The notes under the pieces: model-generated | Told to the model about the DNA's origin: nothing | The model's input: the letters and a program-made list of their open reading frames with translations, nothing else | Database searches by the model: none | Made by a program: the position numbers and the translations under genes | Shown: positions 1 through 64,000 of the stretch, piece after piece | Layout of the letters: each line of letters starts with the position of its first letter | Numbering within the stretch: position 1 is the first letter of the stretch | Assembly (NCBI GenBank): GCA_017513245.1 | Contig: JAFXGK010000026.1 | Coordinates: forward strand, 1-64,000 | Direction: 5' to 3' | Length of the DNA: 64,000 nt | DNA from: Clostridia bacterium | Lineage (GTDB): Bacteria > Bacillota > Clostridia > Oscillospirales > Acutalibacteraceae

Positions 1-2423
1 AAGTCGGAATATCCGAAGAGCTGTCGCCCAATGTTTGCTTCCGTTACAATATCGGGATCGTATAGTGTTACGAATAGTCCCGGATGTCCGAGGGGGGTGT
101 GAGGATGATCGTACTGAGAGAATGTACCCATCTTAGCAGGAGCCTCAGCCGCATTGAAGCGAAGAACCTCTTCAATCATAAGAGCGTTAGCCACGCCGTG
201 GGGCAAGTGGTGGAAAGCACCGAGCTTGTGAGCCATAGAGTGACATACACCGAGGAATGCGTTAGCAAATGCCATACCGGCCATGGTAGCGGCGTTAGCC
301 ATTTTTTCACGTGCTTCAACATCGGTCTGGCCGTTGTCGTATGCACGGGGCAGATACTTGAAGATGTTCTTAAGAGCCTGCAGGGCAAGACCGTCGGTAT
401 AGTCGGTAGCCAGCATTGCAGCGTAAGCCTCAACTGCGTGGGTTACAGCATCGATACCTGATGCAGCAGTTAAGCCCTTAGGAGCACTCATATGGAAATC
501 GGTATCAATGATTGCCATGTTGGGGAGCAATTCATAGTCAGCAAGAGGATATTTTACGCCGGTGTTTTCATCGGTGATAACAGCGAAAGGAGTAACTTCA
601 GAACCGGTACCTGCAGAGGTCGGGATAGCGATGAAGTATGCCTTCTCACCCATTTTGGGGAAGGTGTAAACTCTCTTACGTATATCGATGAAACGCATTG
701 CCATATCCATAAAGTCTGCTTCGGGATGCTCATAGAGAACCCACATAATCTTAGCTGCGTCCATTGCAGAACCGCCGCCGAGAGCGATGATGGTGTCAGG
801 CTGGAATGCTGCCATCTGCTTTGCACCCTCAGTTGCATTGCCGAGAGTAGGATCGGGCTGAACGTTGAAGAACGTGGTATGAGCGATGCCCATTTCGTCG
901 AGTTTGTCTGTGATCGGCTTAGTATAGCCATTCTGATAAAGGAAGGTGTCGGTTACGATAAATGCTTTCTTAGCACCGCGTACAGTCGACAGCTCATCAA
1001 GAGCTACCGGCAAACATCCTTTCTTGATATATACCTTTTCAGGTGCACGGAACCAAAGCATATTTTCCCTTCTTTCAGCTACTGTTTTAATATTTAAGAG
1101 GTGCTTAACACCTACGTTTTCAGATACCGAGTTGCCGCCCCAAGAGCCACAGCCCAAGGTGAGAGACGGAGCAAGTTTAAAGTTATAAAGGTCACCGATA
1201 CCGCCGTGAGAAGAAGGAGTGTTCACTAAGATTCGGCAGGTCTTCATACGAGCCGCAAAAGCATTAAGCTTTTCAGTTTCGGTAACTTCGTTAAGATAAA
1301 CGGAAGAAGTATGGCCGTAACCGCCGTCAGCCACAAGTCTGTCAGCCTTGTCTAATGCTTCGTTGAAGTCTTTAGCCTTGTACATAGCAAGTACAGGGCT
1401 GAGTTTCTCATGAGCAAACTCTTCGCTGAGCTCTACGCTCTCAACTTCACCGATGAGGATCTTAGTGCCTTCGGGAACGGTTACACCGGCAAGTTCTGCA
1501 ATCTTAGCAGCAGGCTGACCAACGATTTTAGCATTGAGTGCGCCGTTGACGATGATAGTCTTACGAACCTTTTCGGTTTCCTTAGGATCGAGGAAGTAGC
1601 ATCCGCGAGTAGCAAACTCTTCCTTAACAGCATCGTAGATGCTCTCAAGAACGATAACAGACTGCTCAGATGCGCAGATCATACCGTTATCAAAGGTCTT
1701 AGAGTGGATAATGGAGTTAACTGCCAGGAGAATATCGGCAGACTCATCAATGATGGCAGGAGTGTTACCTGCGCCAACGCCAAGTGCGGGCTTACCGCTG
1801 GAGTATGCAGCCTTAACCATTCCGGGACCGCCGGTAGCAAGGATGATGTCAGCCTCTTTCATTACGGTGTTGGTCATTTCGAGAGAAGGAACGTCGATCC
1901 AGTCAATGATGCCTTCGGGAGCGCCGGCAGCTACAGCAGCTTCAAGAACTAACTTTGCAGCAGCGATGGTGCTGTTCTTTGCACGGGGGTGGGGGCTAAT
2001 GATGATAGCGTTGCGAGTTTTAAGAGCAAGCAAGCACTTGAAGATTGCGGTAGAAGTGGGGTTAGTAGTAGGAATAACCGCAGCGATAACGCCGATGGGC
2101 TCTGCGATCTTCTTGATACCAAAGGCTTTGTCTTCTTCGATTACGCCGCAGGTCTTGGTGTTCTTGTAGGCGTTGTAGATGTACTCGGAAGCATAGTTAT
2201 TCTTGATAACCTTGTCTTCTACGATACCCATGCCGGTTTCTTCAACCGCCATCTTTGCGAGGGGGATTCTTGCTTTGTTTGCAGCAGATGCAGCAGCTAA
2301 GAAGATTTTGTCAACATGCTCTTGAGTGTAAGTTGCAAATACCTTCTGAGCTTCTCTTACTCGTGCGATAGCTTCTTCAAGCTTCTCAACACTGTCTACG
2401 ACTAAATAATTTTTTGTCTCCAT
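1..2423 (-). CDS. adhE: Bifunctional acetaldehyde-CoA/alcohol dehydrogenase (3' end off window)
   Basis: Converts acetyl-CoA to acetaldehyde and then ethanol with two NADH, a cytosolic fermentation enzyme that forms spirosomes in known family members. About 807 codons are visible; family members have about 870, so the last ~60 residues lie before base 1. The N-terminal half is an aldehyde dehydrogenase domain (catalytic Cys in NGMICASEQ, glycine-rich GCGSWGGN). The C-terminal half is an iron-dependent alcohol dehydrogenase (ALGGGSAMDAAK cofactor motif; metal ligands in the DAVTHAVEAY and CHSMAHKLGAFHHLPHG segments). The ATG at 2423 follows an AGGAGG ribosome site that overlaps the end of rex, 12 bp upstream. 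The rex neighbour fits NADH-responsive control. Function is clear from motifs. Confidence 0.97.
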   Translation of the reverse strand, partial: METKNYLVVDSVEKLEEAIARVREAQKVFATYTQEHVDKIFLAAASAANKARIPLAKMAVEETGMGIVEDKVIKNNYASEYIYNAYKNTKTCGVIEEDKAFGIKKIAEPIGVIAAVIPTTNPTSTAIFKCLLALKTRNAIIISPHPRAKNSTIAAAKLVLEAAVAAGAPEGIIDWIDVPSLEMTNTVMKEADIILATGGPGMVKAAYSSGKPALGVGAGNTPAIIDESADILLAVNSIIHSKTFDNGMICASEQSVIVLESIYDAVKEEFATRGCYFLDPKETEKVRKTIIVNGALNAKIVGQPAAKIAELAGVTVPEGTKILIGEVESVELSEEFAHEKLSPVLAMYKAKDFNEALDKADRLVADGGYGHTSSVYLNEVTETEKLNAFAARMKTCRILVNTPSSHGGIGDLYNFKLAPSLTLGCGSWGGNSVSENVGVKHLLNIKTVAERRENMLWFRAPEKVYIKKGCLPVALDELSTVRGAKKAFIVTDTFLYQNGYTKPITDKLDEMGIAHTTFFNVQPDPTLGNATEGAKQMAAFQPDTIIALGGGSAMDAAKIMWVLYEHPEADFMDMAMRFIDIRKRVYTFPKMGEKAYFIAIPTSAGTGSEVTPFAVITDENTGVKYPLADYELLPNMAIIDTDFHMSAPKGLTAASGIDAVTHAVEAYAAMLATDYTDGLALQALKNIFKYLPRAYDNGQTDVEAREKMANAATMAGMAFANAFLGVCHSMAHKLGAFHHLPHGVANALMIEEVLRFNAAEAPAKMGTFSQYDHPHTPLGHPGLFVTLYDPDIVTEANIGRQLFGYSD

Positions 2424-2435
2424 TTTTATAGCCTC

Positions 2436-3062
2436 CTAATTTGATTTACATAATTGATTGTTAAGGTGTGCAAGAGAAAGTGCTAAGTTTTCGTTTTGAA
2501 GCAGTATGCTGGCAGGAACATTTAATTTGCATGGAGCAAAGTTCCATATTGCCGTTATTCCGCTTTTAACCATTTGATCGCATACAGCTTGGGCTGAGCC
2601 TTCACCTACGGTAATGATGCCGAGCTTAATATTTTGGTTTTTACAGAAATATTCAAATTGATTCATCGGAAGGATTTCTGTTTTTGTGCCAAGACTAATT
2701 GCTCGCTCGTTTGAATCAAAAGCGGCTGAAATTTTCACGCCGTATTTTTCAAACTCATCATACTGTAGAAGTGCTCTTCCGAGTTTTCCGGCTCCTACAA
2801 GCACCGCAGAGGTTAATTGGTTACATCCAAGGAAATCTTCAAGCTTTTCTACAAGCTCTGCTGTTACGTAACCAAGTTTAGGCTTTCCTGCACCACTTAC
2901 TGCAGCAAGATCTTTTCTTACCTGTACTTCTCCAAGACCAAGATGCTTAGCAATGGCTGTTGCCGATATGTAAGGAACCTTATCTGGTGGCAGTTTTCGT
3001 AAGAATTCAAGATAGCTTGGAAGTCTGCCTAAAGTTGCTTTGGAAATAGTGCATTTATCCAT
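2436..3062 (-). CDS. rex: Redox-sensing transcriptional repressor Rex
   Basis: A 208-residue protein of usual Rex length. The N-terminal winged helix (SKATLGRLPSYLEFL, then GLGEVQVRKDLAAVSGAGKP) is followed by a Rossmann domain with an AVLVGAGKLGRALL dinucleotide loop. Rex proteins sense the NADH/NAD+ ratio and release DNA when NADH is high, which derepresses fermentation genes. Here rex lies directly upstream of adhE in the same orientation with a 12-bp gap, so the two are almost certainly co-transcribed. A near-consensus Rex operator lies 25-42 bp before the start (3087-3104), suggesting the operon is autoregulated. The Rossmann loop reads GAGKLG; many family members have GxGNLG, a mild variation. 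Confidence 0.95.
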   Translation of the reverse strand: MDKCTISKATLGRLPSYLEFLRKLPPDKVPYISATAIAKHLGLGEVQVRKDLAAVSGAGKPKLGYVTAELVEKLEDFLGCNQLTSAVLVGAGKLGRALLQYDEFEKYGVKISAAFDSNERAISLGTKTEILPMNQFEYFCKNQNIKLGIITVGEGSAQAVCDQMVKSGITAIWNFAPCKLNVPASILLQNENLALSLAHLNNQLCKSN

Positions 3063-3086
3063 CGCCGCACCTCCTTCTTTTTGAGT

Positions 3087-3104
3087 TCGTTATTATTTTA
3101 ACAA
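3087..3104. promoter_or_regulatory. Candidate Rex operator
   Basis: The 18-bp sequence TCGTTATTATTTTAACAA resembles the Rex consensus TTGTTAA-N4-TTAACAA. The right half-site matches 7 of 7 and the left 5 of 7. It sits between the rex start codon and the likely promoter region, where a bound repressor would block the rex-adhE transcript. Inference from sequence only. Confidence 0.6.
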
Positions 3105-3180
3105 ACAGCTTCCCTTCTGCATATTCTTAAATGGTATAATCGGTATTATCTTTATCGATAGCCCCTGTATCGAAATCAAA

Positions 3181-3220
3181 AAACAAAGCCCAACCTCCAC
3201 TCAGAGATTGGGCTTAAAAT
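3181..3220 (-). terminator. Intrinsic terminator after the lysR gene
   Basis: Stem AAGCCCAA (3186-3193) pairs with TTGGGCTT (3208-3215), and an inner CTC/GAG pairing extends it. Reading leftwards it is followed by a T-rich stretch (TTTGTTTTTTG). It separates the LysR gene from rex. Confidence 0.8.
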
Positions 3221-3227
3221 TATGAAA

Positions 3228-4148
3228 TTAGATATGTTTTCTTTTGGATTCACACAGTTCAGTGATGAACTGTCTATCCAGCTTCGATAGCTTATATCCG
3301 TTTTTATAAATCAAAACATCCTTATATACTTTTTTGTTGTCTGCACATTTTTTGAGTACTAGATTATACCGTTCGAGCAAACTTTGCGGTGCAGGTGATA
3401 CCCACATAAAAGTTTCAGGATTTAATGATAATAAATCAAATTGACTCGCTCGTTCAAATATGAATATTCTACGATCAATATTGTCCGGCAATTCTTCTTT
3501 TACAACCTTTGAAAGCGGCATTGACGGAACATATGGGTCTGCGTGAGCAATCTCTATGTAATCGGTCAAATCATCAAAGGTGATTACCTCTTTCTTTGCC
3601 AACGGATTATCCGCACTCATTATAAGAGAATATGTAAACTCTGTTACCAATTCGTATTGAAAACCTTTTTCTTCAAGCATTGTTTTAAAATACTTGTCAT
3701 AGTTCTCAGCATAGCGGATAATACCGAGTTTATAATTGTGTTCTGTCATATTATGTATTGTACGCTGAGAATTGGTTTCTTTATAAAATACTTCGGCGGC
3801 TTCTTTTGAAAGAGATTTTGAAAAATTTGCGAAGGCTTCCGAAATATAACAGGCACGTGGAACTGAAATAGAAAACTTTTGTTTTTTAGATGCGCCTGTT
3901 TTATAAAATCTTTCAATCTCATCAATTTGTCTAAGAACACCCTTAGCATAGTTTATAAACTCTTCTCCTTCGGGTGTGAGCTTAGTTCCGTTTTGTGTGC
4001 GTTCAAAAATGGTAATGCCAAAGTCGGTTTCCAATTCCTTTATAGAACGGCTAACATTGGGAGCCGCGACCATTAACACTTCAGCAGCCTTATTAATCGA
4101 GCCTGATTTCGCAACTTCAAGCGCATATTTCATATGTAAAAGGTTCAA
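3228..4148 (-). CDS. LysR-family transcriptional regulator
   Basis: 306 residues, the usual LysR length. The N-terminal winged helix (YALEVAKSGSINKAAEVL, PNVSRSIKELETDFGITIFERT, then LTPEGEEF) is followed by a periplasmic-binding-protein-like effector domain from about residue 90. The start is a TTG at 4148 preceded by GGTGAG; family members typically begin MNLLHxKY, which this start reproduces. The effector is unknown. The gene is not divergent from a metabolic gene, as many LysR genes are: its upstream neighbour ilvE runs the same way and is insulated by a terminator, so regulation of ilvE is only a possibility. Confidence 0.88.
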   Translation of the reverse strand: MNLLHMKYALEVAKSGSINKAAEVLMVAAPNVSRSIKELETDFGITIFERTQNGTKLTPEGEEFINYAKGVLRQIDEIERFYKTGASKKQKFSISVPRACYISEAFANFSKSLSKEAAEVFYKETNSQRTIHNMTEHNYKLGIIRYAENYDKYFKTMLEEKGFQYELVTEFTYSLIMSADNPLAKKEVITFDDLTDYIEIAHADPYVPSMPLSKVVKEELPDNIDRRIFIFERASQFDLLSLNPETFMWVSPAPQSLLERYNLVLKKCADNKKVYKDVLIYKNGYKLSKLDRQFITELCESKRKHI

Positions 4149-4260
4149 TAATACTCACCACCATTTAATACTATTTTTTATATTATAACATTTTCTGCAA
4201 TAAAATCAATCTGTTAATCCGCATATTTTAACAGCATATAATATAGCATAAAGCCTTTTA

Positions 4261-4298
4261 TATAAAAAATACCAGCGGCAGAAACTACCGCTGGTATA
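4261..4298 (-). terminator. Intrinsic terminator of ilvE
   Basis: Perfect arms ATACCAGCGG (4269-4278) and CCGCTGGTAT (4288-4297) are followed, in the leftward direction, by a run of six T. Confidence 0.9.
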
Positions 4299-4341
4299 TG
4301 TTATTTTCGTAAAATAATTGTTTGTTTCATAGGCTTTTTCT

Positions 4342-5367
4342 TTATTTAATTTTGCAAATCCAGCCCTCGGGAGCAGCAATTCTGCCCATCTGAATACCCG
4401 TTAAAGTATCGTAAAGTTTTTGAATGGTGGGGCCCATCTTCTCCATACCGGAGCTGAAGGTTATAACGTTATCGCCGTCAACAATACGTCCAACCGGCGA
4501 AATAACGGCAGCAGTACCGCAAAGACCACACTCTACGAAGTCCGAAACCTCATCAAGGCGAATTCTTCTCTGCTCGGTTTCGAGGCCTAAGTACTCAGCC
4601 GCAACCTGCATAAGTGAACGTCTTGTAATAGAAGGCAAAATTGTATCGGAAAGCGGAGTGATAACCTTGTTATCCTTGGTAACAAACAGAATGTTTGCGC
4701 CGCCTGTTTCTTCAATATAAGTACGGCTGGCGGAATCAAGGTAAACGTTTTCGTCGTAGCCGCACTCGTGCGCATCAACGATAGCATAAAGGCTCATAGC
4801 GTAGTTAAGTCCTGCCTTAATATGACCGGTTCCCTTTGGGGCAGCACGGTCAAAATCGCAGGTGCGAATGGTAAGCGGTTTAACACCGCCCTTAAAGTAA
4901 GGACCAACGGGTGTTGCAAAAATACGGAACTGGAACTCATTAGCGGGTTTTACACCGATAATGGCATCAGAGCCGAACATATACGGTCTTAAGTAGAGCG
5001 ATGCACCGGTTCCATAGGGCGGAACCCAATCGGCATTTGCCTCTACAACAGCCTTAACAGCCTCAACAAATTTTTCCTCAGGGAAAACGGGCATTTTCAT
5101 GCGGGCGCAGGAATCGGCCATACGCTTTGCGTTAAGATCGGGACGGAAACAAACGATGTCACCGTTTTCAGTTCTGTAAGCCTTAAGACCCTCAAAGCAG
5201 GTCTGGGCATACTGCAGAACGCAGGCGCACTCGTTCATAGTAATATTCTCATCCTCTGTGAGAACACCGTCATCCCATTTTCCATCCTTGAAATTGGCAA
5301 CAAAACGCTTATCGGTTTTGATGTAACCGAAGCCTAAATTGCCCCAATCAATATCTTTAGGTGTCAT
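4342..5367 (-). CDS. ilvE: Branched-chain amino acid aminotransferase
   Basis: PLP-dependent class IV aminotransferase that interconverts leucine, isoleucine and valine with their 2-oxo acids. 341 residues matches the long BCAT-II subgroup (about 340-360). Key features seen: the PLP lysine in GTGHIKAGLNYA (about residue 184), the substrate-loop motif YIEETGGANILFV, and GLCGTAAVISPVGRI near the C-terminus. The gene stands alone with its own perfect promoter and terminator and is not in an ilv/leu operon. The leader carries a hairpin right after the predicted transcription start (see separate entry). Confidence 0.95.
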   Translation of the reverse strand: MTPKDIDWGNLGFGYIKTDKRFVANFKDGKWDDGVLTEDENITMNECACVLQYAQTCFEGLKAYRTENGDIVCFRPDLNAKRMADSCARMKMPVFPEEKFVEAVKAVVEANADWVPPYGTGASLYLRPYMFGSDAIIGVKPANEFQFRIFATPVGPYFKGGVKPLTIRTCDFDRAAPKGTGHIKAGLNYAMSLYAIVDAHECGYDENVYLDSASRTYIEETGGANILFVTKDNKVITPLSDTILPSITRRSLMQVAAEYLGLETEQRRIRLDEVSDFVECGLCGTAAVISPVGRIVDGDNVITFSSGMEKMGPTIQKLYDTLTGIQMGRIAAPEGWICKIK

Positions 5368-5390
5368 AATTTTTTCTCCTATCGGGAACT

Positions 5391-5436
5391 AAAATAAAGA
5401 GCGGTATCAGGCAAAAGCCCAATACCTACTCTTGCA
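5391..5436 (-). promoter_or_regulatory. Leader hairpin in the ilvE 5' untranslated region
   Basis: On the minus strand the leader contains AAGAG-t-AGGTAT / ATACC-g-CTCTT arms with an inner GGC/GCC around a TTTT loop, then TTATTTT. It starts within a few bases of the predicted transcription start and ends before the ribosome site. It could be an attenuator or an mRNA-stabilising 5' stem. No T-box or known riboswitch motif is visible. Confidence 0.5.
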
Positions 5437-5443
5437 CTTGAAA

Positions 5444-5472
5444 ATTATACAACTATAGTATTTTTTTGTCAA
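5444..5472 (-). promoter_or_regulatory. Promoter of ilvE (sigma-A type)
   Basis: Perfect consensus on the minus strand: TTGACA (5467-5472), 17-bp spacer, TATAAT (5444-5449). It lies in the 113-bp gap just past the copA stop codon. Confidence 0.9.
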
Positions 5473-5480
5473 CAAAAATA

Positions 5481-5678
5481 CTAGTCAACCACCTTATAAC
5501 CGGCAGCGTTAACAGCGGCAACCAGGTCTTCGCGGTTGCATTCGTATTCGACGGTGGCAGTGCCGTCCTCAAGCGACATAACAACCGACTTTACGCCTGC
5601 AACCTCATATAACGCCTTTTCTACTCTGGCGGTGCAATGACCGCAAGCCATACCTTCAATTTTTAACACTGTTTTCAT
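5481..5678 (-). other. Possible internal start giving a CopZ-like peptide
   Basis: Inside copA an in-frame ATG at 5678, preceded by AAAGGA 10 bases upstream, would yield a 65-residue stand-alone HMA protein (MKTVLKIEGMACGHC...) identical to the copA C-terminal domain. It has the size and shape of a copper chaperone. Inference only: the ribosome site is moderate and the spacing slightly long. Confidence 0.35.
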
Positions 5679-7994
5679 ATAAGTTTCATCCTTTTCTTTA
5701 ATTTCAATACCCTTAAACTTACGCAGTCTGAGAGCGTTTGTTACAACAAAAAGCGAGCTTAAACTCATAGCCGCCGACGCCAACATGGGGCTTAAATTTA
5801 TACCTATAAACGCGAACGCGCCTGCAGCAATCGGAATTCCCACAATATTGTAGAAAAAGGCCCAGAAAAGATTTATTTTAATATTTTTAATAACTGCACG
5901 ACTGAGCTTTATCGCAGAGATCACATCGAAGACGGAATTTTTCATTAAAACGACGTCGGAGGTTTCTATTGCGATATCTGTACCTGCGCCGACAGAAATG
6001 CCGACGTCTGCTCTTGCGAGCGCAGGAGCGTCGTTAATACCGTCGCCCATCATGGCAACACAGCGACCGTCTTCCTGGAGCCTGCGAACGTATGCCTCCT
6101 TGTCGGCCGGCATAACTTCAGCTATCGCTTGATCGATTAAAAGCTCGTTCTTAACCGTTTCTGCCACAAAGCGATTATCACCGGTCAGCATTACGGTTTT
6201 AACGCCCATTTCTTTTAAGATTTCAATTGCTGATTTTGAGGTTTCGCGAATTTTATCCGAAAGTGCAATAATGCCGATAATAGCACCATCCTCAGCGAAC
6301 AGTAGCGAGGTTTTTCCTTTTTTTGAAAGGCTTGCGGCAACGCCCGAAGCAATAATCGAAACCTTAATGCCGGACTCCTTCATAAATGCGGCGTTGCCTG
6401 CAATTAGCTCATGTCCGTCAACCGTTCCGCCAACACCGCGGCCTGATACATTTTTAAAATCTACAACCTCATAATAATCGCTTGGCTGCTTTTTAAATTC
6501 TTCGGTGATAGCCAGTGCATACGGATGATTGCTGGCAGATTCCAGCGATGCGGCCAGCTTTAAGAATTCATCCTTGCTGATTGATTTAGAATACAATATT
6601 ACGTCAGTTACTATAGGTCTTCCTTCTGTGAGCGTTCCTGTTTTGTCAAATACGATGGTATCAACGTTATGCAGTTGCTCAAGGCTTTCGGCCGAATGTA
6701 TTAAAATTCCCAATCTGGCGGCTTTTCCGGTGCCAACCATTATAGCAACCGGTGTGGCGAGTCCGAGCGCGCAGGGGCAAGAAATAACCAAAACAGAAAC
6801 GGCATGCAGCAATGCTGTTTCGGCACCTGCGCCGATTATCAGCCAAATTGCCGCAGTAATGATAGCAATTATAATTACAATCGGCACAAAGATTCCGCTA
6901 ACCTTATCTGCGATTCGGGCAATCGGTGCTTTTGAATTGCCCGCGTCATCAACAAGACGAATTATTTGCGAGAGAGTTGTGTCGCCGCCAACTCGCGTAG
7001 CCTTAAATTTAAAATAACCGTTTACGTTTTGCGTAGCACAAATAACGGCGTCTCCCTCCTCTTTTGTGACGGGAAGGCTCTCACCCGTTACGGCCGACTG
7101 ATTAATAAATCCCCTGCCCTCAACAACAATTCCGTCCGCAGGTAAAGTATCTCCCGGGTGGATTACTATAATATCATCAACAGCCAGTTCCTCGGCAGGA
7201 ATAACAGTTTCTTTGCCATCCCTCAAAACGGTGGCAGTTTTTGGAGCTAAATCAATAAGCTTTTCGAGCGAATCATTAGTCTTAGACTTTGAGCGAGCCT
7301 CCAAGAACTTACCAACCGTAACAAGCGAAAGTATCATTGCGGCAGACTCAAAATACAGATGATGATACTGCGCTGCGACAGAGGCAAAATCACCGTCCAA
7401 ATAGGACTTGACCATAAAATAGAGTGTTACTGCGCTATAAATAAATGATGCGGCTGAACCTAATGCAACTAAAGAATCCATATTAGGAGCGCGCTTGACA
7501 ATACCCTTAACGCCCGACGAGAAGAACTTACGGTTAATTATCATAACCGCTATTGTCAAAACTGCTTGAAGAACAGCAGCAAACAGGCATAATCTGTTGC
7601 CGCTTAGGAACCACGGAAGCGGAAGACCAACCATGTGTCCCATCGAAACGTACATAAGCGGTATTAAAATGCAAATGGAAGAAATAACCCTACGTTTAAC
7701 CCGACGATCCTCTAAAACAGCGGCTTCACGGCGTTTATCCCACTCACTTTTATAGGTGGTTTTATCACTATCTGTTTGTAAGGCAGCACCGTATCCTACG
7801 TTGGCTACAGCCGAGATGATTTCATCAGCGGAAAGTTGTTCTGTATCGAATTCAACCAGCATACTTCCTGATAAAAGATTTACCGAAACATCATTTACGC
7901 CGTTTAACTTTTCGACAGCTTTTTGCACGTTTGCCTGACAAGCAGCGCATGACATTCCCGTAACCGAAAATTTTTGCTTTTTAATTTTAAACAC
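5481..7994 (-). CDS. copA: Copper-exporting P1B-type ATPase with N- and C-terminal HMA domains
   Basis: Membrane ATPase that exports Cu(I). In order: an N-terminal heavy-metal-associated domain with GMSCAAC, membrane helices, the actuator (TGESLPV), the copper-channel SCPCALG motif, the phosphorylation site DKTGT, the HP dipeptide (SNHPYAL), the hinge GDGINDAPAL, and last a second HMA domain (MACGHC) of about 65 residues after the final helices. HMA domains are usual at the N-terminus, so the C-terminal one is notable. The longest ORF begins at 8075 but overlaps the divergent gene at 8058; a GTG at 7994 next to AAAGAGG, about 20 bp past a TATAAT, is more credible, though the start remains uncertain. 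Neither copY/csoR nor a separate copZ is nearby. Confidence 0.95.
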   Translation of the reverse strand: MFKIKKQKFSVTGMSCAACQANVQKAVEKLNGVNDVSVNLLSGSMLVEFDTEQLSADEIISAVANVGYGAALQTDSDKTTYKSEWDKRREAAVLEDRRVKRRVISSICILIPLMYVSMGHMVGLPLPWFLSGNRLCLFAAVLQAVLTIAVMIINRKFFSSGVKGIVKRAPNMDSLVALGSAASFIYSAVTLYFMVKSYLDGDFASVAAQYHHLYFESAAMILSLVTVGKFLEARSKSKTNDSLEKLIDLAPKTATVLRDGKETVIPAEELAVDDIIVIHPGDTLPADGIVVEGRGFINQSAVTGESLPVTKEEGDAVICATQNVNGYFKFKATRVGGDTTLSQIIRLVDDAGNSKAPIARIADKVSGIFVPIVIIIAIITAAIWLIIGAGAETALLHAVSVLVISCPCALGLATPVAIMVGTGKAARLGILIHSAESLEQLHNVDTIVFDKTGTLTEGRPIVTDVILYSKSISKDEFLKLAASLESASNHPYALAITEEFKKQPSDYYEVVDFKNVSGRGVGGTVDGHELIAGNAAFMKESGIKVSIIASGVAASLSKKGKTSLLFAEDGAIIGIIALSDKIRETSKSAIEILKEMGVKTVMLTGDNRFVAETVKNELLIDQAIAEVMPADKEAYVRRLQEDGRCVAMMGDGINDAPALARADVGISVGAGTDIAIETSDVVLMKNSVFDVISAIKLSRAVIKNIKINLFWAFFYNIVGIPIAAGAFAFIGINLSPMLASAAMSLSSLFVVTNALRLRKFKGIEIKEKDETYMKTVLKIEGMACGHCTARVEKALYEVAGVKSVVMSLEDGTATVEYECNREDLVAAVNAAGYKVVD

Positions 7995-8057
7995 CTCTTT
8001 CAATTCAAGTGAAAATACATTATAATTGTTGTTATAAAATGAAACGGAGGGATTAGG

Positions 8058-9095
8058 ATGACTGACCTTTGGCAAACGATAAAGGAAAGCAAAAAACCGA
8101 TATACCTATACGGCACCGGCAACGGCGCCGATCTGGTAATAGATAAAATGTCCTCCGTTGGAGTAACCCCTTGCGGAATATTTGCAAGTGACGGTTTTGT
8201 TCGCGGACAGTCCTTCCGTGGTTTCACCGTTAAATCATATTCGGAAGTAAAATCATCGGAAAAAGATTTTATTATTGTTGTGGCTTTTGGCAGTTCCCTG
8301 CCTGAGGTTAGAGAAAACGTTATGCGCATGGCCGAAGAGCATGAGCTGTACATAGCCGACGCGCCGGTATACGGCAACACATTTTTTGATAAAGATTACG
8401 TTTCGGTTAACAAAAGGAACCTAAAACTCATCTATGATTCATTAGCCGATTCTCGCTCACGCGAGGTTTTTGAAAACGTTGTTAAATTCAAAACAAGCGG
8501 TAAAATCAATCATCTTTTTGCCAGTGAAGACAACGAAGGAAAAACGCTGCTTGAAATTTTCAAACTCAAAGAAAACGCCACCATATTTGACCTTGGCGCC
8601 TTTATCGGCGACACGGCCGAAAAATTTGCTTCACTTTGGCCTGATTACGGTAAAATCGTAGCCGTAGAACCTAGTGTTAAAAACTTTGCTCGCCTCAGAT
8701 TGGCAGCAGAAAAAATAAGAAACACCGTGTGCGTGAACGCCGCAATCAGCTACCTCAACGGCAGCATATTCTTCGATAACGAGGGCGGACGAAATCAGGC
8801 TGCACACAGCGGTAATACAGTTACCGAAAGCATTACTATTGATACTCTCTCATACCGTTTTGGTGCGCCCGATTTTATAAAATTTGATATCGAGGGTGAG
8901 GAACTGAACGGTATTATCGGCGGAGAAGAAACAATCAAAAAATATAAGCCGGCACTGCTTGTTTCGGCATATCACCGTAGCGAGGATATCGTAAACATTC
9001 CGACCAAAATATTATCGCTCAGGAATGACTACAAAATGTATGTTCGCCATTTCCCCTGCATCCCGTGCTGGGACACTTATTATTTGTTTATCTAA
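8058..9095 (+). CDS. FkbM-family methyltransferase
   Basis: 345 residues. Residues ~150-310 form a SAM-dependent methyltransferase of the FkbM type: IFDLGAFIGDTAEKFA (SAM loop), AVEPSVKNF, IDTLSYRFGAPDFIKFDIEGEE (the family's D-x-x-D-x-E-G-x-E signature). The first ~120 residues form a separate nucleotide-binding-like module (YLYGTGNGADLVIDKM) like those found in sugar-decorating proteins. Such two-domain proteins usually act in glycan or surface-polymer modification; the substrate here is unknown. The ATG at 8058 follows GGAGGG. The gene is divergent from copA and not linked to a polysaccharide cluster in this window. Confidence 0.85.
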   Translation: MTDLWQTIKESKKPIYLYGTGNGADLVIDKMSSVGVTPCGIFASDGFVRGQSFRGFTVKSYSEVKSSEKDFIIVVAFGSSLPEVRENVMRMAEEHELYIADAPVYGNTFFDKDYVSVNKRNLKLIYDSLADSRSREVFENVVKFKTSGKINHLFASEDNEGKTLLEIFKLKENATIFDLGAFIGDTAEKFASLWPDYGKIVAVEPSVKNFARLRLAAEKIRNTVCVNAAISYLNGSIFFDNEGGRNQAAHSGNTVTESITIDTLSYRFGAPDFIKFDIEGEELNGIIGGEETIKKYKPALLVSAYHRSEDIVNIPTKILSLRNDYKMYVRHFPCIPCWDTYYLFI

Positions 9096-9153
9096 TTATA
9101 TTAGCTTTCGCTAACCATTGTCAAGTTTATAAAACTACATTATCTTATAATAA

Positions 9154-9182
9154 TTGACATTATTATACTTTTGTGATATATT
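9154..9182 (+). promoter_or_regulatory. Promoter of the MFS-DUF5107 operon
   Basis: TTGACA (9154-9159), 17-bp spacer, TATATT (9177-9182), about 20 bp before a GAGGTG ribosome site. Confidence 0.8.
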
Positions 9183-9208
9183 TCCATATGTTGATTTGAG
9201 GTGAAGTG

Positions 9209-10393
9209 ATGAAAAAATCAAAAAACTTTTTGCTTATGTTTTTAATAGGCTACATATCTTACTGTCTTGTATATATAGCACGTCTTAATTTGTCGATTGC
9301 GTCCACCGATCTGGGTCATATCATTACCGATGCCCAGTACGGTTACATAGGAAGTGCTTTTCTCATTGCTTTCTCCTGCGGTCGACTGCTAAACGGTTTT
9401 ATAGGCGACAAGGTTCACCCGCGGTATATGATTTTCATAGGCCTTACCCTTTCCGGCCTTGCAAACCTCGGGCTTTCGTTTTTACCTTCCTTCCCAATTT
9501 TTATTGCACTTTGGTCGGTTAACGGTTATGCACAGAGTATGCTTTGGGGCTCGCTTTTATCGTATATTTCCTTTATTTCGCCCGAAAACAAGCGCGTGAC
9601 CAGCGTTTCGGTTTTAGTTTCTTCGGTTGCAGTCGGCAGTGTTTTAGGTCTGCTCATAGCAACCTTCTCGACAACTGTGTTCGGCGTTGGTGCCGCGTTC
9701 TTAGTTCCGGCTATTCTATCTATTACGCTCGCGTTTCTTCCCCTTACGATGTTCAGTGAAAAGATGGAAATTGCTAAGGATGAAAAGAAAAACCATATCC
9801 CCATGAGCAAAATTCTGCGTATACCGAGCGTATATATTATGCTTCTGCCAGCGGTTATGCACGGTGTAATTAAAGATAATATTTCTTCCTGGGCGCCGAA
9901 ATTTTTCCAATCCAACTACAACTTCACCCTCTCGCAAATGCAGATGTTTTTATACATCATCCCCGTTGTCGGCATGGTTGGAAGACTTTTCTATCCTTAC
10001 TTTTACGGTCTTTTCAGAAAAAAGGAAAACTACGTTTCTATCACGGCAGCAGCCCTTTGTATCGCTTCGATGATTCCGCTTGTGCTTGGTGTAAATAATA
10101 TAGTTGTAGCAGCAATTTGCCTTTGTATTACAAACGCTGCAATTAACGTTATTAACACTTCAATGCTTTCTATGTTCCCACTTAGGTTTTCGGCCAGCGG
10201 CAACGTGTCCTCGGTTACCGGCATTATGGACTTTGCTACATATATGGGCGCGGGCGTTGGCTCGGCTTTCTACGGTGCCACTCTTAAAAACGGTGACTTT
10301 AGTCTAATGTTTGGTTCTTGGCTTTTGATTGCAGTTGCGATTTCTGCACTCTTATTTTTAATAATCAGAATTCCAAAATTTCACAAGGACTAG
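9209..10393 (+). CDS. Major facilitator superfamily transporter (organophosphate/hexose-phosphate-like)
   Basis: About 394 residues with 12 predicted membrane segments in two six-helix halves. The opening region (YCLVYIARLNLSIA, then GRLLNGFIGDKVHPRYM at the loop 2-3 position) resembles the OPA/anion-cation symporter branch that carries glycerol-3-phosphate, hexose phosphates or small organic acids. The substrate cannot be set from sequence. GAGGTG at 9198-9203 supports the ATG at 9209; a GTG at 9206 is the alternative. It is co-transcribed with the DUF5107 protein 10 bp downstream, pointing to uptake of a sugar-related compound. Confidence 0.85.
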   Translation: MKKSKNFLLMFLIGYISYCLVYIARLNLSIASTDLGHIITDAQYGYIGSAFLIAFSCGRLLNGFIGDKVHPRYMIFIGLTLSGLANLGLSFLPSFPIFIALWSVNGYAQSMLWGSLLSYISFISPENKRVTSVSVLVSSVAVGSVLGLLIATFSTTVFGVGAAFLVPAILSITLAFLPLTMFSEKMEIAKDEKKNHIPMSKILRIPSVYIMLLPAVMHGVIKDNISSWAPKFFQSNYNFTLSQMQMFLYIIPVVGMVGRLFYPYFYGLFRKKENYVSITAAALCIASMIPLVLGVNNIVVAAICLCITNAAINVINTSMLSMFPLRFSASGNVSSVTGIMDFATYMGAGVGSAFYGATLKNGDFSLMFGSWLLIAVAISALLFLIIRIPKFHKD

Positions 10394-10403
10394 AGGGTGA
10401 ATT

Positions 10404-12416
10404 ATGAAAAGCACACTTACTTTTACACATCTCAATATTCCGGTTGCTGACTATAGCAAAGAAAGCAGTCTGCCCTCAATTAATAAAATCGGAAACAAAA
10501 TTATTGGTTATAAAAGTATGCTTGACGAAACCGACGAGCTCTTTGTTGGCTTTGGCGACGTACGCGATATTTTCCCCTATCGTCTGCAGGATCTTTATAC
10601 ACGCGAGCGTGTTGATACCGAGCTTGACGTTGCTATTCTTGAAAACGAGCACCTTAAGGCAACATTTGCGCCCACATTAGGCGGCAAGTTGCTTTCGCTT
10701 TTCGATAAAGACAATAATAAAGACCTTTTATTTTTTAACCCTGTTATTCAGCCCTGTAATTTGGCGCTGCGCAACGCTTGGACAAGCGGCGGCGTTGAAT
10801 GGAACATCGGCATGGTTGGACACACACCCTTCACCTGTTCAACAATGCACACCGCTTCGCTAACGGCAGAGGACGGTACTCCCATACTCAGAATGTATGA
10901 GTTTGAGCGTATCAGACGCGTTACATATCAAATGGATTTTTATCTGCCCGAAAACTCTAAGTTTCTACACTGCAGAATGCGAATCGTCAACCAAAACAAC
11001 TGTGTTGTTCCCATGTATTGGTGGAGCAATATTGCGGTGGTTGAGGATAAAGACTGTCGCGTAATTACCTCTGCGGACTGCGCTTACACAAGCGAGATAA
11101 TTGATGGTGACCGCGTTGTTATGAAGCTTCCCATCCCCCATTGCGACGGATTTGATGCTTCGTACCCCACCAACACAGCCGACCTCAGCCGCGACTATTT
11201 TTATCGCACAAACGATAATAAGCCGCGTTATATTGCATACGTTGATAAGGATGGCTACGGTCTTTTGCAAACCTCCACATCGCGCCTTAAGGGACGTAAA
11301 TTATTCGTATGGGGTCAAGGACCCGGAGCTGATCACTGGAAGGATTTTCTATCGCTCCCGGGTAAGGGCGGTTACGTAGAAATACAAGCCGGTCTCGCGC
11401 GTTCACAATACGAGCACATACCTATGCCCCCGAATACTGCGTGGGAATGGGTTGAGGTGTACGGATCGGTTAATTCTGACCGCGAAGCAGTTCACGGCGA
11501 ATACACCGCTGCACAAGAGGAAATTGAAAATTGCTTATCTAACCTTGTAAATATTGGCGAACTCGAAAAGGAGTTAGTCGAAACAAAGGCTGATTTTGCT
11601 TTAAAGCCGGCCGACTGCAAACACTTTGAGGGCTCTGCATGGGGCAGCCTTGAAAACGTGCTGCGTGATACATATTCCGAAGCATCGCTATCCCCTCATC
11701 TTGATTTCGGCGCCCTTACGCATGAACAGGCCGTTTGGAAATCGCTCATTACCGAGGGTACTGTTGGCAAGCATAACCCTGACGACGTTGTTGCTTCTTG
11801 GATGCTCCAGGATGAGTTCACGCAACTGCTCGAAAAAGCAGTTTCTGATAAGGATTCCGATAACTGGTATGCCTGGTTGCAGCTCGGTGTTATATATCTT
11901 TGTAAGGATATGTTTGAGGATGCCAAAAACGCTCTTACAAAATCTGTTACCACCGAAGAAAACGCTTGGGCATATTACTGTCTTTCGATTCTTAATATGC
12001 ATTTCAAGAATTTTGCTTCCGCAAAGATAAACGCACTTGCGGCCATACGAATAAAAAAGGATGACCTTTCACTCGCAAAAGCCATTTTGCAAATTCTTAA
12101 CCGATGCGAGGCGTTTGACGACGTTATAAATATATTTGACGGCGCCGCGGAAATCATAAAAAATGATTCGCGTGCAAAAACGGCATATATTTACGCGCTT
12201 GCGCACAACGGTCGCCTTGAAGAAGCGCTTGAGCTTTTAATGGCCAACGGCGGACACATTCTCAACGACGTTAAGGAAGAGGAAGTTATTCTTTCGGACC
12301 TTTACGCATACTGCGTCAAGGGTATTGCCGATAAAAAAGGTGAAAAAATAGACGAAATAGAAATTCCTCGCCAAATCGATTTTAGAGTTAAGCCGGAAAA
12401 ATATACTTTTAGATAA
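10404..12416 (+). CDS. DUF5107 domain protein with C-terminal TPR-like repeats
   Basis: 670 residues, probably cytoplasmic (no signal peptide). Residues ~60-340 form a galactose-mutarotase-like beta-sandwich of the DUF5107 family (TFAPTLGGKLLSLFDK, NAWTSGGVEWNIG, YWWSNIAVVE, FVWGQGPGADHWKDFLS, YVEIQAGLARSQYEHIPM). Residues ~470-640 are helical with tetratricopeptide-type spacing (WYAWLQLGVIYLCKDMFEDA, AWAYYCLSILNMHFKNFASA). DUF5107 proteins occur near glycoside-processing genes, and the fold suggests carbohydrate binding or isomerisation. The exact activity is unknown. The ATG follows AGAGGGTG; the gene lies 10 bp after the transporter. Confidence 0.85.
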   Translation: MKSTLTFTHLNIPVADYSKESSLPSINKIGNKIIGYKSMLDETDELFVGFGDVRDIFPYRLQDLYTRERVDTELDVAILENEHLKATFAPTLGGKLLSLFDKDNNKDLLFFNPVIQPCNLALRNAWTSGGVEWNIGMVGHTPFTCSTMHTASLTAEDGTPILRMYEFERIRRVTYQMDFYLPENSKFLHCRMRIVNQNNCVVPMYWWSNIAVVEDKDCRVITSADCAYTSEIIDGDRVVMKLPIPHCDGFDASYPTNTADLSRDYFYRTNDNKPRYIAYVDKDGYGLLQTSTSRLKGRKLFVWGQGPGADHWKDFLSLPGKGGYVEIQAGLARSQYEHIPMPPNTAWEWVEVYGSVNSDREAVHGEYTAAQEEIENCLSNLVNIGELEKELVETKADFALKPADCKHFEGSAWGSLENVLRDTYSEASLSPHLDFGALTHEQAVWKSLITEGTVGKHNPDDVVASWMLQDEFTQLLEKAVSDKDSDNWYAWLQLGVIYLCKDMFEDAKNALTKSVTTEENAWAYYCLSILNMHFKNFASAKINALAAIRIKKDDLSLAKAILQILNRCEAFDDVINIFDGAAEIIKNDSRAKTAYIYALAHNGRLEEALELLMANGGHILNDVKEEEVILSDLYAYCVKGIADKKGEKIDEIEIPRQIDFRVKPEKYTFR

Positions 12417-12420
12417 AAGA

Positions 12421-12453
12421 AAAACCTGATGTCAAACGACATCAGGTTTTTTA
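12421..12453. terminator. Bidirectional terminator
   Basis: Perfect 13-bp arms, AAAACCTGATGTC (12421-12433) and GACATCAGGTTTT (12438-12450), with A/T tails on both sides. It serves the converging DUF5107 and lipoprotein genes. Confidence 0.92.
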
Positions 12454-12454
12454 A

Positions 12455-13672
12455 TTAATTCTTTTTAAGCACTACCTCAATAGTGTTATAACTGTTGTTA
12501 TCAACGGTGAGTGTAACGGTCTGGGTAGGCTTCTCGATGGTGTAGCCTTCGGGTGCGGTAACCTTCATGGTGTAGTTGCCGTAGTTAAGTCCGTCCTTGG
12601 TTACAACACCTTCGGCATTGGTGGTACCGAAATCGAAGATACGGTTCATTTTGGAAGTTAAGGTAACCTTTGCGCCCGAAACGGGAGCGCCGTTTTCGTC
12701 CTTAACAACGATATCGGTCTTTGCAGCAAAGCGAAGGTTTACGGGGGGCGAAATCATGCTGAGCGGCCAAACCGGATCGGGACCGTAGCAGAAACGCTCG
12801 ATAGCGCAGAATTCAGGGCCGTTATCGTTACCAACGTGGTATACCCAATGGTAGCCGTTCTTATAACCTGCGTAAATAGAAACGTGGCAAGCCCAGTTAG
12901 AGGACTTATTGCTCATGCTGTTGCAAAGGAAGATAGATCCAATCGGGATGTTCTGTTCGGTGGTGAAGCGAATTTCACCGCCGCCCGAACGGGTTGCCTT
13001 AAAGGGAATTTCATAGGAATATCCCTTCTTTACCCAGTCAAGAGCCGCTCTGTACCAGTCGTTGGCCAGTGTCGGGTTTTCGGGTTTTGTAAGGAATGAG
13101 GTATCAATGCCAACTACGTTGGGCAGATAGTTAAAGTAAACGTATGTAACGTAGGATGCGCATACAAGGTCGTGCTTTTCAAAGTATGCAATGTCGGGCA
13201 GGCCCTGCGAGTTAACCTCGTAGCCGCTGGTGCCACCGTCATAGTCGTAGCTGATTTTGGAAAGCCAGCCAAGACCCTTCTTGTACTTCGATAAAATATA
13301 CTGCCACATCTTGCCGTCAGCGCGGTGCTTTGCAAGGTTGTATCCGGTATACTCCATAGAATCCATAAAGATATTTTCTTCTATGTCGATATTGTTGTTG
13401 GGGTCCTTAGCAACCAAAACGCTGGGGTTAGGTCTTGACAGGGTAGAGCTGGGCTGCTGTGGTTTAGAAGAAACCTGCGGCTTGCTCGAAGAGGCAGGAG
13501 CCTCTGACGAAGATGGTGCTTCCGACGACGAGGGAGCCTCAGAAGAAGAAGGTTCATCACTGATAACGGGTACCGACGAAGAATCGTCCTTGTCGGCGCC
13601 GCCGCAAGCACATAAAGCAAACATCATAACGATTGCTAAAAGCATTGCGGTTACCCTATTAAACTTTGTCAT
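12455..13672 (-). CDS. Secreted lipoprotein with cysteine-peptidase-like and SpaA-like domains
   Basis: 405 residues. A lipoprotein signal ends in the lipobox LCAC (Cys23). A Ser/Pro-rich linker with repeated SSSEAP units (residues ~30-75) is followed by an ~200-residue domain. That domain carries DLVCASYVTYVYFNYL and, later, WACHVSIYAGYKNGYHWVYH, the spacing of Cys and His seen in NlpC/P60-like amidases; I infer but cannot prove that fold. A final ~80-residue module (VKDENGAPVSGAKVTLTS, then GTTNAEGVVTKDGLNYGNY) is a prealbumin-like SpaA/CnaB repeat. It is likely an extracellular cell-wall-active lipoprotein. It stands alone with a terminator; role unknown. Confidence 0.8.
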   Translation of the reverse strand: MTKFNRVTAMLLAIVMMFALCACGGADKDDSSSVPVISDEPSSSEAPSSSEAPSSSEAPASSSKPQVSSKPQQPSSTLSRPNPSVLVAKDPNNNIDIEENIFMDSMEYTGYNLAKHRADGKMWQYILSKYKKGLGWLSKISYDYDGGTSGYEVNSQGLPDIAYFEKHDLVCASYVTYVYFNYLPNVVGIDTSFLTKPENPTLANDWYRAALDWVKKGYSYEIPFKATRSGGGEIRFTTEQNIPIGSIFLCNSMSNKSSNWACHVSIYAGYKNGYHWVYHVGNDNGPEFCAIERFCYGPDPVWPLSMISPPVNLRFAAKTDIVVKDENGAPVSGAKVTLTSKMNRIFDFGTTNAEGVVTKDGLNYGNYTMKVTAPEGYTIEKPTQTVTLTVDNNSYNTIEVVLKKN

Positions 13673-13745
13673 ATTTATTTCAATCCTCTCGAATTATTGA
13701 TAACCGAGTAAATTCTAAGCCATAAGCCGCTTTTTGTCAAGCAAT

Positions 13746-13785
13746 AAATGAAGCACACCAACGCGTTACGACGTCAGTGTGCCCT
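13746..13785 (-). terminator. Probable terminator of the cotJ operon
   Basis: Hairpin GCACAC (13753-13758) / GTGTGC (13777-13782) with inner ACG/CGT pairs, followed leftwards by TTCATTTATT. The U-tract is imperfect, hence moderate confidence. Confidence 0.6.
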
Positions 13786-13794
13786 CATTTTCAC

Positions 13795-14400
13795 CTATTT
13801 ACCGCACTTATCGAAGCTTGGGTTAAAGGCATAGAAATTTTTGGAATCAAGTTTATCGGTTGCAAGACGCAGTCCCTCGCCGAAGCGCTGATAGTGTACT
13901 ATCTCGCGCTGGCGCAGGAATTTAATCGGGTCGGCAACGTCGGGATCATCGCAAAAGCGAAGAATATTATCGTAGGTCGTTCTCGCCTTTTGCTCTGCCG
14001 CGAGGTTTTCGTGCAGGTCGGTTAAAACGTCGCCTTTTGACTGAAGGTACGCAGCAGTAAAGGGCACGCCTGCAGCTGAAGACGGATAAACTCCGGTAGT
14101 GTGATCAACAAAATATGCATCAAAGCCCGAGGCCTTTATTTCCTCTTCGGTCAAATTGCGTGTTAACTGATACACGATGGTGCCTATCATCTCGAGGTGA
14201 GAGAGTTCCTCCACGCCGATGTCTGTGAGTAGACCACGAAGTTCGTTATACGGCATTGCAAAACGCTGACTCAGGTAGCGCAGGCTTGCGCCCAGTTCAC
14301 CGTCGGGGCCGCCGTACTGCGAAATTATCATTTGTGCAAGCTTTGGGTTGCAGTTTTTGATATTGACGGGATACTGTAATTTTTTCTCATATTGAAACAT
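13795..14400 (-). CDS. cotJC: Spore coat protein CotJC, manganese-catalase family
   Basis: 201 residues; the whole protein is a four-helix ferritin-like Mn-catalase domain. Visible metal-ligand stretches are GVEELSHLEMIGTI and ENLAAEQKARTTYDNI, with REIVHYQRFGE near the end. In Bacillus, CotJC is a spore inner-coat protein made under sigma-E in the mother cell; catalase-like activity may protect against peroxide. It is the last gene of cotJABC, with its ATG overlapping the cotJB stop (TAATG), so translation is coupled. Confidence 0.95.
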   Translation of the reverse strand: MFQYEKKLQYPVNIKNCNPKLAQMIISQYGGPDGELGASLRYLSQRFAMPYNELRGLLTDIGVEELSHLEMIGTIVYQLTRNLTEEEIKASGFDAYFVDHTTGVYPSSAAGVPFTAAYLQSKGDVLTDLHENLAAEQKARTTYDNILRFCDDPDVADPIKFLRQREIVHYQRFGEGLRLATDKLDSKNFYAFNPSFDKCGK

Positions 14401-14666
14401 TATTTGTCTGCCTCCTTAAGCGGTTCCCAAGGCCAGGGACCCTTAACCCAATCCCAGCCGGTGTTTCCCATAACGCCCATTGTCGTTATAGGGCCGTACT
14501 GCTGCTCGTATGCACGAAGAAGGGCTTCATATTTCATTTTATATGAATTAAACATTTTAAGCGCTTCCTCGTCGTGCGGATGGGTGTCGAGAAATAGATT
14601 TAGTTCAACGAGTGCAAAGTGAACCGAAGATAGTCTGCGAAGTTGCTTTTCTCTTTCGTTATACAT
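14400..14666 (-). CDS. cotJB: Spore coat protein CotJB
   Basis: 88 residues from the ATG at 14666 (a TTG at 14681 is less likely because GGAGAG sits between them). Family hallmarks: LRRLSSVHFALVELNLFLDTHP, then YGPITTMG and a tryptophan-rich tail WDWVKGPWPWE. Small coat assembly protein, member of the cotJ operon; starts in the cotJA stop codon and ends in the cotJC start codon. Confidence 0.93.
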   Translation of the reverse strand: MYNEREKQLRRLSSVHFALVELNLFLDTHPHDEEALKMFNSYKMKYEALLRAYEQQYGPITTMGVMGNTGWDWVKGPWPWEPLKEADK

Positions 14667-14920
14667 TACATATCTCTCCAATTCTTTTTACAGCCGTAAA
14701 ACGGTTTATCAAGGTCGGGAAAAATCGTTCCGCGAGTTAAAGCCTTATCAGGCTCATATACAACGCCGAACTTTTGAATAGGCACGTAGGCCATTGCAAG
14801 CGGCATGGTATCAACGCCGCATTCGGCGTCGTTCATACCGCTGTTTACTGAGATTTTTGTATTCATGGGATGGTTTGCATTACCGAAAGCAATGCGTGAA
14901 AAATCAAAGAAATCGTCCAA
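14666..14920 (-). CDS. cotJA: Spore coat protein CotJA
   Basis: 84 residues, typical of CotJA-associated proteins: a PLAMAYVPIQKFGVVYEP core followed by ALTRGTIFPDLDKPFYG. First gene of the operon, with a GGAGGAG ribosome site directly upstream. The N-terminal ~30 residues are more variable. The operon is expected to be mother-cell specific; a CATATGAT about 40 bp upstream (14956-14963) loosely resembles a sigma-E -10 element, but no convincing -35 was found. Confidence 0.92.
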   Translation of the reverse strand: MDDFFDFSRIAFGNANHPMNTKISVNSGMNDAECGVDTMPLAMAYVPIQKFGVVYEPDKALTRGTIFPDLDKPFYGCKKNWRDM

Positions 14921-14985
14921 AGTTTTCTCCTCCGTTTATTGTGATTTCTCATAACATCATATGCGGACAAGAATTTTTGGTTAAA

Positions 14986-15018
14986 AAAATAAACCCCAAA
15001 GCCTCCGCTTTGGGGTTT
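14986..15018 (-). terminator. Intrinsic terminator of radA
   Basis: 12-bp arms AAACCCCAAAGC (14991-15002) and GCTTTGGGGTTT (15007-15018), followed leftwards by A and a run of seven T. Confidence 0.92.
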
Positions 15019-15021
15019 GAG

Positions 15022-16383
15022 TTATCTTATGAGCTCAAGGGCATCGCGTAAATATCTTACGGGAATGATTTCAATATCTGCTTTAATACCTTCAAGCTGT
15101 TTTAGATTGGTTTTAGGCACTATACAGCGCTTAAAGCCGAGGCGCGCCGCCTCGCTGACTCGAAGTGCCGCACGCGGAACGTTGCGTATCTCTCCCGAAA
15201 GGCCTACTTCACCAAATGCCACAAGGTCCTCGGGCAACGGAATATCACGCAATGCCGATACAAGCGCTAACGCAACTGGTAGGTCGGTTGCAGGCTCGTC
15301 GAGGCGCATACCGCCGACGATATTCAAATATGCATCGAGATTTGAGAAAAAGAGGCCGTTTCGCTTTTCAAGCACGGCAAGCATAAGATTATAGCGGTTA
15401 TAATCAAATCCGGTACACATTCTGCGTGGATTACCGAATCCGGTGGTTGTGACCAACGCCTGAACCTCGGCCAATATCGGCCTTGTTCCCTCGATAACGC
15501 AGGCGATACTTGAGCCCGATACGTTCTTACTTCTGCCCGAAAGCAGCATCATTGAGGGGTTTTCGACCTCGCGCAGTCCCCCATCGTTCATCTCAAACAC
15601 GCCGATTTCGTTTGTAGAGCCGTAGCGGTTTTTAATAGCGCGCAAAATGCGGTACGACTGATTACGGTCGCCTTCAAAATAAAGCACAGTATCAACAATA
15701 TGCTCAAGCACCTTTGGTCCCGCAATGTCGCCACCCTTATTAACGTGGCCGACGATGATAATAGGAACATCAAGGCTCTTGCCCGTGCGAAGCAGCAGAT
15801 TTGCCGATTCGCGGACCTGAACGATACTGCCTGCAGAAGAAGATAACTCTTCGATGCACATCGTTTGGATAGAATCTATCATTACAAGGTCGGGCGTTTC
15901 GGTCTTTATGTATTCACATACCGCTTGGGTATCGGTAACGGTCATAATCTTAAGATTGTCATTATTGATTCCAAGTCGCTTTGCACGAAGTTTAATCTGC
16001 ACAGAGGACTCCTCACCCGACACGTATAAAACGTTTAGCGAACGGTCGATAGAACCGCAAATTTGCAGAAGTATCGTTGATTTACCGATGCCGGGGTCAC
16101 CGCTTAAGAATACGACCGAGCCTTTAACAATGCCACCGCCCAAAACGCGGTCAAACTCACCGATGTTAGTATTATAGCGATGTTCGTCGACAACCGAAAT
16201 TTCATCAATACGCTTGGCGCCTACTGCCTTAAGCGCTCTCGGCGCAGTGGAAGACTTGGCCGTTTCAACGACCGATTCTTCAAAAGTATTCCATTCGTTG
16301 CATTCGGGACACTTGCCCATCCATTTTGCGGTTTCGTATCCGCAACTGCTGCAAACGTAGATGCTTTTTAGCTTCTGTGCCAT
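15022..16383 (-). CDS. radA: DNA repair protein RadA (Sms)
   Basis: 453 residues, full length. N-terminal zinc finger (YVCSSCGYETAKWMGKCPECNEW), RecA-like ATPase with Walker A GDPGIGKST and Walker B LVMIDSI, the RadA-specific KNRYGSTNEIGVFEM, and a C-terminal Lon-like domain (LPVALALVSALRDIPLP, GEVGLSGEIR). It promotes branch migration during recombinational repair. The ATG lies four bases after the cwlD stop codon, so the two form an operon. Confidence 0.97.
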   Translation of the reverse strand: MAQKLKSIYVCSSCGYETAKWMGKCPECNEWNTFEESVVETAKSSTAPRALKAVGAKRIDEISVVDEHRYNTNIGEFDRVLGGGIVKGSVVFLSGDPGIGKSTILLQICGSIDRSLNVLYVSGEESSVQIKLRAKRLGINNDNLKIMTVTDTQAVCEYIKTETPDLVMIDSIQTMCIEELSSSAGSIVQVRESANLLLRTGKSLDVPIIIVGHVNKGGDIAGPKVLEHIVDTVLYFEGDRNQSYRILRAIKNRYGSTNEIGVFEMNDGGLREVENPSMMLLSGRSKNVSGSSIACVIEGTRPILAEVQALVTTTGFGNPRRMCTGFDYNRYNLMLAVLEKRNGLFFSNLDAYLNIVGGMRLDEPATDLPVALALVSALRDIPLPEDLVAFGEVGLSGEIRNVPRAALRVSEAARLGFKRCIVPKTNLKQLEGIKADIEIIPVRYLRDALELIR

Positions 16384-16387
16384 TTTT

Positions 16388-17095
16388 TCACAACCTTAAC
16401 GCGTTATTATAATCCATTATACCACAAAAGATGCAAAATGCCATCATTCTTTGATATTTTTCGGTCTTTAATTTTTCCAGCTCTTCCCTATTGCTTAAAA
16501 AACCGCACTCAACTATTACCGCCGGGCAAGTTGCATTGCGCAAAAGATATATACTGTTTGTGCCTTTTTTAATCTCACGAGTATTTTCGGGCTGTAGCAT
16601 TGAAATTATCTTTCCGTGAATTGAAAGCGCGAGTTGCTCGGAATTTTCGGACTTCTGCGAATAAAACGTTTGCGCGCCGCTAACGTTTGTTGACGTGAAT
16701 TTATTAAGATGAATACTAACGTATATTGCATCGTCATATTTGTTCATCAGTTGCAGGCGATTATATAGGTCGCTGGTTTTCCAACTGTTTTTTCCGTTAT
16801 CGCTCTCGGTCGATTTGTCGCTTTCACGCGTCATTACAACGTTATAGTTAAAAAGTTCCAAAAAAGCCTTTAAATCCTTTGCTATGCATAGATTTATATC
16901 TTTTTCCGGCGTGCCGTCTTCAGCTACTGCACCGCCGTCATAACCACCGTGGCCTGCATCGATAATTATTGTCCTTCCGCAGTCGATACGCGTAGATGCC
17001 GCAACCCATTCGGGTTCTTTAGAAAAAACATAGCCAAACGTTAAGCAAACGGCAACACAAAAGAGAAAAACCGATATAATTTTTAGTCTTTTCAA
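16388..17095 (-). CDS. cwlD: N-acetylmuramoyl-L-alanine amidase, CwlD type
   Basis: About 235 residues. One N-terminal membrane/signal segment (ISVFLFCVAVCLTFGYVF) precedes an Amidase_3 zinc domain: IIIDAGHGGYDGGA (first His), E in DGTPEKDINL, YVSIHLNKF (second His), VIVECGFLSNREE (catalytic Glu). The length and single domain fit CwlD, which helps make the muramic-delta-lactam of spore cortex needed for germination. The start is unclear: the longest form begins with TTG at 17110; GGTGGTG followed by TTG at 17095 looks better. The role is inferred from the family and the sporulation context. Confidence 0.87.
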   Translation of the reverse strand: MKRLKIISVFLFCVAVCLTFGYVFSKEPEWVAASTRIDCGRTIIIDAGHGGYDGGAVAEDGTPEKDINLCIAKDLKAFLELFNYNVVMTRESDKSTESDNGKNSWKTSDLYNRLQLMNKYDDAIYVSIHLNKFTSTNVSGAQTFYSQKSENSEQLALSIHGKIISMLQPENTREIKKGTNSIYLLRNATCPAVIVECGFLSNREELEKLKTEKYQRMMAFCIFCGIMDYNNALRL

Positions 17096-17149
17096 TATTA
17101 ACACCACCAAAGTCAGATAGTTAAAAATATGCTGTGGTGGCTATAAAAA

Positions 17150-17186
17150 TACAACTCGGGCAGAAAAATCCGCCCGAGTTTTTTAT
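17150..17186. terminator. Terminator downstream of spoVM
   Basis: 9-bp arms AACTCGGGC (17153-17161) and GCCCGAGTT (17172-17180). T-run TTTTTT on the plus side and GTATTTTTATAG on the leftward side; serves the end of the long rsgA-spoVM block. Confidence 0.85.
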
Positions 17187-17191
17187 GTACT

Positions 17192-17272
17192 TTATTTATC
17201 TTTTTTAAATCCGAAAAGCATCTTTAAAATGCCGCCTAAAAACTTTGGACTCTTATAAACTACTACCTTCAT
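17192..17272 (-). CDS. spoVM: Stage V sporulation protein SpoVM (26 residues)
   Basis: A 26-codon gene, the same length as Bacillus SpoVM. Its core KSPKFLGGILKMLFG matches the conserved K-x-PKFLGGI-x-(R/K)-x-(M/L)-x-G helix that binds positively curved membrane, followed by a basic tail FKKDK. SpoVM anchors the SpoIVA coat basement layer to the forespore surface. The ATG at 17272 is preceded by GGAGG at 17280-17284. The position downstream of rsgA matches Bacillus (rsgA-rpe-thiN-spoVM), although rpe and thiN are missing here. It is followed by a strong terminator. Confidence 0.93.
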   Translation of the reverse strand: MKVVVYKSPKFLGGILKMLFGFKKDK

Positions 17273-17285
17273 ACAATTACCTCCG

Positions 17286-17435
17286 TCAGTACTTGGTACA
17301 GGATATCCCAAGGCAGACGATAGCAAGTGACAGCAGCATAATCAGTGTTCTCGTCGGGCAAACACAAAAAACAAGTAATCCCGTTCCGAAGCAAACTGCC
17401 GAAACGCCTCGGTTATATCGTCTTCTGTTACGCAA
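17286..17435 (-). CDS. Small two-helix membrane protein between rsgA and spoVM
   Basis: A 49-codon ORF from TTG 17435 (GTG 17444 is an alternative). GGTGAT just upstream of the TTG is a good ribosome site. It has a basic N-terminus (RNRRRYNRG) followed by two hydrophobic stretches, GVSAVCFGTGLLVFCVC and TLIMLLSLAIVCLGISC, joined by a short P-T-R loop. The stop lies 14 bases before the spoVM ATG, so the two may be translationally coupled. I recognise no characterised family; a role in sporulation is suggested only by position. Confidence 0.62.
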   Translation of the reverse strand: MRNRRRYNRGVSAVCFGTGLLVFCVCPTRTLIMLLSLAIVCLGISCTKY

Positions 17436-17490
17436 AAATATCACCGCTTTCGCTAACCTACTAACAGTATACGAAAACGATGATATTTTG

Positions 17491-18390
17491 TTACTTTTTA
17501 TTTAAGTTTCCTTTAATTTCCCACTCTTTATACTTAGAAAGCTCGGAATAAAGGTGCTTATAGCTTTCATATCGGCTCTCGGCTATTTTACCGTCGCAGA
17601 AAGCCGCCAAAACAGCACAGCCTTTTTCACCCGTGTGGGTGCAGGAAGTAAATTTGCACTGACCTATATAGTCAGCAAACTCACGAAAAGCAAATTGAAG
17701 ATTTTCCTTATAAATAAGGTCTGATTCTTCAACATCAATCGAAGAAAATCCGGGCGTATCTGCCACAAAACCACCCTCGCCGGCAGAAAATAGCTGCACA
17801 TGACGTGTAGTGTGTCGACCTCGGCCAAGTTTTTCACTGACCTCTCCGGTTTTAAGCTTAAGACTGTCAAAAAGCCTGTTTAAAAGGCTTGATTTACCAA
17901 CACCGGTATTGCCGGCAAAAACCGAAACGCAACCCGAAAACTCGGATTTAATTTCCTCAACACCCTCACCTGTGGCAGCTGAAACGACGTACACCTTAAA
18001 GCCGCACTTTCGGTAAACATCGGCAATACCGTCAAAACTGCCCATATCACTTTTATTAAAAATGATAACCGGTTCAATCTCCTTATCCTCTGCAATCGCT
18101 GTCATACTGTCGATAACCAAAGTATTAGGCGCCGGGGTCTCGTAAGCCGAAACGATAAAAATCTTGTCTATATTCGCTATAGGCGGCCTTTTCAGTTCAT
18201 TCTTGCGCGGTAATATTGATTTTACGGTTCCGGTGCCGTCGGGTGAAATTTCAATCTCTACCCTATCACCTACGAGGGGACTCATATTCTTTTTACGAAA
18301 CAGTCCCCTGGCGTGACACTCAATAACACTATCACCGATATCTACATAATAGAATCCCGAAAGTGCTTTAATTATGATACCACTATTCAT
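17491..18390 (-). CDS. rsgA: Ribosome small subunit-dependent GTPase RsgA
   Basis: 299 residues. OB-fold at residues ~1-70, then a circularly permuted GTPase with motif order G4-G5-G1-G3: IIFNKSDM, VVSAATGEG, FAGNTGVGKSSLLN, DTPGF. It ends in a zinc site (QCKFTSCTHTGEKGC). It assists late 30S maturation and is phosphorylated by PrkC-type kinases in Bacillus. It sits 14 bp after prkC in the same operon, as in Bacillus. Confidence 0.97.
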   Translation of the reverse strand: MNSGIIIKALSGFYYVDIGDSVIECHARGLFRKKNMSPLVGDRVEIEISPDGTGTVKSILPRKNELKRPPIANIDKIFIVSAYETPAPNTLVIDSMTAIAEDKEIEPVIIFNKSDMGSFDGIADVYRKCGFKVYVVSAATGEGVEEIKSEFSGCVSVFAGNTGVGKSSLLNRLFDSLKLKTGEVSEKLGRGRHTTRHVQLFSAGEGGFVADTPGFSSIDVEESDLIYKENLQFAFREFADYIGQCKFTSCTHTGEKGCAVLAAFCDGKIAESRYESYKHLYSELSKYKEWEIKGNLNKK

Positions 18391-18404
18391 TTAATACCGT
18401 CCGT

Positions 18405-20408
18405 TTAGCCGTTATTTTCTTGACTGCTGGTATCAGAACTCACGATATCGGAAGAAGTATTGCTGCCCTTAACGGGATAATCGTATTCTTCAACTACCGA
18501 ATAGGTTCCGCTCTCGGAATCAACACTTATACGCATATACTTATTGTATTCCTCATTGTTAGAACTGAGCATTACGATAAGGTCGAGTTTTTTCTCGGTT
18601 GTCTTAACGGGGAAACCGTAAGATCCAAGACCGTTGATATTTATCTTCTTATCGTGCGACGCAAATTCGCGGTTACCGCCGTCACTCCAAAGAGAAACGT
18701 AACCCATATCGCTTTCGTAATCGGTAGGAAGCTTTATTGTAATATCAAATTCAAAGCTTTCAACACCCGTGCTGACGTAGATAACGACCTCGGTCTCGAT
18801 GCTGACCTGATCGGTTTCGCCGACCTCGGGCGACTGTTTTACAACAACGTCCTTGGGACTGGAGCTGTCAACATACTCAACCTTTGCCGAGAGGCCTTCG
18901 GCAGCGAGCTCTTCTTTTGCCTTGTCAACGTAAAGGCCGACCACATTGGGCAACTTAACCATAACTGCGCCTGCGCCCTGGCTAACGTACATTGTAACGG
19001 TGTTTCCGGGGAACAGATTTGTAGTAGCCATAGGAGAAGTTTTAATTACCTTTCCCATCTCAATGCTTTCATGCGGAAGGTGCTCAATCTGTACCTCAAA
19101 GCCCTTGGCGCGCAGAGTTGCAGCGGCCAGCGCTTCGCTCATTCCGGATACGTCGGGAACGGCAACCGTACTTGTTCCGGAGCTGACGTAAACGGTGATT
19201 TTTGCATTCTTTTTAATCTTTTTGTTTTCGGCATCGGGGGTCTGCTTAAATACGATACCATATTCGTTGTCGCTGTTATACTCCCACTTGTACTCGACCT
19301 CGTAAAGATCGTTATCGGCATCCATCTGATTAACTTCCTCATAGGTTTTGCCGACAAAATCGGGGCAAGCATAAGACTTATCCTTCTTAGTAAAGCTACC
19401 GTAGAAGATAATTAAAATTATGATAGCCGCAACGGCCAAGGCGCCCGCGATACCCGCCAAAATCGGGATAATAGGCATCTTTTCGTTTTCTTCTTCCTCG
19501 GCGGGGACTTCGTCAGTGCCATCGGGAATAAACTTTGTGGGCGAATTATCAACAAAATACGCATACTCGAAGGTCGTGGCAGGATCCTTGCGGAAGGCAT
19601 CAAGATCACAAAGCATCTCTGCTGCAGATTTATAGCGCTTACTTGCATCTTTCTGCATAGCGTGAATGGTTATCTGCTCCAGTCCAAGCGGAATGGAACC
19701 GTTGATTTCGGTGGGAAGCGACGGCTCACGCTGAAGCTGCATGATAGCAACCGAAACTGCGTTTTCAGCCTGGAAGGGCAGCTGACCCGTGAGCATTTCG
19801 TAAAGAATAACACCGACCGAGTAAACGTCACTCTTCTCATCGGTAACCTCACCGCGAGCCTGCTCGGGGCTGATATAGTGAACCGAACCGATTGCCTTAT
19901 CGGTGATGGTTTTCTGCTCACTGCGAGCAAAACGGGCAATACCGAAATCGGTAACCTTAATAGTGCCGTCCTGCAGCACCATAATATTCTGCGGTTTAAT
20001 ATCGCGATGAACTATACCACGGTCATGCGCATGCTGAAGGCCCTTAAGCACCTGCAGAATAAAGTGAACAGCGTCCTTCCACGGAAGGCTTCCCTCCTGC
20101 TCGATATACTGCTTAAGAGTAATACCGTCGATATACTCCATAACGATATACTGAATTAAATCGCCAAAGCTAACGTCGTTAACCTTAACAATATTGGGGT
20201 GCGACATCATTGCAATAGCCTTTGATTCGTTTTTAAATCTTCTTAAAAATTCCTCGTTATTGGAAAACTCTTCCTTTAAAATCTTGATTGCAACAATCTT
20301 ATCCTCAACGTTGTCGTAGGCCTTATAAACAACGGCCATACCGCCAACACCGATTACTTCTTTAATTTCGTAGCGTCCGTCAAGACGTTTACCAACATAC
20401 TTATCCAT
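18405..20408 (-). CDS. prkC: Serine/threonine protein kinase with PASTA domains (PrkC/StkP)
   Basis: 667 residues. Cytoplasmic Hanks-type kinase (residues ~10-270): GVGGMAVVYKA P-loop, AIKIL lysine, HRDIKPQN catalytic loop, DFGIAR, then SPEQARGE. One membrane helix (about 313-337, IPILAGIAGALAVAAIIILI) is followed by three extracellular PASTA modules starting near 345, 413 and 482, and a C-terminal beta-rich tail. PASTA kinases sense muropeptides or lipid II and control cell-wall synthesis and spore germination. Partner phosphatase prpC is directly upstream and RsgA, a known target class, directly downstream. Confidence 0.97.
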   Translation of the reverse strand: MDKYVGKRLDGRYEIKEVIGVGGMAVVYKAYDNVEDKIVAIKILKEEFSNNEEFLRRFKNESKAIAMMSHPNIVKVNDVSFGDLIQYIVMEYIDGITLKQYIEQEGSLPWKDAVHFILQVLKGLQHAHDRGIVHRDIKPQNIMVLQDGTIKVTDFGIARFARSEQKTITDKAIGSVHYISPEQARGEVTDEKSDVYSVGVILYEMLTGQLPFQAENAVSVAIMQLQREPSLPTEINGSIPLGLEQITIHAMQKDASKRYKSAAEMLCDLDAFRKDPATTFEYAYFVDNSPTKFIPDGTDEVPAEEEENEKMPIIPILAGIAGALAVAAIIILIIFYGSFTKKDKSYACPDFVGKTYEEVNQMDADNDLYEVEYKWEYNSDNEYGIVFKQTPDAENKKIKKNAKITVYVSSGTSTVAVPDVSGMSEALAAATLRAKGFEVQIEHLPHESIEMGKVIKTSPMATTNLFPGNTVTMYVSQGAGAVMVKLPNVVGLYVDKAKEELAAEGLSAKVEYVDSSSPKDVVVKQSPEVGETDQVSIETEVVIYVSTGVESFEFDITIKLPTDYESDMGYVSLWSDGGNREFASHDKKININGLGSYGFPVKTTEKKLDLIVMLSSNNEEYNKYMRISVDSESGTYSVVEEYDYPVKGSNTSSDIVSSDTSSQENNG

Positions 20409-20435
20409 AGATTATCCTCCTGACTAAATACAAAA

Positions 20436-21164
20436 CTAATCGTTCTTAATCATCACAACCGTAATGTTATCGCTGCCGCCTGCAGAGTTTGCAAGGTCAA
20501 CCAAACATTGCGGACAATCTTCAAAAGCATTATTACCAATAACGTCAGACATCTGACCGGGGTCCACAAAATTGGTAAGTCCATCGGTGCACAAAATTAA
20601 AACAGCATTCTTTGCGAGCACCTCTTCGCCAAACTCGATTTCAATATCCTCCGAAACACCGAGTGCTCGGGTGATAACGTTCTTACGCGGATCGTTTTTG
20701 GCTTCATCGGGCGTAATTTCTCCTCGCTCAACCATCTTCTGGACAACCGAATGGTCACGAGTGATTTGCCTTATTATACCGTTTTCGTAAATATAGGCTC
20801 GACTGTCACCTGCGTGAGCGAGGATGATATCTTCACCCTCAACAATTGCAGCAACAACGGTCGTTCCCATGCCGGCAAGGCTCTCGTTTTCGGCCGCTTC
20901 ATCATATATATTCAGATTCGCGGCGATTATTGCCGATTCGAGCATTGCCGATACACCGTTTTTACTCATTTCGGAATGATATGCGGCGGTTATGCAGTCA
21001 GAAATTGTTTTAACCGCTTTACCGCTTGCAATATTTCCGCCGTTAGCACCGCCCATACCATCACAAACGATGGCCCATGCGGCGCCGCGAATCTCGCCGG
21101 CAGAAAATGAATCCTGGTTTGAAGAGCGAACTCTTCCAATATCGGATTTACTTGCAATTTTCAT
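20436..21164 (-). CDS. prpC: PP2C-family protein phosphatase PrpC/Stp
   Basis: About 242 residues, cytoplasmic Mn-dependent phosphatase that reverses PrkC phosphorylation. Motifs: RSSNQDSF, AIVCDGMGGANGG (metal-binding DGMGG), AHAGDSRAYI, TRDHSVVQ, LCTDGLTNFV, GGSDNITVVMI. The ATG at 21164 is supported by GGAGGG; the longer reading would overlap rlmN extensively. It overlaps the rlmN stop by 17 bases, implying coupling. Confidence 0.96.
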   Translation of the reverse strand: MKIASKSDIGRVRSSNQDSFSAGEIRGAAWAIVCDGMGGANGGNIASGKAVKTISDCITAAYHSEMSKNGVSAMLESAIIAANLNIYDEAAENESLAGMGTTVVAAIVEGEDIILAHAGDSRAYIYENGIIRQITRDHSVVQKMVERGEITPDEAKNDPRKNVITRALGVSEDIEIEFGEEVLAKNAVLILCTDGLTNFVDPGQMSDVIGNNAFEDCPQCLVDLANSAGGSDNITVVMIKND

Positions 21165-22200
21165 TATCATCCCTCCTTTTCTTTTGATTGCGCAATTGGC
21201 CACACGAAGCGTCGATATCGGCGCCAAGCGTGCGACGAATTGTTGTATTTACACCTTTGCTGTTTAGATATTCGCAAAAGTTATTAACGTTTTTATCGTC
21301 AGAGCGTTTAAAATTATTCTCAACTACGGGGTTGGCGGGAATTAAATTTACGTGACACATAATACCCCGAAGCAGTTTAACAAGTCCGTCGGCGCATTCG
21401 CGAGAATCGTTAACGTCCTTAATCATAGCATATTCAAAGGATATACGTCTGCCGGTCACGCTTTGGTACTTTTTACAAGCCGCAATGAGCGCTGCTACGT
21501 TCCATTTTTTGTTGACGGGCATCATTTTACTTCTCATATCATCGAACGGCGCATGCAGTGAAATTGAAAGCGTTATGGGCATATTTTCCTCTGCCAAACG
21601 CTCAATTCCCGAAACAACACCCGAGGTGGAAAGCGAGATGTGGCGAAGCCCTATGTTCATGCCGTCATCATGCGAAACAAGTCTTAAAAAGCGAACCGAA
21701 TTTTCAAAATTATCAAGCGGTTCTCCCATACCCATCATAACGACGTTAGACACGCGAATGCCGTTATCTTTTTCGGCCATTTTTATCTGCGCGAGCATCT
21801 CAGACGCAGTCAAATCGCGGACCTTACCGCTAAGTCCCGATGCGCAAAAGCTACAGCCCATACGGCAACCGACTTGCGTTGAAATGCATACGGTATAACC
21901 GTGATTGTAGCTCATGAGCACCGATTCGATATATTCACCGTCGTGAAGACGATAAAGGTATTTAACAGTACCATCCAGCGCAGAAACAAGTTTTCGTTCA
22001 ATCTCAACACACGCAATGTAGCATTCTTCCTTTAACTTTTCGCGAAGTGAAATAGGAAGATTGGTCATCTCGTCAAAACTATCCGCACCACCGTGCAGCC
22101 AAGAAAAAATTTGCTTTGCACGGAATTTGGGCTGGCCAAATTCGCCCATAAGGGCCGTGAGTTCTTCAGTTGTCATTGATTTTATATCAATGAGTCCCAT
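21148..22200 (-). CDS. rlmN: 23S rRNA (adenine2503-C2)/tRNA methyltransferase RlmN
   Basis: 350 residues, radical-SAM enzyme. Cluster ligands CRMGCSFCASG (CxxxCxxC), the acceptor region GMGEPLDN, and the second catalytic cysteine near the C-terminus (GADIDASCGQL). It methylates A2503 of 23S rRNA and A37 of certain tRNAs. Eight bases after rsmB; order conserved in Firmicutes. Confidence 0.97.
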   Translation of the reverse strand: MGLIDIKSMTTEELTALMGEFGQPKFRAKQIFSWLHGGADSFDEMTNLPISLREKLKEECYIACVEIERKLVSALDGTVKYLYRLHDGEYIESVLMSYNHGYTVCISTQVGCRMGCSFCASGLSGKVRDLTASEMLAQIKMAEKDNGIRVSNVVMMGMGEPLDNFENSVRFLRLVSHDDGMNIGLRHISLSTSGVVSGIERLAEENMPITLSISLHAPFDDMRSKMMPVNKKWNVAALIAACKKYQSVTGRRISFEYAMIKDVNDSRECADGLVKLLRGIMCHVNLIPANPVVENNFKRSDDKNVNNFCEYLNSKGVNTTIRRTLGADIDASCGQLRNQKKRRDDNENCK

Positions 22201-22208
22201 AGTTCACC

Positions 22209-23483
22209 TCATTTTTCGATTACGGCGATAAAAAAACCATCGGTTTTGTCGGTCTGCGGAAGATAGGTTCGCATACTGACAAGTTGCGCTCCCTTTTCCT
22301 CATCTAAAAACTTGTTTATAACAGTTTCGTTTTCCACTTTTAGAATACTGCAGGTTGAATAAACCAATCTGCCGCCTGATTTTAAGTATTTAAAACCGTT
22401 TTTTAAAATTTTAAGTTGGATATTCGATAACTCTTCGGTATCGGAGAAATTTTTATATTTAATATCAGGCTTGCGCGATATTACTCCACTTCCGCTGCAA
22501 GGAACGTCACACAAAACTCTATCAAACTTATTTTCCTTATCGGCGTCAAACACTGTCGCATCTGCGCAAACGGTATTCACACTCGTAAGGCCGAGACGTT
22601 TTGCCCCTTTTTTAATCAGTTCGGTTCGATGCTCATAAAGCTCGCAGGCGGTTATTTCGCCTTTATCACACATATACTGGCAAACCGTAAAGGTTTTGCC
22701 ACCGGGAGCCGCGCACATATCTATAAACTTTTGATTATCGCGAGCATCAACCGACGCTGCACAAATCTGCGAGGAAATGTCCTGCACGTGAAAATATCCC
22801 TCTAAATATAAGGAATTTCGCTCGATACTTCCGACCGATTCAAGTCGCAAAGCATAGGGCATATCGGTATCGAAAGCAGTTATTCCCTGCTCGGCCAGAA
22901 GTTTTTTTAGCTCATCCGTGTTTGTTTTAAGCGTATTTACGCGAATAAAAACCTCGCTATTCTTTAACGACTCCTCAAGAAAACTAACGGTTTCTTCCTT
23001 GCCGTAATCGCTAATTAGATGCTCTATAAGATTTTCGCCGCAGGAGTAATTAACAGAAATTCCGCGTACTGTATCGTTAGTCGGTAATTGAGGACGCGAA
23101 CGGAGAAAGTTTCTCAGCACGGCGTTAACGTATCCGAATGAACGTGATTCCTTGGATTTTTTAATAATTTTTACAGCCTCGTTAACTGCGGCCGAATCGG
23201 GAACCTTGTCCATGTACACGATTTGATATAAGCCGCAACGAAGCACCTGAAGAGTTAAGGGAGAGACCTTACTAAGCGGCTGCGAAGAAAGACTTCTAAT
23301 ATAGTAATCAAGTGTTATTTTACGCTCTAAAACGCCGTAAAACAGCGTTGATGCAAAAGCGGCATCGGCCTTTTCAAGCCCTGCGCTTTTAATTGCATCG
23401 TTTAGAACAATATTTGAAAAGGCTTCATCCTTTTCAACACGCAGCAGCGCCTTCGCCGCAACAACACGTGGATTACTCACCAA
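22209..23483 (-). CDS. rsmB: 16S rRNA (cytosine967-C5)-methyltransferase RsmB
   Basis: 424 residues. N-terminal NusB-like RNA-binding domain (residues ~1-135; FASTLFYGVLERKITLDY) and a C-terminal SAM domain with DMCAAPGGKT, DVPCSGSGVISRKPDIKY (the PC catalytic cysteine motif) and STCSILKVENE. It modifies 16S rRNA C967. Its start overlaps the end of fmt by 11 bases. Confidence 0.96.
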   Translation of the reverse strand: MVSNPRVVAAKALLRVEKDEAFSNIVLNDAIKSAGLEKADAAFASTLFYGVLERKITLDYYIRSLSSQPLSKVSPLTLQVLRCGLYQIVYMDKVPDSAAVNEAVKIIKKSKESRSFGYVNAVLRNFLRSRPQLPTNDTVRGISVNYSCGENLIEHLISDYGKEETVSFLEESLKNSEVFIRVNTLKTNTDELKKLLAEQGITAFDTDMPYALRLESVGSIERNSLYLEGYFHVQDISSQICAASVDARDNQKFIDMCAAPGGKTFTVCQYMCDKGEITACELYEHRTELIKKGAKRLGLTSVNTVCADATVFDADKENKFDRVLCDVPCSGSGVISRKPDIKYKNFSDTEELSNIQLKILKNGFKYLKSGGRLVYSTCSILKVENETVINKFLDEEKGAQLVSMRTYLPQTDKTDGFFIAVIEK

Positions 23484-24402
23484 GTTTCATTCCTTTTTCG
23501 ATTTTATGACCGCGAAGCAGTTCACTGCTTTGCATAGCTTTAGATCCCTCAAGCTGTACCTTATCAAGCAGCAGTACCGTTCCCTCGCCGCAGGCTACGT
23601 AAATTCCTCCGTCGGTAGAACAAACGGTGGCAGGCTCTAAATTAACCTTATTTTCCATAACCTTTGCTGACATTACTTTAAGTCGCTTACCATTCCAAAA
23701 CGTGTAAGCCGACGGCCACGGGTCAAACCCGCGCACAAGATTTCGGATTTCGGTAGCGGTTTTAGTAAAATCTATGCAACCCATTTCCTTTTTGATGATG
23801 GGCGCATAGGTAGCCGACGCTTCATCCTGAACGGTTCGTATGGCAGTGCCATCCTCAAGCGCCTTAAGCGTTTTAATAATTAAATCGGCGCCCATCAGAG
23901 AAAGTCGGTCATGAAGTGATTCAAAATTATCATCTTCTTCAATAACGGTTTCGGCGGTTTGAAGCATATCACCGGTATCGATTCCATCGTTCATATACAT
24001 GGTTGTAATGCCGGTTTTTTCTTCACCGCTTACTATCGACCACTGTATCGGCGCAGCACCGCGAAGTTTTGGCAAAAGCGAAGCATGGATATTAATACAG
24101 CCGTATTTCGGAAATTCAAGTATTTCGGTCGGTAGGATTTTACCGTATGCCACAACTACAATGGCGTCGGGCGACAGCTCTTTTAGAATTTCGAGTGCTT
24201 TACCGTCACGCAACGTATTGGGTTGATATACGGTAATTCCGTTTTCCTCGGCGCAAACCTTTACGGGCGGCGGAGTTAAAACGTGATGTCTGCCAACAAA
24301 TTTATCGGGTTGTGTGAAGACACCTAGAACATCGTGGTTAGCAATAAGCGCCCTTAGCGTAGAAACGGCAAAATCGGGCGTTCCCATAAAAACAATTTTC
24401 AT
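23473..24402 (-). CDS. fmt: Methionyl-tRNA formyltransferase
   Basis: 309 residues. Catalytic domain with FMGTPDFAV, the SLLPKLRGAAPIQW folate-binding loop and GITTMYMNDGIDTGD, and a C-terminal OB-like domain (VRGFDPWPSAYT). It formylates initiator Met-tRNA and is paired with the deformylase gene five bases upstream. Confidence 0.97.
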   Translation of the reverse strand: MKIVFMGTPDFAVSTLRALIANHDVLGVFTQPDKFVGRHHVLTPPPVKVCAEENGITVYQPNTLRDGKALEILKELSPDAIVVVAYGKILPTEILEFPKYGCINIHASLLPKLRGAAPIQWSIVSGEEKTGITTMYMNDGIDTGDMLQTAETVIEEDDNFESLHDRLSLMGADLIIKTLKALEDGTAIRTVQDEASATYAPIIKKEMGCIDFTKTATEIRNLVRGFDPWPSAYTFWNGKRLKVMSAKVMENKVNLEPATVCSTDGGIYVACGEGTVLLLDKVQLEGSKAMQSSELLRGHKIEKGMKLGE

Positions 24403-24407
24403 AAAAT

Positions 24408-24854
24408 CTATCCGTTCTTCTTAACTCTGTCTTTATATACAATACCGTCAAGATGGTCGATTTCGTGGCAGAAGGCTCTGGCCTTGAGACCCTCACCGGT
24501 TATGGTAAAGGTTTTGCCGTGACGGTCCTGAGCTTTTACGGTTACAGTCATCGGACGCTCGACAACGTCGAACTCGCCCGGGAAAGAAAGACAACCTTCC
24601 TCACCCGTCTGGCTACCGCTCTGTTCGATAATTACGGGGTTGACCAGTTCTATCAGTCCGTCACCAACGTCGACTATACAGTATCTGCGAAGAATTCCAA
24701 CCTGACTTGCGGCAAGGCCGCAACCGTCGGCTTCGTACATTGTGTCTGCCATATCGTCAAGCACCTGAGCCAAACGATCATCAAAATTAAGAACACTGCG
24801 GCAAACCTTACGAAGCGCAGGATCGGAATCTGTGATTATATTTCTGATTGCCAT
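24408..24854 (-). CDS. def: Peptide deformylase
   Basis: 148 residues, type I deformylase. Three signature motifs: GCGLAASQVG, EEGCLSFPG (metal Cys) and CHEIDHLDG (metal His pair and catalytic Glu). It removes the N-formyl group from nascent proteins. Directly between priA and fmt, as in most Firmicutes. Confidence 0.97.
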   Translation of the reverse strand: MAIRNIITDSDPALRKVCRSVLNFDDRLAQVLDDMADTMYEADGCGLAASQVGILRRYCIVDVGDGLIELVNPVIIEQSGSQTGEEGCLSFPGEFDVVERPMTVTVKAQDRHGKTFTITGEGLKARAFCHEIDHLDGIVYKDRVKKNG

Positions 24855-24867
24855 GAAAAATTACTCC

Positions 24868-27306
24868 TTAAACATTTCCTTCAGGATTAACGTCGACCGA
24901 AATGGTGGATTTCTTTCCGAATTCGGTCTTATAGTATTTATCAATCGCCGCATTAATAAGCTCACGTGTGCGCTTGTTCATTCGGCACTTGATAACTATT
25001 CGGTATCTGTACCTATTATTAACCCTCGGCACAATAGTAGGTGTGGGGCGAAGAATAATCATTTTAACGTCCGCAAAATCACCCTTTAGCAGCTCGGTTA
25101 AAATCGCCACAAAGCACTCAGCCGCCTTTGACGAAAACCCTGCAGTTGCCGCAGAAGTCATAATCGACAAAATATCGCAATACGGCGGATAAACCATAAG
25201 CTTACGGGTAAGAATTTCTTCCTCGTAGAAAGACTTATAGTCCTGCGCGGCAGCAAGTTTTATAACGTCATTTTCAGGGTCAAGCGTTTGTATATATGCC
25301 CTGCCGGGAGAGTCACCTCTGCCGGAGCGACCTACAACCTGCGTAAGCAGTGAGAAGGTTCGCTCGAAGCCACGAAAATCTCCGCTATGCATTGACTGAT
25401 CTGCCGAAATAACGCCAACCAGCGTTACGTTCGGAAAATTAAGTCCCTTAGCCACCATTTGTGTGCCAAGTAAAATATCATATTCGCCGCGCGCGAAAGC
25501 CGAAAGCTTATCACGGAAGGCGTTTTTTGCCATTGTAGTATCAGCGTCCAATCGCAGAACACGGGCGCTCGGAAAAATCATTTTAAGTTCATCCTCGAGC
25601 TTTTGTGTACCTGCTCCGCTGTATTTTAAGTGATTGCCGCCACAGTTGGGACACGTAGGGGTATACGGTTTTGAATGGCCGCAATAATGACACATAAGTC
25701 TGCCGCTGGCTGAATGATAGGTCATAGAAACACTGCAGTTTTCGCAGGTTGCTATATAACCGCAGTTCGGGCAGGATATGTAGGTATTATGCCCACGACG
25801 GTTTAAAAGCAGAATTGCCTGCTTTCCGTCATCCAAAGTTTTTTGCAGTTCCTCGGTGAGGGTCATACTCAAAGTACCCTTATTTCCTGCTGCGGCCTCA
25901 CCGCGCATATCTATAGGGATAACCGTAGGCAGCACTGCATTACCGTAACGCTCGTTAATTTCACAGAGCGTATACTTACCTGCCTTGGCGGCACTGTAAG
26001 ACTCAATCGAAGGTGTTGCCGAACAAAGAAGGCAAACCGCCGAATGATAGGCAGAACGGAACTTTGCAACGTCGCGTGTATGAAAACGAGGAGATTGCTC
26101 AGATTTGTATGTGTGTTCCTGCTCCTCGTCCATAACGATTAAACCGATATTCGAAAGCGGAGCAAAAATTGCCGAGCGAGTGCCGAGCGCAATCAAAGCC
26201 TCACCGTTTTTCACTCGTTTCCATTCGTCAAGACGCTGTCCGAGCGGAAGTGCGCTATGGAAGACGGCAACCTTATCGCCAAAGCGAGAATAAAAAAGCT
26301 CAAGCATTTGCGGTGTGAGAGCAATTTCGGGCACCATGACGATGACACCGCGGCCCTCAAGAACTGTTTTTTCCACCAAATGCATAAACACCTGGGTTTT
26401 GCCGCTTCCCGTAACACCGTGCAACAGCACGGGTGCATACTCTCCGGCAGCGAGCTTTGCAGTAACGGTATCGCAAACTGCTTGTTGTTCCTCAGTTAGT
26501 GTGATTTTCTCCGCCGAAGCAGCCACACGGGTCATATCGGGTCTACGGTATATTTCGGTATCAAAAAATTCTACAACACCGTATTTTTCAAGATTATTTA
26601 TAACTACAGAGCTAACGCCGGTAAAATAGGTTATTTCCCTAACCGACATCGCGCCGACGTCGCGCAAAAGTTCGACAACCGAACGTTGTTTTGGCGTAAG
26701 TTTAATTGAATCCTCGGGTTCGGGTTCGGTTAAGCGAACGGTTTTTACCGTTGCGTCGCCGACCTTACGTATGGGATTACTGTCCTTGTAAAGATAACCA
26801 TTCGCTGTAAGCTTTTCGAGAATATCGTCGGCAAAACTTAAAGAGAAGTGCTTTGACACCTTATCAGCGGTAGCACTGCCGAATTTTTCTACGTACTCGG
26901 CAACGGCAAGTTCATCGCCCGAAAGGGCCGAAAAATCACTGTTACGAATGCTGTATTCGTTTACAAGCTTCATTCCCAAACCGCTGGGCAAAACGGCGTG
27001 TATGGCATCAAAATAGGTGGAGAATGTATGCTCTTTAAGCCAGACCACCATTTTAAGCATCTCGTCGTTCAAAACGGGGGTATTATCCACAACCGAGATA
27101 ATACTTTTAAGATGCTCGGTGTTGTCAGTCTCTTTAACCGAGAGGACAAAGCCTTGGCGCTTTGTATTGCCCTTGCCGAACGGCACGAGCACCCTGCAGC
27201 CGACAATATCATCTTTGCAGGTGCCAACGGGTAAAAGGTAATCATATTGCCTGTCAAACATAGGCGTAGACTTGTCTATAACGACAGCCGCAACGCAACT
27301 GCTCAC
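24868..27306 (-). CDS. priA: Primosomal protein N' (replication restart helicase PriA)
   Basis: About 812 residues. N-terminal 3'-DNA-binding domain (DRQYDYLLP, GCRVLVPFGKG), winged helix, DEAH-type helicase (LHGVTGSGKTQVF Walker A, MDEEQEHTYK), a cysteine-rich zinc region with paired CxxC (CPNCGY, CENC, CHYCG, CPNCGG), and ILLGTQMVAKGLNFPNV. It reloads the replisome at stalled forks. Two GTG starts compete (27315 and 27306); 27306 has better spacing from AGGGGG. Confidence 0.95.
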   Translation of the reverse strand: MSSCVAAVVIDKSTPMFDRQYDYLLPVGTCKDDIVGCRVLVPFGKGNTKRQGFVLSVKETDNTEHLKSIISVVDNTPVLNDEMLKMVVWLKEHTFSTYFDAIHAVLPSGLGMKLVNEYSIRNSDFSALSGDELAVAEYVEKFGSATADKVSKHFSLSFADDILEKLTANGYLYKDSNPIRKVGDATVKTVRLTEPEPEDSIKLTPKQRSVVELLRDVGAMSVREITYFTGVSSVVINNLEKYGVVEFFDTEIYRRPDMTRVAASAEKITLTEEQQAVCDTVTAKLAAGEYAPVLLHGVTGSGKTQVFMHLVEKTVLEGRGVIVMVPEIALTPQMLELFYSRFGDKVAVFHSALPLGQRLDEWKRVKNGEALIALGTRSAIFAPLSNIGLIVMDEEQEHTYKSEQSPRFHTRDVAKFRSAYHSAVCLLCSATPSIESYSAAKAGKYTLCEINERYGNAVLPTVIPIDMRGEAAAGNKGTLSMTLTEELQKTLDDGKQAILLLNRRGHNTYISCPNCGYIATCENCSVSMTYHSASGRLMCHYCGHSKPYTPTCPNCGGNHLKYSGAGTQKLEDELKMIFPSARVLRLDADTTMAKNAFRDKLSAFARGEYDILLGTQMVAKGLNFPNVTLVGVISADQSMHSGDFRGFERTFSLLTQVVGRSGRGDSPGRAYIQTLDPENDVIKLAAAQDYKSFYEEEILTRKLMVYPPYCDILSIMTSAATAGFSSKAAECFVAILTELLKGDFADVKMIILRPTPTIVPRVNNRYRYRIVIKCRMNKRTRELINAAIDKYYKTEFGKKSTISVDVNPEGNV

Positions 27307-27339
27307 CCACGGCACCCCCTAAAGAATTTTTAAATAAAA

Positions 27340-27519
27340 TTAGTTTTTGTGTTCGGCGGCAAGCTTGTTGATAGCAAGGCTTACCGGCTTTTCAACGATG
27401 ATTTCTTCGTTCTTCTGAGCCTCTTCGGAAATGGTTCTGGCTTCTTTTGCAATCTTCAGCACGAGCTGATAACGATTTTCTTCGATTTCGATAAGTTCTC
27501 CAATTGCGGGATTAAGCAT
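27340..27519 (-). CDS. rpoZ: DNA-directed RNA polymerase omega subunit
   Basis: 59 residues from the ATG at 27519; typical short Firmicute omega with [20 protein letters not shown] and KIAKEARTISEEA. It helps RNA polymerase assembly. Eight bases of overlap with gmk, the usual gmk-rpoZ pair. Confidence 0.93.
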   Translation of the reverse strand: MLNPAIGELIEIEENRYQLVLKIAKEARTISEEAQKNEEIIVEKPVSLAINKLAAEHKN

Positions 27520-28120
27520 TTTTAAGCAAATCATTAATAATATTTTTCTGTCTTTCAAGTAAAAGTCGCTGACTGCGGATAACGGTTATCAAATCGTCAA
27601 CCGCCTCGGAAAGATCATCATTTACAACGATAAAGTCATATTCGGAAGCACGAGCAATTTCATCAAGCGCCGTTTTCATACGAGCGTTTATAACTTCCTC
27701 GGTTTCGGTTCCGCGGCCGCTTAGGCGGCGGCGAAGTTCGGCATAGGACGGCGGCATTATAAAAATGCTAACCGCCTGCGGCATTGCCTCTCTCACCTTC
27801 TTGGCACCGTTCACGTCAACCTCCAGCACGGCGTCGATACCCTTTTCAAGGGCATCAAGCACGGGCTTTTTGGGCGAACCGTAATAGTTGCCGCAAAACT
27901 GATTGTATTCAAGCAGCATATCATCCTCAATAAGTTTTAAAAACTCATCCTTTGAGATGAAATGATACTTTTCACCCTCGACCTCACCAGGTCGCATAGG
28001 ACGCGAAATGGTTGAAATCGAGAAGAAAAGCTCGGGACACTTTTTGAATACCTCTTTTAAAATCGTATCCTTACCGGACCCTGAGGGACCCGATACGATA
28101 TAAAGACTGCCTTTACTCAT
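27512..28120 (-). CDS. gmk: Guanylate kinase
   Basis: 202 residues from the ATG at 28120 (longer upstream reading rejected because GAGGAAGAGG lies just before this ATG). P-loop GPSGSGKDT (Asp in place of the more common Ser/Thr), [23 protein letters not shown]-binding segment, and [16 protein letters not shown]. It phosphorylates GMP to GDP. Overlaps remA by eight bases. Confidence 0.96.
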
Positions 28121-28385
28121 CCTCTTCCTCCTCAATATCCTCATACTCGCTGTCATCGTATACGCGGTTTGCAACGGTTTCGGACTGGAGATATGTAAGA
28201 ATGATATGGTCACTATCGGTTATGATAACAGCGCGGGTTCGACGACCATGAGTGGCGTCAATCAGCACTCCTCGCTCCTTTGCGTCCTGAATAATACGCT
28301 TAATGGGAGCGGATTCGGGACTGACGATTGCAACCAGTCGCGATGCGGAAACCATATTTCCAAAGCCAATATTTATAAGTTTCAT
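28113..28385 (-). CDS. remA: Extracellular matrix regulator RemA (DUF370, YlzA)
   Basis: 90 residues. The family's [23 protein letters not shown] opening and [18 protein letters not shown] core are intact, and an acidic tail follows. In Bacillus subtilis RemA binds DNA and activates matrix and osmoprotection genes; in Clostridia its targets are largely unknown. The position between yicC and gmk is conserved. The ATG at 28385 is preferred over the GTG nine bases upstream, which lies inside the ribosome site. Confidence 0.94.
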
Positions 28386-28394
28386 TTCGTTCAC

Positions 28395-29273
28395 CTATTC
28401 AATGTTTTGTATTTGTTCGCGAATCTTTTCAATTTCGGATTTAATATCAACTACAGTATGCGCAATCTCAACGTCCTGCGCTTTGGAGCCAATTGTATTG
28501 GCTTCGCGGTTCATTTCCTGAACGAGGAAATCGAGCTTACGGCCGATTGCGGCGTCACCCTCGAGCATCGAGTACATCTGCGAGATGTGGCTGCGGAGTC
28601 GAACGGTTTCTTCGGCTACGGCAACTTTATCAGCGAAGATGGCAACCTCTGTAATAAGGCGCTGCTCGTCAACCTTTGCATCACCGAGCAAATCTCTGAT
28701 TTTCTCATCCAGACGCTCGCGGTACTGACGAACAGTTTCGGGAGAACGACTCTCAATAAAGGAAACCTTTTCGAGAATAAACTCAGCACGTGAAATAACG
28801 TCGCTCTTAAGTTTTTCGCCCTCGACCTCACGCATTGCAACAAAGTTTGCAACTGCCTCCTCTGCTGTAGCGAGAACGGCGGCTGTGACCGCTTCCTCCG
28901 CGATTTCGGAACGCTTGATTTCAAATACGTCACTGTGGCGAGAAACGGTAGATACCGAAATATCATCGCGAAGTCCGTACACCTCGGCAAGTTCCCTGAG
29001 TGCAGCAACGTAACCGTCGGCAAAGTTACGGTTGATGCTTATCTGCGCATCGTCTTCAGCGGTGTTTTCTACCGTAACATAAACCTCAACCTTACCGCGA
29101 GAAATACGTTCCTTCAAAAAGGACTTGAGTTGTTCTTCCAAAAAAGAATAGTTGCGGGGCACTCTGGAAGAACACTCGAAAAATTTGTGATTGACCGCTT
29201 TAAGTTCGACAGTTACGTCAAAGTTGCCAATAGTTTTTTGAGCTCGACCAAAGCCCGTCATGCTTTTTATCAT
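28395..29273 (-). CDS. yicC: YicC/YloC-family endoribonuclease
   Basis: 292 residues. The N-terminus MIKSMTGFGRA, the SVELKAVNHKF-like segment (VELKAVNHKFFECSSRVP) and the C-terminal KLDFLVQEMNREANTIGSK are diagnostic. YicC proteins are RNases; the E. coli member acts on small RNAs. First gene of the long leftward block with its own promoter. Confidence 0.95.
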   Translation of the reverse strand: MIKSMTGFGRAQKTIGNFDVTVELKAVNHKFFECSSRVPRNYSFLEEQLKSFLKERISRGKVEVYVTVENTAEDDAQISINRNFADGYVAALRELAEVYGLRDDISVSTVSRHSDVFEIKRSEIAEEAVTAAVLATAEEAVANFVAMREVEGEKLKSDVISRAEFILEKVSFIESRSPETVRQYRERLDEKIRDLLGDAKVDEQRLITEVAIFADKVAVAEETVRLRSHISQMYSMLEGDAAIGRKLDFLVQEMNREANTIGSKAQDVEIAHTVVDIKSEIEKIREQIQNIE

Positions 29274-29329
29274 AACGAAAATACTCCTTTAAAATTAGCA
29301 AAACATAATATTACCATTTTGATTATAAT

Positions 29330-29359
29330 ATTTTATCAAAAATATATATGTGTTGTCAA
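29330..29359 (-). promoter_or_regulatory. Promoter of the yicC-remA-gmk-rpoZ block
   Basis: Minus strand TTGACA (29354-29359), 18-bp spacer, TAAAAT (29330-29335), about 50 bp before the yicC start. Confidence 0.75.
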
Positions 29360-29405
29360 CCTTATGGGTGTTTTGTAACTATTTTTAACTATTTAAAAAT
29401 TATGC

Positions 29406-29434
29406 TTGACAACTGAAGAATCTTGTCTTATAAT
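29406..29434 (+). promoter_or_regulatory. Promoter of tRNA-Thr
   Basis: Perfect TTGACA (29406-29411), 17-bp spacer, TATAAT (29429-29434), 15 bp before the tRNA 5' end. Confidence 0.92.
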
Positions 29435-29448
29435 AATCAGGCTGACTT

Positions 29449-29524
29449 GCTGCTATGGCTCAGGTGGTAGAGCACATCCTTGGTAAGGATGAGGTCACCA
29501 GTTCGAATCTGGTTAGCAGCTCCA
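29449..29524 (+). tRNA. tRNA-Thr (anticodon GGT)
   Basis: 76 nt including an encoded CCA. Acceptor arms GCTGCTA/TAGCAGC pair fully; anticodon stem CATCC/GGATG holds loop TTGGTAA with anticodon GGT; T-arm GTTCGAATC is intact. Confidence 0.96.
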
Positions 29525-29556
29525 GTTCCCCAAACCAAACGGTTTGGGGATTTTTT
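29525..29556 (+). terminator. Terminator of tRNA-Thr
   Basis: Arms TCCCCAAACC / GGTTTGGGGA with an AAAC loop, followed by TTTTTT, directly behind the tRNA. Confidence 0.9.
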
Positions 29557-29559
29557 ATA

Positions 29560-29600
29560 CCAAAAAACGGTATGGATTTTACTCCATACCGTTTTCTTTT
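29560..29600. terminator. Second terminator, probably for the CBM9-like gene
   Basis: Arms AAACGGTATGGA / TCCATACCGTTT around a TTTTAC loop, with T-rich tails in both directions. It ends the leftward transcript of the gene at 29601. Confidence 0.85.
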
Positions 29601-30200
29601 TTATTCGATTATAAGTTTTCCGAAATATTCCGGCTGATGATAGCTGATTTTTGTACCGCCGATTTCATTCCACATACCGTAATGCGGTATTGCAGTCTTA
29701 TCGCCGCACTTATAAAAATTAGCCGAGAACACCGAGCCGCTTTCTAAAACAACACTCGGGAATAGTTTCTTAATATCGCTATCGGACAAAATAAATTCAA
29801 CCGACCAGTTTTCCTCTTCTCTATTGGCCTTAATCTTAGGCAAATCAATAAAATTATCAATTGTGACAATATTTCCGTCTGCCTCGCGAAGCGTGGACAA
29901 AAATGTTCCCAAAGAGTTCATTTCAAAGTTTACATACTTTTTGCCCACAGGGTCGAGCATCAGAAAGGCCTCAAGGCAACTATCTTCGTATACGGGGTCG
30001 TTAAAGTTGTGGTGCGTTGCAAGCGGATCTGCCTCAAATGCCGTCATTTTTACAGCCAGTCCCCTGCCCTTTAAATATGCAATCTGAGCAAAAGCCCGCG
30101 GGGCATAACCTTCCACCCATTTGTATGTGGAAATTTCAGCCTTCGGTATATCAGCCCATACGAGGTTATCAACCTTTTTAACTACGTATTCCTTCATCAT
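29601..30200 (-). CDS. Carbohydrate-binding family 9-like protein
   Basis: 199 residues from the ATG at 30200 (GGAGTG six bases upstream). The whole sequence looks like a CBM9-like beta-sandwich: DPVYEDSCLEAFLMLDP early, YVNFEMNSLGTFLST in the middle, WSVEFILSDSDIKKLFP, and FSANFYKCGDKTAIPHYGMWN at the end. No signal peptide, so it is probably cytoplasmic; such proteins are common in gut Clostridia but have no settled function. It overlaps the DUF2344 gene by four bases. Confidence 0.8.
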   Translation of the reverse strand: MMKEYVVKKVDNLVWADIPKAEISTYKWVEGYAPRAFAQIAYLKGRGLAVKMTAFEADPLATHHNFNDPVYEDSCLEAFLMLDPVGKKYVNFEMNSLGTFLSTLREADGNIVTIDNFIDLPKIKANREEENWSVEFILSDSDIKKLFPSVVLESGSVFSANFYKCGDKTAIPHYGMWNEIGGTKISYHQPEYFGKLIIE

Positions 30201-30853
30201 TTGAAACACTCCATAGCAGAATCATAAATCATTTTTCGGCAAACCGTATAGTACGGAGTTTCGCCAAAAGCAGCCAATAAAAGCGTAGGATTAAGATTGT
30301 TTTCTCCACCCGCAGAAAGCACTAAGTTAAGAACAACGCTTTCGCCTTCTTCGGCAGAAAAACGCTTACTGATTGAAAAGCGCTTAATACACGGAGCCAT
30401 ATCAATCTCCTTCATTTTGCCCTTTTTTGTCTTCTTTTCGGTCAGGATCGACTCCTGCGACAGAAAAGCATTAAGCCTCTCCGCAAAGTCTTTTTCACCC
30501 TCTTTGAAGGTGATGGCAAACTCGGCAAAAGCAACCTCACCGGTTTTTAACACCATATTCTCAACGGCGGTAACAACCAATCCGTCGGGGAATACCTTTT
30601 CAAGCGCGGCTTTAACCTGCTCGTTTGTAAATTCATCATCGATTACGCGGATATCCATAATCTCGTAGTCGCTGGTAAATCCCAAAGATAGCGGTAAAGC
30701 AAAGGTAATATACGGGTGCTGATTAAAGCCCTCGGTATACCAAATAGGCACTCCCGAACGGCGGATTATGCGTGTCATAAGTCGGTTCATATCGAGGTGG
30801 GATGCAAACTTCATTCTGCCGTGTTTTGTAAAAAATACTCTAACGTTTCTCAA
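30197..30853 (-). CDS. TIGR03936 family radical-SAM-associated protein (DUF2344)
   Basis: 218 residues. Starts best at TTG 30853, where GGGAGG lies eight bases upstream and the protein then opens RNVRVFFTKHGRMKFASHLDMNRL, the family's typical N-terminus. GFNQHPYITFALPLSLGF is the other signature. It always pairs with a TIGR03960 radical-SAM protein, here the upstream gene, which it overlaps by 14 bases. The pair often precedes the RNase G/rplU region in Clostridia, suggesting RNA or ribosome modification; biochemical function unknown. Confidence 0.88.
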   Translation of the reverse strand: MRNVRVFFTKHGRMKFASHLDMNRLMTRIIRRSGVPIWYTEGFNQHPYITFALPLSLGFTSDYEIMDIRVIDDEFTNEQVKAALEKVFPDGLVVTAVENMVLKTGEVAFAEFAITFKEGEKDFAERLNAFLSQESILTEKKTKKGKMKEIDMAPCIKRFSISKRFSAEEGESVVLNLVLSAGGENNLNPTLLLAAFGETPYYTVCRKMIYDSAMECFK

Positions 30854-32684
30854 AGCAAACACCCTCCCCATAACAATTTGCGCCGCAACCTGCACATTGT
30901 TCGCGACAGTTTGGCGTTGTCGCTTCGCCGTGTGCTTTTAAGTTTTCACGGGTTAAGAAACGCTTTGTAACGCCGTAATTCAGGTGATCCCAAGGCAGTA
31001 TCTCCTCATATTCCCTCTCGCGATTTGCATAAAATGCAGTATTAATACCGCATTTTTCAAAAGTCTCCATCCAACGCTCAAGCGAGAAACACTCGTTCCA
31101 ACCGTCAAACTTGCAACCATTTAGATATGCCTCTTCAATGGCTTTGCACAAGTTTCGGTCACCACGCGAGAAAATACCCTCAAGGAAGCTGGTAGAAGAA
31201 TCGTGATAGCTGAGCGATATTTTCTTTGTTTTGATGGAATTGCGCAAAAGATCGTGCTTTCGGCGAATTTCATCAACGGTGATCTGCGGCTCGTACTGGA
31301 AGGGCGTAAACGGCTTAGGCACAAACGTAGAAACGCTGATGGAAACGTTTACCGACTTATATTTCGGCTTGTTTGGCATACTGTAAAACGAGTTTACAAT
31401 CTTTTGTCCGAGTTCTGCTATGCCAACGATATCCTCATCGGTTTCGGTCGGCAGGCCGATCATAAAGTATAGTTTGACCGAGGTATATCCTCCTTCAAAT
31501 GCGGTAAGGCAGGTGCGAAGAATCTCTTCCTCGGTAACGTTTTTGTTTATAACGTCACGCAGCCGCTGAGTACCGGCTTCGGGCGCAAACGTAAGGCCGC
31601 TCTTGCGAATATACTGAATTTTTTCAAGCAACTCGGTAGAGAAATTATCAATTCTAAGCGACGGCAAGGAAATACTAACCTTGTCCTTTTCGCTCCATTC
31701 AATCATTCGGCTGAGCAAGGTCTGGATTTGTCGATAATCGCTTGTGCTGAGCGATGAAAGTGAGATTTCGTCATAGCCGGTTGTATCGCAAAGCGACTTC
31801 GCCTGCGATAGAATGGTATCAACCGATTTTTCGCGAACGGGACGGTAGATAAAACCTGCTTGACAGAAACGACAACCGCGAATACAACCGCGATAAATCT
31901 CCTGAACGGCGCGGTCATGCACGATCTCGGTTGTAGGCACAACGAAGGTCTCAGGATAAAAACTTTTATCCATATCGCGCATAATACGCTTATTAACAAC
32001 CGCAGGCGCACCATCCTTCGGAGTGATGGATTTAATAGTGCCGTCCACGTAGTATTCTACGTCGTAAAGCGACGGAACGTAAACGCCTTCGATTTGGGCA
32101 GCGGCACGCAAAAACACCTGCTTGTCCCCTCCTTCGGCCTTTATTTTTTTGTATAAATCGATAACCTCCAGGTCAACCTCTTCACCCTCGCCGAGGAAGA
32201 AAAGATCGATAAAATCTGCCATCGGTTCTGGATTGCAAGCGCAAGGGCCGCCGGCAACTACAATGGGACTTAAATCTTTACGGTCGGCGCTTCTGAGCGG
32301 AACTCCTGCCAAATCGAGCATATTTAGCACGTTGGTGTAAGAGAGCTCATACTGCAGCGTAAATCCGATAAAATCAAAATCCTTTATTGGGTCACGGCTT
32401 TCCAAAGCAAACAGCGGAATATTATTCTCACGCATTACCTCTTGAAAATCTATCCACGGGTTAAAAACGCGCTCACACCAAATATCCTCACGCTCATTAA
32501 AAAGAGAGTAAAGTATTTTCATTCCGAGGTGCGACATTCCGATTTCATATGTATCGGGAAAGCAGAACGCAAATCTCACGTCAACCTTTTCTTTATCTTT
32601 AATTATGCTGTTAAGTTCTCCGCCCGCATATCTGCCGGGTTTTTGAACCGAAAGCAGCAGTTTTTCAAATTCTTTATTATCCAT
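30840..32684 (-). CDS. TIGR03960 family B12-binding-domain radical SAM protein
   Basis: 614 residues. N-terminal cobalamin-binding-like fold (FCFPDTYEIGMSHLGMKIL, then VVAGGPCACNPEPMADFIDLFFLGEGEE). The radical-SAM core has the cluster motif YRGCIRGCRFCQAGF (CxxxCxxC), LSSLSTSDY and FAPEAGTQRLRDVINKN. A cysteine-rich C-terminus (CREQCAGCGANCYGEGVC) may bind a second cluster. Works with the overlapping DUF2344 partner. Confidence 0.92.
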   Translation of the reverse strand: MDNKEFEKLLLSVQKPGRYAGGELNSIIKDKEKVDVRFAFCFPDTYEIGMSHLGMKILYSLFNEREDIWCERVFNPWIDFQEVMRENNIPLFALESRDPIKDFDFIGFTLQYELSYTNVLNMLDLAGVPLRSADRKDLSPIVVAGGPCACNPEPMADFIDLFFLGEGEEVDLEVIDLYKKIKAEGGDKQVFLRAAAQIEGVYVPSLYDVEYYVDGTIKSITPKDGAPAVVNKRIMRDMDKSFYPETFVVPTTEIVHDRAVQEIYRGCIRGCRFCQAGFIYRPVREKSVDTILSQAKSLCDTTGYDEISLSSLSTSDYRQIQTLLSRMIEWSEKDKVSISLPSLRIDNFSTELLEKIQYIRKSGLTFAPEAGTQRLRDVINKNVTEEEILRTCLTAFEGGYTSVKLYFMIGLPTETDEDIVGIAELGQKIVNSFYSMPNKPKYKSVNVSISVSTFVPKPFTPFQYEPQITVDEIRRKHDLLRNSIKTKKISLSYHDSSTSFLEGIFSRGDRNLCKAIEEAYLNGCKFDGWNECFSLERWMETFEKCGINTAFYANREREYEEILPWDHLNYGVTKRFLTRENLKAHGEATTPNCREQCAGCGANCYGEGVCFEKR

Positions 32685-32735
32685 AATTGCTCCTTAAAGT
32701 TTATAAACTTATTGTAGAACAATTTTTGGATTGTT

Positions 32736-33332
32736 TCAACATTTATTTGTAAAAGATAGGATAATTATGTAAATTCCGAGAATGAAAACACTTAAGTTTA
32801 CTTCGCCTCTTATGATGCTCACAAGCCCGTATGCTAAAAATGCGCTGCCGACCAAAGCAGACAGCACCGTATAAACCAATATAGCCGTTGCAACGGGTAG
32901 TCTTTTGGCGAACAAATTATAAACGAGTTGACCGCCGTCAAGTCCCTTTGCCGGCAATAAATTAAAGGCTCCTATTATCAGCTGTACGGCCGCCGAATTT
33001 AAAAGAAAAATGCTGCCCGAAAGCAAAAATATTATGTAAAAAACGGCAAATAATATCATATTGCACGCCGGTCCGCTAAGCAAAATTATATTTTCTTTTT
33101 TTATGCTGTATTTCTGCGGATTTATAATTCTTATGCTGCCGGGGATAAGTTCTATTTCATGCGGCGCACACTTTAAAATTCGCATAGCAAAAATATGCGC
33201 TGCTTCATGCGCAAAAACCGCTAAAAACAGCGGTAATATAAGGCCTGTACGATCAATAAAAAGCATAAAACAAAGAATAGCCGTAAACAAAAAAGTTATT
33301 CTGATTTTTACCCCAAAAAGTTTAAAAATCAT
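32736..33332 (-). CDS. Site-2 protease family M50 metalloprotease (SpoIVFB-like)
   Basis: 198 residues, mostly membrane helices. Intramembrane zinc motif HEAAH (H42, E43, H46) and the third ligand in NLLPAKGLDGGQ (D132). The size and context fit the SpoIVFB group, which cleaves pro-sigma-K in the mother-cell membrane; Bacillus spoIVFB also lies beside the rplU region where the TIGR03960 gene often occurs. No CBS domain. It overlaps the upstream small membrane-protein gene by four bases (ATGA), so the two are coupled. The substrate is inferred, not shown. Confidence 0.85.
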   Translation of the reverse strand: MIFKLFGVKIRITFLFTAILCFMLFIDRTGLILPLFLAVFAHEAAHIFAMRILKCAPHEIELIPGSIRIINPQKYSIKKENIILLSGPACNMILFAVFYIIFLLSGSIFLLNSAAVQLIIGAFNLLPAKGLDGGQLVYNLFAKRLPVATAILVYTVLSALVGSAFLAYGLVSIIRGEVNLSVFILGIYIIILSFTNKC

Positions 33333-33568
33333 TCCACAAACACCTTATACTTTTCTTCAAAATTTTCATCTGCGTCTTTCATCAGGTCATCAACGTTCGT
33401 GTGTTCTTCAAAATGCTTAACATATTCAGCACGAACCGCTTTATAAAACTTTCCGCCCACACTTCTGATCAGAAGCATCGCAAGCACCAGCACCGTAAAT
33501 ACAATCGTTTGAAATATTATTATCGTTATTTTAAAATCGTTGCCTACTGTATTTTCTTTCCTTTTCAT
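33329..33568 (-). CDS. Small single-pass membrane protein coupled to the M50 protease
   Basis: 79 residues from the ATG at 33568, preceded by GGAGG eight bases upstream. A basic N-terminus (KRKENTVGNDFK), one transmembrane helix (ITIIIFQTIVFTVLVLAMLLI) and a ~40-residue extracytoplasmic charged helix (FYKAVRAEYVKHFEEHTNVD). In other Clostridia the gene in this place usually encodes a membrane M23-peptidase-like SpoIVFA relative; this protein looks like the membrane anchor of such a protein without the M23 domain. That comparison is from memory and is an inference. Confidence 0.7.
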   Translation of the reverse strand: MKRKENTVGNDFKITIIIFQTIVFTVLVLAMLLIRSVGGKFYKAVRAEYVKHFEEHTNVDDLMKDADENFEEKYKVFVE

Positions 33569-33636
33569 GTTGCAACCTCCTTTGTAAATTTTATATGAAC
33601 ACGCCAAAGAATATTCCTAAAACACGTAAAGAGATA

Positions 33637-33665
33637 TTGATTTTTTTGGCGATTTATAGTATTAT
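33637..33665 (+). promoter_or_regulatory. Promoter of the LTA-synthase-like gene
   Basis: TTGATT (33637-33642), 17-bp spacer, TATTAT (33660-33665), about 25 bp before the AAAGGAG ribosome site. Confidence 0.7.
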
Positions 33666-33708
33666 TTGTATGTATGTTTAATTCTTAAAGAAAGGAGCGC
33701 GATACGCC

Positions 33709-35781
33709 TTGGGTATTACCCTTAACAAACGAGCAAAGATTCCTGCCATTATTGTTACTGCAGTGCTTTTGCTGGTTACGATTTTTGACTCAAAAGTCTT
33801 TTTCCAGAACAGATTCAAGGGCGACGTTACTCTTTATATCGCTTGTATACTCGGGTCCTTTTTAATCGGCGCTCTTATTCTTTTTGATTTCAATATCAAG
33901 AACAAATACACCGAGAACTCAGTAAGTACCGTCATCTTTTTCCTAAGCCCCATCGTCATTATGACAATGACCGAAGCGCTTAATAACATTTTCGTATACG
34001 ATATGACGTATATCGGATTTGTAAGCAATTATGTAATTATTCTGATTTTCCTTCTCGTCGTGTACTTCTTTTCAGGCAGTTACAGGATGCCGCTTTGGAT
34101 AATTTCTCCCTTTTTATTTATTCTGGCCACAGCTAATTTCTACGTCAAATCCTTCCGCGGAACACCCTTTATCCCCATGGACCTTGCCTCTACCGGAACG
34201 GCGATGAACGTTTCAAATGAGTACACTTTCACGCTTAGTCATCAGGTTTGGGCTGCCGCGCTGGTTTTAATTTTCTTAATTGTTTTAGCTATTAAGCTTA
34301 GGTCCCCTGCGCTTAATTTGCGTTCTAAAATTATTTCCAGAACTCTGGCAATCGTCTTCTCGATGACAATTATTCTAACCTTTTACCTTACCGACTTTTT
34401 CGTGGATATGGGTATCAAACCCGACTTTTGGAATCAAACTCGCGGTTATAAGCGCCACGGCTTTGTTTGTAGTTTTTTTGTAAATACAAAATATCTTTTC
34501 GTAACAACGCCGGACGGCTACGATGCCGATATTGCCGAACAGACCATTAAGGAAATGGCTTATCAATACGACAAAGATGCCGAAAAGACCGAAACTAAGA
34601 CTCCCAACATTATTTGCATAATGAACGAGTCTCTTTCCGATCTTTCGGTTTTGGGCGATCTTGAAACAAACATCGAGTATATGCCCTATCTCAACAGCCT
34701 TAAGAAGAATACGATCAAAGGAAATTTGTTTGTTCCCGTAATCGGCGCAGGTACGTCAAACAGTGAGTTCGAATTCCTTACCGGCAATACAACAGCATTT
34801 CTTCCCGCGGGCAGCAACGCTTATATGCTCTATATTAAAGAGCGCGCCGCTTCGCTTGTATCCACCCTTAACGCACAAAACTACAACAGTTTTGCTTTCC
34901 ACCCCTACTATGCCAGCGGCTGGAACCGTGTTAACGTTTATAACGCTTTCGGTTTTTCACAGTTTAAGAGTTTAGGTAACCTTATTGACCTCTCGATTAT
35001 GGAGGAATACCAAGAAACCAACAGCATTAAAAAGCTGCAGGAAATGGTAGATGAAAAGTATCCTAACTCAAATATGCTGCTTCGCGCCTACATCAGCGAC
35101 TCGTACAATTACAAGGTGCTGATTGAGGACTATGAAAACCGCGATGAATCAAAGCCGTATTTTGTGTTTAACGTAACAATGCAAAATCACGGCGGTTATA
35201 AGCGCAAGGCTGATAACTTCATAGAAAATGTTTGGGCTACAAACGTCAGCAAGGATTATACAAAGGCTAACCAATATCTTTCGCTTGTTAAGTACTCAGA
35301 CGATGCCTTTAAAGAGCTTATCGAATACTTCAGCAGTGTTGACGAGCCGGTAATTATTTGTATGTTCGGCGACCATCAGCCCAGTATCGAAGAATCCTTT
35401 GTTGAGGAGCTGCTCGGCAAGAAAATCAGCCAGCTTTCGACCGAGGAAAACCAAAAGAGATATACTACCCCCTTCTGGATTTGGGCGAACTATGATATCG
35501 AAGAAAAAGAGATTGAGTACATGAGTGCCAACTACCTCTCTTCGTATCTGCTTGAGGTTGCCGGTCTTGAACTTTCGGACTACAATAAGTTCTTACTCCA
35601 GATGTACAAAACCTTACCCGTAATCAACACAGCAGGATACGTTGATAATGAGGGTAACTTCTATTCTTGGAACGATTCGTCAAAATACGATGAGCTTATC
35701 GAAAAGTATAAATACGTTCAGCATAACAATATGTTTGATAACGCTGATAAGCTTGAGAGTCTTTTCTATTTAGGTGAATAA
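33709..35781 (+). CDS. LTA synthase family protein (membrane sulfatase/phosphoglycerol transferase)
   Basis: 690 residues. Five to six membrane helices within residues 1-240, then a large extracellular alkaline-phosphatase-fold domain. The first metal ligand is in IICIMNESLSDL, the nucleophile threonine region is GAGTSNSEFEFLTG, QNHGGY carries a substrate/metal His, and CMFGDHQP the last Asp/His pair. Enzymes of this class polymerise glycerol phosphate for lipoteichoic acid or modify surface glycans. Start is a TTG at 33709 with AAAGGAG 11 bases upstream. Single-gene unit flanked by promoter and terminator. Confidence 0.92.
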   Translation: MGITLNKRAKIPAIIVTAVLLLVTIFDSKVFFQNRFKGDVTLYIACILGSFLIGALILFDFNIKNKYTENSVSTVIFFLSPIVIMTMTEALNNIFVYDMTYIGFVSNYVIILIFLLVVYFFSGSYRMPLWIISPFLFILATANFYVKSFRGTPFIPMDLASTGTAMNVSNEYTFTLSHQVWAAALVLIFLIVLAIKLRSPALNLRSKIISRTLAIVFSMTIILTFYLTDFFVDMGIKPDFWNQTRGYKRHGFVCSFFVNTKYLFVTTPDGYDADIAEQTIKEMAYQYDKDAEKTETKTPNIICIMNESLSDLSVLGDLETNIEYMPYLNSLKKNTIKGNLFVPVIGAGTSNSEFEFLTGNTTAFLPAGSNAYMLYIKERAASLVSTLNAQNYNSFAFHPYYASGWNRVNVYNAFGFSQFKSLGNLIDLSIMEEYQETNSIKKLQEMVDEKYPNSNMLLRAYISDSYNYKVLIEDYENRDESKPYFVFNVTMQNHGGYKRKADNFIENVWATNVSKDYTKANQYLSLVKYSDDAFKELIEYFSSVDEPVIICMFGDHQPSIEESFVEELLGKKISQLSTEENQKRYTTPFWIWANYDIEEKEIEYMSANYLSSYLLEVAGLELSDYNKFLLQMYKTLPVINTAGYVDNEGNFYSWNDSSKYDELIEKYKYVQHNNMFDNADKLESLFYLGE

Positions 35782-35784
35782 AAA

Positions 35785-35822
35785 AATAAACCGTCGAGTG
35801 TCTAACACTCGACGGTTTTTAT
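35785..35822. terminator. Bidirectional terminator
   Basis: 14-bp arms AAACCGTCGAGTGT / ACACTCGACGGTTT around a three-base loop, with A-rich and T-rich flanks; lies between the converging LTA-synthase-like and nfnB genes. Confidence 0.92.
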
Positions 35823-37204
35823 TATTTAGATAAGTATTCGTGAATTGATTCGGCGGCTTTTTTTCCTGCTCCCATAGCAAGAATTACGGTCGCGGCGCCC
35901 GTTACGGCATCACCGCCTGCGTAAACACCGTCCTTGGTAGTTTGCAGATTATCATCAACCACTAAACAGCCGCGCTTGTTGGCTTCAATGCCCTTAGTTG
36001 TTGTTCTGATAAGCGGATTAGGCGACGTGCCAAGCGCCATAATTACGCTATCAACCTCAAGCGTGAATTCGGAACCTTCAACGGGATTGGGGCGACGTCT
36101 GCCCGATGCATCGGGTTCACCGAGTTCCATTTTAACACATTCCAACGCGCTGACAAGGCCGTTTTCATCGCCGATGATTTTTGTTGGGTTGGTGAGAATT
36201 TTGAACTCAATACCCTCTTCAAAAGCGTGGTGAACTTCTTCACCGCGAGCAGGCATCTCATCCATTGAACGGCGGTAAATTATATAAACGTGCTCGGCAC
36301 CAAGACGCTTGGCGCAGCGAGCCGCATCCATAGCAACGTTACCACCGCCGACGATTGCAATTGATTTGCTTCGTTTAATCGGCGTATCGTATTCATCGAG
36401 GTAGGCCTTCATCAGGTTGATTCGTGTCAAGAATTCATTAGCCGAATAAACACCAACAAGGTCCTCACCTTCAATACCCATAAACATGGGCAGTCCTGCA
36501 CCGGATGCAATATATACCGCCTCATAACCGATATCCATAATATCGTCAACCGACAAAATTTTGCCGATAACCATATTTGTCTTGATGTCAACGCCAAGTT
36601 TTTTAAGGCCTTCTATTTCATGTTTTACAATTGCCTTCGGAAGACGGAATTCGGGAATACCGTACACCAAAACACCGCCGGCCGAATGAAAAGCTTCAAA
36701 AACAGTCACTTCATACCCGAGTTTCGCAAGGTCGCCCGCGCACGTAAGTCCCGACGGACCCGCACCGATAACGGCAACCTTTTTACCGTTTTTAATTATG
36801 GGCGGTATTTCATCTTCAAAATGTGTTCTGTGCCAATCGGCGGCAAAACGCTCAAGTCTGCCGATTGCAACGCTCTCGCCCTTCACACCGCGAACGCACT
36901 TACCCTCACACTGAGACTCCTGCGGACATACGCGACCGCAAACTGCAGGAAGCGCATTTGTTTCCTTAATCTTTTTGTAGGCTCCCTCAAAATCACGTTC
37001 TGCAATAAGACCTATAAACTCCGGAATCTTTACGTTCACGGGACAACCGCTCATACACGGACGTGTTTTACAGTTGAGGCAACGCTTTGCCTCCTCAACC
37101 GCCATATCCTCGGTATAGCCGGTAGCAACCTCTAAAAAGTTCTTATTTCTGACGCAGGGGTCCTGCTCAGGCATCGGCACCTTTATCATAGACATATTAG
37201 CCAT
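35822..37204 (-). CDS. nfnB: NfnB subunit / glutamate synthase small-subunit-like NADPH oxidoreductase
   Basis: 460 residues. Two N-terminal 4Fe-4S motifs (CLNCKTRPCMSGCPV; CGRVCPQESQCEGKCVRG) and two dinucleotide folds (VAVIGAGPSGLTCAG; SIAIVGGGNVAMDAAR), ending VYAGGDAVTGAATVI. It is GltD/GltA-like, and an FAD/NAD protein gene lies directly upstream with an 8-base overlap. That pairing identifies the electron-bifurcating NADH-dependent ferredoxin:NADP+ oxidoreductase NfnAB rather than a glutamate synthase, since no large gltB subunit is present. Supplies NADPH from reduced ferredoxin and NADH. Confidence 0.93.
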   Translation of the reverse strand: MANMSMIKVPMPEQDPCVRNKNFLEVATGYTEDMAVEEAKRCLNCKTRPCMSGCPVNVKIPEFIGLIAERDFEGAYKKIKETNALPAVCGRVCPQESQCEGKCVRGVKGESVAIGRLERFAADWHRTHFEDEIPPIIKNGKKVAVIGAGPSGLTCAGDLAKLGYEVTVFEAFHSAGGVLVYGIPEFRLPKAIVKHEIEGLKKLGVDIKTNMVIGKILSVDDIMDIGYEAVYIASGAGLPMFMGIEGEDLVGVYSANEFLTRINLMKAYLDEYDTPIKRSKSIAIVGGGNVAMDAARCAKRLGAEHVYIIYRRSMDEMPARGEEVHHAFEEGIEFKILTNPTKIIGDENGLVSALECVKMELGEPDASGRRRPNPVEGSEFTLEVDSVIMALGTSPNPLIRTTTKGIEANKRGCLVVDDNLQTTKDGVYAGGDAVTGAATVILAMGAGKKAAESIHEYLSK

Positions 37205-38024
37205 TTAGTGCACCCCCCAATCTGCAGGCGTGCTGCTCTTCGGATTTATAGAAAGAGTTTCGACGCATAAGAGCGTCGAAATCCACCAAATGGCCGTCAA
37301 AGTCGGGGCCGTCTACGCAAGCAAATTTAACCTCATCGCCTACGCGAACGCGACAGCCGCCGCACATGCCGGTGCCGTCAATCATTATGGGATTAAGAGA
37401 TACGATTGTTTTCACGCCGTATTCCTTTGTCAGGAGCGAAACAAACTTCATCATCGGGATGGGGCCGATTGCGATTACAAGGTCACAGTTGCCTTCATCC
37501 AGCAAGCGCTTTAAAACATCGGTAACAAAACCTTTTTCACCGTATGAGCCGTCATCGGTTGTGATATAAAGATTGTCACAAACGCCGCGCATTTCTTCCT
37601 CGAGGATAACGATATCGCGACTTCTGAAACCTGCAATCACATCAACCGATACGCCCATTTTATGTAAGGTTTTGGCTTGCGGAAAAGCAATGGCACAGCC
37701 AACGCCGCCGCCAATTACCACAGCCTTTTTCGGTGCGCCGAATTCGGTGGGCATACCAAGCGGACCTGCCACGTCGGACAGATAATCCCCTGCCTTTAAT
37801 TCGCGCATACGGCGTGTCGTAAAGCCGACTGCCTGAAAAATTATGGTAACGGTTCCGTCTTCCTTGCTAAAATCGGCAACGGTAAGCGGAATACGCTCGC
37901 CCACCTCGTCGATTTTAACTATAACAAACTGACCCGCTTTAACCTTTGCGGCAATAAGCGGTGCATGCAACACCATCAGCGTTACCGCAGAATTCAAATC
38001 TCGTTTTTCTAAAATTTTATACAT
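37197..38024 (-). CDS. nfnA: NfnA subunit / FAD-NAD-binding protein (DHOD electron-transfer-like)
   Basis: 275 residues. Ferredoxin-reductase fold: GERIPLTVADF FAD loop, VVIGGGVGCAIAFPQAK NAD loop, ITTDDGSYGEKGFV, and a C-terminal 2Fe-2S site (GTGMCGGCRVRVG ... FACVDGP). Forms NfnAB with the overlapping downstream gene. Ends the three-gene group metK-nfnA-nfnB, eight bases after metK. Confidence 0.94.
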   Translation of the reverse strand: MYKILEKRDLNSAVTLMVLHAPLIAAKVKAGQFVIVKIDEVGERIPLTVADFSKEDGTVTIIFQAVGFTTRRMRELKAGDYLSDVAGPLGMPTEFGAPKKAVVIGGGVGCAIAFPQAKTLHKMGVSVDVIAGFRSRDIVILEEEMRGVCDNLYITTDDGSYGEKGFVTDVLKRLLDEGNCDLVIAIGPIPMMKFVSLLTKEYGVKTIVSLNPIMIDGTGMCGGCRVRVGDEVKFACVDGPDFDGHLVDFDALMRRNSFYKSEEQHACRLGGALNG

Positions 38025-38031
38025 AACTTCA

Positions 38032-39213
38032 CTACTTTACAGCTTCTAAAAGTTCATCACACTTATCAGTCTTTTCCCAACTAACGTCCAGGTCGATTCG
38101 TCCCATGTGACCATATGCCGCTAATTGCTTATAAATGGGATTGCGCAGTCCGAGATTGCGTATAATTGCCTCGGGACGAAGGTCAAACACATGGTTTACG
38201 GCATTGGATAACTTCTCTTCACTCACCTTACCGGTGCCGAAGGTATCAACCATAACCGAAACCGGGCGAGCAACGCCAATGGCGTACGCCAGCTGTACCT
38301 CGCACTTATCGGCAAGTCCTGCGGCGACAATATTTTTTGCAATATGTCTTGCGGCATAGGCTGCAGAACGGTCAACCTTTGTGGGATCTTTACCCGAGAA
38401 GGCACCGCCACCGTGACGCGAATAGCCGCCGTATGTATCAACGATTATCTTGCGTCCGGTAAGGCCGGTATCACCCATAGGTCCACCAACAACAAAGCGT
38501 CCGGTAGGATTGATGAATATCTTGGTATTCTCGTCAAAGAGTTCTGCGGGCACAATAGGCTTAATAACGTGCTCCAAAACGTCTGCGCGCAGTTTTTCAA
38601 GTTCAACGTCGGCACTATGCTGCGAAGAAACAACGACAGCATCGACGCGAGCAGGCTTATTATCAATATATTCAACCGTTACCTGAGTTTTGCCGTCGGG
38701 TCTAAGATAAGAGAGGGTTCCGTTTTTGCGAACCTCGGTAAGCTTTTTAGCCATTTTTTGAGCAAGCGAAATCGGCAGCGGCATAAGCTCTTCGGTCTCG
38801 TTGCAGGCAAAGCCGAACATAATTCCCTGGTCACCTGCACCGTGAAGATTAAGCTCGTCGTCCTCACCGTTTTTAATCTCAAGCGATTTATCAACACCGA
38901 GCGCAATATCGGGCGACTGCTTATCAATGGTAACATATACCTTGCAGGTGTTGCCGTCAAAGCAAGCGTCGGCGCTGTTATATCCGATTTCCTTTACTGT
39001 ATCGCGTACGATTGCCTCAATATCAACATCAGCGGTTGTTGTTATTTCACCCATAACGTTTACAATATCGGTAGTACAAAAGCTTTCGCAAGCGACGCGA
39101 GCGTTCTTATCCTGCGCGATTATTGCGTCTAAAACAGCATCGGAAATACCGTCGCACACCTTATCGGGATGACCCTCGGTTACAGATTCGGATGTGAATA
39201 AAAAGTTTTTCAT
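38032..39213 (-). CDS. metK: S-adenosylmethionine synthetase
   Basis: 393 residues from the ATG at 39213 (GGAGG nine bases upstream; the longer frame runs back into the riboswitch terminator). Motifs: [48 protein letters not shown] and the C-terminal HMGR signature. Makes SAM from methionine and ATP. Preceded by a SAM-I riboswitch, so its product shuts off its transcript. nfnAB follows without a visible terminator and may share this control. Confidence 0.97.
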
Positions 39214-39229
39214 ATTATCCTCCATTTTT

Positions 39230-39264
39230 TCAAAAAAAGTCCACCTCAATGATGAGGTGGACAA
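39230..39264 (-). terminator. SAM riboswitch expression-platform terminator
   Basis: Perfect arms GTCCACCTCA (39239-39248) and TGAGGTGGAC (39253-39262), followed leftwards by a run of seven T. Confidence 0.93.
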
Positions 39265-39353
39265 ATAACCTCATCTTCAGGAATTAGCACCTTGTTAAAC
39301 AGGTTGCCGGGCATCATAGGGCCTGTCCCTCCGCCTCTCTTGATAAGGGATGT
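39265..39353 (-). promoter_or_regulatory. SAM-I (S-box) riboswitch aptamer
   Basis: On the minus strand the conserved order is present: CTTATCAAGAGAGG, GGAGGGA, the GATGCCCGGCAACC box, AAGGTGC, then CCTGAAGATGAGG. P1 pairs CTTATC with GATGAG. It precedes metK and a strong terminator, so SAM should stop transcription. Confidence 0.96.
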
Positions 39354-39370
39354 ATTAAGTTTGCTATAGT

Positions 39371-39398
39371 ATTTTATCATATTATGGTGATTTGTCAA
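39371..39398 (-). promoter_or_regulatory. Promoter of metK
   Basis: Minus strand TTGACA (39393-39398), 16-bp spacer, TAAAAT (39371-39376), just upstream of the SAM riboswitch. Confidence 0.85.
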
Positions 39399-39405
39399 GC
39401 AAAAA

Positions 39406-40005
39406 TCACCCTTTTTTCGCGGTTTTCAGCAGCGGTGAAATACGTTTGTAAATTGCAAAACAAACAGCCGCCTCAAGAATACCTTTTACAAGGTTAAACG
39501 GGAAATTAAAAATCACCAAAGCTTTTATCAAATTATCAGCCGCAGGTAAAAGCGCACTATACATACCGATAATAGCTTCCATAGGCATTCCGTATATCAC
39601 AACAAAAGCAGGATAAACGATAAAATAATTTGTTGCAACACTGATAGCAGCCATCAAGGCAGCGCCCGAAAGCGAGCCTAAAAGCGCACCCTTTCGCGAA
39701 CGGATTTTTCTGTAAAACACTCCCGCAACGCCAACAAAAACAGCGCCGAGAATAAAGTTAGAAATCTCACCTACACCGTTCGAGGTGGTAACAAACAGAT
39801 GCAGTAAGTTTTTAATCAAACAAACGAGAATTCCGTACAGCGGGCCATAAGCAAAAGAACCGATAAGCGCCGGAATTTCAGAAAAATCAAGCTTTATAAA
39901 AGACGGAATTATAAACGGAAGCGGAAACTCAAGCAGCATAAGCACAAAACCCATAGCACCTAAAACACCGCTAACAGTAATCTTCTTTGTCAGTTCTTTT
40001 TTCAT
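39406..40005 (-). CDS. ribU: Riboflavin ECF transporter S component RibU
   Basis: 199 residues with six predicted membrane helices. The RibU pattern is visible: MLLEFPLPFIIPSFIKLDFSEIP, GSFAYGPLYGILVCLIKNLLH, and NFPFNLVKG near the C-terminus. It binds riboflavin and works with the shared ECF ATPase module encoded elsewhere. An FMN riboswitch precedes it, in agreement with the substrate. Confidence 0.94.
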   Translation of the reverse strand: MKKELTKKITVSGVLGAMGFVLMLLEFPLPFIIPSFIKLDFSEIPALIGSFAYGPLYGILVCLIKNLLHLFVTTSNGVGEISNFILGAVFVGVAGVFYRKIRSRKGALLGSLSGAALMAAISVATNYFIVYPAFVVIYGMPMEAIIGMYSALLPAADNLIKALVIFNFPFNLVKGILEAAVCFAIYKRISPLLKTAKKG

Positions 40006-40021
40006 AATTTACCTCCAAAAA

Positions 40022-40056
40022 ATAAACGCCCGCAGAAAAACTACGGGCGTAAAACG
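40022..40056 (-). terminator. FMN riboswitch terminator
   Basis: Arms ACGCCCG / CGGGCGT with AG/CT inner pairs (40025-40050), followed leftwards by TTATTTTTT. Confidence 0.88.
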
Positions 40057-40064
40057 ACATATGC

Positions 40065-40174
40065 GCTCTTCTTTCATCCGGACTATACCGTCGGCTTCGG
40101 AATCTAACCGAATCAACCAAAAAAGGCTCGCGGGCTATACCGCCGGTGGGGAATCTCACCCCGCCCTGAAGACA
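40065..40174 (-). promoter_or_regulatory. FMN riboswitch (RFN element)
   Basis: The RFN landmarks appear in order on the minus strand: TCTTCAGGGCGGGGTGA, AATTCCCCACCGGCGGTA-like (ATTCCCCACCGGCGGTAT), AGCCCGCGAGC, GATTCGGT, CCGACGGTATAGTCCGGAT, and GAAAGAAGA. Controls the downstream ribU. Confidence 0.96.
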
Positions 40175-40179
40175 AAACA

Positions 40180-40207
40180 ATTATATCACAGTGTGCCGGT
40201 ATGTCAA
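40180..40207 (-). promoter_or_regulatory. Promoter of ribU
   Basis: Minus strand TTGACA (40202-40207), 16-bp spacer, TATAAT (40180-40185). The -35 box overlaps the last codons of the DUF1294 gene. Confidence 0.9.
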
Positions 40208-40473
40208 GACAAAAAATACCACACGGCAGCAGCAATTAAAATCTGCAAAATCATAATGATCGGCAGACCTACCATAAATCGTTTATGCAGAGTTTTATGG
40301 CGGATAACCTTCATTGTGTAGTAAACGAGCGGAGAAGCTCCGATTGCGGCATAAATAAACAATGCCTTTTCGCTGATGCGCCTATACCCTTTTTTTGCTG
40401 CAAATTTATCATATAAAGTAACCAAGGCGCCAACGATATTAATGACAATTAAATAAAAAATCAAGTACTTCAA
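40204..40473 (-). CDS. DUF1294 small membrane protein
   Basis: 89 residues with three hydrophobic segments and the family motifs YDKFAAKKGYRRISEKAL and HKTLHKRFMVGLP. Found widely in bacteria, function unknown. Lies after sigE in the same direction with a ~55-bp gap. Confidence 0.82.
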   Translation of the reverse strand: MKYLIFYLIVINIVGALVTLYDKFAAKKGYRRISEKALFIYAAIGASPLVYYTMKVIRHKTLHKRFMVGLPIIMILQILIAAAVWYFLS

Positions 40474-40528
40474 AATATCACCAAAATCATTATATCAGAC
40501 CCTGACGCATATTTCAAATAAAAGGCAG

Positions 40529-41233
40529 CTATATAGCCACCTTTTCTATTTCTTTCTTTAATTTTTGGATAATTCTTTTTTCCAGCCTTGATATGTATGA
40601 TTGCGATATGGAAAGTGCATCAGCCACCTGCTTTTGAGTATATTCTTCATACCCGTTCATGCCAAAGCGCATTTCCATAATTTGCTTTTCGCGAGGGTTA
40701 AGAGTATCAACCAGATTGCGCAATAATTTTTTCTCATCCTCCTGCTCGACGCCTCTGCTGATTTCATCAACGTCACTGCCCAAAATATCCGATAATAAAA
40801 GCTCGTTTCCGTCCCAATCAACGTTTAGCGGTTCATCAATTGAAATTTCGCTTTTTTGATTTGCCGTTTTTCTGAGATACATAAGTATTTCGTTTTCTAT
40901 ACACCGTGAAGCGTAGGTCGCGAGTTTGATTTTTTTATCGGGATTAAAGGTGTTAACGGCCTTAATAAGACCTATTGTTCCAATTGAAATTAAGTCCTCC
41001 ACGCCTGTTCCTGTGCCGTCAAATTTTCTGGCTATATAGACAACTAACCTTAAGTTATGCGTAATCAGCGAATCCTTTACGTATTCCGGATTTTCCTCGT
41101 ACTGTAAATATAGCTCGCTCTCCTCCTCCGCGGTTAGAGGTGGCGGCAAAACCTCGGGGCCGTTGATATAATATACGCCCGACGTCAAATTTAACTTTTC
41201 TAAAATCTTAATGAATAAACGTTTAAAAAACAT
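40529..41233 (-). CDS. sigE: Sporulation sigma factor SigE (pro-sigma-E)
   Basis: 234 residues from the ATG at 41233. A membrane-associated pro-sequence ([16 protein letters not shown]) precedes the PPLTAEEE processing region. Then region 2 ([49 protein letters not shown]), region 3, and region 4 ([34 protein letters not shown]). Drives early mother-cell gene expression, probably including cotJ and spoVM here. Encoded 15 bp after its own protease gene spoIIGA; sigG does not follow, unlike in Bacillus. Confidence 0.97.
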
Positions 41234-41248
41234 CAAACAAGCACCTCT

Positions 41249-42082
41249 TTATTCTAAAAACAACGGAGAAATTATTCCCTCAAAATCCGAAAAATCGTCC
41301 GATAAAACTCCCACCAAAACATCTAAGGAGGTACCTTCTGCCGTTATCGCCTTTTCGACTTGCAAAGCGGGCATTAGGCCGTTGCCGGAAATGGTTTTAT
41401 ACGGCAACAAGCGCAACTTTTTATAATACCTGCAGTTTGTTTCAAGCCGAAGCATATTCTCGACTACGGTCCTGCCAAAAAGCTCAATCGCGGCATTTTT
41501 GCCGAGTATAATTACCTTTGAACCGCCAAATGGGTCGGATATTGAATTTCCGCTGTCCACGATGCAATCAAAAGCAAATAAATCCCCAGCATATTGAACG
41601 GTAATAATTTTATGACAGGCCTCTGCATCTCTGCGTTTAAAGACGTGCTTTAAAAACGTTATAAGGAAATAACATACGACCGTTGCCGAAATCAGCACCA
41701 GCGGCGATATTGAGAAATAGACAACACCGTTATTTATTACCATACCGTTTGGCCGCAGGAACGACCAAAACCCCATCATAAAACCCGCATAAATAAAAGA
41801 AACGGCGAAAAAAGCAAAAAAGCACTGTAAAAATCTTTTGACCTTTCCAAAGCCGAAAGCTAAAAAGGTTATTGCTGCACTGAAAATAAGTTTTGCCAGA
41901 AATTCAAGAACATAATGCTGTGTCGGAAGAAAAATATAAAGCGACGTAATACCGCCCAAAAGCGACGCCAAAACCAAGCGACCCGTTTTTGCCGATGCAC
42001 GCGAAAAGATACGTGATGCCAACAAAATAAAATATGTAATTAAAGTGTTAAGCACTATCAAAACGTCAGCATAAACAACCAT
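41249..42082 (-). CDS. spoIIGA: Sigma-E processing peptidase SpoIIGA
   Basis: 277 residues. Five N-terminal membrane helices (to about residue 155) and a C-terminal retroviral-type aspartic-protease domain with the catalytic FDCIVDSGNSISDPFGG. It removes the SigE pro-sequence when signalled by SpoIIR from the forespore. Forms the spoIIG operon with sigE. A TATAAT lies about 35 bp upstream; a TGTCGC further up only weakly resembles a Spo0A box. Confidence 0.95.
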   Translation of the reverse strand: MVVYADVLIVLNTLITYFILLASRIFSRASAKTGRLVLASLLGGITSLYIFLPTQHYVLEFLAKLIFSAAITFLAFGFGKVKRFLQCFFAFFAVSFIYAGFMMGFWSFLRPNGMVINNGVVYFSISPLVLISATVVCYFLITFLKHVFKRRDAEACHKIITVQYAGDLFAFDCIVDSGNSISDPFGGSKVIILGKNAAIELFGRTVVENMLRLETNCRYYKKLRLLPYKTISGNGLMPALQVEKAITAEGTSLDVLVGVLSDDFSDFEGIISPLFLE

Positions 42083-42167
42083 TATTTTCGCCTCACTTTT
42101 CGTTTTAATTATAACCCCTGTTTAACATATTTTATGTCGCTTTGATGGCAAAAAATATGTAGTAAAA

Positions 42168-42205
42168 AATAAAAAAACCCCGCCGAAAATTCGGCGGGGT
42201 TCTTT
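42168..42205 (-). terminator. Terminator of the araC-type gene
   Basis: GC-rich arms CCCCGCCGAA (42178-42187) and TTCGGCGGGG (42190-42199), followed leftwards by seven T and a further T-rich stretch. Insulates spoIIG from the regulator. Confidence 0.93.
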
Positions 42206-42209
42206 AAAG

Positions 42210-43070
42210 TTATTTTACGTTGTTTTTCTTAAATTGAATTGGCGAGCAGCCGATATTTTTAGTGAAAATTCGGCTGAAATAAAACGGATTTTCATATCCG
42301 CAGCGCTCAGAAATTTCTGCTATTTTCAGGTCGCTTGTAAGCAAAAGTTCGCGAGCATAGGAAAGACGAATATCATTTAGAAATCGCTGCGGCGAAATAC
42401 CGGTATGCTTTTTAAAACAACGACGCAACCAGCACGGCGTAATATTAAGTGAAACGGCGTACTCATCGATAGAAATATTTTTGTTGAAATTACGATAAAA
42501 ATAAAGCATGGCAGACTCGGCAAAATGGGTTTCGCTGTTTTGTTCGGTGCCGGCATGATAACTGCGCGACATCAGACAGAGAAGTTGCTTAAAATATCCG
42601 GTTCCGATATTTATGTAGTTATCTCTTTTAAGTTGCAATTCTTTAATTATCCACTTATAAAGAATGGTAAACTTTTCGTTACTGCCAACGGAATATATAC
42701 CGCTGCGGTCAAAGCCGAGCTCACATAAATAACGCTCGCAGTCATATCCGGTAAAATGAGTCCAGAAAATTTCGGTATCATTATCGCTGACTACGTAATA
42801 CTTTTGCACTTCATCAGGTCTGTAAAGCGCAATCATACCGGGTAAAACCGTTTGCTCCACACCGTCAAAGACAAAGCGGTACTCACCGTTTGTTACGTAC
42901 AAAAGCTGATAATCGCTTCGGCCGTTTTCGCGATAGGTGGAATGGCCGGGCGCGCCGCCTTTTATGAAGGTTTGTCCACACGAACCGACGACAAAATCCT
43001 TGGTCATATCAACGTATGCGCGATCGTACTTTCGCAAGGATAGATCAATATATCCGGAGTTAGTATACAT
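42210..43070 (-). CDS. AraC-family transcriptional regulator
   Basis: 286 residues. N-terminal cupin sensor (residues ~30-160; YVTNGEYRFVFDGVEQTVLPGMIALYRP-type segment) and C-terminal double helix-turn-helix: ISIDEYAVSLNITPCWLRRCFKKHTGISPQRFLNDIRL and KIAEISERCGYENPFYFSRIFTKNIGCSPIQF (both split here for length). It is divergent from the GH2 beta-galactosidase, so it is very likely a sugar-responsive activator of that operon. Confidence 0.92.
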   Translation of the reverse strand: MYTNSGYIDLSLRKYDRAYVDMTKDFVVGSCGQTFIKGGAPGHSTYRENGRSDYQLLYVTNGEYRFVFDGVEQTVLPGMIALYRPDEVQKYYVVSDNDTEIFWTHFTGYDCERYLCELGFDRSGIYSVGSNEKFTILYKWIIKELQLKRDNYINIGTGYFKQLLCLMSRSYHAGTEQNSETHFAESAMLYFYRNFNKNISIDEYAVSLNITPCWLRRCFKKHTGISPQRFLNDIRLSYARELLLTSDLKIAEISERCGYENPFYFSRIFTKNIGCSPIQFKKNNVK

Positions 43071-43123
43071 TTAAATCACCAAGGTAATTATAGTTTATTC
43101 ACTTATCAAAGTCAAATAGTTTG

Positions 43124-43152
43124 TTTCGTTTTGTGCAAAAATTTCGATTTGT
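43124..43152 (+). promoter_or_regulatory. Candidate AraC-type operator (two direct half-sites)
   Basis: Direct repeats TTTCGTTTTGT (43124-43134) and TTTCGATTTGT (43142-43152) match 10 of 11 and are 18 bp apart. They end four bases before the -35 box, where AraC-type activators bind. Confidence 0.5.
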
Positions 43153-43155
43153 CTA

Positions 43156-46280
<3,125 letters not shown>

Positions 46281-46289
46281 GGAGTTAAG

Positions 46290-47399
46290 ATGAACAAAGC
46301 AAAACTAACCGAATATTTAAATGAAGTAGTTGAAGCCTCGGACGGAAAAGAACTGCTTGTAAAAATTTTTAAGGATTATAAAGAAATTTATTCTTTTGAG
46401 GGAGGTTTTCGTGATGCTGCGAAAACCGAACCCTCGGATATAGACGATATGTTTTATATCTATTCCTTAACAAAGCCCATCACCTGCGCGGCGGCAATGC
46501 AGCTTGTAGAGCGAGGCCTTTTGGACCTTAATGCTCCCGTTAAAAAATACCTGCCGTATTTCAAAGACGTTAAGGTTAAGGAGGGCGAAAAAATCGTCAC
46601 TCCTAAAAGTGACGTGCTTGTTTGGCAGCTTTTCAATATGTCGGCAGGCTTTAATTATGATACAAATGCCGCATATAACGAGGCCGTTAGTGCAGGACTC
46701 TCTACCGGCGAATTGTTTAAAGAAACCGCACTTAGAGTTCCGCTTTCTTTCCATCCGGGTGAGCACTGGCAATATGCCTGCCGCAACCATGAAGCCATTG
46801 CCTGCCTGATTGAAGAGATTACCGGTATGCCTTTTTACAACTACTTAAATGAAAATATTTTTACACCTCTCGGTATGAAGCACCTTCGTTTCACGCTTGA
46901 TGACTATGCCGACCGACACCTGTCAGACAGGTTTAATTTTGATACTGAAAACGATTGCTTCATTAAGGTGCCTAAACAATTTTGCCTTGGTCCCACCGAT
47001 AAATATCAATCGGGCGGATATGGCCTTATCTGCGATATAAATGACTACGAAAAGTTTGCAAACGCAATGGCAAACCTCGGCATAGGCGCCAACGGAAACC
47101 GAATTTTATCCGAAGAATCGTGCAACCTTATGCGACGCGATTTGCTAACCGACCAAAACCGAAAGGATTATCGCCTGAGCGGATACGATTATGGCTACGG
47201 TCTCGGCGTTAGAACGCTTATTTCGCACGATGCAGGATCTAAAAGCCCCATTGGCGAATACGGTTGGGACGGTGCCGCAGGAAGTTACGCGCTTTTTGAC
47301 CCCGAAAACCGCATAGCGGCAGTGCTTTTTGCGCATACTCTTGCAGGCAATAAAAAACTCGACCATCTGAAATTCCGCAATTTAATTTATGAAGACTAA
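46290..47399 (+). CDS. Serine hydrolase, beta-lactamase/class C-like (DD-peptidase or esterase fold)
   Basis: 369 residues. Catalytic S59-x-x-K62 in YIYSLTKPITC, a Tyr motif around YACRNHEA, and a late YGWDGAAGSYALFDPE that replaces the KTG box (H/K-x-G-like WDGAAG). No signal peptide, so probably an intracellular esterase or an amidase rather than a penicillin-binding protein. Ten bases after lacZ with a GGAG site, so co-transcribed and likely acts in the same catabolic route; the reaction is unknown. Confidence 0.85.
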   Translation: MNKAKLTEYLNEVVEASDGKELLVKIFKDYKEIYSFEGGFRDAAKTEPSDIDDMFYIYSLTKPITCAAAMQLVERGLLDLNAPVKKYLPYFKDVKVKEGEKIVTPKSDVLVWQLFNMSAGFNYDTNAAYNEAVSAGLSTGELFKETALRVPLSFHPGEHWQYACRNHEAIACLIEEITGMPFYNYLNENIFTPLGMKHLRFTLDDYADRHLSDRFNFDTENDCFIKVPKQFCLGPTDKYQSGGYGLICDINDYEKFANAMANLGIGANGNRILSEESCNLMRRDLLTDQNRKDYRLSGYDYGYGLGVRTLISHDAGSKSPIGEYGWDGAAGSYALFDPENRIAAVLFAHTLAGNKKLDHLKFRNLIYED

Positions 47400-47438
47400 A
47401 AAAAACAGTTCCTGCCGGAAGGTAGGAACTGTTTCTTT
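47400..47438. terminator. Bidirectional terminator
   Basis: 11-bp arms AAACAGTTCCT (47403-47413) and AGGAACTGTTT (47424-47434), inner CC/GG, with eight A upstream and T-runs downstream; between the converging hydrolase and serpin genes. Confidence 0.9.
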
Positions 47439-47440
47439 TT

Positions 47441-48892
47441 TTACGGATTATTAACTATGCCTACAAACAGCGGTGTGCCGATCGGCGAAGTTACCGCGAA
47501 TATAAAAGGTCTATCGAGGAAAAAGTCAACTTCGTCCTTAGGCATACTGCTGCCGGCATCAGCGATAATAACAGTGAATGCGGCAGCCTCGCAGCCGTCT
47601 TCGTTAATTTTCACTCTTGCCGAATGATCACAACTGCTGACGTAAACAAACTCATCAGTCAGAGGCGACATATCGGATTCGAGAGAAAAGACGTCGGTTA
47701 CGCCGAGTCCTTCAAGCGTTTCTATAAGCGACATATCACTCTTCACGTCAAATTTGGGAACTTTGAGGTTTACAAGCAGGTCGTTACGAATACAAGTTGG
47801 GTTTGCAATAAAGTCTAACACAAAACCTTCACTTATGAGTTCCTCGGGGGACGAGCCTTCATCGGGCAGAATGAAATACATTCCGCCGTAATCATTAAGG
47901 GACTTATAGGTTGCTGTAAAGCCATTACCCATATAGTAACTTCCCATGCTGCTATCATTCATGAATTCGCATTCGATATCCCCTGTCGGTGAACGGAACT
48001 TTTCTTTAGTGTTATAAACACTTTTAAATTTATCGTGCCAGGAAGCTTTAAGATAAATTGTGCTGGCAAGACCGATAACGGTATCATTATTAAACCCTTT
48101 TAAATTTTCTACAGAATCTTTTAGCAGGCCGCCCGTTTGGTCGTTAAGCCATTTCTTTAATGCCTCATTATATTCGGGCGCTCCCATAGTTCCGCTATAG
48201 GAAGAAGCATAGTATTTTTCCTTAAGTGTTTTCAGGGTATCAAGCTTATAATCGTAATCTCCCCTGAGCCACATGGAATTCGCAAATACGGCTTTGGTAA
48301 TTCCGTCGTCACGATAATTGGCAAGCCAAAGGTTATTAACCGTATCGCGCAGTTCCTCAACCGATTCGCTTCCTAGAAGACTGAGTATCTGCTCTCGGCT
48401 TTCACCGCCGGTTGTTTCTGCCAACATACTAAGCGCAAAGTAGATATTTACGGGCGAATATAAAGCGTTTTCGCCCTTGGTATCGGATAAAATTGCAGGT
48501 GCGGTATAAGCAAAGAATTTGTCGAGTCCGTGCATCTGTTGCTGCGTTGGATAGCCGCACACGTCGCTTCGATATTCGTTCCATTCCTGCCACTGCTCAT
48601 AATAGCTGTCCCAGTCGGTTTCAGCCAGTTCTTCGCTCGGATACTGCGGCATTTCGGGATACTCGGCCTCGATTGCCAGTGCGGTCAGCGGATACGGAGC
48701 TACACCGCCTAAATCATCACGAAGTCCGGGCACGAAATATGCAATTCCAAAAACCATACACAAAGCGGCGGCAACAGCCACAAACTTAATAATAAGCGGC
48801 TTTTTACTGCGGCGCTTTCGGGATATGGCGGTTATGGCAATTATATCTTCATCAATATTTCCTATGCCGTTTATCAGTTCATCGTTATTCAT
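47441..48892 (-). CDS. Membrane-anchored serpin encoded in the anti-sigma position
   Basis: 483 residues, about 100 longer than a plain serpin. A cytoplasmic N-terminus (LINGIGNIDEDIIAI, basic ISRKRRSKK) and one membrane helix (about 33-54) precede an extracellular serpin domain starting near 120: GENALYSPVNIYFALSML, LASTIYLKASWHDKF, YFILPDEG, FDVKSDMSLIETLEGLGV, RPFIFAV. The reactive loop begins EDGCEAAAFT (431-440): the hinge has Gly at P15 and small P12-P10 residues, as in inhibitory serpins, and counting gives P1-P1' near Gly447-Ser448. The N-terminus resembles the short membrane partners found beside this ECF class. It overlaps the sigma gene by eight bases, so it may anchor or regulate the sigma factor. 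Confidence 0.88.
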   Translation of the reverse strand: MNNDELINGIGNIDEDIIAITAISRKRRSKKPLIIKFVAVAAALCMVFGIAYFVPGLRDDLGGVAPYPLTALAIEAEYPEMPQYPSEELAETDWDSYYEQWQEWNEYRSDVCGYPTQQQMHGLDKFFAYTAPAILSDTKGENALYSPVNIYFALSMLAETTGGESREQILSLLGSESVEELRDTVNNLWLANYRDDGITKAVFANSMWLRGDYDYKLDTLKTLKEKYYASSYSGTMGAPEYNEALKKWLNDQTGGLLKDSVENLKGFNNDTVIGLASTIYLKASWHDKFKSVYNTKEKFRSPTGDIECEFMNDSSMGSYYMGNGFTATYKSLNDYGGMYFILPDEGSSPEELISEGFVLDFIANPTCIRNDLLVNLKVPKFDVKSDMSLIETLEGLGVTDVFSLESDMSPLTDEFVYVSSCDHSARVKINEDGCEAAAFTVIIADAGSSMPKDEVDFFLDRPFIFAVTSPIGTPLFVGIVNNP

Positions 48893-49448
48893 TTAAAAAT
48901 CCCTCACTTTCCAAAAAAGCTTTAAGGCCTTTACGTGTTCTGAAGAGAAGACTTTTAATTTTTGATTGACTGCAGCCTTTGCATTTAGCAATTTCTTCAA
49001 TAGAATCGCAGAAAAAATATCTGCACACAAATACAGTTCTGCTTTCGGCCGGCAGCGAATACAGATATCTGCTTATCGCTTCGCCGAGCAGTTTTTCATT
49101 CAGCTTATCCTCCGCCGACGGTGCGCCGTCAACACATTCCTCCAGCTCGCTGAGCGACAGTAAATACTGCTTACCGCCGCGTTTTTCGGCGCCTTTTTTG
49201 CGCAAAAGGTCAATAGAAAGTCCGCGAACAATTCGGCCTAAGTAAACCCCGAGCTTTGAAGGACGTTCACTCGGCATTGTGTTCCAAGCGCGCATATAAG
49301 TATCGTTTACGCATTCGTTAACGTCCTCATCCTGCGAAAGAATGTTATAGGAAATCTTTTTTAAATATCTGCCGTATTTTGTGTCGGTTTCCGTCACGGC
49401 AGATTCATCTCTTTGCCAGAAAAGATCAACGATTTGCAAATCATCCAT
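48885..49448 (-). CDS. ECF-type RNA polymerase sigma factor
   Basis: 187 residues. Region 2: YGRYLKKISYNILSQDEDVNECVNDTYMRAWNTMP followed by LGVYLGRIVRGLSIDLLR (split here). Region 4: LPAESRTVFVCRYFFCDSIEEIAKCKGCSQSKIKSLLFRTRKGL-type helix-turn-helix. It opens IVDLFWQRDESAVTETDTKYG, characteristic of ECF factors common in gut Clostridia whose downstream gene encodes a membrane protein. The gene precedes and overlaps the serpin gene. A promoter of ECF type lies about 31 bp upstream, suggesting autoregulation. The signal is unknown. Confidence 0.92.
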   Translation of the reverse strand: MDDLQIVDLFWQRDESAVTETDTKYGRYLKKISYNILSQDEDVNECVNDTYMRAWNTMPSERPSKLGVYLGRIVRGLSIDLLRKKGAEKRGGKQYLLSLSELEECVDGAPSAEDKLNEKLLGEAISRYLYSLPAESRTVFVCRYFFCDSIEEIAKCKGCSQSKIKSLLFRTRKGLKAFLESEGFLNE

Positions 49449-49478
49449 ATTATCCCTCCTTGACTTCTCTTCACCCTA

Positions 49479-49507
49479 AATACCGAAAAATATTCAAAGC
49501 GGTTGCA
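49479..49507 (-). promoter_or_regulatory. Candidate ECF-type autoregulatory promoter
   Basis: Minus strand TGCAACC (49501-49507), 15-bp spacer, CGGTATT (49479-49485). The AAC and CG signatures are those of ECF promoters. Position is right for the sigma-serpin operon. Confidence 0.5.
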
Positions 49508-49516
49508 CAAATGTTG

Positions 49517-51331
49517 TTAATTATGGAAATAATTATGGATATTTTGCGCTACGGGAAGAGTTATTCCCTTAACACTTGCTAATTCTTCAACCGTTGCATC
49601 AGCAATAGCGGTTATGGTTTTATAATGCTTGAGCAGCAGCGTTGCTCTATTCTCACCCACTCCCTCTATTTCGGTTAGGCGAGATTTTAAGGTGCTCTTT
49701 TTTGCGCGCTGATGATGATACCCTACCGCAAAACGGTGAGTTTCTTCCTGAATGGTAGCCACCAGGGTGTATGCGCGGCGGTTGGCTTTAATTACAATAT
49801 CGCCACCGTCAGCCGCGATTGCACGTGTACGGTGTTTGCTGTCCTTAACCATACCAAACACCGGCACCGATATGCCGATTTTGGCAAAAACCTCCTTAAC
49901 GGCACTAAGCTGTCCCTTACCGCCGTCAAGCAGAATAAGGTCGGGCAGTTTGCCGAAGCCATAGCCGGTATCGTTATTACGATATTCGGTAAACCTACGT
50001 TCCAAAACCTCACGCATTGATTCATAATCGTCCTGACCCGAGAAGGTCTTAATCTTAAATCGCTTATATGCGCTTTTAAGCGGCTTTCCGTCCTTAAACA
50101 CCGTCATACCTGCAACGTTTTCAAAGCCTGCGGTATTGGAAATATCGTAAGCTTCGATATATTCGGGCGGCGCCGAAAGACCGAGCAACTCCGCAAGCTC
50201 GGCAAGCGCCTGCATTTGGTGGCCGGTTTTGTTGCTTTGCTGTGATAAATACTCTGCGGCGTTGTTGCGGCACATTGAAACTAAATGATATTTATCGCCC
50301 TTTTGCGGCTCGATAATCTCAACCTTGCCGCCGCGCTTTTCAGAAAGCCAGCGAGCAAGAAGCTCATAGTCCTCAGGCAGGCTGTCACACAGAATGGTGC
50401 GCGGAATATCCTCGCGTGAGGAATAATAACGCTGAAAAAACTCATAACGAGAACGGGCTGCGTTATCGTCACTTTCGGTAACGTGCTGAGAACAATCCTC
50501 CATATGACCTGAGTTATATTTTAAAACGCAGAAGCAGGATTTATCGCCCTCACTTACCATAGCGATAACATCAATGCGTTCGTTTCGCGCGGTTATAACC
50601 TTTTGCTTATCCTTAATGCGTTTTATGGCGTTTATGCGGTCACGCAGTCGCGCCGCAAGCTCGAAATCAAGATTTTCGGCAGCCGCCTCCATTCTCTCGG
50701 TAAGCTCAACAACGGCAGAACCGTGCTCGCCTTTAATAAACGAAACGGCCGAACGGACACACTCCATATAATCCGAATGCGAAATCTTTTTACAGCACGG
50801 TGCAGAACAAAGTCCGATATGATGATTAAGGCAGGGCTTTGCATAGCGGTTGCCGAAGGTGCGGTTACACTGCGGAAGTTTAAATATCTTATTGGCTTCA
50901 CTTACCGTTTGGTTAACCACAAAGGCTGAATTATAAGGGCCTATATAGTGCGCGCCATCGTTTTCCTTTTGCTTGGCTGAACGAATGCGCGGCCAGTTTT
51001 CGCCCGTAATTTTGATATAAAAATATCCTTTATCATCCTTAAGAAGGATATTATACTTCGGCTGATGCTGTTTTATAAGCGAGGATTCGAGAATAAACGC
51101 CTCAAACTCGCTGTCACACAGAATATACTCAAAATCTTCAACGTTAGAGACCATTTTCTTAACTTTCAGGGTATGCTGATTACCCGCGCCGAAATACTGC
51201 GACACGCGATTTTTAAGCACCTTTGCCTTGCCGATATATATAATCTCGCCCGCGGCATTTTTCATAATATAAACACCCGGCTCGCAGGGCAATGCGGCAG
51301 CCTTGGCCTTAAGACGGTTTATGCGTTCCAA
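49517..51331 (-). CDS. uvrC: Excinuclease ABC subunit C
   Basis: 604 residues. GIY-YIG nuclease (CEPGVYIMKNAAGEIIYIGKA), conserved cysteine pair region (CLNHHIGLCSAPC), UVR domain (ELTERMEAAAENLDFELAARLRDRI), RNase H-like second nuclease (EAYDISNTAG ... DLILLDGGKGQLSA), and C-terminal helix-hairpin-helix motifs. Makes both incisions in nucleotide-excision repair. Start is TTG at 51331 with AAGGTGAGG upstream. Confidence 0.96.
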   Translation of the reverse strand: MERINRLKAKAAALPCEPGVYIMKNAAGEIIYIGKAKVLKNRVSQYFGAGNQHTLKVKKMVSNVEDFEYILCDSEFEAFILESSLIKQHQPKYNILLKDDKGYFYIKITGENWPRIRSAKQKENDGAHYIGPYNSAFVVNQTVSEANKIFKLPQCNRTFGNRYAKPCLNHHIGLCSAPCCKKISHSDYMECVRSAVSFIKGEHGSAVVELTERMEAAAENLDFELAARLRDRINAIKRIKDKQKVITARNERIDVIAMVSEGDKSCFCVLKYNSGHMEDCSQHVTESDDNAARSRYEFFQRYYSSREDIPRTILCDSLPEDYELLARWLSEKRGGKVEIIEPQKGDKYHLVSMCRNNAAEYLSQQSNKTGHQMQALAELAELLGLSAPPEYIEAYDISNTAGFENVAGMTVFKDGKPLKSAYKRFKIKTFSGQDDYESMREVLERRFTEYRNNDTGYGFGKLPDLILLDGGKGQLSAVKEVFAKIGISVPVFGMVKDSKHRTRAIAADGGDIVIKANRRAYTLVATIQEETHRFAVGYHHQRAKKSTLKSRLTEIEGVGENRATLLLKHYKTITAIADATVEELASVKGITLPVAQNIHNYFHN

Positions 51332-51365
51332 ATCCTCACCTTCTTTCGTAAAATTTTTATACTAT

Positions 51366-51836
51366 TTAGTCGCGAAGTTTACATACGTCAACCCAAGACT
51401 CAAAGCCCGAGTATTTTTCAAGTTCTTCGATAGTAAGTTCGATTGCGCTGTTGCTGCTGCCTGCAGCAGGAAAAACGGTATCGAAACGCTTTAGCGATTC
51501 GTCAAGATACACCTTTACGCCCTCGTTTACAGCAAAGGGACACACACCTCCGACAGCGTGACCGATAAGTTCAACCGCTTCGTCAAGCGAAAGCATTTTG
51601 GCCTTCACGGCAAACTGCGCTTTATATTTCGGGTTGTCAATTTTCGTATCGCCGGCGGCAACTATGAGAATAGGCGCGTTATCCACCATAAACGATAACG
51701 TCTTTGCAATACGGCATGGCTCACAGCCGAGCGCGGCCGCCGCTAAATCGACCGTAGCGCTGGAAACGGAAAACTCCTGAACACGGTCTTCAATTCCAAA
51801 AGTTTTAAAATATGCTTTTACCTTTTCAATAGACAT
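51366..51836 (-). CDS. YbaK/EbsC-family aminoacyl-tRNA deacylase
   Basis: 156 residues from the ATG at 51836 (GGTGG just upstream). YbaK fold: RIAKTLSFMVDNAPILIVAAGDTKID with the conserved lysine, then GHAVGGVCPFAV and VFPAAGSSNSAIELT. These proteins hydrolyse mischarged Cys- or Ala-tRNAs. Shares direction with uvrC, 34 bp upstream. Confidence 0.92.
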   Translation of the reverse strand: MSIEKVKAYFKTFGIEDRVQEFSVSSATVDLAAAALGCEPCRIAKTLSFMVDNAPILIVAAGDTKIDNPKYKAQFAVKAKMLSLDEAVELIGHAVGGVCPFAVNEGVKVYLDESLKRFDTVFPAAGSSNSAIELTIEELEKYSGFESWVDVCKLRD

Positions 51837-51960
51837 GTTAACCACCCAAGTATTTTATTATATTTATGATAACATAAATTTAGGTTCTAATCAACGGCTA
51901 CTTCGAATCCCCGTAACAAAAAGAAAAACCCGAAACACTCAAGAGAATGTTTCGAGCTTT

Positions 51961-52036
51961 TGGTGACCCATCGGGGATTCGAACCCCGGACACCTTGATT
52001 AAAAGTCAAGTGCTCTACCGACTGAGCTAATGGATC
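51961..52036 (-). tRNA. tRNA-Lys (anticodon TTT)
   Basis: 76 nt with CCA encoded. Acceptor GATCCAT/ATGGGTC, D-arm GCTC..GAGC, anticodon stem TTGA/TCAA around CTTTTAA (anticodon TTT), T-arm GGGGTTCGAATCCCC. Confidence 0.96.
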
Positions 52037-52054
52037 GTCTTAACCGACCAAGTT

Positions 52055-52083
52055 ATTATATCAACTCAAAACACAATTGTCAA
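52055..52083 (-). promoter_or_regulatory. Promoter of tRNA-Lys
   Basis: Minus strand TTGACA (52078-52083), 17-bp spacer, TATAAT (52055-52060); divergent from the tRNA-Ser promoter. Confidence 0.92.
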
Positions 52084-52115
52084 GCATTTAAGAAACAAAT
52101 TTATCATTTTACTTA

Positions 52116-52144
52116 TTGACAACAAATAAATATTATGTTAAAAT
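52116..52144 (+). promoter_or_regulatory. Promoter of the tRNA-Ser pair
   Basis: TTGACA (52116-52121), 17-bp spacer, TAAAAT (52139-52144). Confidence 0.88.
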
Positions 52145-52156
52145 GAACTTCGCTGT

Positions 52157-52243
52157 GGAGAGGTGTCCGAGCGGTTTAAGGAGCTGGTCTTGAAAACCAG
52201 TGACTCGCAAGAGCCAAGGGTTCGAATCCCTTCCTCTCCGCCA
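52157..52243 (+). tRNA. tRNA-Ser (anticodon TGA)
   Basis: 87 nt class II tRNA. Acceptor GGAGAGG/CCTCTCC, anticodon stem CTGGT/ACCAG around CTTGAAA (anticodon TGA), long variable arm GACTCGCAAGAGC, T-arm GGGTTCGAATCCC, encoded CCA. Confidence 0.96.
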
Positions 52244-52280
52244 CCTCGAACAAATTAATAGTTATAATTAACGCTATCAT

Positions 52281-52371
52281 GGAGTAGTACTCAAGTTGGT
52301 GACGAGGCACCCCTGCTAAGGGTGTAGGCCGGGTAACCGGTGCGAGAGTTCGAGTCTCTCCTACTCCGCCA
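52281..52371 (+). tRNA. tRNA-Ser (anticodon GCT)
   Basis: 91 nt class II tRNA. Acceptor GGAGTAG/CTACTCC, anticodon stem CACCC/GGGTG around CTGCTAA (anticodon GCT), variable arm GGCCGGGTAACCGGTGC, encoded CCA. Confidence 0.95.
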
Positions 52372-52374
52372 TAG

Positions 52375-52404
52375 AAAGCACTGTCGTAAGACGGTGCTTT
52401 TTTG
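52375..52404 (+). terminator. Terminator after the tRNA-Ser pair
   Basis: Arms AAAGCAC-t-GTC / GAC-g-GTGCTTT (52375-52400) around GTAA, followed by a T-run. Confidence 0.88.
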
Positions 52405-52477
52405 TTTTATGTAGCATCGTTGCTAAAAGGCGAATAGCATAATTATAGGACAATACTACACACATAAGGGTGATACC

Positions 52478-52720
52478 ATGCAAAAGTTAATTGCACTTTC
52501 AGATATAAAAATCGGAGAAGGCGCCGTTGTTAAAAAGCTTGACACCCATGGTGCGATGCGACGGCGACTGCAGGATATGGGACTTGTGATCGGCACAAAA
52601 ACCGAATGTTTGGGCCGCAGTCCCGGCGGAGATCCTGCAGCGTATCTGATTCGCGGTGCCGTTATTGCAATACGACGGGAAGACAGCAAAAATATTTTTG
52701 TGTCTTTAAGGGATGAATAG
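52478..52720 (+). CDS. feoA: Ferrous iron transport protein A
   Basis: 80 residues, one SH3-like FeoA domain: LSDIKIGEGAVVKKLD, MRRRLQDMGLVIGTKTEC, RSPGGDPAAYLIRGAVIAIR. A cytosolic partner of FeoB. The ATG follows AAGGGTGA. It lies four bases before feoB, so a normal feoAB operon existed or exists here. Confidence 0.95.
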   Translation: MQKLIALSDIKIGEGAVVKKLDTHGAMRRRLQDMGLVIGTKTECLGRSPGGDPAAYLIRGAVIAIRREDSKNIFVSLRDE

Positions 52721-52723
52721 CGA

Positions 52724-54187
52724 ATGGGTCTTACAAGAAAATCGGTCGGCAGTGGAATTTTTGATAATACGACCATTAAAAAGAGCAATGAATACGTTAT
52801 CGCCCTTGCCGGCAACCCGAACGTAGGAAAAAGCACGATTTTTAACGCGCTGACCGGTCTTAACCAGCACACCGGAAACTGGCCCGGCAAAACCATATCG
52901 GGCGCTGAGGGCAGATATAGCGATGAATTCGGTGATAAAATTTTGGTGGACATACCCGGCACATATTCCCTGCTTGCGCATTCGGCCGAGGAAGAAATCG
53001 CTCGAAACTTTATATGCTTCGGTAATACCGACGCCACCATTGTTGTTTGCGATGCAACCTGTCTTGAGAGAAATTTAAATCTCGTACTGCAAACACTTGA
53101 AATTTCAAAAAACACCGTTGTTTGCGTTAATCTTTTAGATGAGGCAAGACGAAAACACATAAACGTTGACCTCGGTCGACTATCGCAAAGTCTGGGGGTT
53201 CCCGTAGTCGGCATTTCGGCGCGCAAAAAACACGAGGCCGATAAAATTATGCAGGTACTTAACAATAATATATTAAACCCAAAAGAATCTTCCCCGTTTA
53301 TTGTGCATTACGAAGAAGAAATAGAATCGGCCATTGTAGAACTCGAGCCCCTTGTAAAAGAACTGGTTGGCGAACGCATAAATTCACGGTGGCTTACGCT
53401 CCGTCTTTTAATGCCCGATAGCTCGCTTCTCTCTGAATGCGAAAAATACTTAGGCTTTAATATCCTCGCAGATGAAGAGTTTGCTTCTGCTTTAGAAAAG
53501 GTTTTAAAGGGACTCAAGGACCGCGGTCTTGACCGTGAGGGAATTGAAGATTCGGTTACTGCCTCGATTTATGCCGCCGCAGAAAGAATTGCAGGCAGTG
53601 CCGTTTCATTCACTAAAGAAAACCCAAATTATGCAGATAGAAAAATCGATAAAATCCTTACCGGCAAGTTAATCGGATACCCGATAATGCTGCTTTTTGC
53701 GGGGCTGATATTTTGGATAACCATTGTCGGAGCAAATTATCCAAGCGAGCTTTTAAGTAATCTCTTCTCGGTTTTCGAAAATAAAATCAATCAAATACTG
53801 CTGTTTTTAAACTCTCCCGAGTGGCTACGCAGTATTCTTGTCGACGGCATGTTCAGAGTGCTTTTCTGGGTCGTAGCCGTTATGCTGCCGCCAATGGCCA
53901 TTTTCTTTCCGTTGTTTACATTGCTTGAGGACGTAGGCTATCTGCCGCGAATTGCATATAACCTTGATAATCCGTTTCGCAAATGCAAAGCCTGCGGAAA
54001 GCAGGCGCTCACGATGTGTATGGGGTTTGGCTGTAATGCAGCAGGCATTGTAGGCTGCCGCATTATCGATTCTCCGCGTGAGCGTATGCTTGCCATCCTT
54101 ACTAACAATTTTGTTCCGTGCAATGGTCATTTACCGCAACAAAAGTTTGGCAAAAATCAATTATTTCTTCTGTGGCGGTGCGGCTAA
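52724..54187 (+). CDS. feoB: Ferrous iron transporter FeoB, 5' segment interrupted by an insertion
   Basis: 487 codons, of which about 469 are true FeoB. N-terminal GTPase (ALAGNPNVGKSTIFNALTG, DIPGTYSL, CVNLLDEA), guanine-dissociation-inhibitor helices, then the first gate half (LLFAGLIFWITIVGANYP, VLFWVVAVMLPPMAIFFPLFTLLEDVGYLPR, MCMGFGCNAAGIVGCRI; listed as fragments). The normal sequence breaks off after NNFVPCNG, inside the conserved NNFVPCNG-x-FPTL block. The remaining ~19 residues come from the inserted element and end at a stop. The rest of feoB resumes at 59314. In this form the protein lacks the second gate half and should not transport iron. Confidence 0.93.
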   Translation: MGLTRKSVGSGIFDNTTIKKSNEYVIALAGNPNVGKSTIFNALTGLNQHTGNWPGKTISGAEGRYSDEFGDKILVDIPGTYSLLAHSAEEEIARNFICFGNTDATIVVCDATCLERNLNLVLQTLEISKNTVVCVNLLDEARRKHINVDLGRLSQSLGVPVVGISARKKHEADKIMQVLNNNILNPKESSPFIVHYEEEIESAIVELEPLVKELVGERINSRWLTLRLLMPDSSLLSECEKYLGFNILADEEFASALEKVLKGLKDRGLDREGIEDSVTASIYAAAERIAGSAVSFTKENPNYADRKIDKILTGKLIGYPIMLLFAGLIFWITIVGANYPSELLSNLFSVFENKINQILLFLNSPEWLRSILVDGMFRVLFWVVAVMLPPMAIFFPLFTLLEDVGYLPRIAYNLDNPFRKCKACGKQALTMCMGFGCNAAGIVGCRIIDSPRERMLAILTNNFVPCNGHLPQQKFGKNQLFLLWRCG

Positions 54188-54308
54188 GGCCAAATAATTC
54201 AACCTTAAGTGACAAAAATTCGATAATCAGTTCTTCAATTCGCTTTTGTGAATCGGTACACTCGCCTCTCAAGACAAAAATTATTTCGTTCGGTACGTTT
54301 TTCGGCAT
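54102..54308 (-). CDS. Small ORF crossing the left element junction
   Basis: 68 residues from ATG 54308 with a good GAGGTGAT ribosome site. Helical, acidic and hydrophobic (EIIFVLRGECTDSQKRIE, ELIIEFLSLKVELFG). No family recognised. The last ~9 codons lie in feoB beyond the crossover point. If the element circularises, the frame instead continues through the right end and the C-terminus changes. Position at the edge opposite the recombinase would suit a small recombination accessory factor, but this is only inference. Confidence 0.5.
   Translation of the reverse strand: MPKNVPNEIIFVLRGECTDSQKRIEELIIEFLSLKVELFGLSRTATEEIIDFCQTFVAVNDHCTEQNC
54116..54150. repeat. Left attachment junction (attL) of the feoB element
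   Basis: feoB sequence ...CCGTGCAATGGTCA meets element sequence at the TTT of 54130-54132. The element-side arm CAACAAAA (54137-54144) is the exact inverted copy of TTTTGTTG (59303-59310) at the right end. Aligned with the right junction at an offset of 5,184 bp, GT, TTT and CC positions match. Confidence 0.8.
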
Positions 54309-54339
54309 TTTATCACCTCAAAAAACTATATGAAACAAA

Positions 54340-54388
54340 AAAAGAAGATACCCCTGCGTCATTACGACATCGGGGTATCTTTTTTTAA
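54340..54388. terminator. Terminator of the dapA-ddh-lysA operon
   Basis: Arms AGATACCCC (54346-54354) and GGGGTATCT (54372-54380) with inner pairing, T-runs in both directions. Confidence 0.88.
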
Positions 54389-55698
54389 ACATCGAGAGAG
54401 ATGATGTTTTCTAAGGTTTCGCGACGAACGGCAAGATAAGAGGTACCGTCGCGCAGCATAACGATGGGCGGACGACCTATTCTGTTGTAGTTCGAAGCCA
54501 TTGAATAATGATATGCACCGGTGGTCATACAAGCGAGAATATCGCCGCGTGTAACAGAATCGGGCATATGTACGTTTTCTTGAATTATATCTCCGCTCTC
54601 ACAGCAACGGCCGACAACGGAACAAAGCATATTATGGTCTTCACAAACCTTGTTTGCCAACGTAAGCGTATAGGAAGCGCCATAAAGCGCATATCTGATA
54701 TTGTCGGTCATACCGCCGTCAACCGAGATATAATTAATAAACTCGGGTATGCGCTTAACTGTACCGACAGAATAAAGGGTCATTCCTGCGTCGGCAACAA
54801 TACTGCGGCCCGGTTCAAATCCGATAATCGGCATCGCAATTCCAAGCTCAGCAACCTTGTTCTTTACAGCGTCACCAATTTCTGCGATGACGGCAGGTAA
54901 ATCGAGTACGGGGTCGCTCGCCAAATAGCGAACGCCAAATCCACCGCCGAGATCTAACTGCTCGGCAACGATACCGTATTTATCCCTCATATCGCGGATA
55001 AACTCAAGCATAACGTCGGCAGAACGGAGGAAAACGTCAGCGTCAAATACCTGCGAGCCAACGTGACAGTGGAAACCTGCAAGCTTGATATTTTCAAGCG
55101 ACAGAGCCGTCTTTACCATCTCGTCAGCCTGCCCGGTCTCTATTGCGGAGCCGAACTTCGAATCAACCTTGCCGGTTGCAACCGCCTCGAAGGTATGCGG
55201 GTCAATTCCCGGTGTGATTCTTAAAAGCAGAGGCTGCACCATACCGCGGCGACCGGCCTCGGTATTGATTGCGTACAGTTCTTCTTCGTTATCAACTACA
55301 AAGTAGCCAACGCCCTTTTCAATAGCAAAGGCCACGTCCTCGTCGGTTTTATTATTTGAATGAAAATATGCGTTTTCAAGCGGATATCCTGCACTATAGG
55401 CGGTATAAATTTCACCGCAGGAAACAACGTCGATATTCATACCCTCTTCACGCATTATTTCATAAATGCGCTTAAAGGAGGATGCTTTAGAGGCATACAT
55501 AACCTTGCCCTTGTCGCCAAATGCAGCCTTAACGGCGGTTAAATATTCGCGGCAAACGGCTCTTATGCGGTCCTCATCCATCAAATAAAGCGGCGTTCCG
55601 TATTTTTTAGCAAGGGCAACCGTGTCCTGTCCGGCAAAGGTCAGGTGTTCGCCCGAAACGCCGATGTTATCACAAATAAAAATGTTTTCGTTTTGCAT
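54385..55698 (-). CDS. lysA: Diaminopimelate decarboxylase
   Basis: 437 residues from the ATG at 55698 (AAAGGA upstream; the longer frame overlaps ddh). Alanine-racemase-like PLP barrel: the PLP lysine in KVMYASKASSF, the His/Gly loop FHCHVGSQVFD, LDLGGGFGV, GFEPGRSIVADAG, and the substrate Cys in GRCCESGDI. Converts meso-diaminopimelate to lysine. Third gene of the riboswitch-controlled operon, ten bases after ddh, within the feoB element. Confidence 0.96.
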   Translation of the reverse strand: MQNENIFICDNIGVSGEHLTFAGQDTVALAKKYGTPLYLMDEDRIRAVCREYLTAVKAAFGDKGKVMYASKASSFKRIYEIMREEGMNIDVVSCGEIYTAYSAGYPLENAYFHSNNKTDEDVAFAIEKGVGYFVVDNEEELYAINTEAGRRGMVQPLLLRITPGIDPHTFEAVATGKVDSKFGSAIETGQADEMVKTALSLENIKLAGFHCHVGSQVFDADVFLRSADVMLEFIRDMRDKYGIVAEQLDLGGGFGVRYLASDPVLDLPAVIAEIGDAVKNKVAELGIAMPIIGFEPGRSIVADAGMTLYSVGTVKRIPEFINYISVDGGMTDNIRYALYGASYTLTLANKVCEDHNMLCSVVGRCCESGDIIQENVHMPDSVTRGDILACMTTGAYHYSMASNYNRIGRPPIVMLRDGTSYLAVRRETLENIISLDV

Positions 55699-55708
55699 AA
55701 AAAGTCCT

Positions 55709-56686
55709 TTAAAGCATAATTGCTCGCAGCTCTGCTCCCGAAAGCGGTGAAAGGTCGGCAGGTGCCACGTCGAAGGGCGTAAGACAGCCAATAGTGCCGC
55801 GTTCGTGCATTCTGTACACTGCGCGTGCAAACGCTACTAAAGCGCTTGCGGTAAATTCGGGATTAGAGTCAAGCTTTAAGCTGTATTCAATAGTATTGCT
55901 GTGGCAGGAATTAACTCCGGTTTTTCCGGTTCTGATAACTACGCCGCCGTGCGGAATTTCGCTATGGTCGCGCTTCATTTCTTCCATAGAAATGAAGGTA
56001 ACGGTTGTATCGTAATCGGCAAAGTAATTGGGCATGGTTTTAATTTTTTGCTCAATTTCCTGCAAATTTGCTCCCTCCTCGGCTACAACGTAACACTCAC
56101 GGATGTGCTTTTGTCTTGTTGTAAGTTCGGGAGTATTGCCATCACGCACCGACTGAAGTGTTTCAGCTACGGGAACGGTGTACTGACGGGCATCCACAAC
56201 ACCGTCGATTCGGCGAATGGCATCAGAATGACCTTGACTTACTCCTCTGCCCCAGAAGGTATAGTCTTTTCCATCAGGTAAAATTGCAGAAGCATAGAGT
56301 CTGTTAAGCGAGAACATACCGGGGTCCCATCCGCAGGAAATAAGTGCGGTTGTTTCGTTGGCATACGCCGCAGCATCAACAATTTCAAAATGCTCCGGAA
56401 TCTTGGCGTGGGTGTCAAAACTGTCAACAACGTTAAAGTCACATGCCAAGGCAGGAGTCATCTTGGGCAGGTCGGTAGCACTGCCGCCGCAAATTATAAG
56501 AACGTCAACCTTATCCTTAAAATCCAAAATGTCATCTACCGAATATACGGGAGTGCCAAATAGAGTTTTTAAATCCTTAGGGTCTCTACGTGTGAAAACA
56601 CCCACAAGCTCAACGTCATCGTTTTGCTGAGCCGCACATTCAACACCACGGCCTAAATTGCCATATCCATAGATAGCAATTTTCAT
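55709..56686 (-). CDS. ddh: meso-Diaminopimelate dehydrogenase
   Basis: 325 residues from the ATG at 56686 (AAAGGATGG upstream). NADPH-binding IAIYGYGNLGRGVE, DVLIICGGSATDLP, SCGWDPGMFSLNR and the substrate-domain segment WGRGVSQGHSDAIRRIDGV are diagnostic of Ddh. It makes meso-DAP from tetrahydrodipicolinate in one step, replacing four enzymes of the acylated routes. With dapA and lysA it leaves only dapB (and asd/lysC) to be supplied by the host chromosome. Confidence 0.96.
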   Translation of the reverse strand: MKIAIYGYGNLGRGVECAAQQNDDVELVGVFTRRDPKDLKTLFGTPVYSVDDILDFKDKVDVLIICGGSATDLPKMTPALACDFNVVDSFDTHAKIPEHFEIVDAAAYANETTALISCGWDPGMFSLNRLYASAILPDGKDYTFWGRGVSQGHSDAIRRIDGVVDARQYTVPVAETLQSVRDGNTPELTTRQKHIRECYVVAEEGANLQEIEQKIKTMPNYFADYDTTVTFISMEEMKRDHSEIPHGGVVIRTGKTGVNSCHSNTIEYSLKLDSNPEFTASALVAFARAVYRMHERGTIGCLTPFDVAPADLSPLSGAELRAIML

Positions 56687-56717
56687 AATAACCATCCTTT
56701 AACATAAATAAAATTTC

Positions 56718-57602
56718 TTAGATAAGATTGTGCTCACGCATAAGCTTTAAAAGCTTTTCTTCGTTCTGCGGCTCCATACAGGTGAGCGGAAGTCTGAGAT
56801 AGTTATCGCAAAAGCCCATAGCGGCAACTGCAGCCTTTACGGGGATCGGATTAACCTCACAGAAAAGCGTGTCGATTAACTCGAGGTATTTCAGCTGCAT
56901 TGCTGTTGCCTCGGCAACATTACCCTCTAAATAGGCTTTACACATTCTGGAAGTTTCAGCAGGCATAATATTGGAAAGAACCGAAATTACACCCTTGCCG
57001 CCGAGCGACAAAGTGGGAACAATCTGATCGTCATTGCCCGAATAGATGTCAAGCTTATCGCCGCAAAGAGCAGCAAGCTTTGCAACCTGAGATATATTTC
57101 CGCAAGCCTCTTTAATAGCCACAATACGGGGATGCTCGGCTAAGATTGCAGCGGTCTCGGGCAGGATATTACAGCCGGTGCGGCTGGGAACGTTATAGAG
57201 AATGCAGGGTTTGGTCGATGCATCGGCAATTGCGCGGAAGGATTCAATCATACCCTTCTGGGTTGCCTTGTTGTAGTACGGAGTAATAAGCAACATAGCA
57301 TCCGCTCCGACAGAGCAGGCGTATTTGGTAAGTTCGATTGCATAAGATGTATCGTTAGAGCCGGTGCCTGCAATTACGGGAACGCGTCCTGCAACCTGCT
57401 CAACACAGAACTTTATGGCAGCCTTGTGCTCGGCATCGGTAAGGGTTGAACCCTCGCCGGTAGTGCCTGCAACGACAATAGCATTTATTCCCTCTTCGAT
57501 CTGCCAGTCGATGTGTTTGGCGAACTTCACAAAATCAATGCCGTCTTTATTAAGCGGTGTGATAATAGCGGTTGCTGCACCTGTAAATACTGTGTTTTTC
57601 AT
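56718..57602 (-). CDS. dapA: 4-Hydroxy-tetrahydrodipicolinate synthase
   Basis: 294 residues from ATG 57602 (AGGAG upstream). TIM barrel with VAGTTGEGSTLTDAEH, the catalytic Tyr in ILYNVPSRTGCNI, the Schiff-base lysine in RIVAIKEACGN, and GGKGVISVLSNIMP. Condenses pyruvate with aspartate semialdehyde at the entry to lysine/DAP synthesis. First gene of the operon, behind a lysine riboswitch. Confidence 0.97.
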   Translation of the reverse strand: MKNTVFTGAATAIITPLNKDGIDFVKFAKHIDWQIEEGINAIVVAGTTGEGSTLTDAEHKAAIKFCVEQVAGRVPVIAGTGSNDTSYAIELTKYACSVGADAMLLITPYYNKATQKGMIESFRAIADASTKPCILYNVPSRTGCNILPETAAILAEHPRIVAIKEACGNISQVAKLAALCGDKLDIYSGNDDQIVPTLSLGGKGVISVLSNIMPAETSRMCKAYLEGNVAEATAMQLKYLELIDTLFCEVNPIPVKAAVAAMGFCDNYLRLPLTCMEPQNEEKLLKLMREHNLI

Positions 57603-57644
57603 AAAAATTCTCCTTTGATGGCAAAATCTTACCACTGTTAATAA

Positions 57645-57682
57645 ATAAAAAATGACAGCTGCTGAAATGCAACTATCATCCA
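57645..57682 (-). terminator. Lysine riboswitch terminator
   Basis: Minus strand ATGATAG (57673-57679) pairs with CTGTCAT (57652-57658), inner TGC/GCA pairs, followed by TTTTTT. Confidence 0.8.
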
Positions 57683-57738
57683 AAATTCATGCAAAAAGTA
57701 CGCATTTTCAGCACGCTTTTGCCCTATAAATTCTGTCA

Positions 57739-57895
57739 GATAGCACTCCGCATCTCTGCGACAGCAACCAAAATCTTATTTTCGGTTGCCAGATCGAAGC
57801 TTTGCCCTGCTCCGTCTTCGGCAACGCAACCCTTTCACTGCTGCGCCCTGGCAGGCACGCTGCAACAGCTACTATTGATGCGATGCACCTCTATC
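57739..57895 (-). promoter_or_regulatory. Lysine riboswitch (L-box) aptamer
   Basis: On the minus strand: GATAGAGGTGCATCGC at the 5' side, AGTGAAAGGG, the invariant GCCGAAG, and GGAGTGCTATC at the 3' side, where P1 pairs GATAG with CTATC. The five-helix spacing of about 157 nt is normal. The 371-bp gap between dapA and the recombinase holds this aptamer, its terminator and the dapA promoter. Lysine should repress the operon. Confidence 0.93.
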
Positions 57896-57903
57896 GTTAT
57901 GTG

Positions 57904-57932
57904 ATTATAACACAGGTGTACACTTATGTCAA
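57904..57932 (-). promoter_or_regulatory. Promoter of the dapA-ddh-lysA operon
   Basis: Perfect minus-strand TTGACA (57927-57932), 17-bp spacer, TATAAT (57904-57909), immediately before the lysine aptamer and divergent from the recombinase. Confidence 0.93.
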
Positions 57933-57973
57933 GCCAATAAACATAACAGTTTTTAACTTTCGAGGTATTATTT

Positions 57974-59302
57974 ATGATGTTTTATATTTACAGTAGAAAA
58001 TCGGTATTAACAGGCAAGGGTGAAAGTATAGAAAATCAGGTTGAAATGTGCAAAAACTACGTGAAAAACAAATTTTCCGACGACGATATACATTTTTCTA
58101 TCTATGAGGATGAAGGTTTTTCTGCAAAGGATACCAACCGCCCGAAATTTAAACAAATGTTGGCAGATATTAAAAACAGCAAACCCGATTTTATTGTTTG
58201 TTACAGACTCGACCGCATCAGCAGATGCGTAAGCGATTTTTCGCTTTTAATTGAAAAACTTAACCAATACGGCATTTCGTTTTTATGTATTAAGGAGGAG
58301 TTTGACACCTCAAAGCCCATAGGAAAAGCCATGATGTATATCGCATCGGTTTTTGCGCAGCTCGAACGTGAAACAATTGCAGAACGCGTTAAGGACAATA
58401 TGCTGGAACTTGCCAAAAGCGGCCGCTGGATGGGCGGCACGACACCGTTTGGATTTCTTTCCAAGCAACTTCGCGAAGACCAAAACGACGGAAAAAAGCG
58501 CACGCTTAGTTTGCTATGTGTAAACGATGAGGAAATGAAAACCGTAAAACTTATTTTTGATAGTTTTTTATCATCCAAAAGCATTGATGCTGTTCGAAAA
58601 ATTCTTTTTTCAAAACAAATTAAAACCCGTAGCGGCAAGGATTTTACAAACGCCGCAATCAAACAAATTTTAACCAACGCCGTATACTGTTCGGCTGATG
58701 CCGTCGCACATGACTATTTTACATCGTTGGGAGCCTTGGTATGTTTCTGTCCCGATAATCCAAACAATGGAATTCTCACATATAATAAACGTGACTACCG
58801 AAAACGTTCAGCACCGTACAGAGACGTATCCGAATGGATAATCACCTGTGGTCAGCACAAAGGAATTATAAGCGGAAAAACCTTCGTTACCATACAAAGA
58901 CTACTAAAAAATAAAACATTTCAGAGATCGCAAAACGAGCACCTAAAAACGCCGCTACTATCGGGGAAAATATACTGTAAACGTTGCGGAAGCAAAATGT
59001 TTGCCAAGCGTCGAGGTCAAGATAAATTTGACTACATATGCAGCCGAAAACTGCAAAACGGTCGTGATGCATGCGGTATACAAAACCTATCGGGAACGCA
59101 AACCGATAAAATGGTATTAACTCAAATCATCAGCACAATACAGAGAGAAGAAAAACTATTACAGGAACTCGGTCAGGTTAAATTCGGTAAAGAATCTTCG
59201 AAACCTATTGTCGATGGCAGCGCATTAAAGTTGGAACTTATTAACCATATTGTAGAAAAAATCGAATGGGACGGCCGCAGCATGAAAATTTTTTTGCCAT
59301 AA
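57974..59302 (+). CDS. Large serine recombinase (site-specific integrase/excisionase)
   Basis: 442 residues. Resolvase domain: catalytic Ser10 in YIYSRKS, DEGFSAKDTNRPKF, CYRLDRISRCVSDF, ASVFAQLERETIAERVKDN. Then the recombinase domain (GRWMGGTTPFGF, VRKILFSKQIKTRSGKDFTN, ILTNAVYCSADAV) and a zinc ribbon (IYCKRCGSKMFAKRRG ... YICSRKLQNG ... CGI) with a short C-terminal helix. At 442 residues it is small for the class but all core parts are present and no frameshift is seen. The start follows CGAGGT. Its stop codon lies 12 bp before the crossover point, the normal place for such a gene next to its attachment site. Confidence 0.95.
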   Translation: MMFYIYSRKSVLTGKGESIENQVEMCKNYVKNKFSDDDIHFSIYEDEGFSAKDTNRPKFKQMLADIKNSKPDFIVCYRLDRISRCVSDFSLLIEKLNQYGISFLCIKEEFDTSKPIGKAMMYIASVFAQLERETIAERVKDNMLELAKSGRWMGGTTPFGFLSKQLREDQNDGKKRTLSLLCVNDEEMKTVKLIFDSFLSSKSIDAVRKILFSKQIKTRSGKDFTNAAIKQILTNAVYCSADAVAHDYFTSLGALVCFCPDNPNNGILTYNKRDYRKRSAPYRDVSEWIITCGQHKGIISGKTFVTIQRLLKNKTFQRSQNEHLKTPLLSGKIYCKRCGSKMFAKRRGQDKFDYICSRKLQNGRDACGIQNLSGTQTDKMVLTQIISTIQREEKLLQELGQVKFGKESSKPIVDGSALKLELINHIVEKIEWDGRSMKIFLP

Positions 59303-59330
59303 TTTTGTTGTGCTTTTCCAACACTTATTG
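59296..59330. repeat. Right attachment junction (attR) of the feoB element
   Basis: Element arm TTTTGTTG (59303-59310), then TGC and the TTT crossover (59314-59316), then feoB TCCAACACTTATT. The recombinase stop TAA is at 59300-59302. Confidence 0.8.
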
Positions 59331-60043
59331 CAATAATCACTATGTTCTTTTTGGGAACTGCAAGCGGCGTTTGTTCTTCGCTCGTTTCTGCAGTATTGCT
59401 TACCGTAACGATACTGTTTTCGATTTTGATGACACTGGCGGTTACCAAGGTGCTTTCTGCAACCGTATTAAAGGGCACTCCCTCGTTTTTTACGCTTGAG
59501 CTTCCCTCCTATCGCCCACCGCAGGTCGGAAAGGTAATTATAAGGTCGATTTTTGACAGGACACTTTTTGTGCTCGGTCGCGCAATCGTGGTCGCCGCTC
59601 CGGCCGGAATACTGTTATGGGTTATGGCAAACGTAACGCTCGGCGACAGTTCCCTGCTTTCGATTTGTGCCAATTTTTTAGACCCCTTTGCTAAAGTAAT
59701 CGGGCTGGACGGCACCATTATGATAGCCTTTATTCTCGGCTTTCCCGCAAACGAAATAGTTATGCCGATAATTATAATGGCTTATCAGGCGCAGGGCTCT
59801 ATTACGCCGCTTACAAACACCGAAGCGATTAAAGATATCTTTTTGCAAAACGGATGGACATCCGTAACCGCTATTTGCGTGATGGTCTTTCTTCTTATGC
59901 ACTGGCCCTGCTCCACAACGCTGATGACCGTAAAAAAAGAAACTGGCAGTATAAAATGGACCATATTCGCGGCTTTACTTCCAACGGCATGCGGAATTTC
60001 GCTTTGCTTTATTATTAATGCTATTGCCAAACTTTTCATTTGA
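59314..60043 (+). pseudogene. feoB: feoB 3' segment (resumes after the insertion)
   Basis: About 243 codons from TTTTCC at 59314, in the same frame as the 5' part: FPTLIAIITMFFLGTASG, LELPSYRPPQVGKVIIRSI, ILLWVMANVTLGDSSLL, AFILGFPANEIVMPIIIMAY, LMHWPCSTTLMTVKKETGS. This is the second FeoB gate half and C-terminus without internal stops. No ribosome site precedes the first ATG (59342), so in the inserted state it is probably not translated. The intactness argues for a recent or reversible insertion rather than decay. Confidence 0.92.
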
Positions 60044-60099
60044 TTGACTAAAACGGGCGACTGTGTTACAATCAACTGAGATTAAAAGGAGGTGTGGCA

Positions 60100-61161
60100 A
60101 TGAGCAAAGCACTAATCGCGATGAGTGGTGGAGTTGACTCAAGCGTTGCGGCTTTTATGTGTGTGGAACGCGGACTTGACTGTACCGGCGCTACCATGAA
60201 GCTTTATGACAAAGAAAAAAACGTTTGCTCCGAAAACGGTTGTTGTACCGAAGATGATATAGCCGACGCCCGCGCCGTTGCTACACGGCTTAATATGCCT
60301 TTTCACGTCTTTAATTTTACCGATGATTTCGATACCGAGGTTATTGCAAGATTTATTGACGCATACGAAAAAGGTGCCACACCAAACCCCTGCATCGACT
60401 GCAACCGCTATATAAAATTCGAGCGTTTCTTTCGCAAGATGCAGGAGCTCAATTTTGATTACATCGTTACGGGCCATTATGCACGAATCGAAAAAAGCGG
60501 AGAACGGTATCTTTTGAAAAAGGCTGTTGACGCTTCAAAGGACCAATCGTACGTGCTCTATTCCCTAACTCAAGAGCAACTGTCGCATACGCTTTTCCCC
60601 TTAGGCGAACTTAAAAAGGAAGAAACCCGCCTAATTGCTGAAGAAAAGGGTTTTATTAACGCAAAAAAACGCGACAGTCAGGATATCTGCTTTGTGCCCG
60701 ACGGTGACTATGCCGCATTTATTGAGGGTTATACAGGCAAAAAATACCCTTGTGGCGACTTTGTTGATAAGTGTGGAAATAAGCTTGGCAGCCACTGCGG
60801 TATTATCCGTTATACCATAGGTCAGCGAAAAGGTCTCGGTCTCGCACTGCCTGCGCCGATGTACGTTTGCGAAAAGGATATCGCGAACAATAAGGTTATT
60901 CTTTGTTCAAATGAAGAACTCTTTTCCACGACGCTTACAGCAAGCAATTTCAACTGGATAGCTTTTGACTCCCCACCAAAAAGTTTTAAGGCAGATGCAA
61001 AAATCCGTTACAACCAGGCAGCTCAGCCTGCAACGGTTACTGCGAATGACGACGGCACGGTTACTGTTACGTTTGATACTCCGCAGCGTGCCATCGCAAA
61101 GGGCCAGGCGGTCGTTTTATACGATGGCGATACCGTAATCGGCGGCGGAACCATAAATTAA
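60100..61161 (+). CDS. mnmA: tRNA-specific 2-thiouridylase
   Basis: 353 residues from the ATG at 60100 (GGAGGTG upstream). PP-loop SGGVDSSVAAF, the catalytic cysteine in NPCIDCNRYIKF, GHYARIE, DQSYVLYSL, the second cysteine in SQDICFVPDGDY, and a C-terminal beta-barrel (YTIGQRKGLGLALPAPMYV). Thiolates U34 of tRNA-Lys, -Glu and -Gln. Just after feoB, same direction. Confidence 0.97.
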   Translation: MSKALIAMSGGVDSSVAAFMCVERGLDCTGATMKLYDKEKNVCSENGCCTEDDIADARAVATRLNMPFHVFNFTDDFDTEVIARFIDAYEKGATPNPCIDCNRYIKFERFFRKMQELNFDYIVTGHYARIEKSGERYLLKKAVDASKDQSYVLYSLTQEQLSHTLFPLGELKKEETRLIAEEKGFINAKKRDSQDICFVPDGDYAAFIEGYTGKKYPCGDFVDKCGNKLGSHCGIIRYTIGQRKGLGLALPAPMYVCEKDIANNKVILCSNEELFSTTLTASNFNWIAFDSPPKSFKADAKIRYNQAAQPATVTANDDGTVTVTFDTPQRAIAKGQAVVLYDGDTVIGGGTIN

Positions 61162-61193
61162 AAAACACCCTACAGAAGTAGGGTGTTTTAATT
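61160..61193. terminator. Bidirectional terminator
   Basis: 12-bp arms AAAACACCCTAC (61162-61173) and GTAGGGTGTTTT (61178-61189) around AGAA; between converging mnmA and the FAD oxidoreductase gene. Confidence 0.92.
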
Positions 61194-62636
61194 TTACTTG
61201 CGGAGTAAAACTCCATCATTTTTAAGTGCTTCGCGTACCTTCTGTACGTCAACGGTCTGAACGGTTGCATCAGTATCGAGAGCTACTGCCGCTGCCGCAC
61301 CGGCAGCCTGACCGGTCATAACGCAGGTACCCTGAATACGGGTGCTGGAATGAGCAATGTGGTCAACCGAGATGCATCGTCCGCAAACGAGCAGGTTCTT
61401 AACCCTCTTCGGTGCGATACAGCCGTAAGGAATACCGTAAGAATCGCCGTGGATAGCGCCGCCCAAAGCACGGCTCTTACCAAACGGATCGTGAATATCA
61501 ATAATATAGGAACCACAGGCGATTTCATCATCGTAATGTACGCAGTTAATGGCATCAAGGCCCTTAAGAACGTGCATACCTACAAGTCTTCTGGTCTCAC
61601 GAACGCCTAAAACATTACTCGACTCAACGAGGTAGCTCTCTTCAAATCCGGGAACGTATCTCTTCAAGAAGTCGGCGAGGTAAATTACCTGCTTGTGAGC
61701 GATAACGGCGGCTTTTGAAAGCTCAACTGCATCGGTACCGTCAACGCCGATTACTCGCGACATATTTACGATGAGTTCGTTGGGGCGACCCGACGGGAAG
61801 AAAAGAATTCTGCCCTGCGGTAACGGGATAAGATCACCGTTTTCTTCGAAGCCCACAGTACCCGCATACTCGAGTGAGAAGAATTCGTCACGGTCGATTC
61901 CGAGATCCTCAAATTTCAGGTTCTTGTTGTTGTACTTAATGGGATTTTGCGTCATATCAACGTTGCCCATCGAGAACATAACCGAGCAGGGCTGAACAGC
62001 AAGAATTTTTTTAGCTTCTTCGGTGTCGTATTTGCTCGAAGAATTGATTTCAAAATGCATATGGTCGAAGCCTGCATTTTTAAGGTCTGTTCCGGATTCA
62101 GGCTCGCAACCCATAACAAATTCTTCACCTGCTTCAGCAAAGATATCACCGTCGCCCGTAGCATCGATAAACATCTTGGCACTTACAGCCTCGATACCCG
62201 ACTTTGTATGTATAATAAGGTTTTTAACTTCATCGTCTTCAGCGACGGTTTTGATTACGTCGGCATGGAAGAGAATATCAACGCCTGCCTCAGTTGCAAG
62301 GTCTAAAAGAACAACCTTGAAAAGATGGGGGCCTACGCGCTTAGAAGCGCTCTTGGGGCAACCGTATTTATCCTGATAAATAACCATACGGTCAATTATT
62401 TCCTTGCCGATACCGCCAAAAGTATTTCCGCTGTTGTCCTTAGTTGCATCGAAGGGCGAAACGTGTCCGTTTGTTGCAAGACCGCCGAGACAACCGCTCT
62501 TTTCAATTAAAAGGGTACGCTTGCCACCTCTTGCGGCCGCAATAGCTGCTGCAGTGCCGGCAACACCGCCGCCAACTACAACAACATCGGTTTCATATCT
62601 AACGTTAACCTGCTCGCAAAGTTTTACTGTAGACAT
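61194..62636 (-). CDS. FAD-dependent oxidoreductase (FAD_oxidored family)
   Basis: 480 residues from ATG 62636 (AAGGAG upstream). N-terminal FAD fold VVVVGGGVAGTAAAIAAARGG, then LLIEKSGCLGGLATNG and IDATGDGDIFAEAG. C-terminal LVCGRCISVDHIAHSSTRIQGTCVMTGQAAG closes the FAD site (shown as fragments of the family pattern). Such enzymes cluster with sugar or organic-acid catabolism in gut Clostridia, but the substrate is not known. Single gene ending in a strong terminator. Confidence 0.88.
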   Translation of the reverse strand: MSTVKLCEQVNVRYETDVVVVGGGVAGTAAAIAAARGGKRTLLIEKSGCLGGLATNGHVSPFDATKDNSGNTFGGIGKEIIDRMVIYQDKYGCPKSASKRVGPHLFKVVLLDLATEAGVDILFHADVIKTVAEDDEVKNLIIHTKSGIEAVSAKMFIDATGDGDIFAEAGEEFVMGCEPESGTDLKNAGFDHMHFEINSSSKYDTEEAKKILAVQPCSVMFSMGNVDMTQNPIKYNNKNLKFEDLGIDRDEFFSLEYAGTVGFEENGDLIPLPQGRILFFPSGRPNELIVNMSRVIGVDGTDAVELSKAAVIAHKQVIYLADFLKRYVPGFEESYLVESSNVLGVRETRRLVGMHVLKGLDAINCVHYDDEIACGSYIIDIHDPFGKSRALGGAIHGDSYGIPYGCIAPKRVKNLLVCGRCISVDHIAHSSTRIQGTCVMTGQAAGAAAAVALDTDATVQTVDVQKVREALKNDGVLLRK

Positions 62637-62735
62637 AATCAAACTCCTTACTTAAGTTAAGTCTCTACTTCTTAAGTATACATGTATAGGATTCGTTTGT
62701 AAAGTAAAATAAGTGAATTTTTTGGCATAATTCGT

Positions 62736-62764
62736 ATTGTATTTTATTTAACGATGTTGTATAA
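62736..62764 (+). promoter_or_regulatory. Promoter of the decarboxylase beta-subunit gene
   Basis: TTGTAT (62736-62741), 17-bp spacer, TATAAT (62759-62764), about 20 bp before AAAGGAG. Confidence 0.75.
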
Positions 62765-62797
62765 TGGTAGCGTTAAAATTCAAAAGGAGAAAATCAT

Positions 62798-63919
62798 ATG
62801 GAACAAATTCAGCAATTTATTATTGATGTCTTTGGTAACGTTTCCAACATCGAGTGGAAACCCGTTGTTATGTGGATAATCGGCGGCATACTTATTTTCC
62901 TTGCTATCAAGAAAAATATGGAACCCACCCTATTACTCCCTATGGGCTTTGGCGCAATTCTCGTTAACCTACCCGAATCCGGAGCCGTTGAAACCATCAA
63001 GACTCTGTTTGAAGCAGGTATATCCAACGAGCTGTTCCCGCTTCTGTTATTTATTGGTATCGGCGCAATGATCGATTTCGAACCGTTGCTTACAAATCCG
63101 AAGCTTATGATTTTCGGCGCGGCGGCACAATTTGGTATCTTCCTTACCTTCGGTCTTGCTTGTCTCTTCTTCCCCATCAATGATGCGGCTTCAATCGGTA
63201 TCATCGGCGCGGCCGACGGTCCTACTTCAATTTTCGTAGCAAACACACTCAATTCCAATTATATGGGCGCTATAATGGTTGCTGCATATTCTTATATGGC
63301 TCTCGTTCCCGTTGTTCAGCCGCCTATCATTAAGATGATGACCACCAAGAAAGAGCGTCTCATCCGTATGAATTACACCGGCACCAAGGTTTCCAAAACC
63401 ACCAAGATACTCTTCCCCATCGTTGTTACCGTAATTACCGGTATCTTTGCTCCCGATTCTGTTGCTCTTATCGGTTTCCTTATGTTCGGTAACCTTATTC
63501 GCGAATGCGGCGTTCTCAACTCCCTTTCCGAAACCGCACAGAACGCTCTTGCAAACCTTATTACAATTCTTCTCGGTCTTACCGTTTCGTTCAAGATGCA
63601 GGCTGCAGACTTCCTTACCGCAGATACACTTCTCATTCTCGGTCTCGGACTTTTCGCTTTCATCTTCGACACCGTCGGTGGCGTTCTCATCGCGAAGATA
63701 ATGAACATCTTCTCCAAGAACAAGATAAACCCCATGATCGGCGCTTGCGGTATTTCGGCTTTCCCGATGTCGGCACGTGTTGTTCACAAGATGGGTCTTG
63801 CAGAAGACAATCAGAACTTCTTACTCATGCATTCAATCGGTGTTAACGTTTCGGGTCAGATTGCTTCGGTTATTGCCGGCGGTCTCCTGCTCAAGCTTGT
63901 ATTACCGTTAGTAGGTTAA
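62798..63919 (+). CDS. Sodium ion-translocating decarboxylase beta subunit
   Basis: 373 residues with about ten membrane segments. GIGAMIDFEPLLTNPKLMIFGAAAQFGIF-type region, the ion-channel motif GAADGPTSIFVAN, YSYMALVPVVQPPI and a C-terminal GACGISAFPMSARVV, all typical of OadB/GcdB/MmdB. It couples decarboxylation of a carboxybiotin to sodium export. The partner alpha and biotin-carrier genes are not in the window, so oxaloacetate, methylmalonyl-CoA and glutaconyl-CoA remain possible substrates. Confidence 0.94.
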   Translation: MEQIQQFIIDVFGNVSNIEWKPVVMWIIGGILIFLAIKKNMEPTLLLPMGFGAILVNLPESGAVETIKTLFEAGISNELFPLLLFIGIGAMIDFEPLLTNPKLMIFGAAAQFGIFLTFGLACLFFPINDAASIGIIGAADGPTSIFVANTLNSNYMGAIMVAAYSYMALVPVVQPPIIKMMTTKKERLIRMNYTGTKVSKTTKILFPIVVTVITGIFAPDSVALIGFLMFGNLIRECGVLNSLSETAQNALANLITILLGLTVSFKMQAADFLTADTLLILGLGLFAFIFDTVGGVLIAKIMNIFSKNKINPMIGACGISAFPMSARVVHKMGLAEDNQNFLLMHSIGVNVSGQIASVIAGGLLLKLVLPLVG

Positions 63920-63933
63920 AGGAGGAACACTGA

Positions 63934-64000
63934 TATGAAATTCTTAGGATTTGAAACTTTACTCAAAATTGCTCTTCCGATTATCTTGAAATGTATGGTT
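63934..64000 (+). CDS. Partial gene at the right edge
   Basis: ATG 63934 behind AAAGGAGG; 22 codons are visible (MKFLGFETLLKIALPI...) before the window ends. Co-transcribed with the decarboxylase beta subunit 14 bp upstream. Too short to assign; a hydrophobic N-terminus is seen. Confidence 0.6.

Follow-up and report, generated by a model that had tools for sequence, protein, structure and literature searches.

Known intervening elements lie mostly in sporulation or nitrogen-fixation genes, while the SCC elements are serine-recombinase cargo islands found at one chromosomal site, where their integration at rlmH spares the gene. Excision has been demonstrated experimentally for the gin element, which interrupts gerE in Bacillus cereus ATCC10987 and holds 31 genes and three recombinases (PMC5595907). 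For large serine recombinases (LSRs), the magnesium chelatase/protease gene is named as a common target, and the terms ‘feoB’, ‘ferrous’ and ‘iron transport’ have no occurrence in the main text of that paper (PMC10083194). A literature search, mostly at the level of listings, returned no recognisable report of a serine-recombinase insertion in feoB; in PMC6070778 and PMC13141850, feoB is treated as cargo.

In the window, meaning the whole 64-kb stretch of DNA that was analysed, which comes from a probable member of the Oscillospiraceae, feoB is interrupted after codon 469 by 5,184 bp. The 5′ part (codons 1–469; 52724..54130, plus strand, the open frame continuing to 54187) and the 3′ part (codons 470–711, or 242 codons and a stop; 59315..60043, plus strand) share one frame without stops, and give 711 codons once the 5,184 bp are discounted. 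Directly upstream lies an ORF that we take to be feoA (52478..52720, plus strand), homologues of which adjoin feoB in relatives. On the 5′ part Pfam finds FeoB_N, FeoB_Cyto and Gate, and on the 3′ part it finds FeoB_C and Gate; the break falls where the first Gate domain ends. These ORFs and domain matches bear out the earlier note, which had described a gene split in frame and 711 codons long after removal of the element, and the observation of a split feoB holds. The accompanying statement, that removal leaves no stops and costs no conserved residue, is correct for the stops but not for residue 469, which is His (CAT) in the window and Arg in each of the 115 FeoBs that are intact in a list of 120 proteins. 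A database representative (P0001) has Arg at this position, its sole difference from the 5′ product of the window. The locus has the structure of a skin/gin-type element, a coding gene that is interrupted in frame and could be restored, with residue 469 differing from the invariant Arg in this assembly.

The limits of the island (54131..59314, unstranded, 5,184 bp between two TT cores) were set by comparing the junctions of the window, of a sister species (G002), of a third element (G083) and of intact relatives. The three elements align at their junctions on one TT core, which was identified by this comparison. The attL site (54131..54156) comprises the core at 54131–54132 and an attP arm at 54137–54156, and attR (59291..59316) comprises an arm at 59291–59310 and the core at 59315–59316, both delimited by the inverted arm and the junction comparison. 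A core dinucleotide GT, within GGT, was considered and dropped in favour of TT at codon 470, because the attL of both G002 and G083 retains the canonical Arg codon and because the attP arms of the window form an inverted repeat centred on TT. The arm pattern occurs twice in the window, at the two island ends (0.03 matches expected; two matches in 0/100 shuffles). They have the make-up of recombinase att sites: the core dinucleotide, assigned by comparison, is common to both and the flanks differ. The junctions shared with relatives support the proposal of precise boundaries with the frame kept, and a precise, scarless excision that would rejoin feoB is plausible.

The right junction is indeed abutted by a recombinase gene, as had been claimed: it encodes a 442-aa serine recombinase (57974..59302, plus strand) with Resolvase, Recombinase and Zn-ribbon domains, and ends 12 bp before the TT core. 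In an alignment of 80 recombinase rows, the catalytic Ser10 and Arg8 are present in 79 (one gap), Cys335 and Cys338 in all, and Cys356 and Cys367 in 78 (two gaps). By domains and residues the window protein belongs with the serine recombinases of the large serine integrase type, and a search for inactivating mutations found the frame open and the key residues kept. PHROG annotation gives ‘integrase’, and the best PDB match (3guv, 69.8 bits) covers the N-terminal part. Among the NCBIfam Ccr models the best score, for CcrB, was 120.9 bits against a cut-off of 900, and XisF of the fdxN element reached 125.5 bits against 375, so the protein is assigned neither to ccrA/B/C nor to XisF. Nor does the island class as a prophage or ICE, since among the five genes scanned, which fill most of the 5.2 kb, only the recombinase is phage-like. 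Just 1/80 viral-contig relatives adjoins feoB, and neither the attP pattern nor a circle junction was found in viral contigs (0 matches).

The preference of this recombinase type for feoB extends well beyond the window. In a tree of 92 recombinases, a feoB piece lies nearby in 63 of the 69 rows of the clade (the window and 62 others) vs none of 23 outside; for five of the latter the examined flank was limited to about 1.5 kb. Dozens of other bacteria carry islands with related recombinases at the same feoB codon. Among the best 79 of 353 such loci, all 3′ pieces (56/56) are free of stops and start no more than 4 residues from codon 470, and 16/17 5′ pieces likewise lack stops; the one stop, in L141, sits upstream of the feoB motif in foreign sequence. 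Other recombinase families interrupt feoB at three further sites, and in one genome the gene is in four pieces, again without stops. The earlier view of a single new case of an interrupted iron transporter was thus too narrow, as feoB is a recurrent target of several recombinase families. A check for uninterrupted copies in relatives did reveal empty sites: of 150 feoB rows listed in an order-wide search, 118 have frames at least 584 aa long and 29 a short, interrupted-type frame. Within one search, after exclusion of contig ends and of a single frame break, interrupted-type rows numbered 10/74 for the feoB type of the window and 0/76 for the other FeoB type. An assembly or binning artefact could be suspected from the fragmented source assembly (51 contigs). 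However, the same structure occurs in another genome, the 5′ cluster of the species (a 487-aa form, five members) is found on nine contigs and related islands exist in named isolates, making an artefact extremely improbable.

G002 carries the same island with the same lysine-operon cargo, and its recombinase is the sister of the window’s in the tree (SH-aLRT 94). Four-fold identity between the two species is 0.43–0.51 for the cargo and 0.30–0.56 for flanking host genes. As the cargo has diverged to a similar extent as the host genes, the insertion appears to predate the species split, a timing drawn from this one species pair. With dS saturated throughout, dN/dS is 0.115 for the 5′ and 0.070 for the 3′ part of feoB, 0.099 for feoA and 0.073 for mnmA, and 0.039–0.055 for uvrC, lysA, ddh, dapA, the FAD-oxidoreductase and the last gene; a slight relaxation on the feoB halves is possible, because their values exceed those of most genes compared. 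Uncorrected pN/pS of the halves (0.38 and 0.27) is below the medians of 0.45 and 0.34 from 36 intact pairs of another genus. These ratios favour the suggestion that the halves are still under selection; the gene seems to have kept some function while split, and the one species pair suggests that selection lasted through the insertion. They also bear on the idea of purely selfish islands with fast turnover, in which the youth of every insertion would explain the intact look of the feoB halves. Recombinases that are nearly identical in hosts of different names (L125, L126, L129), cargo that varies among related islands and the many long feoB frames would all fit such turnover, but the insertion shared by the window and G002 dates back as far as the species pair and yet shows an omega of about 0.1, and we consider this explanation unlikely.

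The earlier note recognised a serine-recombinase element but mentioned neither its cargo nor a small, outward-facing ORF at its left end. On the minus strand we find lysA (diaminopimelate decarboxylase; 54385..55698, from a probable internal ATG start in an ORF extending to 55830; TIGR01048 411.1 bits, cut-off 297.9), ddh (diaminopimelate dehydrogenase; 55709..56695; TIGR01921 421.2 bits, cut-off 180.6) and dapA (4-hydroxy-tetrahydrodipicolinate synthase; 56718..57602, from a probable internal ATG start in an ORF extending to 57683; TIGR00674 341 bits, cut-off 206.15). A lysine riboswitch lies 5′ of dapA (57733..57901, minus strand; RF00168 88.5 bits, gathering 30), and a putative promoter for the operon (57904..57932, minus strand) matches the TTGACA-17-TATAAT consensus at 12/12 positions, as a pattern match in a region with 18 promoter-like sites vs 14.8 in shuffles. 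Both lysA and ddh are single copy in the source assembly (G000), and DapF gave no match in 3/3 congeners, whereas 9/14 control genomes do match. The source assembly has one dapA and lacks dapB; since G001 and G002 possess a second dapA close to dapB, an assembly gap is likely. The island dapA was therefore dropped as a sole copy, and the single-copy claim is limited to ddh and lysA. Because these two are single copy and DapF was not found, cells losing an excised circle would be expected to lose meso-DAP/lysine synthesis. Such a cost would keep the island in nearly all cells, with excision brief, rare or followed by re-integration.

The cargo invites the alternative of a domesticated, immobile island locked in place by the dap operon, with the feoB halves made as two polypeptides or kept for another reason. 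Retention of one island with vertically inherited cargo in two species is in keeping with this, as is the fast divergence of the recombinase (52% identity between G002 and the window, pN 0.32); a break at the end of a Gate domain makes a two-part protein imaginable, and at 11/57 attR junctions the 3′ piece could start at a TTG that has a ribosome-binding site. The other 46/57, among them the window’s, lack any start codon with a ribosome-binding site for the 3′ piece, so that rejoining is favoured over a two-part protein. The open recombinase frame with its catalytic residues, and the close agreement of the att arms between the two species (17 and 19 of 20 bases), also argue against immobility, and we regard it as improbable. 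A recombinase–FeoB fusion, considered for ORFs in L171 and L174, was dropped because the frame is closed by a stop 8 codons before the core.

No rejoined feoB was seen among the 120 best-listed proteins (7,997 scored), where the nearest intact FeoB is 68% identical, and no same-species pair of intact and split forms occurs among them, the best truncated/intact identity being 82%. The 3′ cluster of the species (233 aa) is on six contigs. One high-scoring protein (P0122, 347 aa) was rejected as a rejoined copy, being an internally duplicated fragment and 54% identical.

At the left end, a 68-aa ORF (54102..54308, minus strand) runs toward and across attL behind a strong ribosome-binding site, GAGGTGAT. 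In size, place and ribosome-binding site it fits known directionality factors, making it a candidate for this role. Similar small ORFs were found at 11/14 left ends scanned, and the small-protein family (61 clusters) was judged real, although the score of the window’s ORF against the family profile is not above shuffles (reached by 3/200 of its own). The predicted structure, two helices with a mean pLDDT of 81.4, is uninformative; searches gave nothing below E 3 in the PDB and nothing convincing in Pfam (best E 0.012) or PHROGs (0.049).

This candidate factor, the purifying selection on both feoB halves and the independent targeting of feoB by several recombinase families, once into four pieces without stops, would accord with a regulated ON/OFF switch, in which, on the pattern of skin or gin, a cell-fate decision or a shortage of iron triggers programmed excision and the island persists because it times feoB expression. 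Against this stand the apparently essential cargo, whose loss would be costly, the lack of an identified regulatory signal for the recombinase and of an excised form among the 120 best-listed proteins, and two further findings. Spo0A_C had no match in the 91.5%-complete source assembly, leaving a sporulation-type excision programme unsupported, though of 14 controls only B. subtilis matches. The source assembly also contains a second, different FeoB with an open frame of 683 aa, so that ‘iron uptake OFF’ with the island in is too strong; a second intact feoB beside a decaying split copy had been named as a refutation, and the second gene exists but the split copy is not decaying. A regulated switch seems rather unlikely.

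Our preferred reading, to which we give a probability of roughly two in three, is a feoB-specific serine-integrase island at codon 470, exactly excisable by its own recombinase, with occasional or conditional excision. Integration would take place at the conserved NGR|FPTL codons, with the island’s recombinase recombining attP × attB, and a small protein of 60–70 aa may give excision its direction. Excision would be frequent enough, in some cells or conditions, to have held FeoB under selection since before the species split. More tentatively, feoB may be kept in pieces across Clostridia: different serine-recombinase families would integrate at no fewer than four conserved stretches, the pieces would be selected while split, and controlled excision of such ‘DNA introns’ would rebuild the transporter when needed. 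In the genus of the window the island holds the lysine/cell-wall operon of the cell itself, which would tie iron import to a temporary release of the operon.

In short, feoB is a nutrient-uptake gene hit repeatedly, unlike the mostly sporulation or nitrogen-fixation targets of known elements. The locus makes it testable whether excision switches iron import, and what becomes of a cell with its lysine/cell-wall operon on an excised circle. A further product is a set of integrases specific for feoB, together with small proteins predicted to be their partners. The SCC model, with its rlmH target and gene-sparing integration, does not apply to the feoB island, and the Ccr scores are far below cut-off. 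The SPbeta integrase YokA (PDB 9dxh, 9dxd) is a solved relative of the recombinase, some entries including its partner YotN, but it is of phage origin and the match covers only residues 38–240 of the window protein (47.9 bits). As described for LSRs, site-specific enzymes can break one target gene family (PMC10083194). In the skin element of Clostridioides difficile, a serine recombinase and a 72-aa directionality protein (CD1231, CD1234) rebuild the interrupted gene; its target, however, is sigK under mother-cell control, and the genome of the window has no Spo0A match (PMC5025042). The gin element is likewise a non-phage serine-recombinase element within a coding gene that excision restores, it requires a small factor, GirX (42 aa), for excision, and restriction-modification is entered among its content (PMC5595907). 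Where gin occupies a sporulation gene and follows sporulation timing, the target here is feoB, an iron gene rather than a sporulation gene of a spore former, and the island is 5.2 kb long with one recombinase, a metabolic operon and a predicted excision.

As an earlier note on this DNA had proposed, feoB is split in two: a 5′ part of 469 codons without a stop (52724-54130, plus strand) and a 3′ part of 242 codons and a stop, with no internal stop (59315-60043, plus strand), are separated by 5,184 bp. The feoB sequence at the left junction reads ..AATGGTCAT|TTACCGCAACAAAAGTTTGGCAAAAA, and the right junction reads TTTTTGCCATAATTTTGTTGTGCT|TTTCCAACA... From comparison of these junctions with the congener G002, the relative G083 and intact relatives, the exchange point is best placed at a TT, which opens the Phe codon of NGR|FPTL. 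The two arms of the island form a 90% inverted repeat with TT at its centre, and their pattern occurs in the window only at the two island ends (0.03 expected; two matches in 0 of 100 shuffles). This is an authentic, precisely bounded serine-integrase island, within a 1.7 Mb assembly (G000; 51 contigs, 91.5% complete). At its left end is a 68-aa ORF with a strong ribosome-binding site (54102-54308, minus strand), followed to the right by lysA, ddh and dapA (all minus strand, profile matches), a lysine riboswitch (88.5 bits) and, preceding the riboswitch, a promoter with a 12/12 consensus match, assigned by pattern match only. The serine recombinase gene fills the right end on the plus strand, and stops 12 bp short of the core. 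The anatomy is that of a gene-intervening element, and excision is predicted as likely. Outside the island we also see FMN and SAM riboswitches (40062-40177 and 39268-39349, minus strand), and the nearby genes are presumably uvrC, ybaK, feoA, mnmA and an FAD-oxidoreductase gene.

Three such recombinases, used as queries against species genomes, found 353 relatives, of which the best 79 loci were kept. In these 79 loci, feoB pieces lie near the recombinase in 62, all 56 of the 3′ pieces begin at most 4 residues from codon 470 and are stop-free, and no stops were found inside the recombinase matches. The 5′ pieces are stop-free in 16 of 17 cases; the one exception, L141, has its stop ahead of the feoB motif, within foreign sequence. 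The L175 piece matches in two stretches. A tree of 92 recombinases (the window, the 79 loci and 12 further relatives) contains a clade with a feoB piece in 63 of 69 rows, versus 0 of 23 rows outside it, 5 of which have only about 1.5 kb of flank covered. In the six other clade rows (L121, L128, L159, L173, L185 and L190) the piece is absent from the locus DNA examined, and in L139, L149 and L184 it is some kb from the recombinase. The family is feoB-specific, with hosts that include, by record name, Lacrimispora, Eisenbergiella, Hungatella, Flavonifractor, Anaerotruncus, Butyricicoccus and Massiliimalia. In L146, L150, L154 and L175 a same-clade recombinase adjoins and faces the 5′ feoB piece, an element orientation that differs from the window's. 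We found no recognisable description of serine-recombinase insertions in feoB among the open-access papers searched.

Breaks also occur elsewhere in feoB. An order-wide search spanned 395 genomes and met this feoB type in 176 of them; among the 150 rows listed a 246-327-aa open frame was seen in 29, leaving out the short rows G164 and G419 (contig ends) and G138 (frame break); 7 of the 29 fit codon 470 and 22 fit upstream breaks. In one other search, short frames were found in 10/74 rows of this FeoB type versus 0/76 of the other, with G031 (contig start) and G138 left out of the former count and G044 and G065 (short, at contig starts) out of the latter. Inspection of six codon-470 loci gave a recombinase in five, while one stops at a contig end. 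Upstream-type loci were inspected in 15 cases (L109-L115, L207-L212, L215 and L216), and 13 of them have a serine recombinase near the break; L112 and L113 gave none with the recombinase queries used, and one matched feoB piece of L216 contains a stop. In the relative G123 feoB is in three pieces, and in G429 (L212/L233; contig C33, 167500-203000) it is in four stop-free pieces, broken at NQHTG|NWPGK, V|MLPPMAIFF and ALTMC|MGFG; each of the three intervening segments holds one or more serine recombinases.

The island arrangement in G002 is the same as the window's, with identities of 67% and 70% for the feoB parts, 52% for the recombinase, 88% for dapA, 87% for ddh and 83% for lysA. At four-fold sites, cargo identity (0.51, 0.44, 0.43) resembles that of the host genes either side (uvrC 0.48, ybaK 0.30, feoA 0.39, mnmA 0.38, FAD-oxidoreductase 0.49, last gene 0.56), and the two recombinases are sisters in the tree (SH-aLRT 94). 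Because the cargo diverged like host genes and the recombinases are sisters, these sequences indicate that the island was most likely present ahead of the species split. The congener G001 (76% complete) holds the riboswitch-dapA-ddh-lysA operon on a separate contig, and nothing in its whole assembly matches the recombinase or the 3′ part of feoB, so this looks like a lineage operon that moved onto the island.

In the G000-G002 pair, dN/dS (to be read, like the feoB pN/pS values below, with saturated dS and non-independent pairs) is 0.115 for the feoB 5′ part, 0.070 for the 3′ part, 0.099 for feoA, 0.073 for mnmA, but it is lower, 0.039-0.055, for uvrC, lysA, ddh, dapA, the last gene and FAD-oxidoreductase. 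For ybaK and the recombinase the values are saturated. Uncorrected pN/pS of the split gene, 0.38 (residues 1-377) and 0.27 (472-711), does not exceed the intact-feoB medians of 0.45 and 0.34 (36 pairs, another genus). In genus g181, where the insertion is visible in the 3 inspected loci and the other 7 of 10 are classed by frame length, the short-frame median is 0.246 (45 pairs) versus 0.256 in one intact pair; the single interrupted pair of genus g55 gives 0.033. Even with these limits, the ratios argue that feoB function was retained during the time the gene was split. The earlier note had set a second intact feoB with decay of this copy against its reading; a second FeoB is indeed present in G000, but the split copy is not decaying.

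The parallel drawn there with sporulation-type programmed elements fared less well. Placing the island in the sporulation-type class is not supported, and several findings speak against a developmental switch: Spo0A was not found in G000 (91.5% complete), and the second FeoB there has a 683-aa open frame, with 26% identity over the 5′ part. In this species the 5′ feoB cluster, with 5 members on 9 contigs, represents the truncated form, the closest intact FeoB among the matches listed is 68% identical, and codon 469 is His in the G000 assembly versus Arg in the database representative. A missing rejoined copy would be equally expected where excision is limited to few cells. G000 has one copy each of lysA and ddh and, in its assembly, one dapA; a second dapA may, along with dapB, be absent from the assembly. 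No DapF turned up in G000, G001 or G002, against 9/14 positive control genomes, so Ddh is probably the sole meso-DAP source, DapL and the succinylase/acetylase routes being outside the search. Loss of the circle would probably leave a cell dependent on external DAP or lysine, which favours brief or rare excision.

For cargo of other codon-470 islands, 20 proteins were scanned, and ten further scans covered G123 and the G001 operon flanks. L142 and L145 carry lactate dehydrogenase and malic enzyme. Malic enzyme is thus present on feoB islands of several genomes, since L147 also has it, there identified just from sequence similarity. Other cargo comprises a urea transporter (L140), a CoA transferase and sulfatase (L182), a type I methylase (L122), an M56 peptidase (L174) and a 143-aa protein with zero matches in the profile scan (L134). 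In L183 (5948-11256 of that locus) the island carries a second, complete FeoB (824 aa), located after the broken gene on the side of the recombinase and lying between the two, with a short FeoA-like ORF noted by eye, as if making up for the feoB it breaks. On-island position is assumed, the left end being beyond the DNA covered, for SMODS (CBASS-type) and reverse transcriptase genes (L129), amylase (L133), SIR2 and HerA-like genes (L135), FAD oxidoreductase (L143), PemK (L148) and zinc dehydrogenase (L170); the SMODS, SIR2 and HerA-like genes beside feoB-site recombinases are possible defence cargo.

Fourteen left ends were scanned, and 11 of them (window, L029, L140, L122, L142, L145, L171, L174, L177, L183 and L201) have a 44-72-aa ORF that is preceded by a ribosome-binding site, points toward the junction and starts M-x-K-N/K or similar. 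That scan gave no such ORF in L134, L182 or L151; a later profile search placed a match near the left end in L134 and about 2.6 kb further in in L182. The family comprises 61 database clusters, mostly 64-69 aa and unnamed or ‘hypothetical’, and its profile matches 30/135 loci, including duplicates (L030/L140, L134/L202) and L186 outside the feoB clade. Scored against shuffles, the G002 copy beats 200/200, but the window copy does not, its score being reached by 3/200. Size and place make the small protein a candidate excision factor; the known excision factors CD1234 of the skin element and GirX of the gin element are of 72 aa (PMC5025042) and 42 aa (PMC5595907), respectively. Among known systems, gin in gerE is the nearest analogue to the window island.
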